Shown in pieces: positions 1 to 64,000 of a DNA stretch of 64,000 nt. Under the pieces are notes generated by a model. The model was not told the DNA's origin and ran no database searches. It worked only from the letters and a program-made list of their open reading frames with translations. How positions within the stretch are numbered: position 1 is the first letter of the stretch; every line of letters starts with the position of its first letter. Source of the stretch: Thiorhodovibrio frisius (GTDB taxonomy: Bacteria > Pseudomonadota > Gammaproteobacteria > Chromatiales > Chromatiaceae); contig NZ_CP121471.1 in NCBI RefSeq assembly GCF_033954835.1, positions 248,001 through 312,000 on the forward strand, in the 5' to 3' direction. A program made the position numbers and the translations under genes.

Positions 1-273
1 CCGCAAGCGCGTGTGGTCAGCCGCCAGGGCTTCGCCTTGCTCTCCGCCATCGGACTGGCGGAACTGGCCGTTGAGGATGCGCAAGCCTATGTGCGCCTGG
101 CTGTTGCGCTGGCCAAGGATCGGGATCGGCTGCGAGCGTTGGGGGGCGGTTTGCGGGAGCGGATGCGTTGTGCGCCGCTGATGGATGTGCTGGGGTTTAG
201 CCGTAGCCTGGAAGATCAGCTGATCCAGGTCTACAGGCGTGTTGAGCGTGAGGTCACCTGCTCTCCTTCCTAA
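1..273 (+). CDS. C-terminal end of a SPINDLY/OGT-type glycosyltransferase (cut by window edge)
   Basis: The frame is open from the first base and ends at a TAA at 271-273. The translation matches the last ~85 residues of the OGT-type protein at 12509-14074, sharing the RVVSRQGFALLSAIGLAEL segment and the GLRERMRCAPLMDV segment. This is the end of the Glyco_transf_41 catalytic domain, which in this family transfers GlcNAc or related sugars to Ser/Thr of proteins. Only the tail is present, so whether the whole gene is intact cannot be judged. It is the first of three OGT-like copies in the first 14 kb. Confidence 0.85.
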   Translation, partial: PQARVVSRQGFALLSAIGLAELAVEDAQAYVRLAVALAKDRDRLRALGGGLRERMRCAPLMDVLGFSRSLEDQLIQVYRRVEREVTCSPS

Positions 274-412
274 GGTCACGTCAGCGCATCGCGCCGCTCG
301 ATGTATGCATGGCAGCGCTATGGGGCCAAGCTGTTCAGCCGTTGGTCGGTGGTTGGAGCTGTGCCTGACTGACAACGACCGCCGTGCTCGCAGGTAATCG
401 ATCAGAAAAGGA

Positions 413-440
413 CATGCTAACGCATCCATCTGCTAGCATG
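413..440. promoter_or_regulatory. Inverted repeat, possible antitoxin operator
   Basis: CATGCTA (413-419) and TAGCATG (434-440) form a perfect 7-bp inverted repeat with a 14-bp spacer, ending 30 bp before the antitoxin start at 471. RHH/RelB-type antitoxins usually bind such sites to repress their own operon. The role is inferred from position and symmetry only. Confidence 0.4.
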
Positions 441-470
441 TACTTCATCTGTAACACACGGGGTTCGGCC

Positions 471-761
471 ATGAATGAAGCGACTTTTACATTCAGAGTC
501 GATGAAGCGCTGAAAGACCAGTTTGCAACGGCTGCAAAAGCCTGCGACCGCAGCGGTGCGCAACTGTTGCGTGACTTCATGCGTGATTTTGTTCGACAGC
601 AGCGGGAAATGGCTGCGCATGAGGAGTGGTTCCGCCGGCAGGTGCAAATTGGCTTGGATTCGGCCAACGCTGGCGAGCTTCTGTCTGGTGAAGATGTTGA
701 AGCCGAAGCCGTCGCCTGGCGTGCTGAAACGCGTCGTGCGATCATTGGACGTGTGACGTGA
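471..761 (+). CDS. Type II antitoxin, RelB/CopG-like
   Basis: A 96-aa protein starting MNEATFTFRVDEALKDQF. The N-terminal beta strand followed by an amphipathic helix pair is typical of ribbon-helix-helix antitoxins (RelB/DinJ/ParD type). The C-terminal half (EEWFRRQVQIGLDSANAGEL, then a glutamate-rich stretch) is of the toxin-wrapping type. The ATG at 471 is preferred to one 87 bp upstream because homology begins there and the inverted repeat at 413-440 would then lie in the promoter. The stop overlaps the toxin start by 4 bp (ATGA-like), so the pair was one operon. Its toxin is damaged, so the antitoxin may survive alone. Exact subfamily is uncertain. Confidence 0.7.
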   Translation: MNEATFTFRVDEALKDQFATAAKACDRSGAQLLRDFMRDFVRQQREMAAHEEWFRRQVQIGLDSANAGELLSGEDVEAEAVAWRAETRRAIIGRVT

Positions 762-967
762 GACTGGTATGGACGCGCCAGGCGGCTGCCGATCGGAGAG
801 AGATTCGCGCTTATATCATGCAGGACAACCCGGCAGCGGCGGTGGCCCTTGATGAGCTGTTCTCGGAGAAAGCCGGCCGTCTCATTGACTTTCCTAACCT
901 CGGCCGGCATGGGCGAGTCAGCGCAACGCGCGAACTCGTCGTCCATTCGAATTACATTGCTTGTTAA
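758..967 (+). pseudogene. RelE/ParE-family toxin, C-terminally truncated
   Basis: A 69-aa reading frame of RelE/ParE type: the start (WTRQAAADRREIRAYI) and the middle (LIDFPNLGRHGRV, then RELVVHSNYI) follow the family order, with helix pair and beta sheet core. Members normally run to about 95 residues, ending in a strand like VRILRVLHAAQQW. Here the frame stops right after HSNYIAC. A tail resembling AAQ...-type ends is still visible in another frame just downstream (about 967-998), so a short deletion appears to have removed the last beta strand and shifted the frame. The last strand contains catalytic residues in this family, so activity is unlikely. Confidence 0.65.
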
Positions 968-1001
968 AAATGCTGCGCAGCTCTCACAGGCAGGATAGGT
1001 C

Positions 1002-1277
1002 ATGCAACACGCGGTTCAAATAGACACTGTTATCAGCGCCGAGGCGATTCACACATTTCCTGCGCTTCGACCCTTGCTTGGGCATCGCGTGAGAGTCACC
1101 GTTGATCAACTGGACCAAGATAGTGAGTCAGAAGATAGCTACCAGCCAATCAGCCAAATCGGGCAGCTCGCACTCCAAGCGCGCAGAGCCCACCTCGACG
1201 CTGGAGGCAAGCTCATGAACGCAGACGAAATTACCGAGGAGGTGCGCCAGCGTCGAGGCGGTCGTTCGGATGTCTGA
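1002..1277 (+). CDS. Antitoxin-like partner of the PIN protein
   Basis: A 91-aa protein with an N-terminal segment ending VRVTVDQLDQD, like the AbrB/Phd-type DNA-binding starts of antitoxins. A charged C-terminal tail (EITEEVRQRRGG) follows and would wrap a toxin. Its last 8 bases overlap the start of the PIN gene at 1270, the standard antitoxin-toxin layout. I do not recognise the exact family; the assignment rests on length, architecture and the overlapping PIN gene. Confidence 0.6.
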   Translation: MQHAVQIDTVISAEAIHTFPALRPLLGHRVRVTVDQLDQDSESEDSYQPISQIGQLALQARRAHLDAGGKLMNADEITEEVRQRRGGRSDV

Positions 1278-1671
1278 GATTCGCACGGCAATTGACGCCA
1301 ATTTGTTGATTGCGGCATGGTCTGCCACCGGGGATCGCTATGCACAGGCGCTTCGGGTGCTGGAGGCACCAAATCGCCACCTGATCGTCAGCGATGCGCT
1401 CTGGCTTGAGGTCATGCCAAAAGCGGCTTTTCACCGCCAAGAAGCAGAGTGCCGTTTTTATGCAGCTGTTTTTCAGAAGGCAGAAAACTGGCCTTGGTCG
1501 TTTGCGATTGTTGAGCGGGCGAAAGCCTTGGCTTCAACTTACGGATTAGCTGCAATGGACGCGATTCATCTATCTATTGCCATTGATGCTCAGGCGACTG
1601 AATTTATTTCGGGTGAAAAGCCAACGAAGCCGATGTTCCGTGTTGAGGAAATACGCACAACCTCGCTTTGA
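1270..1671 (+). CDS. PIN-domain toxin (VapC-like ribonuclease)
   Basis: A 133-aa PIN-domain protein. The first acidic residue lies in TAIDANLL near residue 8, a conserved Glu in WLEVMPKA around residue 50, and a later Asp in AAMDAIHLSIA around residue 98; together these make the Mg2+-binding nuclease pocket that cleaves RNA. It overlaps the antitoxin by 8 bp. Its stop codon (1669-1671) coincides with the first bases of the RAYT fragment that begins at 1670. The original C-terminus may therefore have been slightly longer, although the length is normal for the family. Confidence 0.8.
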   Translation: MSEIRTAIDANLLIAAWSATGDRYAQALRVLEAPNRHLIVSDALWLEVMPKAAFHRQEAECRFYAAVFQKAENWPWSFAIVERAKALASTYGLAAMDAIHLSIAIDAQATEFISGEKPTKPMFRVEEIRTTSL

Positions 1672-2038
1672 CCGACACCTACCTGTTGCGCTGCCAGCGT
1701 TATATTGAGCTGAACCCGGTGCGTGCGGACATGGTGCGCGATCCAGGGGAGTATGCCTGGAGTAGTTACCGAGCCAATGGGCTGGGCGCGAGCGATCCGC
1801 TGCTCTCGCCGCATTCCTTGTATTTGGGGCTGGGAGAAACGCCCGAGTCCCGACAGGCCGCCTATCGGGAACTGTTCCGCACGGGCTTGGATGAGGCGGC
1901 GCTCTTGGAGTTGCGCTTGGCCATTCAACAATCCCAGCCCATCGGCAGCGAGCGGTTCTTGCAGCAAATCGAGCAAATGACTGGCCAGCGCCGCGAGGCG
2001 CGCCCACGCGGGCGACCGCGTCTGGAGCCGGATGGGCC
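1670..2038 (+). mobile_element. RAYT-type (Y1/IS200-like) transposase fragment, copy 1
   Basis: This stretch encodes the C-terminal third of a REP-associated tyrosine transposase (motifs RYIELNPVRADMV and YAWSSYRANGLG). The N-terminal HUH motif and catalytic Tyr are absent. It is base-for-base identical, as far as I can read, to 9871-10239. The fragment is joined directly to the PIN gene stop codon on the left and diverges abruptly after GATGGGCC on the right. It therefore looks like a copied or recombined piece rather than an active element. Confidence 0.8.
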
Positions 2039-2211
2039 ATTAGAAAAAGCGGGGCCGAGGAGTCACCTTTGGGGAATGCTGTACTGCGTCCAACGGGATC
2101 GCCAAGGTTGTCGCCGAGCCGTCTATTCGACGCCTCGCTGCCCCGAGGATCATGCCAGGGATATTCGCAGGGCAGTCGCGCGTTGTCCGCACGATGAGGA
2201 GTTACAAGCCG

Positions 2212-2472
2212 ATGGCCAATGAAACAAAATACGAATTCACGCTGATCTTGGCAGGAGTGACGGAACTGAGTAGTCAAATCGCTGACGCGTTGTTTGTGAG
2301 TGGCTGTGATGATGGCAGCCCCGGATCATGCGGTGGCCAGGTCACTGTCGATTTTTGCCGTCAAGCCACCTCGCTTGAGACGGCGATTCGCACGGCTGTC
2401 CGAGATGTTTCCAAGGCGGGGTTTCGGGTCGAGCGGGTAGAGTTAGAGTCGCCGCAGCTTTTGAGTGCCTAA
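2212..2472 (+). CDS. Small hypothetical protein
   Basis: An 86-aa open frame starting MANETKYEFTLILAGVTEL. The first half reads like a strand-helix unit (a hydrophobic strand, then SSQIADALFVSGCDDG), and the second contains TAVRDVSKAGFRVERVELES, an alpha/beta pattern. No signal peptide or membrane helix is seen. It ends 15 bp before the methyltransferase gene. The ATG at 2212 is chosen over one 60 bp upstream because the upstream part reads as debris. I do not recognise the family. Confidence 0.55.
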   Translation: MANETKYEFTLILAGVTELSSQIADALFVSGCDDGSPGSCGGQVTVDFCRQATSLETAIRTAVRDVSKAGFRVERVELESPQLLSA

Positions 2473-2487
2473 AGGAATTGGACTCAA

Positions 2488-3087
2488 ATGCCCCACTTCC
2501 TCCACATCGGCTGCGGCCCCAAGCATAAGGACCGCACGACGGCCGGCTTCAACACCCCCGACTGGCAAGATATCCGCCTCGATATCGACCCGGCGGTGCA
2601 GCCCGACATCCTCGGCACCATGACCGACATGGCGGCGGTGGAGTCCGAGAGCATGGACGCGCTCTTCTCCAGCCACAACATCGAGCATCTCTATGCGCAC
2701 GAGGTACCGGTAGCTCTGGCCGAATTTCTGCGCGTGCTCAAACCCAACGGCTTCGCCGTGATCACCTGCCCAGACCTACAAAGCGTCTGCGCGCTGGTGG
2801 CCGAGGACAAGCTGACCGAACCCGCCTACACCGCACCCGCTGGCCCCATCGCCCCAATTGACATCCTCTACGGCCATCGCCCATCACTGGCGCGCGGCAA
2901 CCTCTACATGGCGCACAAATGAGGTTTTACCGAACGGGTACTGATCGCCACCCTGCAAGCGACTGGGTTTGCTAGCATTGCCAGTCGACGCCGCCCGGCG
3001 CCGTTTGATCTGTGGGCGGTCGCGAGCAAAGCGCCACTCGATGAGGTCGCTATGCGTGCCCTGGCCAGTGCCCATTTTCCGGCGTGA
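2488..3087 (+). pseudogene. SAM-dependent methyltransferase interrupted by an in-frame TGA
   Basis: A class I SAM methyltransferase: HIGCGPKHKDR is the glycine-rich SAM loop, DIRLDIDP the acidic strand 2, and FSSHNIEHLYAHEVP with EFLRVLKPNGFAVI are typical of small methyltransferases of sugar and surface-glycan clusters. Translation stops at TGA 2920-2922 after LYMAHK. The same frame continues without another stop as GFTERVLIATLQATGFASI to TGA 3085-3087, exactly the C-terminus expected for this family. The 3' end overlaps the GTG start of the glycosyltransferase gene (GTGA). A single nonsense change, or readthrough, is the simplest reading. An RBS-like AAAGGA lies at about 2470. Confidence 0.8.
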
Positions 3088-5681
3088 AGATTCTCTTCAT
3101 CCACCAAAACTTCCCCGGCCAGTTCAAACACCTCGCGTCTGCGCTGGTGCAACGCGGCCATCAGGTGACCGCGATGCCGTTGCGCGCGATCCCCCCACAA
3201 ACCTGGCAGGGCGTGCAGCTGCGTCCCTACCAGGTCAAGCGTGGAACCACCGCCGGGGTGCACCCCTGGGTCAGCGACTTCGAGACCAAAACCATCCGCG
3301 CCGAGGCTTGCTTTCGCGCCGCTCTGGCGCTCAAGGCCGAAGGCTATGCGCCGGAGGTGATCATCGCCCACCACGGCTGGGGCGAGAGCCTGTTTCTCAA
3401 AGACGTCTGGCCAGGCGCCAGGCTTGGGCTGTATTGCGAGTTCTTCTACCACCCCCAAGGCGCCGATGTCGGCTTCGACCCCGAGTTCCCGCCCAAAGAC
3501 CCCGGCGATGTCTGTCGCTTGCGACTGAAGAACCTCAACAACCTCGCGCACTTTGAAATCGCCGAGGCAGGCTTGAGCCCCACGCACTATCAGGCCAGCA
3601 CCTTCCCCGAGCGCTTTCGCCACCACATCCAGGTGACTCACGACGGCATCGATACCGACGCCCTGGCTCCTGACCCGGGTGTGGAACTGACCCTGACCAC
3701 CGCCACCGGCGCGCAGCTCCGCTTGAGCCGGACCGACGAGGTGGTGACCTTCGTCAACCGCAACCTCGAGCCCTATCGCGGTTACCACCGCTTCATGCGT
3801 GCGCTGCCCGAGTTGCTCAAGCGCCGCCCGCAGGCGCGGGTGCTGATCGTCGGTGGCGAGGATGTGAGCTACGGCGCCCGCCCCGACCCGGCTGTTCATG
3901 GCCAAAAGACCTGGAAGCACATCTTCATCGACGAAGTCCGCCCGCACATCCCCGCTTCCGACTGGGCGCGAGTGCATTTCCTCGGCAAACTCGACTATGC
4001 CCCCTTTCTCGCCGTGCTGCGCCTGTCGCGCGTCCATGTCTATCTGACCTACCCCTTCGTGCTCTCCTGGAGCCTGCTCGAAGCCATGAGCCTGGGCTGT
4101 GCCATCGTTGCCAGCGACACCGCCCCGGTCAGAGAGGCCATCGCGCACAATGAAACCGGCCAGTTAGTCGACTTCTTCGACACCGCGGGTTTGGTTGAGG
4201 CCATCGACCAGCTGCTTGATGACCCCGGTGAACTCCTCAACCAATTTGGCTTCCTCAGCGAGGCCGAGGCCAGCTGTCGGCAAGCGCTCAGCCTGGCCCC
4301 GAAAGATCTGCGCCCCTGGGTCACGCTCGCCAATGTCGAACGCGAGCGCGGCAACCACGCCGCCGCGCACAACCACTACGCCCGCCTGCAAAGCCAGCTG
4401 CCGGATCACCCCGTCATTCGCCGCAACCTGCTGGTGGGCCAAGAATACGACCCGGCCATCAGCGATACCGAGCGCCTCACCGCCGCCCGCGCCTGGGGCG
4501 ACTGGGCCATCGCCCGAGCCGGAGGGCCACGCCCGCGTCCAGCGCTGAAGCCCCTGCGCGAGCGACCCCTGCGCCTGGGCTATGTCAGTGCCGACCTGTG
4601 CCAACACACCGTCGGCCTGTTGCTCAAGCCGGTACTCGCCGCCCATGATCCCGAGCGGGTGACGGTGTTTGCCTACAGTGCTGGAACTCTCAAGGACTGG
4701 GTCAGCCAAGCCATCACCGCCAGCTGCTGCGCCACCGGCGGGGAGTTCCGCGACGTGGCAAGCCTCGACGACCCCGCCCTGGCCCAACGCATCCAAGCCG
4801 ACCAGATCGACCTGCTGATTGACCTCTCCGGCCACACCGCTGGCTCGCGCCTGAGCGTCTTCGCCCACCGCCCCGCGCCGGTGCAAGTGAGCTGGCTGGG
4901 TTACTTCGCCACCACCGGCCTGACGGAGATGGATGCCGTGTTGCTGGATGCCTGGCACGCCCCACCGGGCACCGAGGATCAGTTCATCGAGCCGATCTTG
5001 CCTCTGCCGGCAGGACGCTTCTGTTATCAGCCAGTGCCCTGGGCGCCAAAGGACCTGTCACCACCGCCGGTTGCGCACAGCGCTCGGACTACCTTCGGCA
5101 GCTTCAACAACACCGCCAAGCTCAATGACGGCGTCTACGACCTCTGGGCTCAGATCCTGGCGGTGGTGCCGGATTCCCGCCTGCTCCTCAAGTGGCGCAC
5201 CTTTAACGACGCGGCCTTGCGCCAGCGGGTTACCCAAGCCTTTGTGACCCGAGGCATCGCCGCCGAGCGCCTCGAGCTGCGCGGCCCCAGCTTTCATGCC
5301 GACCTGCTCAAAGAGTACGCCGAGCTGGATATCGCGCTTGATCCCTTCCCCTTCACCGGCGGCCTGACCACATGCGAAGCGCTATGGATGGGCGTGCCGG
5401 TGATCACCTGGCCGCAATCGCGCGTGGTCAGCCGTCAGACCCACGCGGTGCTGCACCAGATTGGCCTGCAAGCGCTCTCGGCCAGCGACGCCGATAGCTA
5501 TGTGCGCCTGGCCGGCGAGCTGGCTGCGGACCCCGTGCGCTTGCGAGACCTGCGCCAGGGGCTCAGGGCGCAAATGCAAGCCTCCCGCTTGATGGACACG
5601 GCAGGCTTTACGCGCGGCCTGGAGGACAGCCTGATCAAGCTCTACCGGGATATTGGACGCGAGGGCAGGCGCTCTTGTTAA
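3084..5681 (+). CDS. Chimeric glycosyltransferase: GT4 domain fused to TPR-SPINDLY/OGT domain
   Basis: An 865-aa open frame with a GTG start overlapping the methyltransferase stop. Residues 1 to about 380 are a GT-B, GT4-type glycosyltransferase (start KILFIHQNFPGQFKHLA; nucleotide-sugar site around SWSLLEAMSLGCAIVASDTAPV). Just after AIDQLLDDP, where a GT4 protein normally has its last helix, the sequence switches to a TPR helix (GFLSEAEASCRQALSLAP). It then runs as a Glyco_transf_41 domain (about 495-860) with DLSGHTAGSRLSVFAHRPAP and LLLKWRTFND. Both parents are truncated at the join near base 4230, and the frame is preserved. The OGT half is nearly identical in DNA to the gene at 12509. 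Both domains may still fold, but the chimera is probably a recombination product. Confidence 0.85.
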   Translation: MKILFIHQNFPGQFKHLASALVQRGHQVTAMPLRAIPPQTWQGVQLRPYQVKRGTTAGVHPWVSDFETKTIRAEACFRAALALKAEGYAPEVIIAHHGWGESLFLKDVWPGARLGLYCEFFYHPQGADVGFDPEFPPKDPGDVCRLRLKNLNNLAHFEIAEAGLSPTHYQASTFPERFRHHIQVTHDGIDTDALAPDPGVELTLTTATGAQLRLSRTDEVVTFVNRNLEPYRGYHRFMRALPELLKRRPQARVLIVGGEDVSYGARPDPAVHGQKTWKHIFIDEVRPHIPASDWARVHFLGKLDYAPFLAVLRLSRVHVYLTYPFVLSWSLLEAMSLGCAIVASDTAPVREAIAHNETGQLVDFFDTAGLVEAIDQLLDDPGELLNQFGFLSEAEASCRQALSLAPKDLRPWVTLANVERERGNHAAAHNHYARLQSQLPDHPVIRRNLLVGQEYDPAISDTERLTAARAWGDWAIARAGGPRPRPALKPLRERPLRLGYVSADLCQHTVGLLLKPVLAAHDPERVTVFAYSAGTLKDWVSQAITASCCATGGEFRDVASLDDPALAQRIQADQIDLLIDLSGHTAGSRLSVFAHRPAPVQVSWLGYFATTGLTEMDAVLLDAWHAPPGTEDQFIEPILPLPAGRFCYQPVPWAPKDLSPPPVAHSARTTFGSFNNTAKLNDGVYDLWAQILAVVPDSRLLLKWRTFNDAALRQRVTQAFVTRGIAAERLELRGPSFHADLLKEYAELDIALDPFPFTGGLTTCEALWMGVPVITWPQSRVVSRQTHAVLHQIGLQALSASDADSYVRLAGELAADPVRLRDLRQGLRAQMQASRLMDTAGFTRGLEDSLIKLYRDIGREGRRSC

Positions 5682-5713
5682 GCACACCCTGGCGCCGCGA
5701 GCCGCTCAGGCAA

Positions 5714-5860
5714 TGCCTGGCGGCGGTATGAGGCGCAGCTGGGGGTGTTGGCGCGGAACCCGAGCAGTCCAGCCGGTGAATCGGCTACACTCTCACCATG
5801 ACAGCCGACAACCAAGCCATCGACACCACCATGAAGAGCGACGACGACAGGCTGAGTTGA
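5714..5860 (+). repeat. Sulfotransferase-end/promoter repeat, copy A, with relic leader ORF
   Basis: Reads as the end of a sulfotransferase-like protein (NAWRRYEAQLGVLARNP) followed by the shared CCGGTGAATCGGCTACACT block. A -10-like TACACT lies at 5786-5791 and an ATG only 6 bases later at 5798. That ATG opens a 20-codon frame (start MTADNQAIDTT) ending in TGATGG at 5858-5862. Related copies are at 6542, 8076 and 17057. Here the downstream Rpn gene is missing and a PemK gene follows instead. Confidence 0.6.
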
Positions 5861-5888
5861 TGGCGGAGAATGTTGTTCATTAGCCAAG

Positions 5889-6302
5889 ATGCCATTAACG
5901 TTTCATCCGCACCCCGGCATGGTGTTGATCTGTGACTTCAACACGGGCTTCAAGGCTCCGGAGATGATTAAGCGGCGACCGGTGGTGGTGATCTCGCCAC
6001 GCCCCCGGCGGACGAACCAGCTTTGCACCATTGTCCCCTTGAGTACCACGGCACCGAATCCAGTGGAGCCGTTTCACCATCGCATGGACCGGCGTTCGTT
6101 ACCAGGGAAACTCGCCCGGAAGGAGACTTGGGCAAAGTGCGATATGCTCGCCACCGTGTCGTTGGAGAGGCTGGATCGGGTGATGGTTGGGAAGGAGCCT
6201 ACCGGTAAGCGCATTTACATTGCGCAACAGGTGCTTGACGAAGACTTCGAGGCCATCCGCCGGGGTGTGATGATTGCCCTCGGGGTGATCAATCCAGCTT
6301 GA
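5889..6302 (+). CDS. PemK/MazF-family toxin, no protein antitoxin visible
   Basis: A 137-aa PemK/MazF-type protein. It starts with MVLICDFNTGFKAPEMIKRR, the beta-barrel loop containing the conserved KRRPVVVISP segment. It continues with CTIVPLSTTAP and a C-terminal part with AKCDMLATVSLERLDRV. MazF proteins are sequence-specific endoribonucleases. It is slightly longer than classical MazF (about 110 aa). The 90 bases upstream hold only the relic leader ORF, so no protein antitoxin gene is visible. Directly downstream lies a segment with four strong hairpins (6303-6450), which could be its RNA partner or simply its 3' UTR and terminator. Confidence 0.85.
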   Translation: MPLTFHPHPGMVLICDFNTGFKAPEMIKRRPVVVISPRPRRTNQLCTIVPLSTTAPNPVEPFHHRMDRRSLPGKLARKETWAKCDMLATVSLERLDRVMVGKEPTGKRIYIAQQVLDEDFEAIRRGVMIALGVINPA

Positions 6303-6450
6303 TTCAAGGGTACCTGGGTATTACACTCGTGTTGTTCCCGATTAGTCGGGCTTGTAAGACTACCTTCGGGTAGCAGACCCCAGCCGGTGATGACAAGCTG
6401 GCTGGGGACTCTGATCCAAGGCTCTGCATCGCAAGGTGCAGGGCCTTTTG
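6303..6450 (+). ncRNA. Candidate structured RNA downstream of pemK
   Basis: Four hairpins are packed into about 115 bp. They are: 6337-6350 (5-bp stem, TTAG loop); 6360-6373 (5-bp stem capped by a TTCG tetraloop); 6378-6407 (8-bp CCCCAGCC/GGCTGGGG stem with a 14-base loop); and 6420-6445 (9-bp stem with one G-U pair) followed by TTTT, resembling an intrinsic terminator. The region begins immediately at the pemK stop codon and codes for nothing convincing. It could be a 3' UTR, a processed small RNA, an RNA antitoxin or a structured attachment element. The fold is my own pairing by eye. Confidence 0.5.
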
Positions 6451-6541
6451 TCTATCTGGGAGACTGGATTGGCTCGGCAGTTCGCGGTTGCAGTTGCGGA
6501 AACATCGAATTTCCGCCCCGCGCGACCTCACCCCGCCACCA

Positions 6542-6710
6542 TCAACCCCGCCGTATCCAACACCACATCCGCCAGCGCCCAGGCCTCCGGGTTGTGGCTG
6601 ATGAAGAACTTGCGGTGGTAGCTGCCTTGCTGCAGGCGTTGGTGGGGGTGCCGGGGCAGGGTAGGGTGGTCCCCACTGCGACCGGTGAATCGGCTAAACT
6701 CAGCCCATGA
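6542..6710 (+). repeat. Sulfotransferase-end/promoter repeat, copy B (internally deleted)
   Basis: Begins TCAACCCCGCCGTATCCAAC as in copies C and D. It loses about 80 bp of the middle after GGTAGCTGCC and ends in ACCGGTGAATCGGCTAAACT. The -10-like TAAACT (6695-6700) is followed 6 bases later by the ATG of the Rpn-type gene at 6707, leaving almost no 5' leader. Confidence 0.65.
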
Positions 6711-7159
6711 CAGCCGAAACCACCGCCGCGAACGACTACGACAGCCCCTGGAAAGAAGCTCTGGAGAAGTTCTTCCCGGAGTTCCTGGCGCTGCTGTTCC
6801 CGGCCATCCATGCCGAGATCGACTGGTCCAAAGGCGTGCAATTCCTCGACAAGGAGTTCCAGCAGATCGTGCGCGAGGCCAAGACGGCGCGGCGCTATGC
6901 GGATAAGCTGGTCGGCGTCACGCGCCGCGATGAGACGCCGGTGTGGGTGCTGGCCCATGTGGAAGTGCAAGGCGACCCGGAAACCGTCTTTGCCGAGCGG
7001 ATGTTCACTTACCACTATAAAATCCGCGATGTCTACCAGGTGCCGGTCGCGAGCCTGGCGGTGCTGGCCGACAATCAAAACATTTGGGGCAAAACATTTG
7101 CAAAACATTTGGCAAACATTTGGGGCCAGGCTCGAATTGTTTTTCCAAGCCAACACTAA
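6707..7159 (+). pseudogene. Rpn/PD-(D/E)XK nuclease family gene, 5' part only
   Basis: The first ~125 residues match the N-terminus of the Rpn-like (recombination-promoting nuclease / transposase-like) family: PWKEALEKFFPEFLALLFP, then KEFQQIVREAKTARRYADKL and VLAHVEVQGDPE, the last being the conserved nuclease strand. The family normally runs to about 300 aa. Here the homology ends after VASLAVLADNQ, where a 50-bp stretch of AACATTTGG repeats intervenes. The frame then runs out of phase into the end of an unrelated methyltransferase gene. The start at 6707 lies just behind a repeat-borne -10 box. Confidence 0.75.
7077..7126 (+). repeat. Short AACATTTGG-type tandem repeat at a fusion joint
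   Basis: Four imperfect units of 11-14 bp built on AAAACATTTGG(GG)C lie exactly between the Rpn fragment and the methyltransferase-end fragment. The composition is clearly more AT-rich than the flanks, suggesting slippage or filler at a recombination joint. Confidence 0.6.
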
Positions 7160-7346
7160 GAACCGTATTAAGCCCAGCAATTGGGCCAATGCCACCTCGC
7201 TGCTGTTGGCGAGCCAAGGCCGGCGCCTGCTCAAAGAGGGCAAGCCGATCGAGTCAGAGGACGACAACCGCGCCGAGCTGACGCGCCAGGCCGAGGAATT
7301 CGCGGCCAAGGATCTGCCGATCTTGAACGTGCTGGGGGTGGTGTAG
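7120..7346 (+). pseudogene. 3' end of a methyltransferase (regulatory domain) gene
   Basis: In a frame different from the Rpn fragment, the translation ends with GKPIESEDDNRAELTRQAEE and a tail LNVLGVV. It matches the C-terminus of the methyltransferase at 10940-12485 (which ends LKALGVV). DNA identity continues past the stop (GGGGGTGGTGTAGGGTAGGCG), so an ancestral gene end and its 3' flank were copied. There is no start or catalytic domain; it is a remnant. Confidence 0.75.
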
Positions 7347-7370
7347 GGTAGGCGATGCGCTACCAGGCAC

Positions 7371-7664
7371 TCACTGGTTCAATTGCAGTTGCGGATGAAG
7401 GCCGGCGCGCGTGGCTAAGGTCAGCAGCATGTCCAGGCTGAAATCTTCCACCTTGCCTTTGACCAAACGGGACACCCTGGGTTGGGTGATTCCCAACTGA
7501 CGCGCGGCCTCCGCTTGCGTCCAGCCCTTGGCCTTGAGTTGCTGGGCCGTGCGAATCATGACCTCGGTGCGCATTTTCATCACCTCCGCCTCGGCCGGGT
7601 CGAAGCCGAGATCAGCGAAGACGTTGCCACTGCTTTCGATCATGCGGGTATCGTCGTCTTTCAT
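7371..7664 (-). CDS. XRE-family antitoxin (HigA-like)
   Basis: A 97-aa protein with a C-terminal helix-turn-helix: AQQLKAKGWTQAEAARQLG is helix 1-2 and ITQPRVSRLVKGKVEDFSL the recognition part and following helix. Members of this XRE subgroup act as antitoxin and repressor for RelE/HigB-like toxins whose genes lie directly upstream. The start overlaps the toxin stop by 4 bp (ATGA, 7661-7664). The toxin-first order is typical for HigBA. Confidence 0.85.
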   Translation of the reverse strand: MKDDDTRMIESSGNVFADLGFDPAEAEVMKMRTEVMIRTAQQLKAKGWTQAEAARQLGITQPRVSRLVKGKVEDFSLDMLLTLATRAGLHPQLQLNQ

Positions 7665-7984
7665 GGAGCCTCTCCAATCAGCTTGTAACGTTTGGCGGCC
7701 AGGTCGATATCCGTTTTCCGGGTCGTTCGGGTCTTTTTCTGGAAGGCGTGCAGCACATAGATGGCATCGGCCTGCTTGGCGACGTAGATCACCCGAAACG
7801 CGCCGTTGGCATCCCGATGCCGTATCTCATAGGCACCGGCTCCGACAGAGGAGATGGGCTTGAAATCGCTCGGCAGGCCGCCGTACTGGACAGTCATCAA
7901 CTCGACACCCAACGCCTGCCGCACCGGGGCCGGCATTTCACGCAGATCGTCCAAGCTGGAACCGAGAAATCTCAGCGGTTTCAT
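7661..7984 (-). CDS. RelE/HigB-like toxin (phage Gp49-related)
   Basis: A 107-aa protein starting MKPLRFLGSSLDDLREMP. Its core GAYEIRHRDANGAFRVIYVA and VLHAFQKKTRTTRKTDIDLA is diagnostic of the Gp49/HigB branch of the RelE superfamily, ribosome-associated mRNA interferases. The ATG at 7984 is preferred over an upstream one at 8020 because the family begins with this segment. Overlaps the XRE gene by 4 bp. All expected strands and the basic C-terminal helix are present, so the module looks intact. Confidence 0.85.
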   Translation of the reverse strand: MKPLRFLGSSLDDLREMPAPVRQALGVELMTVQYGGLPSDFKPISSVGAGAYEIRHRDANGAFRVIYVAKQADAIYVLHAFQKKTRTTRKTDIDLAAKRYKLIGEAP

Positions 7985-8075
7985 GTCTTGGTTTATGCCA
8001 GAACTTGCATAAGTAGACAAGCTTTTCCGAACGGCCGTCTAGCGGCGCTTTGGGCGGCGGCCTCAGCATTCCACC

Positions 8076-8330
8076 CTCAACCCCGCCGTATCCAACACCA
8101 CATCCGCCAGCGCCCAGGCCTCCGGGTTGTGGCTGATGAAGCACTTGCGCTGGTAGCCGCCGAGAGCGAGCGCGGCGCTGGGCAACCCGGCCGATCCACA
8201 CCCGAGCCATTGACGCCTGGCGGCGGTATGAGGGGCAGCTGGGGCCGTTGGTGGGGGTGTTGGCTTGCGCAAGCACCGGGTAAGGCGCTCCCATCTTATC
8301 CAGCGAATCGGCTACACTCGCCCGATGAGC
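8076..8330 (+). repeat. Sulfotransferase-end/promoter repeat, copy C (long form)
   Basis: Starts with the same TCAACCCCGCCGTATCCAAC block as copies B and D. It carries the sulfotransferase-like end (DAWRRYEGQLGPLVGVL) and ends with GCGAATCGGCTACACT. TACACT at 8313-8318 is a -10-like box 6 bases before the ATG at 8325. One extra G relative to copy D breaks the old coding frame. The opposite strand also shows a conserved open stretch (KCFISHNPEAWALADVVLD) that I cannot identify. Confidence 0.65.
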
Positions 8331-8378
8331 GCCGACACCCAAACACCCGGCACCGGCGCGCAGTCAGGGAGCCCCTGA
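8325..8378 (+). CDS. Short leader ORF coupled to the Rpn gene
   Basis: Seventeen codons (start MSADTQTPGT) whose TGA overlaps the ATG of the Rpn gene (TGATG at 8376-8380). The start lies 6 bases after a -10-like box, so the transcript would be leaderless or nearly so. Translation of the short ORF could deliver ribosomes to the nuclease gene. A parallel relic occurs in copy A (5798-5860). Expression is not provable from sequence. Confidence 0.4.
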   Translation: MSADTQTPGTGAQSGSP

Positions 8379-9283
8379 TGAGCCACGACCAGAACTTCAA
8401 AAACCTCATCCTCGACTATCCACGCCAGGCCATTGAGTTTGCCGCCGCGAGCGAAGCGGCGCGGCTTGATGATCAGGTGCGCATCCTGCCGCTGCGCGAG
8501 GAGCAGCTCAAAGAGCGCCTCGGCGAGCGCTTTCGGGAGTTGGACGTGCCGCTGTTGCTCGAATGGCCCGATGGCCGCCGCCAGGCACTGCTGTTTGTCT
8601 TCGAGGAGGAAACCGAGCCCGGGCGCTTCTCCATCCATCGCCTGGCCCATTACTGCCTGGACCTCTCCGAGCTCTACCAGACCGAGCGCGTGGTGCCGGT
8701 GGTCATCTTCCTGCACCCCGGTGGCTTCCGCGAAACGCTCAGCCTCGGCAGCGACACGCGCGCCTATCTGCAGTTCAGCTATCTGGCCTGGCCGTTGTTC
8801 GGGCTCAAGGCGCGCGATTACTTCGACAGCCCCAACCTGGTCGCGCGGTTGAACCTGCCCAACATGCAGTATGCGCCCGAGGAGAAGGTTGAAGTCTACG
8901 CCCAAGCGGTGCGTGGACTGCGCACCCTGGAACCCGACCGCGAGCGGCAGATCAAATACCTCGACTTCGTCGACATCTATGCCGCTCTTGATGAGAATGA
9001 ACGCCAGCGCTACCAGCAACACTATGCCGAGGAGATCGAGACCATGACCGCGTTTGCCGATCGTTTTATTGAACAGGGAGTGCAGCAGGGGATGCAGCAG
9101 GGGATGCAGCAGGGTTTGCAGCAGGGCGAAGCCCGGACCCTTCTGCGCCAGCTTGATCGGAAATTCGGTTCACAAGCCGCGCAGGCGCACCGCGCACGCA
9201 TAGAAGCGGCTGAGCTTGAGCAACTGGAAACCTGGCTCGATCGCATCCTCACCGCCGAGACCCCCGAGACGATTTTTCACTGA
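8378..9283 (+). CDS. Rpn-like PD-(D/E)XK family nuclease/transposase-like protein
   Basis: A 301-aa protein that looks complete. The N-terminal part (FKNLILDYPRQAIEFAAASE) and the strand LLLEWPDGRRQALLFVFEEE belong to the Rpn-type PD-(D/E)XK fold; the latter holds acidic residues of the nuclease core. The middle is helical. Near residues 225-250 there is a QGVQQGMQQGMQQGLQQGEA repeat, a heptad-like linker common in this family. The end (LLRQLDRKFGSQ, then LEQLETWLDRIL) matches the DUF4351-type C-terminal helical domain. Rpn proteins are linked to DNA cleavage and RecA-independent recombination, and they multiply in genomes. The ATG overlaps the stop of a leader ORF. Confidence 0.8.
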   Translation: MSHDQNFKNLILDYPRQAIEFAAASEAARLDDQVRILPLREEQLKERLGERFRELDVPLLLEWPDGRRQALLFVFEEETEPGRFSIHRLAHYCLDLSELYQTERVVPVVIFLHPGGFRETLSLGSDTRAYLQFSYLAWPLFGLKARDYFDSPNLVARLNLPNMQYAPEEKVEVYAQAVRGLRTLEPDRERQIKYLDFVDIYAALDENERQRYQQHYAEEIETMTAFADRFIEQGVQQGMQQGMQQGLQQGEARTLLRQLDRKFGSQAAQAHRARIEAAELEQLETWLDRILTAETPETIFH

Positions 9284-9331
9284 CTCAATCGGCCCCGAGA
9301 ATCTCGCGCACCGCCATCTCCGGCAGCTGTA

Positions 9332-9589
9332 ATGGTCAAGAACACCGTTGAAATCGCCTGCCCGCCTGAGGTCATGCTCAGTCTGCACATGAACTCGCGA
9401 GAACTCGCTGAGCGCGTGCAACGAGATGCCGCCATGGCGTTGTTTCGAGAAGGGCGCTTGTCCTCTGGGTTAGCGGCCCAGTGGCTTGGTATGCCGCGCG
9501 TGCATTTTTTGCTGATGGCCATGGCCGCCAGCGCCGAATTGCTGGAGGACACTGAGGAAGATTTCCGGCGCGAGACGGCATTGTTGTAA
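9332..9589 (+). CDS. UPF0175-family antitoxin
   Basis: An 85-aa protein of UPF0175 type: VQRDAAMALFREGRLSSGLA followed by QWLGMPRVHFLL is the signature helical segment of this small DNA-binding antitoxin family, which normally pairs with a DUF3368 PIN toxin. The stop overlaps the ATG of such a toxin gene (TAATG at 9587-9591). The antitoxin is intact, but the toxin is destroyed three ways, so this is an orphaned antidote or repressor. Confidence 0.85.
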   Translation: MVKNTVEIACPPEVMLSLHMNSRELAERVQRDAAMALFREGRLSSGLAAQWLGMPRVHFLLMAMAASAELLEDTEEDFRRETALL

Positions 9590-9806
9590 TGGTGTTCTGC
9601 AATACGACGCCCTTCATTGCGCTGGCGAGCATTGATTGACTCGATCTGTTGCACCAAGTGCTTGGCGATATCGCGGTGGCGCAAGCCGTGTCGGAGGAAT
9701 GCGCCCAGGGGGTGGGCCGATCTCGGTACCCTCCCTGCGGAGGCTGGCTTGGATTAAGGTGTATCCTGACTTGCCATCGGATGAATCCATGATTTTGGAT
9801 CTGGAT
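9589..9806 (+). pseudogene. DUF3368 PIN toxin remnant
   Basis: Starts MVFCNTTPFIALASID, with Asp replaced by Asn in the usual SDTSPLI motif, then hits TGA at the position of a usual Arg/Gly. Beyond the stop the same frame reads LDLLHQVLGDIAVAQAVSEE, as in the family. A run of G near 9710 then shifts the frame to PISVPSLRRLAWIKVYPDLP, continuing to about 9806. There the RAYT fragment begins and the remaining half of the toxin is missing. Nonsense, frameshift and truncation together make it inactive. Confidence 0.8.
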
Positions 9807-10276
9807 CGATGAAGACCTACCGGCGCACGGGTACCTTGTGGGATAGTCGCTACAAGTCCTCGCTGATTCAGACCGACACCTACCTGTTGCGCTGCCAGCG
9901 TTATATTGAGCTGAACCCGGTGCGTGCGGACATGGTGCGCGATCCAGGGGAGTATGCCTGGAGTAGTTACCGAGCCAATGGGCTGGGCGCGAGCGATCCG
10001 CTGCTCTCGCCGCATTCCTTGTATTTGGGGCTGGGAGAAACGCCCGAGTCCCGACAGGCCGCCTATCGGGAACTGTTCCGCACGGGCTTGGATGAGGCGG
10101 CGCTCTTGGAGTTGCGCTTGGCCATTCAACAATCCCAGCCCATCGGCAGCGAGCGGTTCTTGCAGCAAATCGAGCAAATGACTGGCCAGCGCCGCGAGGC
10201 GCGCCCACGCGGGCGACCGCGTCTGGAGCCGGATGGGCCGGCGCTGTTGCCGGGGCAGATGGAGTTGGGGCTTTAG
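9807..10276 (+). mobile_element. RAYT-type (Y1/IS200-like) transposase remnant, copy 2
   Basis: Encodes the C-terminal ~155 residues of a RAYT transposase, starting in KTYRRTGTLWDSRYKSSLI and continuing through RYIELNPVRADMV to a natural end after RPRLEPDGPALLPGQMELGL. The N-terminal half with the HUH motif is gone, so it cannot transpose by itself. Bases 9871-10239 are identical to 1670-2038. This copy extends further at both ends and is likely the source. The stop TAG is followed 2 bp later by the DUF4160 start. Confidence 0.8.
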
Positions 10277-10278
10277 CG

Positions 10279-10536
10279 ATGCCGGTGGTTCTTCGTGTTG
10301 ATGGTTTGCGTTTTTTCTTTTATTCAAACGAGGGCAGTCCACTTGAGCCAGCGCATATTCATGTGAGTGAAGCCGAGGCTGAAGCGAAATTCTGGCTTGA
10401 GCCAGATGTAAGACTCGCGCGTAATGATGGCTTTAATGCAGCAACATTGCGCCGGGTTACCACCATTGTTCAGTCGCACCAGAAGACGTTCAGGAGATGT
10501 CGGGATGAGTATTTCACCGACTATGGTTCGGTTTGA
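10279..10536 (+). CDS. DUF4160 family protein (toxin-antitoxin-like)
   Basis: An 85-aa protein whose LRFFFYSNEGSPLEPAHIHV motif, with SEAEAEAKFWLEPDVRL after it, is diagnostic of DUF4160. Genes of this family nearly always sit next to a DUF2442 gene, as here, where the two overlap by 32 bp. The pair behaves like a toxin-antitoxin or mobile small-gene module, but a biochemical function is not established to my knowledge. Both genes look intact. Confidence 0.85.
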   Translation: MPVVLRVDGLRFFFYSNEGSPLEPAHIHVSEAEAEAKFWLEPDVRLARNDGFNAATLRRVTTIVQSHQKTFRRCRDEYFTDYGSV

Positions 10537-10753
10537 CGAGGATTGTTTTTGGGTTGAATTGCAAGATGGCCGGACGTTGGGTGTGCCGTTGGCTTGGTTT
10601 CCGCGCCTATTGAATGCTTCGGTTGAGGAAAGGCAAGCCTTTGAGCTTAGTCCTCGCGGGATTCACTGGGACAACTTGGATGAGGATATTTCGGTTGAGG
10701 GACTTCTCGCAGGTTTTGGGGATCTGACCTATTCTCGTCGTCAGGCGGCTTAA
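10505..10753 (+). CDS. DUF2442 family protein
   Basis: An 82-aa protein: MVRFDEDCFWVELQDGRTLG, then PLAWFPRLLNASVEERQAFE and GIHWDNLDEDISVEGLLAG is a textbook DUF2442 pattern, a small beta-barrel/ribbon fold often followed by a DNA-binding domain (absent here). The start at 10505 lies inside the DUF4160 gene, indicating translational coupling. Other ATGs further upstream lie deeper inside DUF4160 and are rejected. Confidence 0.85.
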   Translation: MSISPTMVRFDEDCFWVELQDGRTLGVPLAWFPRLLNASVEERQAFELSPRGIHWDNLDEDISVEGLLAGFGDLTYSRRQAA

Positions 10754-10939
10754 TGGGAGGAAACCGGCGTTTCCGGCACCACGACAGACATGGAGCCGGA
10801 TTGACGTGGACAGTCTAACGAGCAACTTACAGGCCGATCTGGGCAAGCGGGTGCACCATGAGCATGCATTGCGAACGTTTGCGATAGCTCATCTGCCGGC
10901 ATAAAGGCAACCAACCACCATCACCCCGAGAAAGCGCCC

Positions 10940-12485
10940 ATGACCGACTGGACCGCCGGCTACGTCGCCGACATCGGCTACACCCACGGCTACTACACCG
11001 AACTGAACCCCGCCCGCCAGGCGCTGCCCTTCCTCAACGCCGGCCTCGCTCCACCCCAGATCACCCACGCCTGCGAGCTCGGCTTCGGCCAGGGCCTGAG
11101 CGTCAACCTCCATGCCGCCGCCACGGGCGTGCACTGGAGCGGCACCGACTTCAACCCCAGCCAAGCCGCCTTTGCCCAAACACTGGCCAGCGCCGCCGGC
11201 AGCGACGCCCAGCTGTTCGACGATAGCTTCGCCGAGCTCGCCGCCCGCGACGACCTGCCCGACTTCGACTTCATCGGCGTGCATGGCATCTGGAGCTGGA
11301 TCAGCGACGACAACCGCCGGGTCATGGTCGACTTCATCCGCCGCAAGCTCAAAGTCGGCGGCGTGCTCTATCTCAGCTACAACACCCTACCCGGTTGGGC
11401 CGCCTTTGCCCCCATGCGCCACCTGATGACCGAGCATGCCGACGCCCTGGGCGCCGAAGGCCAAGGCATCGTCAAGCGCATCTACGGCGCCATCGCCTTC
11501 GCCGAGCAACTGCTCGCCACCAACCCCCTCTACAGCCGCGCCAACCCCCAGATCCGCGAGCGGCTGGAGACAATGAAAGCCCACAACCGCCACTACCTCG
11601 CGCACGAATACTTCAACCGCGACTGGCACCCCATGCACTTTGCCACCCTGGCCGAGTGGCTCGCACCGGCCAAACTCCGCTACGCTGGCTCCGCCCACCT
11701 GCTCGATGCCATCGACGCCATCAACCTCACCCCCGAGCAACAGAGCCTGCTCAACCAGATCCCCGACCCTGACTTCCGCCAAAGCGTGCGGGACTTCATG
11801 GTCAACCAACAATTCCGCCGTGACTATTGGGTGAAAGGCGCCCAGCCGCTCGACCCGCTGCGCCAAGCCGAAGCCCTGCGCGCGCAGCGGGTGATCCTCA
11901 CCACCCATCGCCCCGATGTCCCGCTCAAGGTCAGCGGCAGCCTTGGCGAGGCCAACCTATCCGAGGCCATCTACACCCATCCTCGACCAACTTGCCGACC
12001 ACAAGCCGTGCAGCCTCGGCCAGCTCGAGAGCGCGCTCAAGGACCAGGGCATCAACTTCCCCCAACTGCTGCAAGCCACCCTCATCCTCACCGGCGCCGG
12101 GCATCTCGTGCCGGTTTTGGCGGCGGGAATTAACGAGAAGGCCCAGGCCAAAGCTAAGAAAACCAGCGACGCCCTCAACGCCCACCTACTGCAGCTCGCC
12201 CGCGGCAGTAACGACATCAGCTACTTCGCCAGCCCCATCACCGGCGGCGGCATCCAGGTCAACCGCTTCCAGCAACTGTTCCTGCTGAGCGCCCGCCAAG
12301 GCCACAAACACCCCAGCGACTGGGCCGAGGCCAGCTGGCAGCTGCTCCAGAGCCAAGGCCAGCGCCTGCTCAAAGAGGGCAAGCCGATTGAGTCGGAGGA
12401 CGACAACCGCGCCGAGCTAAGGCGCCAGGCCGAGGAATTCGCGGCCAAGCAGCTGCCGATGTTGAAGGCGCTGGGGGTGGTGTAG
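10940..12485 (+). pseudogene. SAM methyltransferase with regulatory domain, frameshifted
   Basis: A two-part gene. From 10940 the frame encodes a class I methyltransferase (ITHACELGFGQGLSVNLHAA is the SAM loop; FDFIGVHGIWSWISDDNR is motif post-I/IV) and the start of a methyltransferase regulatory domain (NRDWHPMHFATLAEWLAPAK). Near 11975, after EAIYT, the reading frame must slip by one base, inside ACACCCATCC, to continue as PILDQLADHKPCSLGQLESA and end at 12485. Without the slip the protein ends in non-homologous Pro/Arg-rich sequence at 12133. Either a frameshift mutation or a sequencing error. The full product would be about 514 aa. It resembles methyltransferases found next to surface-polymer glycosyltransferases, and an OGT gene follows 23 bp later. 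Confidence 0.8.
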
Positions 12486-12495
12486 GGTAGGCGGT

Positions 12496-12501
12496 TACAA
12501 T
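12496..12501 (+). promoter_or_regulatory. Possible -10 box 7 bases before the OGT start
   Basis: TACAAT lies 7 bases upstream of the ATG at 12509, inside sequence (GTGTAGGGTAGGCG-GTTACAAT) also partly found after 7346. The spacing would give a leaderless or near-leaderless mRNA, as for the repeat-borne promoters. No convincing -35 hexamer was seen. Confidence 0.35.
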
Positions 12502-12508
12502 CACCGCC

Positions 12509-14074
12509 ATGCTCTGGACCACCGACCTTGCTGCCGCCCAACACTGCGCCGCCCGCGCCGACTTCAGCGGTTGCCTGGCGCGCTGCCAGACCCTCGCCAG
12601 GGCGCACGCCAACGACCCCGAGGCCCTGTTGAGCATCGGCACCCTGCTGCTGTCCGCCGGTCTGCTCAGCGCCGCCGAGACCTGCTTTGCGCGCGCCAGC
12701 ACCCTGGCACCCAGGGATGCCCGCCCCTGGGTCAACCGCGCCAACCGCGCACGCGAGGCCGGCGAGCACGCCCGCGCCCGCCAGATCATGCAGGCCCTGC
12801 TTGAGCAGTTCCCCAACCATCCCGTGATTCGCCGCAATGCGCTCACCAGCCTGGAATACGACCCCGCGGCATCAGACACCGAGCGCTTTGCCCAAGCCCG
12901 CGCCTGGGGCCAGTGGGCGCAGACCCGTGCCGGCGGCCCACATCCGCGCCTGCTTCTGGTGCCGCGCGACAGCCGCCCGCTGCGCATCGGCTACATCTCC
13001 GCAGACATCTGCCAGCACACCGTTGGCTTGTTCATCAAAGACGTCCTGGCCGCCCATGATCCAGCCCGGATCACCCCCATCGTCTATCACGCCGGCCAAG
13101 TGCGCGACTGGGTCACACAGCAGATCAGCCAATCCGTTCAGTTACGCGAGGTCAGCGCCCTGGATGATGCCGCGCTGGTCGCGCAGATTCGCGCCGACCA
13201 CATCGATGTCCTGATCGACCTCTCCGGCCACACCGCCGGCTCGCGCCTGAGCGTCTTCGCCCACCGCCCCGCGCCGGTGCAAGTGAGCTGGCTGGGTTAC
13301 TTCGCCACCACCGGCCTGACGGAGATGGATGCCGTGTTGCTGGATGCCTGGCACGCCCCGCCGGGCACCGAGAGTCAGTTCATCGAGCCGATCTTGCCTC
13401 TGCCGGCAGGACGCTTCTGTTATCAGCCAGTGCCCTGGGCGCCAAAGGACCTGTCACCACCGCCGGTTGCGCACAGCGCTCGGATTACCTTCGGCAGCTT
13501 CAACAACACCGCCAAGCTCAATGACGGCGTCTACGACCTCTGGGCCCAGATCCTGGCCGCGGTGCCGGATTCCCGCCTGCTCCTCAAATGGCGCACCTTC
13601 AACGACGCCGCCTTGCGCCAGCGGGTGACCCAAGCCTTTGTGGCTCGCGGCATCGCCGCCGAGCGCATTGAGCTGCGCGGGCCGAGCTTTCATGCCGACC
13701 TGCTCAAAGAATACACCGAGCTGGACATCGCGCTTGATCCCTTCCCCTTCACCGGCGGCCTGACCAGCTGCGAAGCGCTGTGGATGGGCGTGCCGGTGAT
13801 CACCTGGCCGCAATCGCGCGTGGTCAGTCGCCAGGGCTTCGCCTTGCTCTCGGCGATTGGTCTGGCGGAGCTGGCCGCGGCAGATGCGCAAGACTACGTG
13901 CGACTGGCGGTTGCGCTGGCCAATGACCCGGACCGGTTACGCGCCCTGCGCACTGGCCTGCGTGAGCGCATGCGTTGTGCGCCGCTGATGGATGTCGCTG
14001 GATTCACCCGTGAGCTTGAGGGAACATTCATCGAGTTGTTTGAGCGGGTGGCATTGGCAGAAGAGCCAGGTTAG
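12509..14074 (+). CDS. TPR/SPINDLY-type O-linked glycosyltransferase
   Basis: A 521-aa protein: residues ~10-110 form TPR-like helix pairs (ETCFARASTLAPRDARPW), and ~155-515 form a Glyco_transf_41 domain. Landmarks are RIGYISADICQHTVG, DLSGHTAGSRLSVFAHRPAP near 238-257, FGSFNNTAKLND near 328, LLLKWRTFND with the donor-site Lys at 360, and FPFTGGLTSCEALWMGVPV near 412-430. Bacterial members transfer a sugar, often to surface proteins such as flagellin or adhesins; the acceptor is unknown here. The TPR array is short compared with eukaryotic OGT but usual for bacterial ones. Bases 13217-13832 are nearly identical to 4821-5436 in the chimera, and the 3' end to 1-273. Confidence 0.9.
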   Translation: MLWTTDLAAAQHCAARADFSGCLARCQTLARAHANDPEALLSIGTLLLSAGLLSAAETCFARASTLAPRDARPWVNRANRAREAGEHARARQIMQALLEQFPNHPVIRRNALTSLEYDPAASDTERFAQARAWGQWAQTRAGGPHPRLLLVPRDSRPLRIGYISADICQHTVGLFIKDVLAAHDPARITPIVYHAGQVRDWVTQQISQSVQLREVSALDDAALVAQIRADHIDVLIDLSGHTAGSRLSVFAHRPAPVQVSWLGYFATTGLTEMDAVLLDAWHAPPGTESQFIEPILPLPAGRFCYQPVPWAPKDLSPPPVAHSARITFGSFNNTAKLNDGVYDLWAQILAAVPDSRLLLKWRTFNDAALRQRVTQAFVARGIAAERIELRGPSFHADLLKEYTELDIALDPFPFTGGLTSCEALWMGVPVITWPQSRVVSRQGFALLSAIGLAELAAADAQDYVRLAVALANDPDRLRALRTGLRERMRCAPLMDVAGFTRELEGTFIELFERVALAEEPG

Positions 14075-14217
14075 GGCGTCGGGCGGTCGATCTTGCAGGT
14101 GGACGATTGATCGCCCTTCATCGAAGCGCGCCAGATCGGTCAGAAGCTGAAGTGAGATATCAGCGGCTGACTGACTGGCCTGGCGAGACTCCCGCGAGTG
14201 GGGTTTGCGGACATTAC

Positions 14218-14595
14218 TCAAGCGCCTGTCCGCTGCATGGGCTTGATCAGGCTTTCGGCCGGGATGCCAAACTGGCTATGCAGCTTCCAGATCATCGGTA
14301 GGGTTAGGGAGCGGGTGCCGTTCAGCACCTCGTAGACGCGATTGGTGCGTCCAATCGCCGGGGCGAGATCGCTCGCGGTGAGCCCGGATTGCTCCATGCG
14401 GAATTTGATAGCATCGACCGGGTTAGGCAGATCGGTCGGGAAGTGCTTGGCCTCGTAGGCTTCCACCAAGGTCAGCATCACTTCAAAGTGGTCCCCTTCT
14501 GGCGTTCCTGGCTCAGGCTCATGGTCGAACAGCGGCGAGAGTGCGGCAAGCGCCGCACGGTAGTCTTGATCGTTGCGAAGCGGACGGATCTGCAT
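14218..14595 (-). CDS. HigA-type antitoxin
   Basis: A 125-aa protein of the HigA type: an N-terminal part starting IRPLRNDQDYRAALAALSPL and ending near YEAKHFPTDLPNPVDAIKFR. A helix-turn-helix follows (MEQSGLTASDLAPAIGRTNR and VYEVLNGTRSLTLPMIWKL). The arrangement is the standard antitoxin of HigB (RelE-like) toxins, acting as toxin neutraliser and autorepressor. It lies 5 bp downstream of the HigB remnant. Confidence 0.9.
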   Translation of the reverse strand: MQIRPLRNDQDYRAALAALSPLFDHEPEPGTPEGDHFEVMLTLVEAYEAKHFPTDLPNPVDAIKFRMEQSGLTASDLAPAIGRTNRVYEVLNGTRSLTLPMIWKLHSQFGIPAESLIKPMQRTGA

Positions 14596-14600
14596 GGCCT

Positions 14601-14828
14601 TTAACCCATTTCAACGGTTTCAGCGTCGATTGCGTCGTATTGACGGTGCGTGCCGATGAATTTTACATAGAGGGCGCCGTAGCGATAGGCGACGGCGACG
14701 ACGAGCCGATAGTCGTTCCCTTTGATGTTGAAGACGACGCGGCGATTTTTGAGAATGCTCGCGCTGCGATACTGCTCCTTGATATCGCTCGGTGATTGCC
14801 ACTGGGCCTTCTTGGCTGTAATGGTCAA
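14601..14828 (-). pseudogene. HigB toxin, N-terminus missing
   Basis: The frame gives KKAQWQSPSDIKEQYRSASI, then VVFNIKGNDYRLVVAVAYRY and YVKFIGTHRQYDAIDAETVE, which is the C-terminal two thirds of HigB. The family starts about 25-30 residues earlier with the first helix pair, which is not found upstream. The homology ends at about 14818, where the putative end of the neighbouring insertion sequence begins. The only possible start is a TTG in the foreign sequence. Loss of the N-terminal helices makes activity doubtful, although the catalytic strands remain. Confidence 0.7.
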
Positions 14829-16312
14829 AAACTAATCCCAGCCGCGAGTCGTGAATTTTAGCCTGACTGTCAAGGCCATTTTCGGCCAAACCAGGCATCG
14901 TCAGCGCAGCAGAAAGTCCGAAACCAGCTCGCAAACCCGGCTGGATACCATCCCGCTGCCCAAGACCCTGAATTCCAGGCGCAAGCCACTCTCGGCTGTC
15001 GGTGCCGAAATCCGCGACCCGAGACTCGCGACCTTTAGATCAGGGTGCTAAGCCGCCCAGCGATAGCTGCTATGCAGTCCGCCGAGCCACTGCTTACGCA
15101 CCAGCTTGCGTGGTGTTTTGAAAAACTCTGGATCGTTCGCCGCTAGGTTGCCGGTCAGGTCCGGCAAAATCGGCGGCTCGACACCATTTGCCATGTGCGG
15201 CCTGGCGGTGTTGTAGTACGCCCGGAACTCAACCAGCAGCCGGTTCAAATGGCGGTCATTGAGTGGTTGGACATACCGCAACAGATCCTGATCAAGCGTG
15301 CGGTGAAAGCGCTCAACCACGCCGTTGTGCCACGGGCACTTGTAGCCGATGCGAATGGGCTTGATGCCCATGGCGGGCAGTGTCTGCTTGATGATGGGAA
15401 GGAAGGTACTGTCGCGATCCAACACGATGGCCTCGGGCATTGCATCCAAGTCCATGAAAGCGTTGCGCAGTTGTTGCGCCACCCAGGCTGCCGTGGGATG
15501 GTAAGTCGCGCGCGACCAGTGCAAGACCCGGCGCCCGTGGTCGATCAGATTCAAGATATAAAGTGTGTCTCCGGCCAAGTCCAAGGTGACCTTGAAATCG
15601 ATGGCCATGACATATTGGTTGTAGAGAATGGTCAACCAACCCGGCTCTGACTCGCGCGGCGGTTGCTTGCCTTTTGGCCGTGGCGCAAAGCCATGAGCCT
15701 TGAGAATGCTGGCCACCGTCTTCTTGGCGATCCGCAGCTTCAGCTCGCCACCGGACAACATCCGCGCGATCCGACTGGCACTGTAATAGGGATGAGCGTT
15801 CTTGATGGCCAGGATGACATCAACAACGAACGGTGGCGTCTGTGGGCGACCACGACGCTTACCCTCGGCGCTCTTCAGCGCATGTCGCCGCCGTCCCCTG
15901 GCTTGCAGCCAGCGGATATCGGTCATGGGACCAAAGCGAAGAAAGCGCGTCAGCCAGGGCAACGGCCGACGCAGCCAAGCGATCAGCCATTTTTGCCAGA
16001 CCTCGAGCCTGGGTAGTTTTCTCACCAGTCGTCGCTTGGCCGGAGGCGTCCCGCGCCCATCGGCCGAGACCACCTTCTGGCGCAGGCTTTTGAGCTCCAG
16101 CGACAGCACCTTCAACTGCAAGCGCCGCTTGGCCCAAGTGATGCGGTCGCGCCGGTAGCGCCGCACGCTCAGCAGGCCGACCACTAGCGCGATGGTAAAT
16201 GTCAGCAGCGGTATCCACCAGGGAATCATTGCACCTCCGACGCGCAAAAAGCGGCGGAGGATACGCCAGGTAACTTGCTTGATTCAAGGAGAGTTGGCAG
16301 AATTTGCCATTA
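14819..16312 (-). mobile_element. Insertion sequence with integrase-core transposase (ends tentative)
   Basis: An element carrying the transposase gene at 15048-16229. Candidate imperfect terminal inverted repeats are TAATGGTCAAAAACT at about 14819-14833 and the reverse complement of AGAATTTGCCATTA at 16299-16312. The left candidate end coincides with the point where HigB homology stops. The 14834-15047 stretch has no gene and would be the 3' untranslated end of the element. No target duplication was recognised. Confidence 0.4.
15048..16229 (-). CDS. Integrase-core (rve, DDE) transposase
   Basis: A 393-aa transposase. An HTH/HTH-like region precedes the rve core with the three acidic residues in YVMAIDFKVTLDL (Asp), AIVLDRDSTFLP (Asp) and WHNGVVERFHRTLDQ (Glu), the standard D-D-35-E catalytic triad for strand transfer. 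The C-terminal stretch FRAYYNTARPHMANG is also typical. An unusual feature is a hydrophobic N-terminal segment (MIPWWIPLLTFTIALVVGLL) that looks like a membrane helix before a basic stretch. The start at 16229 is chosen because that segment begins there. The family looks IS481/IS3-like; I cannot fix it further. Confidence 0.85.
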   Translation of the reverse strand: MIPWWIPLLTFTIALVVGLLSVRRYRRDRITWAKRRLQLKVLSLELKSLRQKVVSADGRGTPPAKRRLVRKLPRLEVWQKWLIAWLRRPLPWLTRFLRFGPMTDIRWLQARGRRRHALKSAEGKRRGRPQTPPFVVDVILAIKNAHPYYSASRIARMLSGGELKLRIAKKTVASILKAHGFAPRPKGKQPPRESEPGWLTILYNQYVMAIDFKVTLDLAGDTLYILNLIDHGRRVLHWSRATYHPTAAWVAQQLRNAFMDLDAMPEAIVLDRDSTFLPIIKQTLPAMGIKPIRIGYKCPWHNGVVERFHRTLDQDLLRYVQPLNDRHLNRLLVEFRAYYNTARPHMANGVEPPILPDLTGNLAANDPEFFKTPRKLVRKQWLGGLHSSYRWAA

Positions 16313-16335
16313 GTCTTACTTCAGGGAGCCATGCC

Positions 16336-16620
16336 ATGCCCACGCGCAATGTTGTGCTGACGGATGTGCAAGCAAAGTTTGTCGAACAGATGGTCGCCAG
16401 CGGCCAGTATCAAAACGCCAGCGAAGTGCTGCGCGAGGGGCTGCGTCTGGTGCAAACGCGAGAGGCGGAGCAAGCGGCGAAGCTCGCCGCCTTGCGCGAG
16501 GCCGTGGCGGTCGGCATTGCCGACATCGAGGCGGGGCGTTATACCGACTTTCATGATGCCATCTCGCTGCGCTCGCACATCAATGCCATCAGCAAGCGCG
16601 TACTGGCGAAACACGGATGA
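16336..16620 (+). CDS. ParD-family antitoxin
   Basis: A 94-aa protein starting MPTRNVVLTDVQAKFVEQMV with the ParD signature ASGQYQNASEVLREGLRLVQ, a ribbon-helix-helix DNA-binding fold, and a C-terminal toxin-binding helix. A second ATG 5 bp upstream is in another frame. The stop overlaps the ParE start by 4 bp (ATGA at 16617-16620). It neutralises ParE and represses the operon. Confidence 0.9.
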   Translation: MPTRNVVLTDVQAKFVEQMVASGQYQNASEVLREGLRLVQTREAEQAAKLAALREAVAVGIADIEAGRYTDFHDAISLRSHINAISKRVLAKHG

Positions 16621-17033
16621 CCGACTGGACGGTTCGCCTGGCCGATCAGGCCGCTCAAGATGTCGAGGAGATCCTCGATTGGACGCTTGGGCACTTTGGG
16701 CCGCTGCAGCTTGAGGTTTATACCGAGACCATCAACGACGCGCTTGAGGCATTGACCGAGGGTTTTGCGAATCTTGGTGTACGCGAGCGTCCTGAGCTTG
16801 GAGAAGATTTGGCGACGTTACATGTCGCACACAAAGGGCGCAATGGACGCCATCAACTCATTGTTCGTTTTGACGAAGCCGAGCGTACCATTGAAGTTCT
16901 GCGCATCCTGCACGACAGCATGGATATAGCGCGGCATATCCCATCGGCTGCTACTGAATATGGGGGTTCTGGCAGGGGGGCGACGCCAACAAAGTCCAAC
17001 CAGGCGATGCGCACCCATGTAATAGCTGCCTGA
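16617..17033 (+). CDS. ParE-family toxin
   Basis: A 138-aa protein. Residues 1-100 fit ParE: VRLADQAAQDVEEILDWTLG, then LEALTEGFANLGVRERPELG and HQLIVRFDEAERTIEVLRIL, ending in the family-typical LHDSMDIARHI. ParE proteins poison DNA gyrase. About 30 extra residues at the end (after HIPSAATEYGG) have no match to the family, contain a low-complexity stretch and probably arose by loss of the original stop. The core module looks complete. Confidence 0.85.
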   Translation: MTDWTVRLADQAAQDVEEILDWTLGHFGPLQLEVYTETINDALEALTEGFANLGVRERPELGEDLATLHVAHKGRNGRHQLIVRFDEAERTIEVLRILHDSMDIARHIPSAATEYGGSGRGATPTKSNQAMRTHVIAA

Positions 17034-17056
17034 CAGCGCAACATCACCCCGCTCCC

Positions 17057-17288
17057 CTCAACCCCGCCGTATCCAACACCACATCCGCCAGCGCCCAAGC
17101 CTCCGGGTTGTGGCTGATGAAGAACTTGCGCTGGTAGCTGCCGAGAGCGAGCGCCGCGCAGGGCAACCCGCCGATCCACACCCGAGCCATTGACGCCTGG
17201 CGGCGGTATGAGGGGCAGCTGCAGCCGTTGGTGGGGGTGTTGGGACAGAACCCGGCCACGCCAGCCGGTGAATCGGCTACACTCTCGC
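17057..17288 (+). repeat. Sulfotransferase-end/promoter repeat, copy D (best preserved coding frame)
   Basis: Shares the first ~100 bp with copies B and C. It then reads through as LPRASAAQGNPPIHTRAIDA and WRRYEGQLQPLVGVLGQN, the pattern found at the C-terminus of sulfotransferases. It ends with CCGGTGAATCGGCTACACT (17264-17283). No start codon follows within 6 bases here; the next gene starts at 17325. Confidence 0.6.
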
Positions 17289-17324
17289 TTTAGAGCTGCG
17301 CCAAGCCAATATCCAAGAGCCGCG

Positions 17325-17564
17325 ATGAATGCCTACAAGACCTACGTCCGCATGGATGCTTCAAGTCGTGTTGTGCTGGAAGGAATGCCGTTCCCCGAAG
17401 GCGCCTTGCTCGAAGTGCTGGTGGTCGATCAAACGCGCCAGCCTGAAGAGCGCACCGAAAGCTGGCGCGCGTTGATGCGCCATGTGCAGCGTCTGCCCCA
17501 GTCGGCAGTGCTCACCGATGCGGACATTGCAGCGGAAATCGATGCACAGCGCGGCGAATGCTAA
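17325..17564 (+). CDS. Antitoxin-like protein paired with a PIN protein
   Basis: A 79-aa protein starting MNAYKTYVRMDASSRVVLEG. The beta-rich start followed by FPEGALLEVLVVDQ is AbrB/SpoVT-like, and a helical tail ends LTDADIAAEIDAQRGEC. Its last 7 bases overlap the PIN gene, the usual order antitoxin-toxin. The ATG at 17325 is the only one matching this domain start; the in-frame upstream part belongs to repeat copy D. Confidence 0.65.
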   Translation: MNAYKTYVRMDASSRVVLEGMPFPEGALLEVLVVDQTRQPEERTESWRALMRHVQRLPQSAVLTDADIAAEIDAQRGEC

Positions 17565-17911
17565 TGCGGGTGGTGATCGACACCAATCTCTTGGTATCGG
17601 CAGTGATTCGAGATCGTCTGCCGGAACGGGTGCTGCTGTGGTGCTTGAGCCGCTCAGATACCGAGTGGTTGGTGACACCCGAGATCATGGCCGAATACAG
17701 CGCCGTCATCCAGCGTCCGAAATTCGCCTTACCTCGTGCAACCATCAACTGGTGGTTGGAACTGCTCGCGGCCTCTGGCGAAGCAGATTATTTGATCACC
17801 GGGGACGGTGATTTTAGCGAGGCGAAGGCGCTGATCGCGACACCCATTCTGAGCGTCCGCGCTTTCGCGCAGGCGGTTGCTCCGCAAACATTGGTCGCGA
17901 CAGAAGGCTAG
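17558..17911 (+). pseudogene. PIN-domain toxin with a central deletion
   Basis: A 117-aa PIN protein. It has the first Asp (VVIDTNLLVSAVI), the Glu (TPEIMAEYSAVIQRP) and the last acidic cluster (DYLITGDGDF). The part between them, which in this PIN subgroup carries the third acidic motif (a DPKD-like segment) and normally adds 25-30 residues, is missing. NWWLELLAASGEADYLITGD joins the two halves in frame, probably by recombination between similar LLA/LAA codons. The nuclease pocket is therefore incomplete and the protein is probably inactive. Confidence 0.65.
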
Positions 17912-17952
17912 CTGGGGCGCTGCGCGTGTCGTGAACACGAGCACGAACCACG

Positions 17953-19529
17953 ATGAAGGACCCGCGTGAAACAACACCCAGTTCCAATCAGCAGATCCCG
18001 ATCCCGGAGGCGCTAAACCAGGCGGTAGCGCATCATCGCGCCGGCCAGCTCCAGGATGCCGAGCGATTGTATCGGGCCATTTTGCAGGCACAGCCCAAGC
18101 ATCCCGACGCGAACCACAACCTTGGGGTGCTGGCCGTTTCCGTGAATCAGATCGCCGCTGCGCTTCCGCTGTTTGAGACGGCACGCGCGGACAATCCCGC
18201 GGTCACCCAATACTGGCTCAGCATTGCTGACGCCTTGGCGCGCTGCGGACGCCCCGACGAGGCGCAATCCCTGGTCGCCCAAGCGCAGAGCAGCGCTCTG
18301 GATGAAGGCGGTGTCCAAAGGCTGCGAGAATACCTCGCGGTGCACCAGCGAGCTGACAGCTCCATAAACGCGCCAGGCGAGCGCTATCAGCAGGCTCTGC
18401 AAGCGCATCAAAGTGGTGATCTGCAGACAGCCGAAGCAGGCTACCGGCAACTCATCGCCCAGAACTCCGCACACGCCGAGGCCCTGCATCGTCTGGGGTT
18501 GGTTCTGTACCAGCGCGGCGACCCCGCAGGCGCCGAGGCACTCATTCGCCGCGCGATTGGCAACAACGACCAAGTCCCGGCCTATCACTGCCATCACGGT
18601 GTCATGTTGAAAGCCCTCTTGCGCTTGGAGGAGGCCCTACAGGCTTATGACCAAGCCTTGGCACTTAAGCCCGATTATGCCGAGGCGCACTCCAACCGGG
18701 GCAATGCTCTTAAGGACCTTGGGCGTTTGGAGGACGCCCTGCAGGCCTATGAGCAGGCCTTGCGTATCGCCCCGCAGCATCCGGGAACCCATAATAACCG
18801 ACTGCTGACGTTGCATTACCGTGAAGAGCGTGCCGATGGTGCGATCCTCTCGGCGGCGCGCGCGCCCCCCCGAGCCGGACGCCATCGTCTTTGCCAGCTT
18901 CAGCAACCCGACCAAGCTCTCGCCGCGCACCATCGCGCTCTGGTCAAGAGTGTTGTCCGCCAACCCCAAGGCCCGCCTGCGGCTCAAGTACGGCTGCCTG
19001 GATGATCCCCTGCAACAGCGCAACCTGCGCGCGCGCTTCGCCGCTTCCGGCTTTACCCGCGACCTGGAGGCGGCTTATCGGCAGATGTGGCGGCGTTGGT
19101 GTGATCAGCAATCCGATCCCGCCACCCCCCCCGGTGTCAGGATAGATGCCGTGACCACGGCGACAGAGTCCAACCGCCAACGCCCAAGTCAAAGGGACTG
19201 CACGACCCTTGTCGTGCTGGGCGCCTTCTCCAGTGGCACCACCGCGTTAACCGGCTATCTTGAGCGCCTGGGTGCCTACAGCTGCCCACCGCATCTGCAA
19301 CTCAATGACCCCATGACGCCGAGCAGCTACGAGCCCACCGCCTTGCGCGCGGCTTTGCTTGAGGCGGTGGATGAGCAGCAGTTGTGCCGCCGTGCGCAGC
19401 GGGGCGAGGGGTTTGCCGACTGGTTTCAGTCATGGTGGCAGGACCAATGCGCGCAAGCCAGATCCAACGCCAGCACACAGCTGGTTCTGAAGCATCCCCT
19501 GCTGGCCTTCGTGATTAATTCCGGGGACA
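17953..19529 (+). pseudogene. TPR-OGT-sulfotransferase gene, deleted, frameshifted and cut by an intron fragment
   Basis: From 17953 the frame encodes several TPR units (LNQAVAHHRAGQLQDAERLY; ALQAYDQALALKPDYAEAHS). Near 18860, in a GCGCGCGCGCCCCCCC run, the frame breaks. In the next frame a piece of an OGT catalytic end follows (VFASFSNPTKLSPRTIALWS, then ASGFTRDLEAAYRQMWRRWC), so most of the OGT domain was deleted. After a ~45-residue linker comes a sulfotransferase start with a PAPS-loop-like VLGAFSSGTTALTGYLERLG. That domain stops after VLKHPLLAFVI, where a group II intron 5' end begins at 19530. It was likely a multidomain surface-modifying protein. Confidence 0.75.
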
Positions 19530-19810
19530 GTGCGGCCTGGCAAGGCCGCGTGCTCTAGCGGGTTAGAGTCCCGCCCGGGTAATCGTGAGCCGCGAGCCCG
19601 GTATCAAGCCTTACGGCGCGAAGGGTAACTGACGCGTCGGTGCGTAGGCATGAAAACAGGCGAGGTGCAAAGGTAGCGGGTGAAGCCGCCCCTGAAGGTG
19701 TAGAGCCCCGAAAAGAATTTGTCGGAGAGTGCCGACGGGTTTGTCCCCCCGGCAGGCAACACTCCATGTCGCGTCAAGGTCAGTGGCATGGAGTGTAGTT
19801 TCTCTCCTCT
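19530..19810 (+). mobile_element. Group II intron 5' fragment, no reverse transcriptase
   Basis: Starts GTGCGGCCTGG, a GTGCG-type intron 5' end, and goes on with TAGCGGGTTAGAGTCCCGCC, GAGCCCGGTATCAAGCCTTA and GGCGAGGTGCAAAGGTAGCG. These are sequences I recognise from domain I of bacterial group II introns. A 10-bp-stem hairpin lies at 19759-19796. No intron-encoded protein, domain V or 3' end follows, because the transposon begins around 19810. The intron would have entered the sulfotransferase gene after ..GGGGACA. The right border is approximate. Confidence 0.6.
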
Positions 19811-19852
19811 ATCCACGAACCACCGCCGGAAATTCCCCCCACTGCACCACCG

Positions 19853-20644
19853 GTGAAACGGCGAACCGGTGGAGCAAAGCGGCGCGCCTGGGCCACGCGC
19901 TTTCTCACAGCCTTCCCCGCCCGGGCAAGTGCGCGCGGATGCGCCACACTGAGCAGAGGGATCACTGCAACAGAAGTGGCCCGTCCAGTTCACCGCTGGA
20001 CGGGCCGGAGGCCGGTGCAACTGCGCTTTGCATACCGAGGCACCGGCGAGGAGTACGTTAGCGCCAAAGGCTGGGAGCAGACAACGCTCAAGCGCTGTCC
20101 CTTGCATCCCCAGGGTGGCTGCCACTTCGCCCGTCATGGCACCTACGCACGTATCTCCCCGCCGGGAACGCTGATTTGCCGCTACTACTGCCCGGAGGGC
20201 CATCGCACCTTCAGCCTGCTGCCGGACTGCTATGCCGCGCAGCTCACCGGTCAGCTCAGCGAGGTCGAGGACGTGGTCAAGGCGGTGGAGAACGCCCCCA
20301 GCCAAGCCGTCGCCTGCGAACAGTTGCGCCCGGACATTGAGCTCCCGGGCGTGCAGCGCTGGGTGGGACGCCGAGTCGGTGCCGTGCGCCTGGCCCTGCA
20401 TCTGCTCAAAGGTCTGCTCCCGGAGCGTTTCGCTGACTGTGCCGCCACCCTGAGCGCCTTTGCCCTCACGCTCGGGCTCCTTGACGGCTGTGGTGTGCTG
20501 GTGGTGCTGCGCGGGATCGCCGAGCCTTGGTTGCAACAACTTCCCGCCCCGCTCGGATTCCGTCCCCGGCATCGGGTGGTTGGCGGGCGGCGCGCCGCCC
20601 GCCAACACCCGACGGGGGCGGACCCCCCGGGGAAGAATCGTTAG
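19853..20644 (+). CDS. Zinc-ribbon-like transposon accessory protein
   Basis: Up to 263 aa, but the first ~55 residues look non-coding; a GTG at 20015 behind GGAGG is a likelier start (about 209 aa). The region KRCPLHPQGGCHFARHGTYA then RYYCPEGHRTFSLLP spaces Cys/His pairs like the zinc ribbon found at the N-terminus of many transposases. Helical segments follow (LSEVEDVVKAVENAP and so on). The last 40 residues are Arg/Gly/Pro-rich and probably read-through debris. It is placed directly before the transposase gene. It may act as a separate DNA-binding subunit, which is inference. Confidence 0.6.
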   Translation: MKRRTGGAKRRAWATRFLTAFPARASARGCATLSRGITATEVARPVHRWTGRRPVQLRFAYRGTGEEYVSAKGWEQTTLKRCPLHPQGGCHFARHGTYARISPPGTLICRYYCPEGHRTFSLLPDCYAAQLTGQLSEVEDVVKAVENAPSQAVACEQLRPDIELPGVQRWVGRRVGAVRLALHLLKGLLPERFADCAATLSAFALTLGLLDGCGVLVVLRGIAEPWLQQLPAPLGFRPRHRVVGGRRAARQHPTGADPPGKNR

Positions 20645-20689
20645 GGTCGCAAGGGCAGGCACTGGGCCTGCGCTGTGAGGAACCGACCC

Positions 20690-22042
20690 ATGACTGATTG
20701 TGATTCCGACGCCGAACGGCGCCAGCAGATCGCCTTGTTTCGCCACCAGGTGATTGGCGAGCTCGTGCATTTTCCCGAGGGCCACAAGGGGCTGTATGCG
20801 CTGATTGAGCAGAAAGCCGCGCGTGACTATGTCATCCCCGGCAGCCAACGCACCCGGGTGGCGGCCGAGACCATCCGTGATTGGCTCAAGGCCTATCGCC
20901 GCGGTGGCTTTGATGCCCTGTTACCCAAGCCACGCGCTGATCGCGGCCAATCCCGGCGCTTGCCAGCCGAGGTGGTGGAGACGCTGCTGGCGATCAAGGA
21001 GGCCAACCCGAAACTCTCCGTCCAGCTGGTCATCCGCGCAGCCCGTGAGCGCCCCGAGGTGCCCGAGGCACTGCCCCTGCCGCCCTCGACCGTGCATCGG
21101 CTGCTCGCCCGCCATGGGTTGATGGAGCCACCCAAGGAGACGCCGGTCGATCAGGACCGGCGCCGTTTCGCCTTTGCCCAGGCCGGGGAGCTGTGGATGA
21201 GCGATGTGATGCACGGCCCCAGCGTGGTGGTGGGCGGGCGAGTGAAGCGCAAGACCTATTTGATCGCCTTCATCGATGACGCCACCCGGGTGATCCCGCA
21301 TGCGGCCTTCGCGCTTTCGGAGAATACGCGGGCGTTCTTGCCGGTGCTGAAAACGGCGGTGGCCAAGCGCGGGCTGCCGGCTCGGCTGTATGTCGACAAT
21401 GGCGCCAATTACCGCTCCCAGCAGTTGGCGCTGGTGTGCGCCAAGCTGGGGATCGCCTTGATTCACGCCCGTCCCTATCGCCCTCAGGGCAAGGGCAAGA
21501 TCGAGCGTTGGTTCAAGACGGTACGGGCGCAGTTGCTCACCCGGCTGACCTCGGAGGATACCGCCAGCCTGGAGGCGCTCAATCGCCGGCTGGCGACCTG
21601 GGTCGAGGGGGAGTATCACCTCAGTCCCCATCGCGCCCTGGAGGGGCTCACACCGCTGGAGCGGTGGGCGCAAAGCGCCGAGGCGCTGCGTTATCCCGAG
21701 CCGTCCTTGGATCTGGCCGATGTGTTTTTGTTCGAGGCCCAGCGCAAGGTGCAGAAGGATCGTACCGTGAGTCTCAACGGGGTGGTCTATGAGGTCGATG
21801 CGCTCTTGGTGGGAGAGACGGTGACCTTGCGCTTCGATCCCGAGGCGCCGCCGGAGCGTGGGGTGCAGGTGTGCCATCACGGCAAACGCATCGAAGTGGC
21901 GCGTCCGGTGCAGACCTATGCCAATTGTTTTGTCCGTCGTGAGCGTCCGTCCTCGACCCTGCACAGCGACACCCCGGCGGCGGAGCCAGCGCCCTCGGCG
22001 CTGCGCCTGCGTGAGCTACCCGATGACGGGGAGGTGCGCTGA
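20690..22042 (+). CDS. DDE (Mu-type/integrase-core) transposase
   Basis: A 450-aa transposase with an N-terminal helix-turn-helix (RVAAETIRDWLKAYRRGGFD), a second HTH-like segment, and an integrase core. The core has Asp in GELWMSDVMHGPSVVVGGRV, Asp in YVDNGANYRSQQLALVCAKL and Glu in YRPQGKGKIERWFKTVRAQL (D,D-35-E). A C-terminal beta domain follows, as in Mu-like and IS481/IS21-like transposases. The ATG at 20690 follows GTGAGGAAC; a GTG at 20675 is possible. Its stop overlaps the ATPase start (TGATG), so the two are co-translated. Confidence 0.9.
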   Translation: MTDCDSDAERRQQIALFRHQVIGELVHFPEGHKGLYALIEQKAARDYVIPGSQRTRVAAETIRDWLKAYRRGGFDALLPKPRADRGQSRRLPAEVVETLLAIKEANPKLSVQLVIRAARERPEVPEALPLPPSTVHRLLARHGLMEPPKETPVDQDRRRFAFAQAGELWMSDVMHGPSVVVGGRVKRKTYLIAFIDDATRVIPHAAFALSENTRAFLPVLKTAVAKRGLPARLYVDNGANYRSQQLALVCAKLGIALIHARPYRPQGKGKIERWFKTVRAQLLTRLTSEDTASLEALNRRLATWVEGEYHLSPHRALEGLTPLERWAQSAEALRYPEPSLDLADVFLFEAQRKVQKDRTVSLNGVVYEVDALLVGETVTLRFDPEAPPERGVQVCHHGKRIEVARPVQTYANCFVRRERPSSTLHSDTPAAEPAPSALRLRELPDDGEVR

Positions 22043-22842
22043 TGTATCAGAAGCATTTCGCACTCACGGCTTTTCCCTTTGATGTCACGCCGGAGCCGGA
22101 TGCGCTCTTTGCCTCCAGTTCCCTGGCCGAGGCCGAGGCGCGGTTGAAGCACTTGCTCGAGTTGCGCGGCATTGGCCTGGTCACCGGCGAGGCGGGATCG
22201 GGGAAAACCACGGTGTGCCGCAAGGTGGCGGCGGAGCTGCATCCGGGCTTGTATCGGGTGTTCTATGTGCCGCTCTCGACGGGTAATGTGATGGATATGT
22301 ACAAGTCGGTGGCCTGGGAGTTGGGACTGCCGACGGAGCGCAATCGCGCGGCGGCCTTTCGGGTGATTCGCACGGAGATTTCGCGTTTGACCCTGGAGGC
22401 GAGGCAGTGCCCGGTGCTGATCGTCGATGAGGCGCATCACTTGCGCAATGATGTCTTGGAGGATTTGCGCTTGCTGACCAATTACCGCATGGATGCGGAG
22501 AATCGCTTGTGTCTACTGCTGGTGGGACTGACGGAGTTGCGCCGGCGCTTGGCGATGGCGGTGCATGAGTCGTTGGCGCAGCGCGTTGTGGTGCGTCATC
22601 ACTTGAGCGGCCTGACGCGCGAGGAGGTGCCTGGGTATTTGACCCATCGCCTGCGCTTGGCGGGATGTGAGCTTGAGGTGTTCGAGCCGGCGGCGGTGGA
22701 GGCTTTGTTTCAGGCGACTCAGGGGATGCCACGCAAGCTCAATCGGCTGGCGCATTATGCGTTGATCAGCGCGGCGAGCGAGAAGGCGCGCACGGTGAGC
22801 ATTGATCACGTGCAGCTGGCACGTGAGGAGGTGGGGCCATGA
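22042..22842 (+). CDS. AAA ATPase of the transposon (TniB/ExeA-like)
   Basis: A 266-aa ATPase starting MYQKHFALTAFPFDVTPEPD, the ExeA-type start. Walker A is GLVTGEAGSGKTTVCRK (about residue 55), Walker B VLIVDEAHHLRND (about 135), and sensor-type LLLVGLTELRRRL. A winged-helix-like end follows. In Tn7, IS21 and Mu such proteins choose or protect target DNA and activate the transposase. The TGATG overlap at the front and the ATGA overlap at the back show a compact operon. Confidence 0.85.
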   Translation: MYQKHFALTAFPFDVTPEPDALFASSSLAEAEARLKHLLELRGIGLVTGEAGSGKTTVCRKVAAELHPGLYRVFYVPLSTGNVMDMYKSVAWELGLPTERNRAAAFRVIRTEISRLTLEARQCPVLIVDEAHHLRNDVLEDLRLLTNYRMDAENRLCLLLVGLTELRRRLAMAVHESLAQRVVVRHHLSGLTREEVPGYLTHRLRLAGCELEVFEPAAVEALFQATQGMPRKLNRLAHYALISAASEKARTVSIDHVQLAREEVGP

Positions 22843-23048
22843 GTGCGCGGCACGAATCGGAATCCTTGTCCGTGACCTTGCCAAGCCATTGGACTGGGGA
22901 GCAGGCGGCAGCGGTCTATACCTTGCTGTGCGAGCTGACCCACCTCGTCGAGGCGCGTTACCACCATCAGTTACAGACGTGGTTTGTTGGGGAGGAACCG
23001 GGCGAGCAGTTGGATCTGTTCGGCTTTGATGATCCGATGCCGTTCTGA
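22839..23048 (+). CDS. Small transposon-encoded protein
   Basis: A 69-aa protein overlapping the ATPase stop by 4 bp. It is acidic, with one likely amphipathic helix (EQAAAVYTLLCELTHLVEAR) and an acidic tail LFGFDDPMPF. I do not recognise the family; location and overlap say it belongs to the transposon. Confidence 0.6.
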   Translation: MSARHESESLSVTLPSHWTGEQAAAVYTLLCELTHLVEARYHHQLQTWFVGEEPGEQLDLFGFDDPMPF

Positions 23049-23095
23049 ACCCTCAACCGGCGGCGGGTGATACGGCCCACCGCTCCATCAACCCG

Positions 23096-23127
23096 GGCCG
23101 GGCGTGCGTCGCACCCCGGCCTTTTTT
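23096..23127 (+). terminator. Intrinsic terminator after the transposon operon
   Basis: GGCCGGGCGTGC at 23096 pairs with GCACCCCGGCC, followed by six T at 23122-23127. It sits 48 bp after the last transposon gene. Confidence 0.75.
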
Positions 23128-23286
23128 GTTGTCCGCTCTTCGTCGATCAGGGTCCGTCCGTGCCCTGGTGAGCGTCTCGGGCTCTTCCATCTGCTCCCTT
23201 TTTTTCACCGGGTGGATCAAAGCGGCAAATGTCTGTCTTTTCGTCTCGATACAGTTTGGAAAATTGCCGGTGGACTAAATTGAGAG

Positions 23287-25566
23287 CTAACACCAGGTTG
23301 ACTCATCGACCCAGCCACCTTCCAGCTTGGTGCCAATCCAGCAGGCGCGGCGCTCTTCGAGGCGTTGCCATTCTAGCGGGCCGCCGAATGCGGATTCGAT
23401 CGCGTTGCGGTGGCCATCATGGAGCGCGTCAAAGAGCGCCTTGTTTGCAGCGGCATCGGGGCCATCGATGTAAATGGTCACGCGGGTCTCCGCCATCGTG
23501 ACCCAATAGTTCCACCAGACACCGTGGCGACGGGCACCGGCCCAATGGTATTTCCCTGGGGAGATTCTGGCGTGCAAATCAGACTGAGTCTTGGCGTGGT
23601 CGAGCAGCTTGGTCCAGAAAGCGAGTCTCGCTTCGTAGCGATCAGGACGGTTGGCCGCCTCTGCTTCCTCTTCGTCGATGGTGGCAATGGGCTCATAGAC
23701 GGGCGGTTTTTCGCCATCCAGGTCGAGTCGGGAAGGATTCCAGACCCATTCGGCAATGCGGATATAGAGTTCCTGGCGTTGCTTCTGCTCCTCCGGACCA
23801 AAGGTGTCGTAGGGGCGGAACGGCAGACCGGTGCGGTCAATCAGGCTCAGAAAAGCCGGGTGGTTCTGGTAGGCCAGCGGGTGCAGGCTGCGAGCAAGCA
23901 GGTTGGCGCTGTGCGCCATGTAGGCGTCGCGTTTTTGCTCATAGGTCCCATCCCCGAGGCTTTGATTGATGCCGCGCTGCAGGAGCAGCAGACCACCGAT
24001 CCGGTTGCGTTCGGTGTCGAAATCGCTTTGGTGATTGAACCACTCGGTAAAGCGTTCATAACGATCCGCCCAAACGTGCTCAATCTCGAACGGCTTTGCC
24101 TTGCCCTGTGAGATCAGATCCTCGAAGTGCGCTGGCTGGCCACATTGGGCTTCAAGCCATAAGGTTAGGCGCGCGAGGATGTGCCGAACCTGGCGATAAT
24201 TTTGCGCATGCAGCCTAAACTGAGGGGCGCTCGCGAAGCTCTCTTTCTGCGCATTCAGTTCCGCGCGCAGGAAGGTCGCAAGGTCAGCGATATCGCGACC
24301 GCGCAACTCCTTGGTGAGCTGAAAGATTGTGTACTTGACCGATGAGTAACTGATGGTGCGGAAGCACCAAATGCGTCGCGCCAGCCAAATATCGATGAAG
24401 TCCGCCACCAGCGCGATCTTGCGGCGTGCCGTGTCCTTGGAATCCTCGGGGGAGAGCGGCGCCAACATCAGCTGGGTTTGCAGCGTAAAACCCCGGTCGG
24501 CATTGAAACGAATGGATTCGAGCTCCGGTTCCAAGTTGACCATCGCGTTGCGGATCGTGAGCACCTGACGGGCAAAAAAGTCGAGATCGCGGCGCACAAA
24601 GCGCAGGAAGCCATCGGGGTCCGCCAATCCCAATAGATCACGCTGATCTCGAACCCAGCGGTGGAACTCCGTGCCAATGCGTTCGTAGTCTTTGTTCTCA
24701 GCGCCAGCGGAGCCAGGCCGGATCGTTAGCGCGTGACGGGCCCGCAGCCAATCCTTGAAGAAGTCGGCGTCACCCTCTTTCTCCGTCGCCCGCAGCGCTT
24801 GCATCCGCGCCTTCCAAAGGTCGTTGATATCCCGCTGGTCGTTTTCCCGATACACATTGGCCAGCACATAGCCCTTGAGCATCTCCGGCAGGCTCAAGGA
24901 CAGGCCGCGGTCGTTCATGGTCTCGAAGATGGTGTAGGCATCCTCGTCGGAATAGGCCTCGATCACAACCAGATGCACGTTCTCTAGCAGCCAATCGACG
25001 AAAAACGGCAGCGCGTCAGCGTTGATTTCTTCGGGCAAGTGCTCGCCGACATTGGCGGCCCGTGCCTGGATATTGACGACCGATGGCGTCGCATCGCTGA
25101 CATCGAAGACTGCGCCCTGACCGTCCATTAAGGCACGCATGATCGGCTCGCGGTCCGGTACATCCAGGTTGAAGCTCTTGTGCCCGTATTTCTCGGAGAA
25201 GATCAGGTTGCGCACATCGACCCCATCGGGCCGCTCGCCTTGGCGATGGTAGAGCTCGATCAGCAGCAGCGTCAGCGTGGTGAGCCGTTGCTGGCCATCG
25301 ACGATGAAGCGCTGACCGCGTTTGTGACTGAGAACCACCGACCCGAGGAAATAATGACCATAGTGCTCAACCTGGGGGCGCGAATGACCGGGGTCGTAGT
25401 GGTCAAGAAACTTGCCGGTGAGATCGTCGACCAATTCCCGGACTTGGCGCTCCTCCCAGGCATACTCGCGCTGGTAAAAGTCGATGGTGTACTTGGCCTT
25501 GTCGAGCAGTTCACGCACGCTTCGGGCACGGGCTTCGATGGATTTTGGCTGATCCTGATCAGTCAT
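23287..25566 (-). CDS. DUF262/DUF1524 (GmrSD-like) restriction protein with C-terminal DUF4268-like domain
   Basis: A 759-aa protein. The N-terminal part has YTIDFYQREYAWEERQVREL and FIVDGQQRLTTLTLLLIELY; DGQQR (residues ~90-94) is the DUF262 ParB-like nucleotide-binding motif. A helical middle follows. An HNH-type segment around residue 500 (KPFEIEHVWADRYERF, then NRIGGLLLLQRGIN) belongs to DUF1524. The C-terminus resembles DUF4268 (YWVTMAETRVTIYIDGPDAA). GmrSD-type proteins are NTP-dependent type IV endonucleases against modified (for example glucosylated) phage DNA. The 100-180 extra C-terminal residues are unusual for the simple form. ATG 25566 is preferred to TTG 25572. Confidence 0.75.
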   Translation of the reverse strand: MTDQDQPKSIEARARSVRELLDKAKYTIDFYQREYAWEERQVRELVDDLTGKFLDHYDPGHSRPQVEHYGHYFLGSVVLSHKRGQRFIVDGQQRLTTLTLLLIELYHRQGERPDGVDVRNLIFSEKYGHKSFNLDVPDREPIMRALMDGQGAVFDVSDATPSVVNIQARAANVGEHLPEEINADALPFFVDWLLENVHLVVIEAYSDEDAYTIFETMNDRGLSLSLPEMLKGYVLANVYRENDQRDINDLWKARMQALRATEKEGDADFFKDWLRARHALTIRPGSAGAENKDYERIGTEFHRWVRDQRDLLGLADPDGFLRFVRRDLDFFARQVLTIRNAMVNLEPELESIRFNADRGFTLQTQLMLAPLSPEDSKDTARRKIALVADFIDIWLARRIWCFRTISYSSVKYTIFQLTKELRGRDIADLATFLRAELNAQKESFASAPQFRLHAQNYRQVRHILARLTLWLEAQCGQPAHFEDLISQGKAKPFEIEHVWADRYERFTEWFNHQSDFDTERNRIGGLLLLQRGINQSLGDGTYEQKRDAYMAHSANLLARSLHPLAYQNHPAFLSLIDRTGLPFRPYDTFGPEEQKQRQELYIRIAEWVWNPSRLDLDGEKPPVYEPIATIDEEEAEAANRPDRYEARLAFWTKLLDHAKTQSDLHARISPGKYHWAGARRHGVWWNYWVTMAETRVTIYIDGPDAAANKALFDALHDGHRNAIESAFGGPLEWQRLEERRACWIGTKLEGGWVDESTWC

Positions 25567-25568
25567 GG

Positions 25569-25835
25569 TCAATGTGGCAGCTTGAATTTATGAATTTCTG
25601 GTGAGGTCAGGGATGGCTTTTTTGTGATGGCCCGGCAGGAGACGTCAAGCGGCTTGACTTGCCGTTTCGGTTGCGTCTTTTCGTAACGCGTTGCACATTC
25701 AGCATGTTCGATAGGGAGAAGGTAGCGCCCTTCTGATTCGGTGAGGGTGTCGAAGCCGTAGCCGTGCTCGGCTCGCCACCAGGGTTCGATTTGTCCATGC
25801 TTGTCTCTAAGTGCCTGGAGAGTTTCCTGTAGCAA
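25569..25835 (-). pseudogene. Gene fragment upstream of the DUF262 gene
   Basis: An open stretch of 88 codons with only a TTG start (LQETLQALRDKHGQIEPWWR, then EHGYGFDTLTESEGRYLLPI). Going upstream the frame meets TAG inside the CTAG border of the MITE at 25845-25848. The part left of it therefore looks like the end of a longer gene that the MITE cut off. Its stop overlaps the DUF262 start region, so it was probably in the same operon. I do not recognise the family. Confidence 0.45.
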
Positions 25836-25843
25836 TCCAAGTT

Positions 25844-25966
25844 CCTAGGAGTCTGTCGGACTTGCTAGAGTAACCGTTTAAAATGGTTGATATTTGTGTT
25901 TTTGCACTCAAAAAAAGTAACCTCGTGCAATCCATCGGTTGCAGTTAAGTCCGACAGACTCCTAGG
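25844..25966. mobile_element. MITE with 20-bp perfect terminal inverted repeats and CTAG flanks
   Basis: CCTAGGAGTCTGTCGGACTT (25844-25863) is the exact reverse complement of 25947-25966. The interior, about 80 bp, is AT-rich and has no ORF. CTAG at both edges suits a palindromic 4-bp target duplication. It is a non-autonomous element mobilised by an unseen transposase. It sits at the end of the VapC gene and supplies its stop codon. Confidence 0.85.
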
Positions 25967-26396
25967 CTTCTGGCTGCTCAAGCGGTTGCGGGTTCGACCA
26001 GTCGTCGATCAGTAGCCCGTCGATGCGGTCGAAGTGATTGCGATTGCGGGTCACCAGAACGAGACCATGCTCCAGCGCAATCCCAGCAATGAGAAGGTCG
26101 ATGTCGTCGAGAGGCGTGCCCAGCAGTCTGAGTCGTGCATAGTGCTCGGCGGCGAGATCGGCGGAACGGCGTGTCATGGGGAGCAGGCGATTGCGCGCCA
26201 CGAACGCGAAAAAACTTTGAAGTTGCTTGCGGGCATCACGATGACGCAGTCCACTGACGATCTCGTAGTAGGTGATGATGCTGAAATTCAGTGAACCGTG
26301 GTCGCTGATATATTGCCGGCCATGTTGAACGACCGCTTTGTCGCCAGCCTTTAGATAGAGTGACAGGACGTCGGTATCCAAGAGTGCTGGTTTCAT
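25962..26396 (-). CDS. VapC-like PIN toxin
   Basis: A 144-aa PIN protein with all acidic positions: ALLDTDVLSLYLK (Asp), ITYYEIVSGLRHRDARKQL (Glu), and PLDDIDLLIAGIALEHGLVL (Asp), then TRNRNHFDRIDGL with the last one. VapC proteins cleave tRNA or other RNAs. The ATG at 26396 overlaps the antitoxin stop (TGATG). The last residues (QPLEQPEA) and the stop TAG come from the edge of the MITE, so the original end may have been slightly different. Confidence 0.85.
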   Translation of the reverse strand: MKPALLDTDVLSLYLKAGDKAVVQHGRQYISDHGSLNFSIITYYEIVSGLRHRDARKQLQSFFAFVARNRLLPMTRRSADLAAEHYARLRLLGTPLDDIDLLIAGIALEHGLVLVTRNRNHFDRIDGLLIDDWSNPQPLEQPEA

Positions 26397-26659
26397 CAAT
26401 GGCGTCGCCCCGCGAAAGCCTCACGACGCCGGTCGCCGAGGTCATCCAGAAAGTCTTGGAAATCTTGATCCGCGAAATCTGACCAGATGCCGGCAAAATC
26501 CTCTGGCCCTGGTTTTTCGGAAAACGACACTGGCTCGTGATCATCGGCTTCCAAGAAAACGACGAGATGCACCGGCCCGGGGCGATAAGACCCTGAGAGT
26601 TTGGCGTGTATCTCGCCGCAGGTATTGATCTCGGCGTCGATTTCAATAATTTGTTGCAT
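26396..26659 (-). CDS. VapB-like antitoxin
   Basis: An 87-aa protein with a beta-rich start (QQIIEIDAEINTCGEIHAKL), a strand HLVVFLEADDHEPVSF and a very acidic, helical tail (FADQDFQDFLDDLGD). The stop overlaps the VapC start. Antitoxins of this type bind DNA with the first half and the toxin with the acidic tail. I do not recognise the precise family, but the position upstream of and overlapping a PIN gene is decisive. Confidence 0.7.
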   Translation of the reverse strand: MQQIIEIDAEINTCGEIHAKLSGSYRPGPVHLVVFLEADDHEPVSFSEKPGPEDFAGIWSDFADQDFQDFLDDLGDRRREAFAGRRH

Positions 26660-26686
26660 GACGATTCTCCAGGCGCGGGAGACACC

Positions 26687-26746
26687 CTACCCGGCTTTGT
26701 GCGCTTGCGCGCCATTAAAGTTATAGGTGTCCGGCAGCAGCTTCAT
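26687..26746 (-). pseudogene. Tiny ORF after DUF433, possible toxin remnant
   Basis: A 19-codon frame, MKLLPDTYNFNGAQAHKAG, whose ATG overlaps the DUF433 stop (ATGA). DUF433 genes are usually followed in exactly this way by a Mut7-C/DUF5615 toxin beginning MKLLLD-like. The start could be its relic; the rest is lost. Confidence 0.35.
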
Positions 26747-26991
26747 GCGTTGGCATGGACCATCAGGGGTTCAACCCGCTCATGTTCCACGACCCGATGG
26801 GCATAGGCCAGGCAAGCCAAGACGTCTTCGCGCTCCAACCAGGGATAGCCTTCCAGTAGGGTGTCGGTGTCATCGCCCGCGGCGAGCATGCCAAGAACAT
26901 GCTCCACGGCAAGGCGTCGCCCACGAATGATGGGTTTGCCGCCGAAGATGCGTGAATCAATTGTGATTCGTTGTAGTAAGTCATTGTTCAT
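26743..26991 (-). CDS. DUF433 family protein (antitoxin-like)
   Basis: An 82-aa protein with the DUF433 pattern: RITIDSRIFGGKPIIRGRRL, then AVEHVLGMLAAGDDTDTLLE and GYPWLEREDVLACLAYAHRV. The fold is a winged helix; many members are antitoxins (VapB45-like) of PIN/Mut7-C proteins. No intact toxin follows, only a 19-codon ORF, so it may persist as an orphan antitoxin. Confidence 0.85.
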   Translation of the reverse strand: MNNDLLQRITIDSRIFGGKPIIRGRRLAVEHVLGMLAAGDDTDTLLEGYPWLEREDVLACLAYAHRVVEHERVEPLMVHANA

Positions 26992-27028
26992 CGGTCTGAT
27001 CTACTTTGTTGTTGCGCCAGATTGCGAG

Positions 27029-30000
27029 TTAGCGCGTGAGCCGGTAGCGCTCGCCCTCGCGTTGGAGTAGGCCGAGGGATTCGAGGGTGGCGAGGATTTC
27101 GGCGATTTTGGGAGCGGTTCGTTTTGGGTCCGAGAAGTCATCCGTGAGTTCCTCCAGACTTCGGGCTTGTTTGCCGAGCGCGGACTTGACTGCGGCGACT
27201 TGTTCCGGGATGCCGGCGCGCGCGGTCGGGAATTTGATTTTCCCCTTTTTCGGCTTGGCGGTGGTGGTCGCGGTGGCGGGCGTGTCGAGGTCGGCGGTTT
27301 GTTGCTCGCCGGTGGTGGTGGCGGGCGCTTGCGGGTTTTGGTAGTCGGGGCGCAGCCAGCGGATGGTTCCTTGGGCTTCCTCGGCGGCGCGCTCGGCGTT
27401 CAGGGCGACCAGGCGGGTGAGCAGTTCTTCCTCGGCTTGGAGCTGGTCGGCGGGCTTGTCCGGCCAGGGGCAGGTGGCGCCGGGGCGGCCGATCAGTTGC
27501 TTGGCCAGATCCTGCCAGCCGTAGGCTTCGAAGACGGCGGTGTCGAGCTGGTCGTGGAGTTCGCGTAGCAGGGTGACCAGGCCCTGTTCGTGAATGGTTT
27601 TTTCTCTGACCGAGAGCGGCGTTTCGCGGCGCAAGGCGTCGAGGACATTGTAGATGCCTGTCAGGGTCAGCTCTGGATGCTGAGCCTGCTGGCGCTTGCG
27701 GTGGGCGTCGATTTGCTTGGCCAGATCGCGAATAGTGGTGATTTGGGTATCGTTGGCGGCAGGGAAAGGGAAAGTCTCAAAGCAACGGGAATGGTTGTAT
27801 CTGGGGTCATTACCGACCCCTAAACGCCCACCGGTTGCCAGCGCCCAGGTTACGTGGATCCTGGTCGAGATCGTCCCGAGAATATGTGCATCGGTGACAG
27901 TGATGGCGACGATTCCTTGATCCGGCAGTATTTCGCCATCGAGAAATTGGAAAAAGCGATGTTTGGCTGTCATCGGCGTAACTAAGAAACGCGAAAGTCC
28001 GGCTTTTGCTGAGCGCAAATCCGGTCGTGGTTCCGCGAACAGCCACCACTTTTCACGGTATGCGGCACGTTTGGATTGGTCCCTTTCTGGTTTCACGCCA
28101 TTGAGAACACGTTGAAAGGAAGCCGGAAACCGCTCTCGCGCTTGTTCAAGCGTTAACCCGAAAAAGTCTATTGCAAACACACCTCTGGGTCTGGCAGTGA
28201 GGTCCTTACCGTTGCGCAGCGGCGTCATCGCTTCGAACTCCTGCTTGATCACAGGGTCGCCTGGCTCGATCCAGAATCCGCTGCCCATCAGAGTGACACC
28301 GCGAAAAGCTAATCCAACATTCGCTTGCAGCTTTTGAGCTCCCGCCACATCGGCCCCAATCGCCAAATCCGCGAAGAGCTTCCCCTCGCGCTCGCTCAAT
28401 TCCACCGCCCGCGCGTCATCATCCCCGGCACTCTCGCTAGTAACCTTGCGTAGCAGCCCCGGATGCTCGCCGGCTACGCCGACCGTCATGGCGATACGCA
28501 CTGCCGCTCCGTCGCTGGCCTCGACCCAGGGGTGATCAGGCACCGCGAACACCAGCGACAAGGGCGCCTTGGGATCGTTCAGATGTGGCTCGAGCACGCG
28601 GCGGTTGAAGGTCTGGCGAAGGCTGTTGGTGGTGATGAAGCCGAAGCGGCGCGCCTCGCCCTTCCTGACTTTCTCGGCGGCGATCTGCCACCAGTACATG
28701 ACGAAATCAGCCGAGTCCGGCACCAGCCCGCTGTAGACCTTGCGCACGGCATCGACATAGCCGTCGCCGAGGGCGCGGCGCATGCTGGCGGCACCAATAA
28801 ACGGGGGATTGCCGACGATAAAGTCCGCTTCCGGCCACTCGGCCCGGCGCGGCTCGAGATAACGGTAAACTTGAAGGCGTTGGGTCTCATCGGGGATATC
28901 TTCCCCGGTAATGGGGCTGGCTTTGACGCTGCGCCCATCCCAGACGGTCACGGGCTGGCCTTGGTCGTCCAGCAAAGGCTCACGCGCCTTAGCTTGGATC
29001 AGGGCATCGCGGCACTCGATGTTATGGAAGTCGCGCAGCACCGGCTCGGGCGGGTTGACATGGCCGTAGGTGCGAAAATGCCATTGCAGGTAGCCGATCC
29101 ACAGCACGATGTCGGCGATGCGCGCGGCGCGGGGGTTGACCTCGAGCCCAAGAAATTGATTGGGGTTGACGGTGAAACCTTCGAGCTCAAAGCTCGCGGA
29201 TTTCTGCAGACGACCAAGCACCTCGAGCACCTCGCCTTCCAGTCGCTTCATGTGTTCGAGCGCGACATAGAGGAAGTTGCCGCTGCCGCAGGCGGGGTCG
29301 AGCACGCGGGTCTGGCACAGGCGGCCGTGGAAATTGCGCACCTCGGCGATGGCGTCTTGGGTTTTGCCCTGGCGCGCGTGGTTTTGCGCGGCGACCTGGA
29401 CGTCTTCCCAGGCGGCGCGCAGGGGCTCGATGACCGTGGGCATGACCAGGCGCTCGACATAGGCGCGCGGGGTGTAGTGGGCGCCGAGCTTGTGGCGCTC
29501 GTGCGGGTTGAGGGCACGCTCGAGCAGGGTGCCGAAGATGGCGGGCTCAACCTGGCGCCAGTCGGCGCGGGCGGCGTCGATGAGCTGGCCGATTTGCTCG
29601 GCGGTGAGCGGCAAGGGATCGGCGCCCTCGAACAGACCGCCGTTGAAGCGCAGCACTTGCGTCATCAAGACGCCACAGAAGTCACCTTTGTTCATGCTTT
29701 GCCAGAGGCTCTTTAGCGCATCCGGGAAGGTCTCGGGCTGTTCTTTCAGTCGCACCAGCAGCTTGGAAAAGCTTTCGGGCGGGAGCAGGCCGACATCCTC
29801 GGCGAACATGGTAAACAGGCAGCGTGACAGGAAGCCGGCGACGCGTTCGGCGTCCGCCCCGCTCTCCTCGAGCGATTTCGCCAGGCGGGCGAGGGTATCG
29901 GCGATGAGCCGGGTGACTCGGCCAGCGTAACGGCTGGGGTCGAGGCTCAGCGGATCGAGCCAGAGCGCGCGCAAGCGTTCGCGGATTTCCTCCGAGCGCA

Positions 30001-30493
30001 GTTGCTCGAGGCCGATGCGGTAGCTGCGCGGATCGGGGAAGGGGACGTAGTTGCCGCCCGTGCAGGTGAATTCGGAAAACAACACGAATGTGCGCCCAAC
30101 ATCGACGACAATGATGAACGGCGGTCGACCTTCCGCGGCTGGCAGTGCCTTGACGTAGTTCTCGGCCTGCTTGTGGGCCTTGACGATGGCCGCGTCCCAG
30201 CCGCCACTGCCGGTTTGCTTGCCGGTATCCTTGCCTTCAAGCACGAAGCAGCCACGCTTGTAGAGGTCCAGCGAGCGCGGGGTGGTGCTGCCATCCGGAA
30301 GGCGCTCGGTGACGGATCGCTCAAAGACGTAGGCGTTCTGGCCATTGTCTGCGCTCGCCGGGTCGGGCTGGGACAGATCAAGCAGGGTGCAGAGCTCGGT
30401 GAGGAACATCTGTAGGTTGGCGCGCTCGTTGCCACCACGGCTGACGCCACCACCCCAGCGGGAGATGAAGGCGTCGATATCCGTTTCGTTCAT
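27029..30493 (-). CDS. MmeI-like fused restriction-modification enzyme
   Basis: A 1154-aa protein. Near the N-terminus SLDLYKRGCFVLEGKD has Asp76, Glu86 and Lys88, a D-X9-E-X-K nuclease site as in MmeI (type IIL). A helical connector follows, then the amino-methyltransferase: GAHYTPRAYVERLVMPTV, LDPACGSGNFLYVALEHM (SAM motif I) and DFIVGNPPFIGAASM (NPPF catalytic motif, N6-adenine type). A target-recognition part follows (RFLVTPMTAKHRFFQFLDGE). The C-terminus ends in a winged-helix-like segment (SALGKQARSLEELTDDFSDP) after an Ala/Thr-rich linker, which MmeI itself lacks. One protein would cut and protect the same site. The ATG at 30493 is the domain start; 138 codons upstream are shadow. Confidence 0.85.
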   Translation of the reverse strand: MNETDIDAFISRWGGGVSRGGNERANLQMFLTELCTLLDLSQPDPASADNGQNAYVFERSVTERLPDGSTTPRSLDLYKRGCFVLEGKDTGKQTGSGGWDAAIVKAHKQAENYVKALPAAEGRPPFIIVVDVGRTFVLFSEFTCTGGNYVPFPDPRSYRIGLEQLRSEEIRERLRALWLDPLSLDPSRYAGRVTRLIADTLARLAKSLEESGADAERVAGFLSRCLFTMFAEDVGLLPPESFSKLLVRLKEQPETFPDALKSLWQSMNKGDFCGVLMTQVLRFNGGLFEGADPLPLTAEQIGQLIDAARADWRQVEPAIFGTLLERALNPHERHKLGAHYTPRAYVERLVMPTVIEPLRAAWEDVQVAAQNHARQGKTQDAIAEVRNFHGRLCQTRVLDPACGSGNFLYVALEHMKRLEGEVLEVLGRLQKSASFELEGFTVNPNQFLGLEVNPRAARIADIVLWIGYLQWHFRTYGHVNPPEPVLRDFHNIECRDALIQAKAREPLLDDQGQPVTVWDGRSVKASPITGEDIPDETQRLQVYRYLEPRRAEWPEADFIVGNPPFIGAASMRRALGDGYVDAVRKVYSGLVPDSADFVMYWWQIAAEKVRKGEARRFGFITTNSLRQTFNRRVLEPHLNDPKAPLSLVFAVPDHPWVEASDGAAVRIAMTVGVAGEHPGLLRKVTSESAGDDDARAVELSEREGKLFADLAIGADVAGAQKLQANVGLAFRGVTLMGSGFWIEPGDPVIKQEFEAMTPLRNGKDLTARPRGVFAIDFFGLTLEQARERFPASFQRVLNGVKPERDQSKRAAYREKWWLFAEPRPDLRSAKAGLSRFLVTPMTAKHRFFQFLDGEILPDQGIVAITVTDAHILGTISTRIHVTWALATGGRLGVGNDPRYNHSRCFETFPFPAANDTQITTIRDLAKQIDAHRKRQQAQHPELTLTGIYNVLDALRRETPLSVREKTIHEQGLVTLLRELHDQLDTAVFEAYGWQDLAKQLIGRPGATCPWPDKPADQLQAEEELLTRLVALNAERAAEEAQGTIRWLRPDYQNPQAPATTTGEQQTADLDTPATATTTAKPKKGKIKFPTARAGIPEQVAAVKSALGKQARSLEELTDDFSDPKRTAPKIAEILATLESLGLLQREGERYRLTR

Positions 30494-30689
30494 ATCTGAC
30501 TCCGGCGAACCCGTAACGGTGCCGATTGTACGCAACCAACAGTAGGCTGTCAGCAAGGAGCGCACGGCCAGGTTAGCTGATCTCCCCGATTGATTGTCGC
30601 GACTGGGCGCGTTAGTGTGAGCCTGAGAAACCGGATTGCCGCCGATTCGAATCCCCCAATTCTGCCACCAACCTGACCACGCAACGACC

Positions 30690-31154
30690 ATGATCAAATT
30701 GACTGTCAATGGCAAGCAAACAGAGATCGACGTGGACCCGCAGACACCGCTGTTGTGGGTCTTGCGCGACCACCTCGGGCTGACCGGCACCAAGTTTAGC
30801 TGCGGTATCGCCCAGTGCGGGGCTTGCACCGTCCATGTTGATGGTGTCGCGACCCGCTCCTGCTCGACGCCGGTGTCGGCCGTGGCGGGGCGTAACATCG
30901 TCACCATTGAGGGCCTATCGGAGAAGGCCGATCACCCGGTGCAGCAGGCCTGGGTGGAACTGGACGTGCCTCAGTGTGGCTTTTGCCAGTCCGGTCAGAT
31001 CATGGCTGCGGCCTCGCTGCTGGAGAACAACCCGAAACCATCCGACGCCGAGATCGACCAAGGCATGGGCGGGGTGCTGTGCCGCTGCGGAACCTATAAC
31101 GACATCCGCGCCGCTGTGAAGCGTGCCGCTGAGATCGCGAGCGAGGAGGCCTGA
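30690..31154 (+). CDS. iorA: Isoquinoline 1-oxidoreductase-type small subunit, two [2Fe-2S]
   Basis: A 154-aa protein with plant-type ferredoxin cysteines 38, 43, 46 and 58 (in [16 protein letters not shown]). A second set, 96, 99, 131 and 133, lies in [13 protein letters not shown] and [10 protein letters not shown]. This is the electron-transfer subunit of molybdenum hydroxylases of the IorAB type. The large subunit follows 2 bp after the stop (31157). The substrate cannot be deduced; relatives oxidise N-heterocycles and aldehydes. The start ATG at 30690 fits the family. Confidence 0.9.
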
Positions 31155-31156
31155 TC

Positions 31157-33286
31157 ATGGAAATGACACGACGTACTTTTCTGCGCACCAGTCTGTACGC
31201 CAGCGCCCTAGCCGGCGGCGGTCTGCTGATTGGCTTCCGCATCCCCGCCGCTGAGGCCGCCACCGCGCCGGTGGCCGATGATGAGTTTGCGCCCAACGCC
31301 TGGGTGCGTATTGCTCCTGACGGCAAGATCACCGCCGTGGTCGGCAGTTCCGAGATGGGCCAAGGCGTGATGACCGCTATTCCGATGCTGCTTGCCGAGG
31401 AGCTGGATGCCGACTGGCAAGCGGTGCGGGCCGAATTCGCCCCCGCTGACGCGGCCTACACCAACCCGATCATCGGCCAGCAGCTCACGGGTGGCAGCAC
31501 GGCGGTGCGCGGCTTCTGGACGCCGGTGCGTGAGGCGGGCGCGGCGGCGCGCATGATGCTGCTGGCGGCTGCGGCCAAGCGCTGGGGTGTCGACGAAAAT
31601 GCCTGCACCGCCCGCAACAGCGAAGTTGTCCATGAGGCGAGCGGGCGCCGTCTCAGTTACGGCGCGCTAGCCACGGACGCCGCGAAACAGCCCGTGCCGA
31701 ACTCGGCCTTCCTCAAGGATCCCAGCGATTTCACCTTGCTCGGCACCCGACAGAAGCGCCTGGATACGCCGGCCAAGTGCGATGGCAGCGCAGTGTTCGC
31801 CCAAGACATCCAGCGCCCGAAGATGCTGACGGCGGTGGTTCAACGTTGCCCGGTATTCGGTGGCAAGCGCACGGGTTTCGACGCCGAGAGCGCGCGCCGA
31901 GTCCCCGGAGTGGTGGATGTGCTGCCGCTGCACGAGGATGCAGTAGCCGTGGTGGCCGAGGGCTGGTGGCCGGCCCAGCAGGCGCGCGGCAAGCTGCGCA
32001 TCGACTGGGATTTCGCCGGCAATGGTTCGCTTTCCAGCGCGACCATTACGCGCCAGTTCGAGCAGGCGGTGGACAGCGGCATCAGCGCCCGCAGTGAGGG
32101 CGATGTCGCTCAGGCGCTCAAGGATGCGCCCAAAACCCTGGAGGCGATCTACGAGGTGCCCTATCTGGCACATGCCTGCATGGAGCCGATGACCTGTGTC
32201 GCTGAGATTAGCGACACTGGCTGCGATGTCTGGGTCGGCACCCAGGCGCAAACCCGCACCCAGCAGACGGCGATGGAGATCACCGGGCTGCCGCAAGAGA
32301 AGGTGCGGGTGCATACGCTCTTTCTCGGCGGTGGTTTTGGGCGCCGCTCGGAGCAGGATTTTGTGCGCGATGCGGTCAGTCTGGCCAAGCAGACCGGGCG
32401 CCCGGTCAAGGTCATCTGGAGCCGCGAGGACGACATCCAGCACGACTACTATCGCCCCGCGACTTACAACCGGCTCGCCGCCGCGCTGGACAGCGAGGGC
32501 AAGCCGCTGGCCTGGCGTCATCGCATCGCCGGGCCTTCGATTCGCGCGCGCAACTCGCAGCAGGTGCGCGAGAGTGGCATGGACGGCTCCTCGGTGGAGG
32601 GAGCTAAGAACCTGCCCTACGCCATCGACAATCTGGAAGTGACCTATGCCATGGTCAATCCGCCGGTGCCAGTCGGCTATTGGCGCTCGGTCGGCAGCTC
32701 GCAGAATGCCTTTGTTACCGAGGCCTTTTTTGACGAACTGGCGCGCGCGGCCGGTCGCGACCCCTACGAACTGCGCCTTGAACTGCTGGCCAATCACCCC
32801 CGCCATCTCGGTGTCCTCAAACTGGCGGCGGAGAAAGCCGGCTGGGGCGAGCCACTGCCCGAAGGACGTGCGCGCGGCATCGCGGTGGCCGAGGCCTTCG
32901 GCAGCTACTGCGCTGAGGTGGCCGAGGTCGAGCTTGAGGACAAGACCGTGAAGGTCAAGCGCGTGGTCTGCGCCATCGACTGTGGTCAGATCGTCAATCC
33001 GGCCATCATCGAGGCGCAGATGGAGAGCGCCATCGCCTATGGCCTCAACGCCACCCTGAACGGCGAGATCACCATCGGCAATGGCCGCGTTCAGCAGGGC
33101 AACTTCGATGACTATCCGCTGATCAACATCGCCGAGATGCCGGCGGTCGAGGTGCATATCGTCAAGTCTGACGCCTCGCCGGGCGGCGTCGGCGAGCCGG
33201 GCACGCCGCCGATTGCCCCGGCAGTCGCCAATGCCTTGCTGGCGCTGACCGGCAAGCCGGTGCGCCGGTTGCCGATTCGGCTGTGA
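31157..33286 (+). CDS. iorB: Molybdenum hydroxylase large subunit (IorB-type), Tat-exported
   Basis: A 709-aa protein starting [20 protein letters not shown], a twin-arginine signal (RR at 5-6, then a hydrophobic core and an AEA-like cleavage site). So it works in the periplasm or at the membrane. Mo-cofactor-binding features are [20 protein letters not shown] and [19 protein letters not shown]. The C-terminal segment [20 protein letters not shown] contains the conserved Glu of the active-site base. It matches IorB-like aldehyde/xanthine oxidase family proteins in length. Confidence 0.9.
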
Positions 33287-33340
33287 TGATCCGATCCAGT
33301 GACGATCGCCATTCGGCGATGATCCGATCCGGTGATGATC
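33285..33340 (+). repeat. Two 23-bp direct repeats in the iorB-xdhC spacer
   Basis: GATGATCCGATCCAGTGACGATC (33285-33307, two bases short of a full match) and a near-identical copy at 33318-33340 lie head to tail. The intervening ATCGCCATTCGGCGAT can form a 6-bp hairpin. Possibly a protein-binding site or an RNA processing element; unknown. Confidence 0.5.
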
Positions 33341-33353
33341 TGGTCATGGCCGC

Positions 33354-34400
33354 GTGATGATCCCGGCGGATCAAGCAATCCTGGAGGCCGCCGTCGACTG
33401 GCTGCGCGCCGGTCGCAGCGTCCATCTGATCATGGTACTACGCACCTGGGGCTCCTCGCCGCGACCGGTCGGCTCACTCTGGGCGCTCGCCGAGGACGGG
33501 GCCAGCGTCGGCTCCATCTCGGGTGGCTGCCTTGAGGACGAAGTGACGCGGCGGCTGCGCGAAGCGGCCCCCCTGCCCCAGCCCGAGATCCTGCGCTACG
33601 GCGTCACCGCTGATGAGGCAAGGCGCTTCGGGCTGCCCTGCGGCGGACAGGTCGAACTGCTCGCCGAACAACTCACCGATCCGCACCCCCTGCAAAGCAT
33701 CCTCGACACTCTCTCCGAGCGTCGGCGCATCGCCCGGCGGATCGACCTCGCAGACGGCACGACCCGCTTGATACCGGCCACGCGCGACACGGTGGCAGTG
33801 CAACGAGAGGACGGCGCCGTGTTGCGGCTGTTCGGTCCCGTGTGGCGGCTACTACTGATCGGCGACGGCGCCATTGCCCGGCTGGTGGCGGAGATGGCAC
33901 AGGCGCTGGATATCGAGGTGATCCTCTGCGATCCGCGCATCGAAGACCCGGCGGGCTGGTCGCTTCCCGGCGTGCGGCTGGAGACCACCATGCCCGACGA
34001 TGCGGTGCTGGCGCATGCGACCGATCCCCGCAGCGCGGTCATGACCCTGGCGCATGATCCGCGCCTGGATGATCTGGCCCTGCTCGAAGCCCTGCAAGCC
34101 GACACCGGCTATGTCGGCGCCCTCGGCTCCCGCGCCAGCAACGCCCAGCGGCGCGAGCGACTCGCCACGCTCGGCGTGCCCGAGCATCGATTGGCGCGCC
34201 TGCGTGGCCCCATCGGTTTAGGCATCGGCGGGCGCACCCCGGCTGAGATCGCCATCTCCGCCATCGCCGAGCTGGTCGCGGTCCGCAACGGCTCGCCACT
34301 GGCACAACGCGAACCAGACCCTGCCGATAAGGATCGGGATGGGTCTGCGGGTACGGCTTCAGCTGCGGCTGCGGCGGCTGGCACAGCAGCCCAGGCCTGA
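33354..34400 (+). CDS. XdhC-family molybdenum cofactor insertion protein
   Basis: A 348-aa XdhC/CoxI-type protein. The N-terminal segment [20 protein letters not shown] with [18 protein letters not shown] is the XdhC/CoxI domain. A Rossmann-like domain follows ([20 protein letters not shown]), ending in [20 protein letters not shown]. XdhC binds Mo-cofactor, protects it, helps sulfuration and hands it to the hydroxylase subunit made by the gene before. The tail after [14 protein letters not shown] is Ala-rich and looks non-conserved. The mocA-like gene follows after 3 bp. Confidence 0.9.
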
Positions 34401-34403
34401 CGC

Positions 34404-34940
34404 ATGCCGGTCGGCGTCCTGCTTGCGGCAGGCAGCAGCCAACGTTTCGGCAGCGACAAACGGCTGCATCGGCTCCCGGACGGCACACCCATGGTGGTGC
34501 GCTCCGCGCGCACCCTGCAACGCGCGCTACCCCGAGTGCTGGCCGTGGTGCGAGAAGCGGACGAGGTCGCAGACCGCTTGGCCGCCGAGGGACTCGAAGT
34601 GATCCTCTGCCCGGCGGCCATCAATGGCATGGGTCACAGTATCGCCTGCGGCGTCGCGGCGAGCGATGACGCCGACGGCTGGCTGGTTGCTCTCGCGGAT
34701 ATGCCTTGGGTCCAGTCGCAGAGCATCGCCGCCGTCGCGACCGCCTTAGCTGAAGGTGCCGCCATCGCACGCCCGGTCTATGAAGGCCAACAAGGCCACC
34801 CCGTCGGCTTCAGCGCCCCATTCGGCCCCGCCCTGCAAGGCTTGCAGGGCGACCAAGGGGCGCGCCACCTGCTGCGCAGGGCAGCGCTGACCGAAGTCCC
34901 TTGCCCAGACCCAGGTGTCCTTCGCGACCTTGACCGATAG
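34404..34940 (+). CDS. MocA-like molybdenum cofactor nucleotidyltransferase
   Basis: A 178-aa nucleotidyltransferase. The start PVGVLLAAGSSQRFGSDKRL is the NTP-binding loop, MVVRSARTLQRALPRVLAVV the next motif, and GWLVALADMPWVQSQSIAAV the metal-binding Asp region. MocA makes molybdopterin cytosine dinucleotide, the cofactor form used by this hydroxylase family, which supports one pathway for the operon. It is slightly shorter than classical MocA (about 190 aa). Confidence 0.85.
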   Translation: MPVGVLLAAGSSQRFGSDKRLHRLPDGTPMVVRSARTLQRALPRVLAVVREADEVADRLAAEGLEVILCPAAINGMGHSIACGVAASDDADGWLVALADMPWVQSQSIAAVATALAEGAAIARPVYEGQQGHPVGFSAPFGPALQGLQGDQGARHLLRRAALTEVPCPDPGVLRDLDR

Positions 34941-35121
34941 AATGGGTGGTCGATGGGCTGATTATTGAGCCGATACGCCAACACTGGACATAGAAAGGTT
35001 TGCATGACATCAGGCGTGGATGTTCAGGGTTGTACCCGATAGCCAATATCCGAGGCGGCGCGCTTTGCGCAATGAGCGGATTGCACCCAATCGGCAGCCC
35101 ACTGCCCTAGGAGGAAATACC

Positions 35122-35748
35122 ATGACGTCGTCATCTGCTGCGGACAAACCCAAACCCCCAATCGCCGTCTACGGCGCCATGGCGGCAAACGGTGTGATCG
35201 CGGTTGCCAAGGGCGTTGCGGCCCTCTTTACCGGCAGCTCGGCGATGTTCTCGGAGTGCATTCATTCGCTGGTCGATACCGCCAATGAGGGGTTGCTGCT
35301 GCATGGCATGAAGCGCTCTGCGCACAAGCCGGACCAAGCGCATCCCTTCGGAACGGGCAACCCGATCTGGGACGGCATCGCTTCCATGATGATTGGTTTG
35401 ACCCTGGCCAGCGTTGCGCTCATCCTCGCTTACGAGAGCCGTAGCCTGTTGATCGGCGAAGCGGCGGACCCATTGGTTATCGACAGCATTCGGCAACTCG
35501 CCCGCGAAGACGCGGACGTGGTCGAGGCTGGTCGTCCGCTGACCATGCATTTGGGACCCGATGAGGTTCTGCTGAATCTGGATGTCCGGTTCCGCTCCGG
35601 CCTGTCGTCTGAGACCATCATGGGCGTGGTGGACCGACTGGAGCGCGGCATTAGAGAGCGCCATCCGGAGATCAAACGCATCTTCATCGAGGCTGAGTCA
35701 TTGCGTCGGGAAGGCGCTGGTGCTGTTAGCGGCACTCCCCCCGTCTGA
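35122..35748 (+). pseudogene. Cation diffusion facilitator with internal deletion
   Basis: A 208-aa frame with a perfect AGGAGG-type RBS (AGGAGGA at 35109-35115). The start (AVYGAMAANGVIAVAKGVAA, then GSSAMFSECIHSLVDTANEG) is TM1-TM2 of a CDF/ZitB-like protein. After HPFGTG the sequence jumps to GNPIWDGIASMMIGLTLASV, a late membrane segment, and ends in a normal cytoplasmic domain (DEVLLNLDVRFRSGLSSETI). About 100 residues with TM3-TM5 are missing and the join is in frame. Two transmembrane metal-site halves remain, but transport is unlikely. A shortened but folded protein cannot be excluded. Confidence 0.6.
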
Positions 35749-35845
35749 GCCGGGCGCTCCGCTACCTGATCACCGCATCAAGCGAGCGCCCGATCATCGG
35801 CTGACAATCCTCATAGCTGACAACGCGTGACACGCAGGAGCAAGC

Positions 35846-36838
35846 ATGGAATACACCAAATTAGGCAGCAGCGATCTGACCGTCTCTCGAATCGGACTGG
35901 GCACCTGGGCCATCGGCGGCTGGATGTGGGGCGGCACGGACGAGGACACCTCCATCGAAACCATCCGCCATGCCGTCGAGCTCGGCGTGACCTTGATCGA
36001 CACCGCGCCGGTCTACGGCATGGGTCGCTCAGAAGAAATCGTCGGCAAGGCCATCGCCCGCCACGGACTGCGCGATCAGGTGGTGCTGGCGACCAAATGC
36101 GCGCTGAACTGGTCCGACGACGAGACCAAGGTCTGGCGCGAGGCCACGCGCGCGCGCATTGAGCGCGAAGTCGAAGACTCACTGCGCCGCCTGGGCACCG
36201 ACCGCATCGACCTCTATCAGATCCATTGGCCGGATGCGAAAACGCCCATGGAAGAGACCGCGCGCGCCATGGACGACCTCTTGCGCGCCGGCAAGATCCG
36301 CGCAATCGGCGTCTCCAATTTCTCTCCTGAGCAGATGGACGCCTTCCGCGCGTCCGCCCCACTGCACGCGAATCAACCCCCTTACAATCTCTTTGAACGC
36401 GAAGCGGGCGATGCCGTGCTGCCCTATTGCGCGCGCCACGACATCGGCACCCTCACCTACGGCGCGCTCTGCCGTGGCCTGCTCAGTGGGAAGATGACGC
36501 GCGAGCGCCAATTCGGCGGCGACGATCTGCGCCGGAACGACCCGAAATTCCAACAGCCGCGCTTCGATCAGTACCTGGCCGCGGTCGCGGCGCTTGAGCA
36601 TTTCGCCCGCGAGCACTACGACAAAGACGTCATGGCACTGGCCCTGCGTTGGCTGCTCGACCAACCCGGTCACAGCGTCGCCCTCTGGGGCGGGCGCAGC
36701 CCCGAGCAGATGGACCCGGTCAACATCATCGACGGCTGGAGCCTCGACCGTCAGGCGCTCGATGCCATCGACCAAATCGTGCGGGAGCATGTCACCGACC
36801 CCGTGGGGCCGGAATTCATGGCGCCACCGACTCGCTGA
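35846..36838 (+). CDS. Aldo/keto reductase
   Basis: A 330-aa NADPH-dependent aldo/keto reductase. The catalytic tetrad is visible: Asp and Tyr in LIDTAPVYGMGRSEEIVGKA, Lys in VVLATKCALNW, and His in DLYQIHWPDAKTP. The cofactor-binding C-terminal part reads ALRWLLDQPGHSVALWGGRS. Length and motifs fit the general-stress AKR type (YhdN-like). The physiological substrate is unknown. The gene stands alone with an RBS-like CAGGAG before the ATG. Confidence 0.9.
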   Translation: MEYTKLGSSDLTVSRIGLGTWAIGGWMWGGTDEDTSIETIRHAVELGVTLIDTAPVYGMGRSEEIVGKAIARHGLRDQVVLATKCALNWSDDETKVWREATRARIEREVEDSLRRLGTDRIDLYQIHWPDAKTPMEETARAMDDLLRAGKIRAIGVSNFSPEQMDAFRASAPLHANQPPYNLFEREAGDAVLPYCARHDIGTLTYGALCRGLLSGKMTRERQFGGDDLRRNDPKFQQPRFDQYLAAVAALEHFAREHYDKDVMALALRWLLDQPGHSVALWGGRSPEQMDPVNIIDGWSLDRQALDAIDQIVREHVTDPVGPEFMAPPTR

Positions 36839-36851
36839 GCAGGCGTGGAAG

Positions 36852-37227
36852 CTGTCCGGTTGCGATGAACTGGGCGAGCTTCCCCCGGAGCGCATCATCG
36901 ATATTGCTGAGCGCAACGGCCTGATCAATGCCATCGGCGACTGGGTTCTGCGACCTGCCTGCCGCCGGGCCCGGCAGTGGCTCGACCGCGAGCTCAAATT
37001 CGGGCGCATCACGGTTAACCTCTCTGGTCAGCAGATTCGCGGCAGTGACTTTGACACCCATCTCAGCGCCATTGTGAACGAAACGGGCCACCCCGGCCCA
37101 GTTTCGCGTGGTGGCCGAAGGGGTCGAGACGGAGACCCTGACGGACCTTGGCCGCACCGCCGGTTTCACCCACGCTCAGGGATACCTGATTGGACGGCCG
37201 TCGCCGTCGCTGTCACTGACAGGCTGA
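36852..37227 (+). pseudogene. EAL-domain protein remnant
   Basis: In one frame about 75 residues read like the start of an EAL phosphodiesterase (DELGELPPERIIDIAERNGL, then GRITVNLSGQQIRGSDFDTH). After ETGHP the frame changes and the second frame reads QFRVVAEGVETETLTDLGRT, then TAGFTHAQGYLIGRPSP, the C-terminal EAL signature. The middle of the domain, including most of the metal-binding acidic residues, is deleted. No start or complete domain remains. Confidence 0.7.
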
Positions 37228-37361
37228 ACTCGCACCTTACCTATCTGTCAGAAGCGACCACCGCACATCGCAAAGCAAGATTGTGCTTTTTTGTTATTCT
37301 AGCCTTCGATTCTTGAGGCTTCGCCACCAACACTGAGTACTCAAAGATCAAAAGGTTTGTC

Positions 37362-40175
<2,814 letters not shown>

Positions 40176-40275
40176 CAACCATTCTGGGGCGGTATCGACC
40201 GTTCTCGCTTGTTTCGCCGCTTGCCTGGTCAATGGGTTTTGCGCGACCTGGAGGCCGCACCTCCGAGGTGCCTGC

Positions 40276-41346
40276 TCAATGCGCCGGTGTGACCGGCTGC
40301 GGTGGCGGATGGCCGGGCCGCGCGAACAAAAAGCCCTGTAGGTAATCGACGCCCGCTTCGCGCAGCCATTCCCACTCGGCGCGCCTTTCAATTCCCTCGC
40401 CCACGGTGTCGATACCCAGCTTCGCGGCCATATCGATGAGGCCAGACACAATGGCCTGCTTCGATGGGGTGCGGTCGATGTCGGTAATCAAATCGCGGTC
40501 GAACTTGACGATATCCGGGCGCAGTCGCTCCAGCAGCGTGAGCGAGCCATAGCCAGCGCCAAGATCATCGAGCGCGACGCGAAAACCGGCGGCACGATAC
40601 TCAGCCAGAATGCCGACCAGATCGCGGGTATCGGCCAGTTCCTCGGTCTCTATGACTTCAAAAACAAAGCGCTCAGGTGGCCAACCGGTCGCGCGCGCTG
40701 TGGCAATGGTAGTGCGCAGACAGAAGGCCGGGTCATAAATGGACGTGGGCGTGAAGTTGATGAAAATCGGTGTTTCCAGACCGAGCTGACAGGCGGTTTC
40801 AATTGCTTTCAGCCGCGCCGCGCGATCAAGATGAAACAGCATGTCGGCCGCGCGCGCGGCATCAAACAAAGCGCCTGGCGAGACCAGGTTTCCCTGTGTA
40901 TCCAGGCCACGCAGCAGGCACTCATGGGCATAGGCGCGTTCGGGCGCAGCCGCATGCACGATGGGCTGAAAGTGAGTGGTCAGGCGATCCTGTTCGATCA
41001 TCTCCGCCAACCATTGGCCGCGCGCGAGCCCGATCCAGTGCGACAGTGGCTCGACCGCCGCCAGCAGACTGATATCCGCCTGCTTGCCTTCCGGCAGGAA
41101 GAGCGCCTTAGTGTGCGCCTGTTCGGTCAGGCTCAGCCAGTCGCCGAGTTGGGTGAGCAGTTCGCCGAGGTGCCCGTCCGCGCATTCGATCATCACCAGA
41201 TCGGCCAGCTCCAGCCGCGATACCCAGGCTGTCGCCTTGAGGGATTCCAGCAACTTCTGCCGGGAATGCGCCAGCGGCAACGCCAACAGCAGGCGTCCGG
41301 CCCCATCGGGTAGAACAGGGAGTTGTTCGCAGCCGCTGCAAGCCAT
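40276..41346 (-). CDS. EAL-domain c-di-GMP phosphodiesterase
   Basis: A 356-aa protein. Residues 1-100 form a small domain starting MACSGCEQLPVLPDGAGRLL, with a CxxCE pair. The EAL domain follows: HFQPIV, then AHECLLRG (E-C-L in place of E-A-L, Glu retained), NFTPTSIYDP, FEVIETEELAD, VALDDLGAGYGSLTLLERLR, KFDRDLITDID and GEGIE. All metal- and substrate-binding acidic residues I can check are present, so c-di-GMP hydrolysis is likely. The ATG at 41346 has GAGG 9 bases before it; upstream ATGs at 41355 or 41394 are possible. It is convergent with the phytochrome gene, 100 bp apart. Confidence 0.85.
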   Translation of the reverse strand: MACSGCEQLPVLPDGAGRLLLALPLAHSRQKLLESLKATAWVSRLELADLVMIECADGHLGELLTQLGDWLSLTEQAHTKALFLPEGKQADISLLAAVEPLSHWIGLARGQWLAEMIEQDRLTTHFQPIVHAAAPERAYAHECLLRGLDTQGNLVSPGALFDAARAADMLFHLDRAARLKAIETACQLGLETPIFINFTPTSIYDPAFCLRTTIATARATGWPPERFVFEVIETEELADTRDLVGILAEYRAAGFRVALDDLGAGYGSLTLLERLRPDIVKFDRDLITDIDRTPSKQAIVSGLIDMAAKLGIDTVGEGIERRAEWEWLREAGVDYLQGFLFARPGHPPPQPVTPAH

Positions 41347-41509
41347 TGGAAACATCCTCGTGAAAAGCGCAAATCCTGGGTTCGGCGGCATCATTGAGCC
41401 CGAACTGGCGGAGATTGCCGAACACCCCTTAACCTATGCCAACAGCATAGCGACCCTGCCCGGAGATTTCATCTCTGATGTGACGGCCATCTGTCACGGG
41501 GGCGTCACA

Positions 41510-41692
41510 ATGATTCGCCTGCTGGCGCTTTTCGTTATCGTTGCCTGGCGCTCGGTCAACTCACTCATCTGGGCGCTGCTGCTGGTCACCAGCCTCACCC
41601 AGAGGATGCTTGCGCTGCCGAAATATCCCTATAAAAATTGCGAATTTGTGATAGGACTCCCAACGCGAGCACTGGTACCAAGCTATTCTTGA
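41510..41692 (+). CDS. Small hydrophobic ORF, possibly permease fragment
   Basis: A 60-codon frame in the 520-bp gap between the EAL gene and the next ORF. It begins MIRLLALFVIVAWRSVNSLI, a likely membrane helix resembling the region SVNSLIWALLLV of phosphonate-type ABC permeases (RS.ELIWALLFV). It ends without homology (PKYPYKNCEFVIG). It is likely a leftover; no other gene is visible in 41350-41868. Confidence 0.3.
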   Translation: MIRLLALFVIVAWRSVNSLIWALLLVTSLTQRMLALPKYPYKNCEFVIGLPTRALVPSYS

Positions 41693-41868
41693 CTCAACGA
41701 AGCGCGGGTTGGTCCTCTTGTCGCAGCCTCACGGCATCGCCTGGCAACCCAAGTCGCTTCGCAAATCACTTGCAAACTCTGACGCGCCGTCCCAAGCACT
41801 ACCCCGACGATGACGGCTTTCAGCGTGCAAGCTGGCCGCTGCTTCTCGACACCTGGGAGTAGAAGACG

Positions 41869-42183
41869 ATGTGCAGATGGCTGATCCGGCAGGATCGCCC
41901 CGATGGGGGCATTTTGAGCTTTGCGGGAACACCCGCGTTCCAGGCGCGCTGGTCGCTCATCGCCGACCCGCCGCCCCCACCGACCGAAAGCCTGCTCGAA
42001 GAGAACCCCACCCATGAGGATGCGCGTGACTACTGGTTCCGCACCGGTGAGGATGATGACGACATTATCATCCTGTTTAACGAGCTTCGTTGGCAGGACG
42101 CACCTCCGGAGCCCGAGCGCGCGCAGAGGTTGATGGCAAAAGCGGTCTGCGAAATCAACGACATGATTGGCGAGCGGTTCTGA
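41869..42183 (+). CDS. Hypothetical protein
   Basis: A 104-aa acidic protein starting MCRWLIRQDRPDGGILSFAG. It has a proline run in the middle and a strongly acidic stretch (RTGEDDDDIIILFNELRW), followed by a helix (RAQRLMAKAVCEINDMIGER). No family recognised. The ORF lies between unrelated genes and could be a real small gene or leftover coding sequence. Confidence 0.4.
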   Translation: MCRWLIRQDRPDGGILSFAGTPAFQARWSLIADPPPPPTESLLEENPTHEDARDYWFRTGEDDDDIIILFNELRWQDAPPEPERAQRLMAKAVCEINDMIGERF

Positions 42184-42236
42184 TACCTGAAGTTCACAGC
42201 CCCGGCCACCCCGGGGAATAAACCTGCTGTTTCGTG

Positions 42237-43349
42237 CTAAGCTGTACCCGCGTTGACGCCCGACGAGCGAAGTGGGGATTGCTTGAGCGGAAAATCGCTT
42301 GAGCAAATCAGGGGCGCGGCGGAAACCACCCGGGGCTTGCGGGCAAGCGTTTTCGATGGCAACTCATCAAAGAGTTCTTTGTACTCCAGAGAAAAACGGC
42401 TCAGGTGTCGAAATCCGTGTGCGGCCGCCACGTCCGCTACCCGAGTTGATCTGGGCTTGGCTGCGGCCAAATCGCGCCGCACCTGATGCAACCGATACAC
42501 TTTGACGAAACGCAGTGGACTCAAACCAAAGCGCTCCTCAAAGGCATATTCGAGCGTGCGCTGCTTGGCACCGGCCACCTGGCACAGCTCGCCCACGCTA
42601 GGCATTGACGACGGGCCGTTGGTCAAATAGTCGAGTGCCCGACTGATAACTGCTGAGCGCGATTTCCCAACGCGAGGGCGGAGCAACTTTCTGCCCGGAG
42701 CCCGACAGAGGGCGAGCAGACGTCGCGGCATCTGGTGCTCCAACACCGCAGTGAGTTGCTCGGCCTTCTCAGGATTCGGCCTGGCTTTTCTGATGATCCT
42801 GCGTCTGACCTGTCCGCGCGCACTCCGCGGGCCCGCTGTGGCGAGGATGTGATCCAACCAGTCGCAGAAAGCGGCGAAATCCTCCGGCTCCACCGCCAGG
42901 CTGCGGCGTTGGACGGCGGTTTCAAGCAGCAGTGTCGCCTCCTCACCCAGTTCGCGTTGCAGGAACTCGACCCCCATCAGCAGGATGAAATGCGCATTAT
43001 GGGCATCCACAACGGCATCGAGCGGCCCTGGAGCGCTGAAGTTAATCACCGATGACTGAGGATCACGCCCAAAGAAGCGGGTGCCTTCTCCGAGCTGCAG
43101 CGGGACGACCACCACCAGCATGCCCGGCGGCGAGATGCCCCGCAAACGCGTTGGCGCCGAAAAATACTCGCGATACAGCACCACCGATTCAGTCGCCACA
43201 TAATGCTTAAGGTTGTAGAAGCTCTGCGTCCCGAGAGGCTCGGACAGCACTTCCCAGGGCCGCGACGTTGCCTCAAAAATAATGGGATCGTCCGTTTCGA
43301 TGCAGCCACACGCCAGGCGGCTGTTACCGCTAATGATGTTGTCTTTCAT
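42237..43349 (-). CDS. AraC-family transcription regulator
   Basis: A 370-aa regulator. The N-terminal ~230 residues form an effector domain of the AraC-type I (AraC_binding_2-like) kind. The C-terminal two helix-turn-helix motifs lie around GPSSMPSVGELCQVAGAKQR, then YAFEERFGLSPLRFVKVYRL and STRVADVAAAHGFRHLSRFS, with the closing YKELFDELPS. It probably regulates a nearby gene in response to a small molecule; no divergent target gene is present (only the histidine-kinase fragment at 43560). The product length suits the family. Confidence 0.85.
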   Translation of the reverse strand: MKDNIISGNSRLACGCIETDDPIIFEATSRPWEVLSEPLGTQSFYNLKHYVATESVVLYREYFSAPTRLRGISPPGMLVVVVPLQLGEGTRFFGRDPQSSVINFSAPGPLDAVVDAHNAHFILLMGVEFLQRELGEEATLLLETAVQRRSLAVEPEDFAAFCDWLDHILATAGPRSARGQVRRRIIRKARPNPEKAEQLTAVLEHQMPRRLLALCRAPGRKLLRPRVGKSRSAVISRALDYLTNGPSSMPSVGELCQVAGAKQRTLEYAFEERFGLSPLRFVKVYRLHQVRRDLAAAKPRSTRVADVAAAHGFRHLSRFSLEYKELFDELPSKTLARKPRVVSAAPLICSSDFPLKQSPLRSSGVNAGTA

Positions 43350-43559
43350 TTGCAGACTCCTCTCATCCTGCTGGACTCAGTGCCATTTCAAGGTCGACGA
43401 CTGGGGATCCCAGGGTAGCCCTCAGGCGCAAGATTCGCCCTGGGCAATCCGTTTTAAGCGAGGGAAACGATAGGCGTATACAAACACATTTTTTATCGTA
43501 ACGGCAGGATTATATTGCCGTTTTGTGATCTTTATCAAAGAAGGACGAATTTTGCTCAC

Positions 43560-43763
43560 GCGGTAAGAACCCTGTCCGCGGCAGTGCCGATGCGCACGCA
43601 TTTCTTTGATAAATATCGCACCGAGGGCAAGTCGGGCGGCACCGGGCTGGGCACCTATTCGGCCAAACTCGTGGCGAACATCGTGGGTTTTGAATTACAG
43701 ATGGAAACCAGCGATGCAGAGGATCGCACCTGCATCATGCTTGGCATGCCAGCACCAAGCTGA
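43560..43763 (+). pseudogene. End of a histidine kinase ATPase domain
   Basis: The translation VRTLSAAVPMRTHFFDKYRT, then GKSGGTGLGTYSAKLVANIV and GFELQMETSDAEDRT is the G2-box end of a HATPase_c domain, as found at the C-terminus of histidine kinases. No dimerisation, His or N-box parts lie upstream (only AT-rich sequence), so it is a truncated remnant. Weak start ATGs exist at 43515. Confidence 0.65.
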
Positions 43764-43772
43764 GGCGCTTTT

Positions 43773-45398
43773 TTAGCGCGCCAGCGCCAGCAGGGCGTCG
43801 AGATCGAGATTGGCCTCGCAATGATCGGCCAGTTCGTCTAGCGCGGCCTCGGTGCGGGCGATGAAATCTAGCGCTGACGCCTGAGCGCCGACCTGCGCGA
43901 GCCAGTGGGCACGAAAAGCATCGCTTGAGAAAATACCGTGCAGATAGCCGCCCATGACCCGCCCATCCGCTGAGATGGCGCCTTCGGGGCGGCCCACTCC
44001 GCTGCCACTCACCTCGCTATTGCCAAGCCGCAGCCATGGGCGTTTGAGCGCTGGCCCTGTGGTGCGGCCCATGTGCATCTCGTAGCCGCTGATGGCGCAG
44101 CCGCTGGTCAGCTCGGTGGCGTCGATGTCAAGCAGGCGCTTCTCTGGACCAATCTCGGTGACCATGTCGAGCAGGCCAAGCCCGGGCGTGTCGCCGGGCT
44201 CGCCTTCGAGACCCTCGGGGTCGCGCACCAGGGTGCCGAGCATCTGGAAGCCGGCGCAGAGTCCGAGCACCCGCCCACCGCGGCGGACATGGGCGAGGAT
44301 ATCGATATCCCAGCCCTCGCGGCGCAGGGTGTCGAGATCGGCGCGCGTGGCCTTGGAGCCGGGCAATATGACCACATCGGTATCGGCCGGCAGGGGCTGG
44401 CCGGATTGCAGCCAGCGCAGATCCACTCCGGGCTCGGCCGCGAGCGGGTCAAGATCGTCGAAATTGGCCACCCGCGACAGGCGCGGCACGGCGATTTTGA
44501 GCGTCCCCGCACCAGACCAGTTCAGCGAAGCCGGGCGTTCGAGCGCGAGCGAATCCTCAGCCGGCAGACGGGAGGCCCCCTCGAACCAGCGCAGCACGCC
44601 AAGAAAGGGCCAGCCGGTGTGGGCGGTGATGGTCTCGCAGGCGGGCTCAAACAGCGAGAAATCGCCGCGAAATTTGTTGACCAGATAGCCAACCACCCGG
44701 TCGCGGTCAGCCTGATCGAGCAGCAGCCAGGTGCCAACCAGGGAGGCCATGGTGCCACCCTTGTCGAGATCACCCACCACCACCACGGGCACGCCAGCGC
44801 GCTCGGCGAAGTGCATGTTGGTGATGTCGCAGTGGCGCAGATAGATCTCGGCACCGCTTCCCGCTCCTTCCACCAGCACCAGATCGGCCTCGGCGCACAG
44901 ACGCTCGAAGGAGTCGAGCACCGCCGGCATCAGCCCTTGGCGCATTTCGTGATACACCCGTGCCGGGCAGTTGCCAAGCACCCGCCCGCGCAGCACCACT
45001 TGGGAGCCGATGTTGGTCTGGGGTTTCAGCAGAACCGGGTTCATGTGAATTGACGGCGCCACCCCGCAGGCACGCGCCTGCAAGGCTTGCGCGCGACCGA
45101 TCTCACCGCGCGGGCGCTCGCCATCGGGGCCGGGAGCGGCGTCGGAGTCTTGGGTCACCGCCGCATTGTTGCTCATGTTCTGCGCTTTGAAGGGGCGCAC
45201 AACCAGTCCGCGCCGCGCATAAGCCCGGCACAACCCGGCCACCATCATGCTCTTGCCGACATCCGACGCCGTACCCTGAATCATCAACGCCCGCGCGCGA
45301 CGCGGGCCGTGGGTGGCGAGGGGTGGCAAATCCAGCTTGATGGAAGGAGGCTTGGTTGGAGACGATTGGTCAGAAGAATCGGTGCTTGGGTCTTGCAT
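43773..45398 (-). CDS. cobQ: Cobyric acid synthase
   Basis: A 541-aa CobQ/CbiP. The N-terminal dethiobiotin synthetase-like ATP-binding part reads [20 protein letters not shown], then [17 protein letters not shown]. The C-terminal class I glutamine amidotransferase reads [13 protein letters not shown] (Cys nucleophile) and ends with [13 protein letters not shown] (catalytic His). It amidates side chains b, d, e and g of adenosyl-cobyrinic diamide in B12 synthesis. No other cob genes are seen in the window. The first 34 residues are Ser/Pro-rich and the start is uncertain. Confidence 0.95.
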
Positions 45399-45459
45399 AG
45401 AATGACTTCAGATGGCGGTAACCAATTGGACGCTTAAAGCTGGAATATTGAGAGGCCCG

Positions 45460-45912
45460 CTAAATCAGGCGGTCAGTTGCATGGCTCTCCGTCCAAAACT
45501 CGTCATCCATGGCCTGCTCGAAAGACCAGGGCAAGGCGACTGCAAAGCTCGATTCTTCAAGCCCGGTTTCTCGTGAAGCCAACAATTTGGCGTCACCATA
45601 AGCATCCGCAAGAATCTCTGGCAGCTTCGCCTTCAAGCTTGGATTGTCCGCCAGATGGCGTTTGATCTCGCGGCGCTGAACCTGAATGGTGGCTCGCCAG
45701 GAATTGCCCCTCAACATCGGTTGCGCCTGCCACTTGAGCAAATGCATCAAAAGCACGGCCAGGCGACTCAGCAGTTCGCGCTTTTCACGACGGCCCATGC
45801 TATCGATCTCCTCGATTATGTGCTCGATATCGGCATCCGCAAGCTGACCAGCACGAAGCAGTTGGGCTTGCTGTTGTGCCCACGCAAAGAAATCAGTGTC
45901 ATAAAGACTCAT
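45460..45912 (-). CDS. DUF29 family protein
   Basis: A 150-aa protein starting MSLYDTDFFAWAQQQAQLLR, with QLADADIEHIIEEIDSMGRR, SRLAVLLMHLLKWQAQP and SWRATIQVQRREIKRHLADN; this is DUF29. The family is common in cyanobacteria and purple bacteria. No enzymatic function is known to me; it is all-helical and cytoplasmic. An upstream ATG at 45999 is rejected because the family begins at 45912. Confidence 0.85.
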   Translation of the reverse strand: MSLYDTDFFAWAQQQAQLLRAGQLADADIEHIIEEIDSMGRREKRELLSRLAVLLMHLLKWQAQPMLRGNSWRATIQVQRREIKRHLADNPSLKAKLPEILADAYGDAKLLASRETGLEESSFAVALPWSFEQAMDDEFWTESHATDRLI

Positions 45913-45961
45913 TGCCCCGCTCCATAAAGGTTCTTGGCAGCCAGAGTAACTCGGAACCTGC

Positions 45962-46345
45962 TCAAAACATCCCTTTGCTCTTCCCCCGCACCCGCTCATA
46001 CAGTTCCTCCATCAGCTCGATAAAGGAATTGTCCCGCTCCGAAAAGCGAGGGAAGTCCCCAGCCTTTCTCACCAGGATGCCCGACACCACCGGCGGGGTG
46101 GCCGGCTCGATTTCCCTTGGCAGCCGTTTTCCACCGTTACAGAAATCCCGATAGTCAGGCATCGCAACGGCCGGCTTAGGTCGAGTAAAGAAGGACTCCA
46201 CCAACTCCGGTGCCTCGGTTCGCGCGTCCGCCATGGACACCAGTGCCTGCCCCAGAGGTCTGGCGCTCAGCGCACTGTGCAAGCGCTCGCGCGCAAGCCC
46301 CCGCAATTCCAACAGCAGGAAGGGATCACTATCCAGGGTGACCAT
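45962..46345 (-). CDS. Hypothetical protein
   Basis: A 127-aa protein starting MVTLDSDPFLLLELRGLARE, helical. A loop-rich middle (TRPKPAVAMPDYRDFCNGG, then PATPPVVSGILVRKAGDFPR) is followed by a helix SFIELMEELYERVRGKSKGM. It could be the C-terminal part of a larger protein that lost its front, since it reads like a protein end. No family recognised. It shares no overlap with neighbours. Confidence 0.45.
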   Translation of the reverse strand: MVTLDSDPFLLLELRGLARERLHSALSARPLGQALVSMADARTEAPELVESFFTRPKPAVAMPDYRDFCNGGKRLPREIEPATPPVVSGILVRKAGDFPRFSERDNSFIELMEELYERVRGKSKGMF

Positions 46346-46492
46346 CTTATGCACGAAGACCGATTAGAACCGGTGCAGGCAGGCGGCAGGGTCCTCCCTC
46401 ACAGCCAGAAGGCGCGGCTCTGCACAAAGGAATTAACAGGCTCGGGCAACCAAAAAGAGTGGAGTACCCGCATTCACCCTATTTTTAAGTGG

Positions 46493-47941
46493 TCAATGTC
46501 CGCCGCCCTTGAGCGCGCCGACGATGCCCTCGATGGTGTCTTTGGCGTCGCCAAAGATCAGCGAGGTGTTGTCCTGATAGAAGAGCAGATTATCGACGCC
46601 CGAGTAGCCGGGGCGCATGGAGCGCTTGAGGAAGTAGACCTGGCGCGCCTTGCCGGCTTCGAGAATTGGCATGCCGTAGATGGGGCTGGAGCTGTCTTGC
46701 TTGGCCGCCGGATTGACCACGTCGTTGGCGCCGACCACCAAGGCGACATCGGCGCTCTGGAACTCAGGATTGATCTCGTCCATCTCCAAGACCAGGTCGT
46801 AGGGGATATCGGCCTCGGCGAGCAGGACGTTCATGTGGCCTGGCATGCGCCCGGCGACCGGATGGATGGCGAATTTCACCTCCACGCCCCGCGCTTGCAG
46901 CAGTTCCATCATGTCCTTCAGCGAATGTTGCGCCTGGGCCACCGCCATGCCATAGCCGGGCACGATGATGACCTTGCCGGCATCTTCCATCCAGTAGACA
47001 GCGTCATCCACGGACGCGGATTTGACACCCTTTTGCGCCGCCACCGCACCGGCGCTGTCACCGCCGCTGTCATCGGAGCCAAAGCCGCCGAAGATGACAT
47101 TGATGATGCTGCGGTTCATCGCCCGGCACATGATGAAGGACAGGATGGCGCCGGAGAAACCAACCAGGGCACCGACGATAATGAGCAGATTATTGTGCAG
47201 CGTGAAACCGGTCGCCGCCGCCGCCCAGCCAGAGTAGCTGTTCAGCATGGAGATGACCACTGGCATGTCGGCACCGCCGATGGGGATGATGAGCGTCCCG
47301 CCAAGCACGAACGCCAGCAGCGTCATCAGCAGCAGCGACCAGATGGCGCCTGTGCTGGCAAAATGCACAGCGAGCGCAATGGTGGCACTGGCGATCAGCG
47401 CATTGAGCAGATGCTGGCCGAAGAATTTGACCGGCTTGCCGCTGATCAGCCCCTGCAATTTGCCAAAGGCGATAACCGAACCGGTGAAGGTAATGGCGCC
47501 AATCACAATGCCGGCGGACAACTCGCCCATTAGCAGGGTATTCAAATCCCCGCTCGCACGTTTGTTCAGGAAGGTGCCGATGGCCACCAGCACCGCCGCC
47601 AGACCAACAAAGCTGTGCAGCGCAGCGACCAGTTGCGGCATGGCGGTCATCTGGATGCGCAGCGCGATCACAATACCGATCACCGCGCCCATGACCACCG
47701 CGACCCCGATCAGCCAGTAAGACATCACCTCAGCACCCGCCAGAGTGGCGACAATGGCGATCAGCATGCCGAGCATGCCATAGAGATTGCCGCGCCGGGC
47801 CGTGGCCGGATGGGTCAGGCCCTTGAGCGCGAAGATGAAGAGCACCGCAGAGACCAGATAGGCCAGCGCCTGGCCGTCATGGGACAGTCCGGTGCTGAAC
47901 AGGCCAGCGGCCATCTGCTTGAGTTGCAGCAGGAAATCCAT
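46493..47941 (-). CDS. pntB: NAD(P) transhydrogenase beta subunit
   Basis: A 482-aa subunit. The first ~270 residues form several membrane helices (GMLGMLIAIVATLAGAEVMS and others). The C-terminal domain III binds NADP(H): VIIVPGYGMAVAQAQHSLKD is the dinucleotide motif, with ADVALVVGANDVVNP and KRSMRPGYSGVDNLLFYQDN. The enzyme couples proton movement to hydride transfer between NADH and NADP+, supplying NADPH. The stop is followed by a 140-bp gap. It is the last gene of the split pnt operon. Confidence 0.95.
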   Translation of the reverse strand: MDFLLQLKQMAAGLFSTGLSHDGQALAYLVSAVLFIFALKGLTHPATARRGNLYGMLGMLIAIVATLAGAEVMSYWLIGVAVVMGAVIGIVIALRIQMTAMPQLVAALHSFVGLAAVLVAIGTFLNKRASGDLNTLLMGELSAGIVIGAITFTGSVIAFGKLQGLISGKPVKFFGQHLLNALIASATIALAVHFASTGAIWSLLLMTLLAFVLGGTLIIPIGGADMPVVISMLNSYSGWAAAATGFTLHNNLLIIVGALVGFSGAILSFIMCRAMNRSIINVIFGGFGSDDSGGDSAGAVAAQKGVKSASVDDAVYWMEDAGKVIIVPGYGMAVAQAQHSLKDMMELLQARGVEVKFAIHPVAGRMPGHMNVLLAEADIPYDLVLEMDEINPEFQSADVALVVGANDVVNPAAKQDSSSPIYGMPILEAGKARQVYFLKRSMRPGYSGVDNLLFYQDNTSLIFGDAKDTIEGIVGALKGGGH

Positions 47942-47953
47942 TGCGGGGTGTCC

Positions 47954-48238
47954 TTATTTCTTCTTCTTGAACATAGACAGCATCCGGTGCGTCACCAGAA
48001 AGCCGCCGAAGACATTGATACTGACCAGCAGCACGGCGAGAAAGCCAACCGACTTGGCAAACCAGCCCGCGCTTTCTGACCCGGTAACCAGTAGGGCGCC
48101 CACCAGCACAATGCCGGAGATGGCATTGGTCAGCGCCACCAGCGGCGTATGCAGAGATGGTGTCACGCCCCAGATGACGTAATAGCCAATCACGCAGGCA
48201 AGGACGAAGACATAAAGGGCGAGAATGGATTCGGACAT
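47954..48238 (-). CDS. pntAB: NAD(P) transhydrogenase membrane anchor subunit (alpha-2)
   Basis: A 94-aa membrane protein starting [20 protein letters not shown] with three hydrophobic helices ([20 protein letters not shown] and [20 protein letters not shown]) and a Lys-rich end. It is the alpha-2 piece found in the three-subunit transhydrogenases of Rhodospirillum-type bacteria. TGGAG lies 8 bases before the ATG. In the usual order it would follow pntAA directly; here a hicBA pair is between them. Confidence 0.9.
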
Positions 48239-48290
48239 CCGATCGGGCTCCAGATTTAGAAATGGCTTAACTTGGTTCGCTTTAGCAGTC

Positions 48291-48491
48291 TCAGCAGCAA
48301 GACTCGATTTTCAGCTGGTGACAAATCCGACGTGCAAGGTGGTTGTCAATTTCTTGATGGCGCGGAACAGCCGAACGTGCTCCAGTCAAAGGATTTTGCC
48401 ACCAAGAATGGTTGCTACCTTCGCGAATCAGCAGGCACCCATAACGTCTGAGATGGCGGATCAAATCCGAACGCTTCAAACCGCGATGCAC
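48291..48491 (-). CDS. hicA: HicA toxin
   Basis: A 66-aa protein with HicA features: [20 protein letters not shown], then [20 protein letters not shown]. The catalytic His is in REGSNHSWW, where most members have GSHH. HicA cleaves mRNA. The start codon is GTG and overlaps the end of hicB by 16 bp. The order antitoxin first (hicB-hicA) is the reversed arrangement. Confidence 0.85.
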
Positions 48492-48688
48492 TCTTCAAAG
48501 AATTGCTCACCAGCATCCTTTAAGGCGTCTGCTCTGTTCAGTTCGATGGCTTCTTTCAAGGTGTCGCGCAAGGATGCCAGCAATTCCTCTCTTGTCGCTT
48601 CCTGACAGTTAACGCCTGGGACTTCTTCAATCCAACCAATCCACCAGGGACCAGACTGCTTAACAACCGCTGTGTAATGGTTAACCAT
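48476..48688 (-). CDS. hicB: HicB antitoxin
   Basis: A 70-aa protein, partial RNase H-like fold: YTAVVKQSGPWWIGWIEEVP, then GVNCQEATREELLASLRDTL and KEAIELNRADAL. It neutralises HicA. A C-terminal DNA-binding domain is absent, typical of the short form. The start lies 2 bp after the pntAA stop; the RBS GGGAGG is formed by the end of pntAA (GGCGGGAGGCTGAGCATG). The pair was therefore placed exactly where the operon's own ribosome site is, without breaking pnt genes. Confidence 0.85.
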   Translation of the reverse strand: MVNHYTAVVKQSGPWWIGWIEEVPGVNCQEATREELLASLRDTLKEAIELNRADALKDAGEQFFEECIAV

Positions 48689-48690
48689 GC

Positions 48691-49797
48691 TCAGCCTCCC
48701 GTTATCCGCATCGCCTGAGTGATCTCATCGGCCTCGAAATCCTTGAGCGTCGGGCCGGATTCACCCTGCTCGACCATGATTTCGAGCAAATTGAGCAGAT
48801 TGCGCGCATAGAAGGCGCTGGCGTCGGTTGCGACCATGGACGGGTAATTGGTGTGGCCGATCAGCCGCACTCCATGGTGCTCAACGACCTGGTCAGGCTG
48901 GGTCAGCTTGCAATTGCCGCCGTTGGCCGCAGCCAGATCAACAATCACCGAGCCGGGGCGCAGGCGCTCGACGACCTCAGGCGTGATCAGCTCGGGTGCC
49001 GGCCGGCAGGGAATCAGTGCAGTGGTAATAATGACCTGGGCTTTCGCCAGCTCATCGGCTAGGGCCTGCTGTTGGCGCGCTTTGGCCTCCTCCGACAGCT
49101 CCTTGGCGTACCCGCCTTCGCCGGAGCCATCTTCGCCAATGTCGAGTTCAATCGCCTTGGCACCGAGTGAGCGAATCTGCTCTTTGGTCTCCGGGCGCAC
49201 ATCATAGGCATGCACGTCAGCGCCCAAACGCCGAGCGGTGGCAATCGCTTGCAGGCCAGCAACGCCGGCACCAAGCACCACCAGTCGCGCCGGCTTAGCG
49301 GAACCTGCGGCCGTCATCATCGGCGGCAGAAAGCGGCCGAAGTGGGCGGCGGCCTCAATGACCGCGCGATAGCCGGCAATGTTGCTTTGCGAGGAGAGTG
49401 CGTCCATCGACTGAGCGCGCGAGATACGCGGAATGCGCTCCATGGCCAGCAGATGCACGCCGCGCGCAACCGTCTGCTCGGCCAGCTCATCCCCAGATCC
49501 CACCGAGCCACAACTCTCGATCAGGCTAATCAGGGTGGCGCCGGGTTGCAGCCGGTCCGCCTCCTCCCGGCTCGGCCGGCGAACTTTCAGCAACAATTCG
49601 GCGGCAAAGCACTGGGCGGCATCGACGATCTCGGCACCGGCATCCTGATAAGCTGCATCCGGATAGCTGGCGGCGGTGCCGGCACCCTGCTCGACGCGCA
49701 CGGCAAAACCCTTGCCCACGAGCTTTTTGACCACCTCTGGCGTGCTGGCGACACGATTCTCGCCGGAAAGGGATTCGGCTGGAATTCCGATGTTCAT
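48691..49797 (-). CDS. pntAA: NAD(P) transhydrogenase alpha-1 subunit
   Basis: A 368-aa soluble NAD(H)-binding subunit. It starts MNIGIPAESLSGENRVASTP, which binds near the active site. The Rossmann part is KPARLVVLGAGVAGLQAIAT with ADVHAYDVRPETKEQIRSLG, and VIVDLAAANGGNCKLTQPDQ follows. It is the alpha-1 subunit of the split type, about 370 aa as expected. First gene of the operon pntAA-(hicB-hicA)-pntAB-pntB. Confidence 0.95.
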   Translation of the reverse strand: MNIGIPAESLSGENRVASTPEVVKKLVGKGFAVRVEQGAGTAASYPDAAYQDAGAEIVDAAQCFAAELLLKVRRPSREEADRLQPGATLISLIESCGSVGSGDELAEQTVARGVHLLAMERIPRISRAQSMDALSSQSNIAGYRAVIEAAAHFGRFLPPMMTAAGSAKPARLVVLGAGVAGLQAIATARRLGADVHAYDVRPETKEQIRSLGAKAIELDIGEDGSGEGGYAKELSEEAKARQQQALADELAKAQVIITTALIPCRPAPELITPEVVERLRPGSVIVDLAAANGGNCKLTQPDQVVEHHGVRLIGHTNYPSMVATDASAFYARNLLNLLEIMVEQGESGPTLKDFEADEITQAMRITGG

Positions 49798-49909
49798 GGA
49801 AATGTTATCGATCTCTGGAGAACGCTTGCAAAAATCCGCGCATTATCAGCCCTGCTGGGCATGATCTCAACCCGGCGGCTTGAGACGCAGGCTCGGTTGA
49901 ACCCAATGG

Positions 49910-52093
49910 TCAGTGATTGCGGATAAAGTCGTAGATGTTCAGATAGTCCTGCCCCGGGCGGTTCCAGGAGTAATCACTGCGCATGGCGTTCTTGATCAGA
50001 TCCCGGAAGTGCTCGGGAAAGCCGTAGTAGCAGGCCAGGGCGCGACCGAAGGCCGATTCAAGTCCCAGTGTGTCGTAGTTGTCGAAACTGTAGCCGTTGC
50101 GCTCGTGCAGCGGACGATCAGAATGATCCTTGTCAAACACAGTATCAGCCAGACCGCCGACGGCGCGCACCACGGGGATGGTGCCATAGCGCAGGCTGAT
50201 GAGTTGCGTCAGACCGCAGGGTTCGAACTGGCTTGGCACCAGCATCATGTCAGCGCCGGCGTAGATCAGGTGTGCGAGTTCTTCATCAAAACCGATCTCC
50301 AGATGACAGTCGGGGCTGTCGTTTAGCATGTGCTTCAGGCCCCAGAAATCGTTATTGATGGCATGATCCGGGCTGGACCCCAGCAAGACAAACTGCGCAC
50401 CGCGCTCAAGCGCATAGAAAATGGCATGGCGCACCAGCTCCAGCCCTTTTTGCGGATCGAGCCGGCCGATGAAGGCGACAATGGGCTTTTCATTGTCGGC
50501 CAGCATCAGCCGATGACGCAGGGCACGTTTGTTGTCGTATTTACCGTCCAGGGTTTCAATGCCATAACGCACCGGAATATGAGGATCAACCTCCGGGTTC
50601 CAGACATCGTAGTCGATACCGTTGACCACCCCGCCATATTTCATGTGATGGCTATGGAGGATCGACTCCAACCCAAAACCCTGACCCTGATCCTTGGTCT
50701 CAAAGGCGTAGCGTGGCGAGACGGTCGTAACGAAGTTGGAGTAGACCACCCCGCCCTTAAGCATGTTCAGGGCATTAGGGTAATGGTCATCACCCAAGCG
50801 CAGGCGATCAAAAAAGTGCTCTGGTCGATGTAACCCGCTAGCGCGAAGCAACTCGGCGCCGGTGACACCTTGATGCTTGAAGTTATGAATGGTCAGGCAG
50901 GCACGCGGGTGCATCATGCCAAGTTGCTGATAAAACTCGTAGAGATACACCGGCACCAGGGCGGTCTGCCAATCATGGCAGTGAATGATGTCGGGGTGCT
51001 TGCCTGATTGCCACAAAAACTCAATGGCCGCGCGCGAGAAAAAGGCATAACGCAGAATGTCATCGTTAAAGCCGTAGATGCTGCCGCGATTAAAGAAATT
51101 GTCGCTTGAATGCGGCTCAATGAAAAAGCATTTGCGCGAATGCACAAAACCAAAATACACCGTGCAATGAATGGCCCCCTCATACCAGGGCACCCACAGA
51201 TCATCAAACACCCGATGGAGCTCAAAAATATGGTCGTAACGCAGGTTGTCGTACTTCGGCAAGATGATTTCGACATGGTTGCCGCGAATAGCCAGTTCGC
51301 GGGACAGACCAAAGACCACATCGGCGAGCCCGCCAACCTTGGCGACCGGCGCCATCTCGGGCGTGATATGGACAATGAATAGGCTTTGGCGTGGCGGGTA
51401 ATAAGGCTCAGGTTTCTCGGGCTCGGGTATCGGCTCGGGTTCAGGCTGTCGCTGCGCGGGCGGCGCGGACAAAGGCTCAGAAGCCGGACTAGGATTGGAT
51501 GCTGGCTCAGACGTTGACTGAGGTGTTGACTGCGGTGTTGACTCAACTATTGGCCCCAAGGGTTGCGGCGACTTTTGTGACTCGACCACCGGCGGCGCTT
51601 TCGCCTCGGTCTTTGGGGGCTGAGCGGCAGGTGATCCGGTTGCGGCTATGGTCGCCACCGACTGGTCGCGATCAGCCAACTGGAAGTCTTTTCGCGCCCC
51701 CGCCTCTTTTGACCCAGTCCCTTTTGACGCGGTGCTTGCAGGCGCCGTTTCGGCTTGATCAGCCTTCGATGATCTGGTTGCTGCGCGAGCAGATCTGGCC
51801 TGCCCAGATGCCGGTTCAGATGCTGACTTAGGCACTGGCTTAGCTGCAGGCGCAGCTTGAGATCGGGCTCCTCGCGCGACAGGCGCGGATGGTGTCTTGG
51901 CTCCGGCGGCTATTTTCTTGTTGGGCTTGGTGGCGCCAGACTGGGTGCCAGCCGGCTCAGCAGGGGTCACTGCGCTTGCCGCGTCCTGACTGGCAGCGGA
52001 GGCCTCCGGATCCTTGTCCAAATCCTTAACCGTCTCCTTGCCCGCATTCACCCCACGGGCGTTCGATGACTTGGGGCTCGCCTTTCTTGCCAT
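49910..52093 (-). CDS. glgA: Glycogen synthase with long N-terminal extension
   Basis: A 727-aa GT5 enzyme. The first ~240 residues are Ala/Ser/Pro/Lys-rich low-complexity sequence (mean composition unlike the rest) without a recognisable fold. The catalytic part begins FIVHITPEMAPVAKVGGLAD (the KVGGL ADP-glucose site) and includes PDIIHCHDWQTALVPVYLYE and AFIGRLDPQKGLELVRHAIF. EPCGLTQLISLRYGTIPVVR is the E-X7-E-like region. The sequence is of the plant SSIII/SSIV-like kind. It elongates glycogen from ADP-glucose. glgB lies 91 bp upstream on the same strand. Confidence 0.9.
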   Translation of the reverse strand: MARKASPKSSNARGVNAGKETVKDLDKDPEASAASQDAASAVTPAEPAGTQSGATKPNKKIAAGAKTPSAPVARGARSQAAPAAKPVPKSASEPASGQARSARAATRSSKADQAETAPASTASKGTGSKEAGARKDFQLADRDQSVATIAATGSPAAQPPKTEAKAPPVVESQKSPQPLGPIVESTPQSTPQSTSEPASNPSPASEPLSAPPAQRQPEPEPIPEPEKPEPYYPPRQSLFIVHITPEMAPVAKVGGLADVVFGLSRELAIRGNHVEIILPKYDNLRYDHIFELHRVFDDLWVPWYEGAIHCTVYFGFVHSRKCFFIEPHSSDNFFNRGSIYGFNDDILRYAFFSRAAIEFLWQSGKHPDIIHCHDWQTALVPVYLYEFYQQLGMMHPRACLTIHNFKHQGVTGAELLRASGLHRPEHFFDRLRLGDDHYPNALNMLKGGVVYSNFVTTVSPRYAFETKDQGQGFGLESILHSHHMKYGGVVNGIDYDVWNPEVDPHIPVRYGIETLDGKYDNKRALRHRLMLADNEKPIVAFIGRLDPQKGLELVRHAIFYALERGAQFVLLGSSPDHAINNDFWGLKHMLNDSPDCHLEIGFDEELAHLIYAGADMMLVPSQFEPCGLTQLISLRYGTIPVVRAVGGLADTVFDKDHSDRPLHERNGYSFDNYDTLGLESAFGRALACYYGFPEHFRDLIKNAMRSDYSWNRPGQDYLNIYDFIRNH

Positions 52094-52184
52094 GACTGCT
52101 GTCCTGAATCGTTAAGTCTGTTGCGCAATGCGTCGCGGGCCCGGTGGGATCACCACCGGCACCCTTTGTCCGAATCAACTCATT

Positions 52185-54485
52185 TCAGCGCTCGCCAGTC
52201 GCTCGTTGCGTTTCGCCGCTGGCAGGCGTAGCGGCGGATGCCGACGGGGACTCGGGTTGCAGAATCATCCCAGCCAACGGCGGCAGGGAGACCACCAGCG
52301 AGGCTGGGCGATTCATCCAGGGCAGGGCCTCGGCCTGAATGGACTCGGGCGCATTCCAGTAATCCGAGCCACCATAAGCCGAAGAATCCGAGTTAAACAG
52401 CACCCGGTAGCGACCCAGCACCGGCACGCCGATGCGGTAACCATCGCGCGGCACCGGAGTGAAGTTCAAGGCCACCACCAGATGCTCGGCACCCGGGTCT
52501 TTCGGCTCTCCGCCGCTTTTACGCTGGTAAATGAGCACCGAATTCTCGGCATCATGGCAGTCGATCCACTCGAAGCCCTGCCAGTCGAAGTCTTGGCTGT
52601 GCAGCGGAGCATGCTCCAGATACAGGCGGTTAAGCGCGCGAATCTGATCGCTGATGCCCTGATGCAGAGGATACTCACGCACATACCAGTCGAGCACCTT
52701 GGTGCAATCCCATTCCTCGCCCTGACCGAATTCGCAGCCCTGGAAAAGCAATTTCTTACCCGGATGGGTATACATGTAGGTGTAGAGCAGGCGCAAATTG
52801 CCAAAGCGCTGCCATTCATCCCCTGGCATGCGATAAAGCAGCGAGTGCTTGCCGTGCGTGACCTCATCATGCGAGAAGGGCAGCAGGAAGTTCTCGGTAA
52901 AAGCATAGAGCATGCTGAAGGTCAGGCTGTCCTGATGGTATTTGCGATGGACGGGATCCTCGCCAAAATAGCGCAGGGTGTCGTTCATCCAGCCCATGTT
53001 CCATTTCAGATCAAAGCCCAGGCCACCCAGATAGGTCGGGCGCGTCACCTGCGGCCAGGAGGTCGACTCCTCGGCCATGACCAGGGCACCCGGCACCTGA
53101 TCATGGGTGATGACATTGAGTTCGCGCAGGAAATCTATGGCCTCGAGATTCTCGCGCCCGCCGTGGCGGTTCGGCACCCAGTCGGTGCGGGAATAATCCA
53201 GATAGAGCATGGAGGCCACCGCATCCACCCGCAGCCCATCAATGTGATATTCCTCAAGCCAAAAGAGCGCGCTTGAGATGAGGAAGTTCTTCACCTCATT
53301 ACGGCCGAAGTTAAAGATCAGGGTGGACCAGTCGAGATGCTCGCCCAAGCGCGGGTCTTCATGCTCATAGAGCGCCGTGCCATCGAAGCGCGCCAGAGCA
53401 TGGGCATCTTTCGGGAAATGTGCCGGCACCCAGTCGAGGATGACACCAATGCCATTGGCATGGCAGTGATCAACAAACCAGCGGAAATCGTCCGGGGTGC
53501 CAAAACGGCTGGTCGGCGCATAGTAGCCGGTGGCCTGATAGCCCCAAGATAGATCGAAAGGATGCTCGGTAATGGGCAAGAGTTCAATGTAGTTAAAACC
53601 CATGTCCTTGACATGATCAACCAGCCGGCGCGCAAGCTCGCGGTAATTGAGCAATTCGCCATTGGCACCGTGCTGCCAGGAGCCAAGGTGCACCTCGTAG
53701 ATGGCCATGGGGGTGCGCATCCAGTCGTGCTTCGCGCGCCGGGCGATCCAGTCCTTATCCTGCCAATCGAAGGTATCAGCTGGGGTGATCACGGCGGCTG
53801 TCTGCGGGCGCACCTCGAAAAAGCGCCCATAGGGATCGGTCTTCAAGCCGATGGAGCCGCCACGCGCGCGGACCTCGTACTTGTAGAGCTCTCCTGCCTC
53901 CAAGCCCGGAATGAACAGCTCCCAAACGCCATTGCCATGCACCCGCATCGGATACCGGCGCCCGTCCCAGCCGTTGAAATTGCCGACTACGCTGACCCGC
54001 TCGGCATTGGGCGCCCAGACCGAGAAAAGCACACCATCGACATCATCGGCCCGATGCTCGCGCGCGCCGAGCAAGCGGTAGGCATGCCAGTGCTTGCCCT
54101 CACCGAACAGATGCAGGTCGAAATCCGCGAGCTGACAGGGGAAGCAGTAAGGATCGTAAGCCTGATGCTCGCTGGCCTCGGTTGCGCTTCCAAGGTGTTC
54201 CGTCGCGCTGTCCTCATCTGCGGGTGCTTTAGGCGCCATCCGCCATGCAAGCTGGTAGCGCTCAGGCACAAAGCTCGCCGGCCCCGCCCAGACGAACAAA
54301 TCCGTGCCCTCAATCCGGGTCATGGGTTGCTTGCAATCGACAATGCGCGCTTCCTCAGCGCCAGGGAGGAAAGCACGCACCACCACTCCCTCGGGCGATG
54401 GGTGACGGCCAAGCACGCTGAAAGGATCAGCATGCCGGGCGTCGAGAAGCGGGCGGAGAGAATCGGTCAGTTCGAGATGGTGCAT
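52185..54485 (-). CDS. glgB: 1,4-alpha-glucan branching enzyme
   Basis: About a 766-aa GH13 enzyme. The CBM48/N-terminal part starts [20 protein letters not shown]. The barrel motifs are [40 protein letters not shown] (catalytic Asp), [13 protein letters not shown] (catalytic Glu) and [20 protein letters not shown] (HD). It introduces alpha-1,6 branches into glycogen. The ATG at 54485 ([15 protein letters not shown]) has AGGA upstream; a longer start at 54539 has no RBS. Confidence 0.9.
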
Positions 54486-54896
54486 GCTTAAAAGATCCTG
54501 CGGCAAAGCTTGCGCGACGAAAATCGCGACTTCCGACATGCGACTGTGAAAAAATCGCGAGCGATGACCACCCGGACCAGAACGCGCCGGCTGGTAAAGT
54601 TGTGGCCCATTATGCGGGATTCCGACACCAAAGCCGAAACTTAATCCGCGCCCAGGCGGGCCCGGCAACGTCAGGGTTTTGTAATCCGCGCGCGCTTGGG
54701 CTACCTTCTCCTGCATCTATCCGGAACGGACATGGGCTTTGGCTATGTTTCGGTTCCGGGTTTCGGATCGGACAGCGGTCAGGGGGAGACCCTGAACCCA
54801 TCCATGAGGGCTTCAGGGCCTAAAACAGAAAACGCATTTGCGACAGCTATAACAAGCACGGCCATCGGCCGGAACAACAACGGGGAGGAGTAGACA
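54486..54896. other. Gap between divergent glgB and prpE, no gene seen
   Basis: This 411-bp stretch must hold the promoters for both glgB (leftward) and prpE (rightward). I see no credible ORF, RNA structure or clear sigma-70 boxes. The strong GGGGAGGAG RBS of prpE is at 54882-54890. Confidence 0.6.
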
Positions 54897-56795
54897 TTGA
54901 ATTATCAGCAGACGTACGCCGCAGCAAAGGACGCGGAGCACTTCTGGGGCGAGGCGGCGGCGGCCATCGACTGGGACCAGCCCTGGGAACGGGTGCTCGA
55001 TGACAGCAACCCGCCCTTTTACCGCTGGTTTGCCGGCGGCATGCTCAATACTTGTTACAACGCCGTCGACCGCCATGTCGCAGCCGGCCGTGGCGAGCAG
55101 GCCGCCATCCTCTACGACAGCCCGGTCACCGGCACCAAAGCACGCATCAGCTATGCGCAACTGCAAGACCAGGTCGCGCGCTGCGCCGGCATGCTGCGCG
55201 ATCTTGGGGTCGTCAAGGGCGACCGGGTCATCATTTATATGCCCATGGTGCCGGAGACGGTCATCGGCATGCTCGCCTGCGCACGTATCGGCGCCGTGCA
55301 TTCGGTAGTCTTCGGCGGTTTTTCCTCGCACGAGTTGGCCACCCGCATCGAGGACGCCAAGCCCAAAGTCATACTCGCCGGCTCCTGTGGTATTGAGCCC
55401 AGCCGCATCGTTGCCTACAAGCCGCTACTCGATGCGGCTATCGAGGCGAGCAGCCACAAGCCAGAGCATTGCGTGATTTTACAACGCGCGCAAGCACCGG
55501 CCGAATTGCTGCCGGGGCGGGATCTGGACTGGGCCGAGACAATCGCCGCTGCTAGCCCGGCCGACTGCGTGCCGGTCGCCGCAACCGACCCGCTTTACAT
55601 TCTCTATACCTCTGGCACCACGGGCATTCCCAAAGGCGTGGTGCGCGATAACGGCGGCCATGCGGTGGCCATGTGCTGGAGCATGCGCCATGTCTATGGC
55701 GTCGAACCGGGCGAGGTCTACTGGGCCGCGTCCGACGTTGGCTGGGTGGTCGGGCATTCTTACATCGTCTACGCGCCCCTGCTGCATGGCTGCACCACTG
55801 TGCTCTACGAGGGCAAACCAGTCGGCACCCCGGATGCCGGTGCTTTCTGGCGGGTGATTGAAGAATACGGCGTCTCGGTGCTCTTCACCGCGCCCACAGC
55901 TTTCCGCGCCATCAAGCGCGATGATCCCAATGCCGAACAACTCAAGCACTACCGGCTGGACAAATTGCGCACGCTCTTCCTCGCCGGCGAGCGCTGCGAC
56001 CCGAACACCCTGGAGTGGGCACAGGATAAGTTGAAGGTGCCCGTCATCGACCACTGGTGGCAGACCGAAACCGGTTGGGCCATTGCCGCAAACTGCCTCG
56101 GTATCGAACAGCTCCCGGTCAAACCCGGCTCCCCGACCCGACCTGTGCCAGGCTTTGACGTGCAAGTACTCGATGATAACGGCGAGTCGGTCGCGCCCGA
56201 CACCATCGGGCGCATCATGATCCGCCTGCCGCTGCCACCCGGCTGCTTGCCGACCCTGTGGGGTAACGACGAACGCTTCGTGCAGTCCTATCTGTCTGCC
56301 CAGCCGGGTTATTACTTAAGTGGCGATGCCGGTTACTTCGACGAAGATGGCTATCTGTTCGTGATGAGTCGCATCGACGACATCATCAATGTCGCCGGCC
56401 ACCGGCTCTCGACCGGCGCCATGGAGGGCGTGCTGGCCAATCATCCGGCGGTGGCCGAATGCGCCGTGATTGGCGTCGCCGACACGCTCAAAGGCGAGCT
56501 GCCAGTCGGTCTGGTGGTCCTCAAGTCGGGTATCGACACGGCGCCCGAGGCCCTGCAAAAAGAGCTGATCAATCTGGTACGCGAGCAAATTGGTCCAGTG
56601 GCGGCCTTCAAGACAGTAATCATCGTCGAGCGCCTGCCCAAGACCCGCTCAGGCAAGATCCTGCGCGGCACCATGAAGAGCATCGCCGAAGGCACCCCCT
56701 ACCGAGCGCCCGCCACCATTGATGATCCAGCCATCTTGGGCGAGGTCGAGCTGGCGCTGCGCGACAGCGGCTATGGAGGTGCGGCTCCAGGGTGA
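54897..56795 (+). CDS. prpE: Propionyl-CoA synthetase
   Basis: A 632-aa acyl-CoA synthetase of the ANL superfamily. A TTG start follows RBS GGGGAGGAG. The N-terminal ACAS-type part with NPPFYRWFAGGMLNTCYNAV is characteristic of PrpE. The AMP-binding motif is DPLYILYTSGTTGIPKGVVR, the hinge region YLSGDAGYFDEDGYLFVMSR, and the catalytic Lys is in KTRSGKILRGTMKSI. It activates propionate (and acetate less well) to the CoA ester. Confidence 0.9.
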   Translation: MNYQQTYAAAKDAEHFWGEAAAAIDWDQPWERVLDDSNPPFYRWFAGGMLNTCYNAVDRHVAAGRGEQAAILYDSPVTGTKARISYAQLQDQVARCAGMLRDLGVVKGDRVIIYMPMVPETVIGMLACARIGAVHSVVFGGFSSHELATRIEDAKPKVILAGSCGIEPSRIVAYKPLLDAAIEASSHKPEHCVILQRAQAPAELLPGRDLDWAETIAAASPADCVPVAATDPLYILYTSGTTGIPKGVVRDNGGHAVAMCWSMRHVYGVEPGEVYWAASDVGWVVGHSYIVYAPLLHGCTTVLYEGKPVGTPDAGAFWRVIEEYGVSVLFTAPTAFRAIKRDDPNAEQLKHYRLDKLRTLFLAGERCDPNTLEWAQDKLKVPVIDHWWQTETGWAIAANCLGIEQLPVKPGSPTRPVPGFDVQVLDDNGESVAPDTIGRIMIRLPLPPGCLPTLWGNDERFVQSYLSAQPGYYLSGDAGYFDEDGYLFVMSRIDDIINVAGHRLSTGAMEGVLANHPAVAECAVIGVADTLKGELPVGLVVLKSGIDTAPEALQKELINLVREQIGPVAAFKTVIIVERLPKTRSGKILRGTMKSIAEGTPYRAPATIDDPAILGEVELALRDSGYGGAAPG

Positions 56796-56948
56796 AGGAG
56801 CCCGCAGAAAAGGGGGAAAGCACGGTACTTCTGCAGCTCCATCAAAGCGTGCAATCCGGACGCCCGTGATGCTTCCCCAGGCATCCTGCCATCGCCCTGC
56901 GTGGATGATGATTGGCATTTTTCGTTCAATAGAGTACCTGCCCCTCCA

Positions 56949-58034
56949 ATGACAACCGCACTCATTACCGGCATCACCGGCCAGGATGGAGCCTACTTGG
57001 CAGAATTCCTGCTCGATAAAGGCTATATCGTGCACGGCATCAAGCGACGCAGCTCGCTGTTCAATACCGACCGTATCGACCATCTCTATCAGGACCCCCA
57101 TCAGTCCGGCCGCCGCTTTGTGCTGCACCACGGAGACATGACGGACAGCTCAAGCCTGATTCGCATCATGCAGCAGGTGCAGCCGGATGAAATCTACAAC
57201 CTGGCCGCGCAGAGCCATGTGGCTGTTTCGTTCGAGGAGCCTGAATACACGGCGGATTCCGACGGTCTCGGCGCGCTGCGGCTGCTAGAGGCCATCCGCA
57301 TCCTCGGGCTGGAGAAGAAAACCCGCTTTTACCAGGCCTCCACCTCCGAGCTTTACGGTCAGGTGCAGGAAGTCCCACAGCGCGAAACCACGCCCTTCTA
57401 CCCGCGCTCGCCCTATGCGGTGGCCAAGCTCTACGCCTATTGGATCACGGTGAACTATCGCGAGGCCTATGGCATCTACGCCTGCAATGGCATCCTGTTC
57501 AACCACGAAAGCCCCATCCGTGGCGAAACCTTCGTCACCCGCAAAATCACCCGGGGACTGGCGCGAATCAAACTTGGCCTGCAGGAGCAGATTTACTTAG
57601 GCAACATGGACGCCAAACGCGACTGGGGTCACGCCAAGGATTATGTGCGCATGCAATGGATGATGTTGCAGCAGGAGCAGCCCGAGGATTTCGTCATCGC
57701 CACCGGCAAGCAATACTCAGTGCGCGACTTTGTCGAGATCGCCGCACGCGAAATCGGCATCCATCTGCGCTGGGAAGGCCAGGCCGTCGACGAAAAAGGC
57801 TATGACCAGAGCAGCGGCGCCTGCCTGATCGAAGTCGATCCACGCTATTTCCGCCCGACTGAGGTTGAAACTCTGCTGGGCGATCCAAGCAAAGCCAAGG
57901 AAAAGCTCGGCTGGCAGCCAGAAATACGCTTCGAGCAATTAGTGGCGGAAATGATGCGCGAGGATCTGAAAGAAGCTGAGCGCGATGCACTATGCAATCG
58001 CGAAGGCTATAAGGTTCACCAGCACAATGAGTGA
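56949..58034 (+). CDS. gmd: GDP-mannose 4,6-dehydratase
   Basis: A 361-aa short-chain dehydrogenase/reductase. NAD(P)-binding motif [20 protein letters not shown]; catalytic STSELYGQ and [11 protein letters not shown] (Tyr-X3-Lys); substrate-binding [20 protein letters not shown]. It makes GDP-4-keto-6-deoxymannose for fucose, rhamnose or perosamine surface sugars. A usual partner gene (fcl/wcaG) is not adjacent here; a separate copy elsewhere is likely. ATG 56949. Confidence 0.95.
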
Positions 58035-58154
58035 TTGGCGTACCAGTATCCGATCCACCCTTCAGGGTCTGACTTGCCTCAAGGCTGCTTCAGACGGCCC
58101 CGCCATGACGGATTGATCCCAGCATTGCGTTAGGGCAAAGGTCTGGAAGATCCG

Positions 58155-59063
58155 TCAGGGGCCGATTGAACTCTGCTCGTTGCGGGCACTGCCCCGGTGC
58201 ATCCGCACGCTGAGCCTTTCGGCCGTGATGGTCATGGCCAGAACGGCGACGGCCAGCCAGCCGATGATGCCGTCATAGTCACCCGCAAGCCAGGCCCAGC
58301 CGGCCTGGTCGACCCCATCAGTCAGGCGGCGGCTGGTCTGGATGACGAACACCCAAGCCGCATGCACGCCGATGCCGAAAGCAATGCTGCCAGTACGCTC
58401 GCGCAACAGTGCTAGCAACACTCCGGCGAGCCAAAGCGCGACGAGAGAATCCAGATTGCGCCATTCCAACAACCCTGCGAATACGCTAGCGACCATCCAG
58501 GCAATGCCAAGCGCGTCTGGCGCCATGTCCGCCGGCAAACCGTGCGGCTTCATGAAATGCACCACCGCGTAGAGCGCGGCGGACCAACCAGCGGCTTGCA
58601 CCAGACCATCGCGGCGGCGAATTGCGGTAAAGAGCGCGCCGCGAAAAAAAGTCTCCTCCAGCACAGCGATCAATAACCCGACGATCAAGGCGCGCAGGGC
58701 AGTTTTGAGCAACTCCAGCAGCCAGCCAAAGGACCATACCTCGAGTGCCCGAGCACCGCTCACAACCAGCAGGATGACGATGGCGGCCATCATTAGGCTG
58801 CCGAACAACCAACCGCGGAATGCGTCGCGGCGGAAGTCCTGGAACGGCAAGCTGTTGTACCCCAGAGCCGCACGACGCGCCAGTCCGAGCGCACGCAGGA
58901 AGGGCCACAGGCCTAGGAGCATCAAGACTTGCGCTAGGCGCCCCAGTACCCGCTGAGGGTCTTCATCGGCCAGCAGGTCGCTATCGAGCAGCGGGATGCT
59001 GAGCAGCGCCGCGAGCAACAGGCAGCCGAGCATGTAGCCAAAAAATATCCCGGTTGGACGCAT
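58155..59063 (-). CDS. CPBP-family intramembrane metalloprotease
   Basis: A 302-aa membrane protein with about seven to eight helices. The zinc-binding motifs are AVLEETFFRGALFTAI (EExxxR) and YAVVHFMKP (F/HxxxH-like His), of the CPBP (Abi/Rce1-like) family. Some members process prenylated or bacteriocin-related peptides, and others are immunity proteins; the role here is unknown. It is monocistronic. Confidence 0.85.
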   Translation of the reverse strand: MRPTGIFFGYMLGCLLLAALLSIPLLDSDLLADEDPQRVLGRLAQVLMLLGLWPFLRALGLARRAALGYNSLPFQDFRRDAFRGWLFGSLMMAAIVILLVVSGARALEVWSFGWLLELLKTALRALIVGLLIAVLEETFFRGALFTAIRRRDGLVQAAGWSAALYAVVHFMKPHGLPADMAPDALGIAWMVASVFAGLLEWRNLDSLVALWLAGVLLALLRERTGSIAFGIGVHAAWVFVIQTSRRLTDGVDQAGWAWLAGDYDGIIGWLAVAVLAMTITAERLSVRMHRGSARNEQSSIGP

Positions 59064-59110
59064 GCTTGCTTCTCCCCAGTCTTCTCAGTTGCCGAAAATC
59101 GGTTGTGGCC

Positions 59111-59150
59111 AAAAAAAAACGCCCTCAGCAAAGATGCGTTGCTGAGGGCG
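59111..59150 (-). terminator. Intrinsic terminator of the groESL operon
   Basis: On the minus strand CGCCCTCAGCAA (59150-59139) and TTGCTGAGGGCG (59131-59120) form a 12-bp stem, then nine T (A at 59111-59119 on the plus strand). It lies 76 bp after the groL stop at 59226. Confidence 0.9.
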
Positions 59151-59174
59151 TTATCGGGTCACTGCCAAAGAAAC

Positions 59175-59201
59175 GGCAACCGGCGTGACACGCCGGTTGC
59201 C
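59175..59201. other. Perfect hairpin between groL and its terminator
   Basis: GGCAACCGGCGT (59175-59186), a 3-base loop and ACGCCGGTTGCC (59190-59201) form a 12-bp perfect stem. It could be an mRNA-stabilising stem at the 3' end of the groESL transcript. Confidence 0.7.
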
Positions 59202-59225
59202 GGGCTAAGGCTACAGGGGCCAGGC

Positions 59226-60947
<1,722 letters not shown>

Positions 60948-60964
60948 TCAGGGTGCGCGAAGGC

Positions 60965-61255
60965 TTAGCCCTCGATGACACCCATGATGTCTTCCTCGCG
61001 CATCACGAGAAGATCTTCGCCATCGACCTTGACCTCGGTGCCCGAGTACTTGCCGAACAGCACCTTGTCGCCGACCTTGACGTCGAGCGGGCGGGAGTCG
61101 CCGCTGTCCATGATCTTGCCGTTGCCAACAGCCATGACTTCGCCACGGATTGGCTTTTCAGCAGCGCTGTCTGGAATGACGATGCCACCAGCGGTGGTGC
61201 GCTCTTCTTCCATGCGACGGATAACGACGCGGTCGTGCAAAGGACGGATATTCAT
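60965..61255 (-). CDS. groS: Co-chaperonin GroES
   Basis: A 96-aa co-chaperonin starting [20 protein letters not shown]. The mobile loop is [20 protein letters not shown], and [20 protein letters not shown] is the roof and core. It caps GroEL. First gene of the groSL operon, directly behind the CIRCE element. Confidence 0.98.
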
Positions 61256-61323
61256 TGTTTGAGTCCCCTCAATGTGGTGTGAGTGGTCGAGCGCCGCTCA
61301 GCCCGGTCCGCAGACGGGGGTTG

Positions 61324-61350
61324 TTAGCACTCATCAGTAGCGAGTGCTAA
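61324..61350 (-). promoter_or_regulatory. CIRCE operator
   Basis: TTAGCACTC (61324-61332), 9 bp, GAGTGCTAA (61342-61350): a perfect CIRCE inverted repeat. HrcA binds here and represses groSL until heat or misfolded-protein stress. It lies about 70 bp upstream of groS. Confidence 0.97.
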
Positions 61351-61377
61351 TAATAGTCCCGACTCGCTCTATGTCAA
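61350..61377 (-). promoter_or_regulatory. Sigma-70-like promoter for groESL
   Basis: On the minus strand TTGACA (61377-61372) and TATTAT (61355-61350) are separated by 16 bp. The -10 box touches the CIRCE operator, so bound HrcA would block RNA polymerase. Confidence 0.8.
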
Positions 61378-61467
61378 GGGGTGTGTCAAGAGTCAGCACC
61401 ATTGCGACAGACATTCTTGTGCCCTGAGCCGCGTTAGCGGGCCTTGGGAGCACGGGAAGGGAATAGG

Positions 61468-63588
61468 TTAGATGGCGTCGAAGCGCTCGAACTGCATGCT
61501 GAATTGACCGCGCCCCTGGGTCAGGCTGCGCAGTTCGGTCGCGTAGCCGAGCAGAGATTCAAGCGCCACGGCGCACTGCACGCGCGCCTCGCCTTCGCCA
61601 CCGCCTTCATGCAGCGAGGTTGAGCGAATGCTCGCATGTCGGGCTTGCAGATCGCCTAACACCTGGCCCAGATGATCCTCCGGCACCACTAGGTCGACGC
61701 GCATCAGCGGATGCAAAATCACCGGGCCGGCCTGGCTCAGCCCCTTGCGCAGTGCCTTGGCTGCGGCTGCGCTCAGCGCCTCGGGCGGGCTGGCCTGCCC
61801 GAAAAGCTCCACCTGGCGCAGCTCGACAATCACGTCCTCTAGGGGCGCCCCCTGTAGCGGGCCGCTGCTTAAAATCAGCTGCAAGCCCGCGTGCAGAGCC
61901 TGGCGCTGGGCATCGTTCAACTCGGCACCCAGGGGCTGCACCTGCGGCTCCCCGATCACCCGCACACCCGAGCCACGTGCGCCCGGTGTCAGGTGCAGCT
62001 CGACCGCGGCGCGAGCCTCCGGATGCTTGCCATCGGGTGAGGCGGGATGCTGATAGAGTTCGGCAACTGTCACCTCGCCGCCGATACTCTCGCGCACCGC
62101 TACCGCCGGTCGCCCGCTGCGCACTTGCAGCTGGAACTCGCGCGCCAGGCGCTCCAGCACAATCTGCAAGTGCAACTCGCCCATGCCGCGCAGCAGACGC
62201 TGACCGGTGTCCGGGTCTTCTTCCACTCGCAGCGTCGGGTCTTCCTGCACCACCTTGTCCAGGGCTTCGAGCAGCTTGTCTTCATCGGCACTGCTGCCCG
62301 GCTCGATGGCCAGACTGAGCACCGGGGTGCGGGTGTCGATGCGCTCGAGGCTGACAACATGCTCGGGATGGCACAGAGTATCGCCGGTTGCGGCATGACG
62401 CAGGCCGGCCAGCAGGACGATCTGCCCGGGGCCAGCCTCCTCAAGCTTAGTTTTTTTGCCGGCGTCGATGTCGAAAATGCGCGCGACATGCTCTTTGACA
62501 ATCTGGCCATCGGCGCCGATGAAGGCCACAGCGTCGCCAGGACGGATGCGATTGCGATAAATGCGCGTGAAGCAATGCCGGCGCCCATCCCAGAGCTGCA
62601 CCTTGAACACCAGAGCAACAAGCGGCCCGTCGCCGCCTATAACAATGGACTCGGTTGCTGGTTGGCCGCCTGACTCGGGAGTGTCTGCTCTTGCCGGGAG
62701 GCGCTGCGCGGGCATCGGCGGGCGATCTGTCGGCGCCGGCAGCAACTCGACCACCGCGTCGAGCAGCGGCTGCACCCCAAGATTGCGCAGCGCACTGCCG
62801 CCAAAGCAGGGAAATAGCCGACCGCTCAAGGTTCCCTGGCGCAGGGCAGCGAGAAGCGCATCAGGCGCCACAGACTCGCCGGCCAGCACCGGCTCGGCCA
62901 GGGCATCGTCGACTTCGGCCAGCGCGAGCAGTAAGGACTCGCGCAGCCCGGCCACCGATTTCCAGAGCGCATCGGGACAGAGCGCACGTCGGGGCGCCTC
63001 CCCCTGCTCGCCATGGAACTCAATCAACTCCCCATGGATCAGATCAATCACCGCGTTGCGCTCAGGCAGTGGTAAGGTAACCGCTACCGGCGCAACGCCG
63101 AGCCGTGTGGCAATATCAGCCATGGCCTGGGTGAAATCGGCCCCCGGTCGGTCCATCTTGTTAATAAAAAACAGCGTCGGGAGCTGAAAATGGCAACGTT
63201 GGCGCCATACGGTTTCGGTCTGGGGCTCGACCCCACGCACGCCATCGAGCACCAGGATTACGCCGTCGAGAACGCGCATGGCGCGCTCCACCTCAATAGT
63301 GAAATCGACATGGCCCGGAGTATCGATGATTTGCAGCAGGTGCTCGCGCCAGGGCGCACGTGTCACCGCAGCGGTGATGGTGATGCCGTGTTCCTGTTCC
63401 TCGGCCATCCAGTCCATGTGGGCGGCGCCTTCATGCACTTCACCAATTTTGTGCAAAGCGCCGGTATAGAACAAAATGCGCTCGGTCAGGGTGGTTTTGC
63501 CGGCATCGACATGGGCGGCAACGCCGATATTTCGCACGCACTGGAGTTTGTGGGTATGACAAGTCACAACAGCAGCCTGAGCTTTCAA
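61468..63588 (-). CDS. Elongation factor G-like GTPase (EF-G paralogue)
   Basis: A 706-aa translational GTPase with all G motifs: G1 VAAHVDAGKTTLTERILF, G2 near EQEHGITITAAV, G3 IDTPGHVDFTIEV and G4 FINKMDRPGADF. It has domain II, GMGELHLQIVLERLAREF in domain III, and domains IV and V. It lies outside the usual str operon. Sequence differs from classical fusA, for example in the insertion-rich part around residues 190-320 (LLPAPTDRPPMPAQRLPARA). It is probably the second EF-G (fusB/EF-G2-like) used in recycling or under stress. A TTG start is assumed. Confidence 0.8.
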   Translation of the reverse strand: MKAQAAVVTCHTHKLQCVRNIGVAAHVDAGKTTLTERILFYTGALHKIGEVHEGAAHMDWMAEEQEHGITITAAVTRAPWREHLLQIIDTPGHVDFTIEVERAMRVLDGVILVLDGVRGVEPQTETVWRQRCHFQLPTLFFINKMDRPGADFTQAMADIATRLGVAPVAVTLPLPERNAVIDLIHGELIEFHGEQGEAPRRALCPDALWKSVAGLRESLLLALAEVDDALAEPVLAGESVAPDALLAALRQGTLSGRLFPCFGGSALRNLGVQPLLDAVVELLPAPTDRPPMPAQRLPARADTPESGGQPATESIVIGGDGPLVALVFKVQLWDGRRHCFTRIYRNRIRPGDAVAFIGADGQIVKEHVARIFDIDAGKKTKLEEAGPGQIVLLAGLRHAATGDTLCHPEHVVSLERIDTRTPVLSLAIEPGSSADEDKLLEALDKVVQEDPTLRVEEDPDTGQRLLRGMGELHLQIVLERLAREFQLQVRSGRPAVAVRESIGGEVTVAELYQHPASPDGKHPEARAAVELHLTPGARGSGVRVIGEPQVQPLGAELNDAQRQALHAGLQLILSSGPLQGAPLEDVIVELRQVELFGQASPPEALSAAAAKALRKGLSQAGPVILHPLMRVDLVVPEDHLGQVLGDLQARHASIRSTSLHEGGGEGEARVQCAVALESLLGYATELRSLTQGRGQFSMQFERFDAI

Positions 63589-63630
63589 GCAAGTAATCTG
63601 GAAGGATGTCGCGCATCATCCTGGCCATTG

Positions 63631-64000
63631 ATGGCACAAATCAAGCCCCGAATCAGTAGGCGCCGCAAAAACGCCGCATTCTGGCTGACGGGCGGTCTGT
63701 GGCTATTGGCTCTGGCCTCGGGAGTCGGGCTGGCATCAGAGCCATACAGACTCACGAGCCCCAATGATGATGTCATTGGCACGCCTTTCTATGTCAAGGC
63801 CGACTCGCGCCAGACGCTGCTCGATATCGGCCGTCATAACGGCCTAGGCTTCGATGAGATGGAGCAGGCCAATCCGAATGTCGATATGTGGGTGCCCGCA
63901 GATGGTGCCGATGTGCTGATTCCAGCGCGCCAGGTGTTGCCAGACGCGCCACGAAACGGCCTGGTGCTAAACACCGCCGAGAAGCGACTCTATTACTTCC
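63631..64000 (+). CDS. L,D-transpeptidase-type protein, 5' part (cut by window edge)
   Basis: The frame from ATG 63631 is open to the window end (123 codons). It starts with a signal peptide (basic start, then WLTGGLWLLALASGVGLASE). A LysM-like part follows (QTLLDIGRHNGLGFDEMEQA, then ANPNVDMWVPADGADVLIPA) and continues into RNGLVLNTAEKRLYYF, the start of an ErfK/YbiS L,D-transpeptidase domain. Such enzymes crosslink peptidoglycan or attach lipoproteins in the periplasm. The catalytic Cys lies beyond the window. Confidence 0.8.
   Translation, partial: MAQIKPRISRRRKNAAFWLTGGLWLLALASGVGLASEPYRLTSPNDDVIGTPFYVKADSRQTLLDIGRHNGLGFDEMEQANPNVDMWVPADGADVLIPARQVLPDAPRNGLVLNTAEKRLYYF

What the first reader, a model, noticed from the sequence alone, without database searches (positions are those of the whole stretch)
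5889..6450. Orphan PemK/MazF-type toxin followed by a four-hairpin RNA candidate
A 137-aa PemK/MazF protein has no protein antitoxin gene next to it. Directly after its stop lie four hairpins in ~115 bp, including a TTCG tetraloop hairpin, an 8-bp CCCCAGCC stem and a final terminator-like stem with TTTT. Type III antitoxins (ToxI) are RNAs that neutralise MazF-fold toxins, although they lie upstream of the toxin. A downstream RNA antitoxin or structured regulatory 3' UTR would be new. It may match an RNA motif already linked to pemK genes in comparative screens; I cannot check.
Basis: partly seen in the sequence, partly recalled or inferred. Interest (0 to 1): 0.75.

Follow-up and report, generated by a model that had tools for sequence, protein, structure and literature searches.

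The report
MazF-like toxin with an RNA partner
A bacterial growth-stopping protein that databases file with protein-controlled toxins is, across many phages, plasmids and bacteria, almost always found with a small folded RNA gene of its own, which is most simply explained as the RNA that holds the toxin in check and would be a previously undescribed kind of toxin-RNA pair.

Summary
In detail: a 137-aa PemK/MazF-fold protein (5889-6302) with no protein antitoxin, then four hairpins (6337-6447). The hairpins are not a 3' UTR. They are a separate RNA gene (about 6334-6450) with its own promoter and terminator, belonging to a large RNA family that Rfam 15 does not hold. In 69 divergent toxins of this subfamily the RNA is recognisable beside 68. 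It usually lies downstream, in one clade upstream (ToxIN-like order), and in two cases convergent on the opposite strand. Base pairs covary strongly around an 8-nt GANNNCAA loop. A covariance model built without the window finds this RNA once in the whole 5.4-Mb genome; among 28 relatives it occurs exactly where the toxin does. Four other PemK/MazF loci of the same genome have small upstream ORFs (three match antitoxin families) and no such RNA. Phages also carry the intact RNA with the toxin missing or broken, whereas no clear intact toxin lacks it: the asymmetry of toxin and antitoxin. Best reading: a type III-like RNA antitoxin acting in trans; antisense pairing with toxin mRNA is not supported. 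Neutralisation itself is untested. New variant of a known kind.

The parts
5889..6302 (+). PemK/MazF-fold toxin gene, 137 aa; R30 and S52 occupy the positions of the MazF catalytic Arg/Thr (placed by eye from the E. coli MazF sequence)
   Evidence: Pfam PF02452; AlphaFold2 pLDDT 94.6, VIA Z 15.9 to MazF-mt1; R30 and S52 invariant in 67 homologues
6299..6304 (+). -35 box TTGATT of the RNA's own promoter (overlaps the toxin stop codon)
   Evidence: exact register of the family consensus TTGAC at -35..-31, 17-nt spacing; window boxes read off
6322..6327 (+). -10 box TACACT
   Evidence: family consensus TATAAT-like at -12..-7 relative to G(+1) of GUUCCC in 54 non-redundant loci
6334..6450 (+). structured RNA gene, about 117 nt, proposed RNA antitoxin; inferred start G6334
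   Evidence: fold z -6.0; model R1, built without it, hits 6335-6412 with 41.4 bits, E 6e-7; sole hit in the genome
6337..6350 (+). P1 hairpin
6360..6373 (+). P2 hairpin with TTCG loop
   Evidence: four of its five pairs have changes on both sides across the family
6374..6413 (+). P3 hairpin; apical 8-nt loop GATGACAA at 6389-6396 (family consensus GANNNCAA)
   Evidence: three loop-closing pairs 80/80, 79/80 and 71/80 paired in 80 distinct loci
6418..6447 (+). P4 intrinsic terminator of the RNA, with T run

Best explanation
The locus is a two-part toxin-antitoxin module in which the antitoxin is RNA. The protein is a MazF-fold endoribonuclease-type toxin (fold predicted, catalytic-position residues conserved; activity inferred). 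The RNA is transcribed from its own sigma-70-type promoter and ends at its own terminator (seen at sequence level), folds into P1-P2-P3-P4 with a conserved 8-nt GANNNCAA loop on a covarying stem (shown by comparison), and most likely binds the toxin and blocks its RNA-cleaving surface, with the GANNNCAA hairpin as recognition element (inferred). Because the RNA has its own promoter and lies on either side of the toxin, on either strand or alone, it should act in trans. Loss of the module, or shut-off of the RNA during phage infection, would free the toxin. Toxin-less copies in phages would protect those phages from resident toxins (inferred).
For: (1) Covariation: in 80 distinct loci the three loop-closing pairs are kept 80/80, 79/80, 71/80 through C-G, A-U, U-A and G-U; five-pair total 290/400 against a shuffle maximum of 252 in 2000. 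A plain MAFFT alignment of 16 RNAs is 94% paired against 38-52% when slid, with 13 of 21 pairs changed on both sides and 0/500 shuffles as high. On 55 RNAs, 323 double-change cells against 98 expected (alignment fitted to the model). Pair 1 changed state at least 9 times on the toxin tree. (2) Linkage: model R2 hits 84 of 96 toxin loci; 83 lie beside the toxin, the other in a locus with a broken toxin; no other hit in 454 kb up to E 5. Among 28 relatives the RNA is in exactly the three genomes with the toxin. (3) Independent gene: TTGAC/TATAAT with 17-nt spacing at fixed distance from GUUCCC in 54 loci; RNA upstream in one clade (100/98 support), convergent in two distant lineages. (4) Toxin/antitoxin asymmetry: intact RNA with toxin broken (L037, L194, L199 from genome G690, L016) or absent (14 phage loci, E. 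coli L212). (5) No protein antitoxin: no neighbour family in more than 7 of 67 loci. Control: four other PemK/MazF in this genome have small upstream ORFs and no RNA. (6) The fold is the one shared by type II MazF and type III ToxN (PMC5086642).
Against: No experiment shows expression, toxicity, binding or neutralisation. Known type III antitoxins are tandem repeats encoded upstream of ToxN/CptN/TenpN; here the RNA is a single unit, mostly downstream, and the toxin is in the PemK family. Orphan RNAs could be remnants, or the RNA could have its own phage function. One divergent toxin (L015) has only the 5' half of the RNA recognisable.
Confidence: 0.68

Rival explanations
1. Type I-like: the RNA is an antisense regulator that pairs with toxin mRNA and blocks its translation or destabilises it.
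For: Small, promoter-driven, terminator-ended RNA able to act in trans; two convergent cases (L025, L036) could overlap the toxin transcript.
Against: Cognate RNA x toxin translation-start region is no better than dinucleotide-shuffled controls (48 loci, mean z 0.03; window z 0.40); longest complement 6.8 nt cognate against 6.4 non-cognate. Conservation sits in a structured stem-loop rather than a variable antisense arm.
Confidence: 0.12
2. The RNA is not an antitoxin but a working part: the protein-RNA particle is the active effector (for example the RNA guides or activates the nuclease), or the RNA is an independent phage small RNA that travels with the toxin.
For: Very strong structural conservation, and RNAs found without the toxin. 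AbiF proteins, which bind such RNAs, are structurally linked to ancestral Cas13 (PMC12373285).
Against: The loop is constant rather than guide-like; a toxin broken beside an intact RNA in several loci (L016, L037, L194, L199) fits an antitoxin better than a cofactor.
Confidence: 0.13
3. Ordinary: a stable 3' UTR and terminator of the toxin mRNA, or a solitary PemK with chance hairpins; any antitoxin is a protein elsewhere.
For: In most loci the RNA directly follows the gene; P4 is a normal terminator.
Against: Own promoter at fixed distance, upstream, antisense and orphan placements, covariation, and no conserved neighbour protein.
Confidence: 0.03

Closest known systems
Type III toxin-antitoxin systems ToxIN / CptIN / TenpIN
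   Same: RNA antitoxin next to a MazF/Kid-fold endoribonuclease; RNA ends in a terminator; in one clade here the order is RNA-terminator-toxin as in ToxIN; carried by phages and plasmids.
   Different: Single non-repeated RNA with three stem-loops and a GANNNCAA loop; usually downstream with its own promoter; toxin matches PemK (PF02452) and no other Pfam family.
AbiF/RCd22 of Clostridioides difficile (PMC12373285)
   Same: Phage-borne toxic protein with a roughly 100-130-nt structured RNA that has its own promoter and terminator, acts in cis and in trans, and neutralises by direct binding; the paper describes conserved abiF motifs.
   Different: Toxin is Abi_2 rather than MazF-fold; the RNA lies upstream and carries two copies of a different motif.
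MazEF / PemIK (type II)
   Same: Toxin family, fold and catalytic-position residues.
   Different: No protein antitoxin; very low similarity to solved MazF (best E 1.6e-4 for the family profile).
AvcID (PMC10511110)
   Same: RNA antitoxin for an anti-phage toxin.
   Different: Toxin is a deoxycytidylate deaminase.
Rfam pemK RNA motif RF02913
   Same: A structured RNA named for pemK.
   Different: No match here at E up to 5; from memory it is a motif of Firmicutes placed upstream of genes.

Membership tests
Type III TA (ToxIN/CptIN/TenpIN) | RNA antitoxin encoded beside the toxin | tested here: inconclusive
   RNA gene beside 68 of 69 divergent toxins, but antitoxin activity not testable
Type III TA (ToxIN/CptIN/TenpIN) | antitoxin made of tandem repeats | tested here: not met
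   single unit 6334-6450; one CM hit per locus
Type III TA (ToxIN/CptIN/TenpIN) | RNA upstream of toxin, terminator between them | tested here: not met
   downstream in the window; met only in the clade L067/L076/L081/L088/L116
Type III TA (ToxIN/CptIN/TenpIN) | toxin with MazF/Kid/CcdB fold | tested here: met
   AlphaFold model, VIA Z 15.9 to MazF-mt1 and 12.7 to Kid
Type III TA (ToxIN/CptIN/TenpIN) | toxin belongs to the ToxN, CptN or TenpN sequence family | tested here: inconclusive
   Pfam lists PemK_toxin only; ToxN not among the listed folds, which does not exclude it
Type III TA (ToxIN/CptIN/TenpIN) | RNA binds toxin and neutralises it | not testable with these tools
   needs expression and binding assays
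Type II MazEF/PemIK | toxin of PF02452 | tested here: met
Type II MazEF/PemIK | protein antitoxin gene adjacent | tested here: not met
   no family match upstream; no neighbour family in more than 7 of 67 homologous loci; control loci in the same genome do have one
Type I TA | antisense complementarity to toxin mRNA | tested here: not met
   translation-start region only
Rfam pemK RF02913 | covariance-model match | tested here: not met
AbiF/Abi_2 systems | Abi_2 domain toxin | tested here: not met

The most novel reading that the evidence does not exclude
A widespread, hitherto unnamed family of RNA-neutralised MazF toxins of phages and plasmids, annotated as type II PemK, whose RNA antitoxin is a self-standing trans-acting gene; toxin-less phages carry the RNA as a ready-made antidote, so RNA antidotes and toxins are traded among prophages. 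It would also show that a MazF-type toxin can be controlled by RNA instead of protein.
Probability: 0.6. Interest if true: 0.9.

Novelty: new variant of a known kind. Interest (0 to 1): 0.85.

Why it matters
Genes of this subfamily are named 'type II toxin-antitoxin system PemK/MazF family toxin' in public records although no protein antitoxin can be found beside them; the missing antitoxin is probably this RNA. The RNA family spans Alpha-, Beta- and Gammaproteobacteria, plasmids, temperate phages and a tectivirus-like Vibrio phage, and is absent from Rfam 15. It would link type II and type III systems through one toxin fold, make the origin of RNA antitoxins testable, and expose a likely RNA-based counter-defence in phages. 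E. coli prophages carry both the paired and the RNA-only form at the same place, so the idea can be tested quickly in laboratory strains.

Tried and rejected
Pseudoknot between the GCUUG linker and CAAGC: proposed from early sequences, then dropped as the core feature, because the GC after CAA pairs inside P3 and the linker varies in other subtypes; a CUUG:CAA(G) contact remains possible in the gammaproteobacterial subtype but is invariant there and so untestable by covariation. Rfam: nothing on the RNA. Antisense control of the toxin: no signal. Protein antitoxin: neighbour clustering finds none. STnc100 hits near L111 are a separate RNA. PADLOC has no model that matches the toxin. Literature: no description of this pair found, but the library lacks most subscription papers and preprints, and candidate-RNA lists such as PMC8040213 could contain it unnamed. 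Six apparent exceptions without a downstream RNA turned out to carry it upstream. ToxN was not among the listed structural matches, which says nothing either way. Fold energy of one phage RNA (L188) is not unusual on its own (z -1.6); covariation carries the case. In the automatic promoter table the window's RNA start was mis-picked; its boxes were read by hand from the sequence.

Full report
WHAT IS THERE. The ORF at 5889-6302 is a PemK/MazF protein (Pfam PF02452, 52.5 bits). It matches no NCBIfam model and falls in a phage protein family of unknown function, phrog_15698. AlphaFold2 with 67 homologues gives pLDDT 94.6 and a MazF fold: VIA Z 15.9 to MazF-mt1, about 15 to B. subtilis and S. aureus MazF, 12.7 to Kid. 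R30 and S52, which by my reading of the MazF sequence sit at the catalytic Arg and Thr positions, are invariant in 67 sequences. Downstream, 6334-6450 folds as four hairpins with z = -6.0.

HOMOLOGUES CARRY THE SAME RNA. Searches in genomes, plasmids, phages and viral contigs gave about 125 loci. Reading downstream of the toxin stop shows the same layout in nearly all: GUUCCC-P1-CUUG-nRAGAC-P2-P3-P4 terminator. P3 ends in an 8-nt loop GANNNCAA closed by three covarying pairs: 80/80, 79/80 and 71/80 paired in 80 distinct loci, with C-G, A-U, U-A and G-U. An alignment of 16 RNAs made without structure is 94% paired against 38-52% when slid; 13 of 21 pairs have changes on both sides and no shuffle does as well. 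With 55 RNAs aligned to the model there are 323 double-change cells against 98 expected (this alignment leans to the structure). On the toxin tree the first loop-closing pair changes type at least nine times while staying paired.

INDEPENDENT DETECTION. Covariance model R1, built from other loci without the window or its close relatives, finds the window RNA with 41.4 bits and nothing else in the window or the genome. Among 28 relatives it occurs in exactly three, the same three that hold the toxin. The wider model R2 hits 84 of 96 toxin loci. 83 hits lie next to the toxin; the other (L016) lies 1.6 kb from a broken toxin; there is no other hit in 454 kb up to E 5. Of the 12 loci R2 missed, most show the RNA by eye. 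In the set of 69 divergent toxins of the tree only L015 has no recognisable loop.

THE RNA IS ITS OWN GENE. Aligned at the G of GUUCCC, 54 non-redundant loci show TTGAC at -35..-31 and TATAAT-like at -12..-7, spacing 17, and matches fall to background at shifted registers. In the window this is TTGATT-17-TACACT with +1 at 6334; the -35 box overlaps the toxin stop. The RNA is not fixed in place: it lies upstream of the toxin with a terminator between in L067, L070, L076, L081, L088 and L116, one clade at 100/98 support, and on the opposite strand in E. coli plasmid p5217 (L025) and L036, which sit apart on the tree. A 3' UTR cannot do this.

ASYMMETRY. A scan of viral contigs for the RNA core alone gave, by my reading, 43 real RNAs, the rest being chance matches inside coding genes. 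About 28 follow an intact toxin, one follows a toxin remnant (L194), and 14 have no toxin, in phages where the RNA stands alone after what looks like the antitermination gene or in a structural-gene region. Many of these contigs are near-copies of each other. E. coli prophages show Q-toxin-RNA (L211, L213) and Q-RNA (L212) at the same place. Toxins with frameshifts or truncation beside an intact RNA are L037, L016 and L199 (the last from a genome whose toxin match holds several stops). The reverse, an intact toxin clearly without RNA, was not found.

CONTROLS. Four other PemK/MazF loci of the same genome have a small ORF directly upstream; three match RHH, MazE-like or MazE families and the fourth only weakly an antitoxin model. 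None has the RNA. No neighbouring protein family recurs in more than 7 of 67 loci of our subfamily; recurring ones include repressor-like HTH proteins, as expected of genes carried as lysogenic cargo (inference). Cognate RNA-mRNA pairing at the toxin start is no better than shuffled.

MECHANISM. The simplest account is an RNA antitoxin acting in trans on a MazF-fold toxin. Shown by sequence comparison: gene, promoter and terminator sequences, structure, linkage, placement, asymmetry. Inferred: toxicity, binding, the role of the GANNNCAA hairpin, and counter-defence by RNA-only phages. The nearest tested precedent is AbiF/RCd22, a phage-borne toxin neutralised by direct binding of a promoter-driven structured RNA in cis and in trans (PMC12373285). 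Type III toxins and MazF/Kid share the fold (PMC5086642).

NOVELTY. Not in Rfam 15, and no paper found in the held library. It works like type III but fails two of its usual features (tandem repeats, upstream position) and its toxin sits in the PemK family, so I do not file it under ToxIN, CptIN or TenpIN. I call it a new variant of a known kind.

Noticed in passing
window 19565-19808 (+): Group II intron D1-D4-6 match (91 bits), the only Rfam hit in the window.
   Followed up: no
window 7371-8020 (-): HTH_37 regulator (7371-7664) and Gp49/DUF891 protein (7661-8020) overlap by 4 bp: a HigBA-like type II pair close to the module.
   Followed up: no
window 6707-7346 (+): Two overlapping frames of what looks like one broken gene, with short 'aaacatttg' repeats at about 7085-7130 at the break; no Pfam match for the first part.
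   Followed up: no
L111:1118-2955: Four STnc100 (RF02076) small-RNA copies flank the toxin-RNA module in one prophage.
   Followed up: partly
L032:2001-2600: In a Sphingomonas plasmid the module sits between dnaN and recF.
   Followed up: no
L214:1790-1867: RNA without PemK in E. coli A34, between a Panacea-domain gene and a ParD/RelE pair, i.e. within a toxin-antitoxin cluster.
   Followed up: no
L211:1914-2834: RefSeq annotates a helix-turn-helix CDS that begins inside the 3' end of the RNA; gene starts near such RNAs may be misplaced.
   Followed up: no
L202:1501-1597 (-) and L204:1501-1577 (+): Weaker model hits on bacterial chromosomes without PemK nearby (44.8 and 37.9 bits): possible chromosomal orphan RNAs.
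   Followed up: partly
L007, L012: Members in MAGs labelled Microbacteriaceae and Acidobacteriaceae; may be binning errors or true transfers.
   Followed up: no
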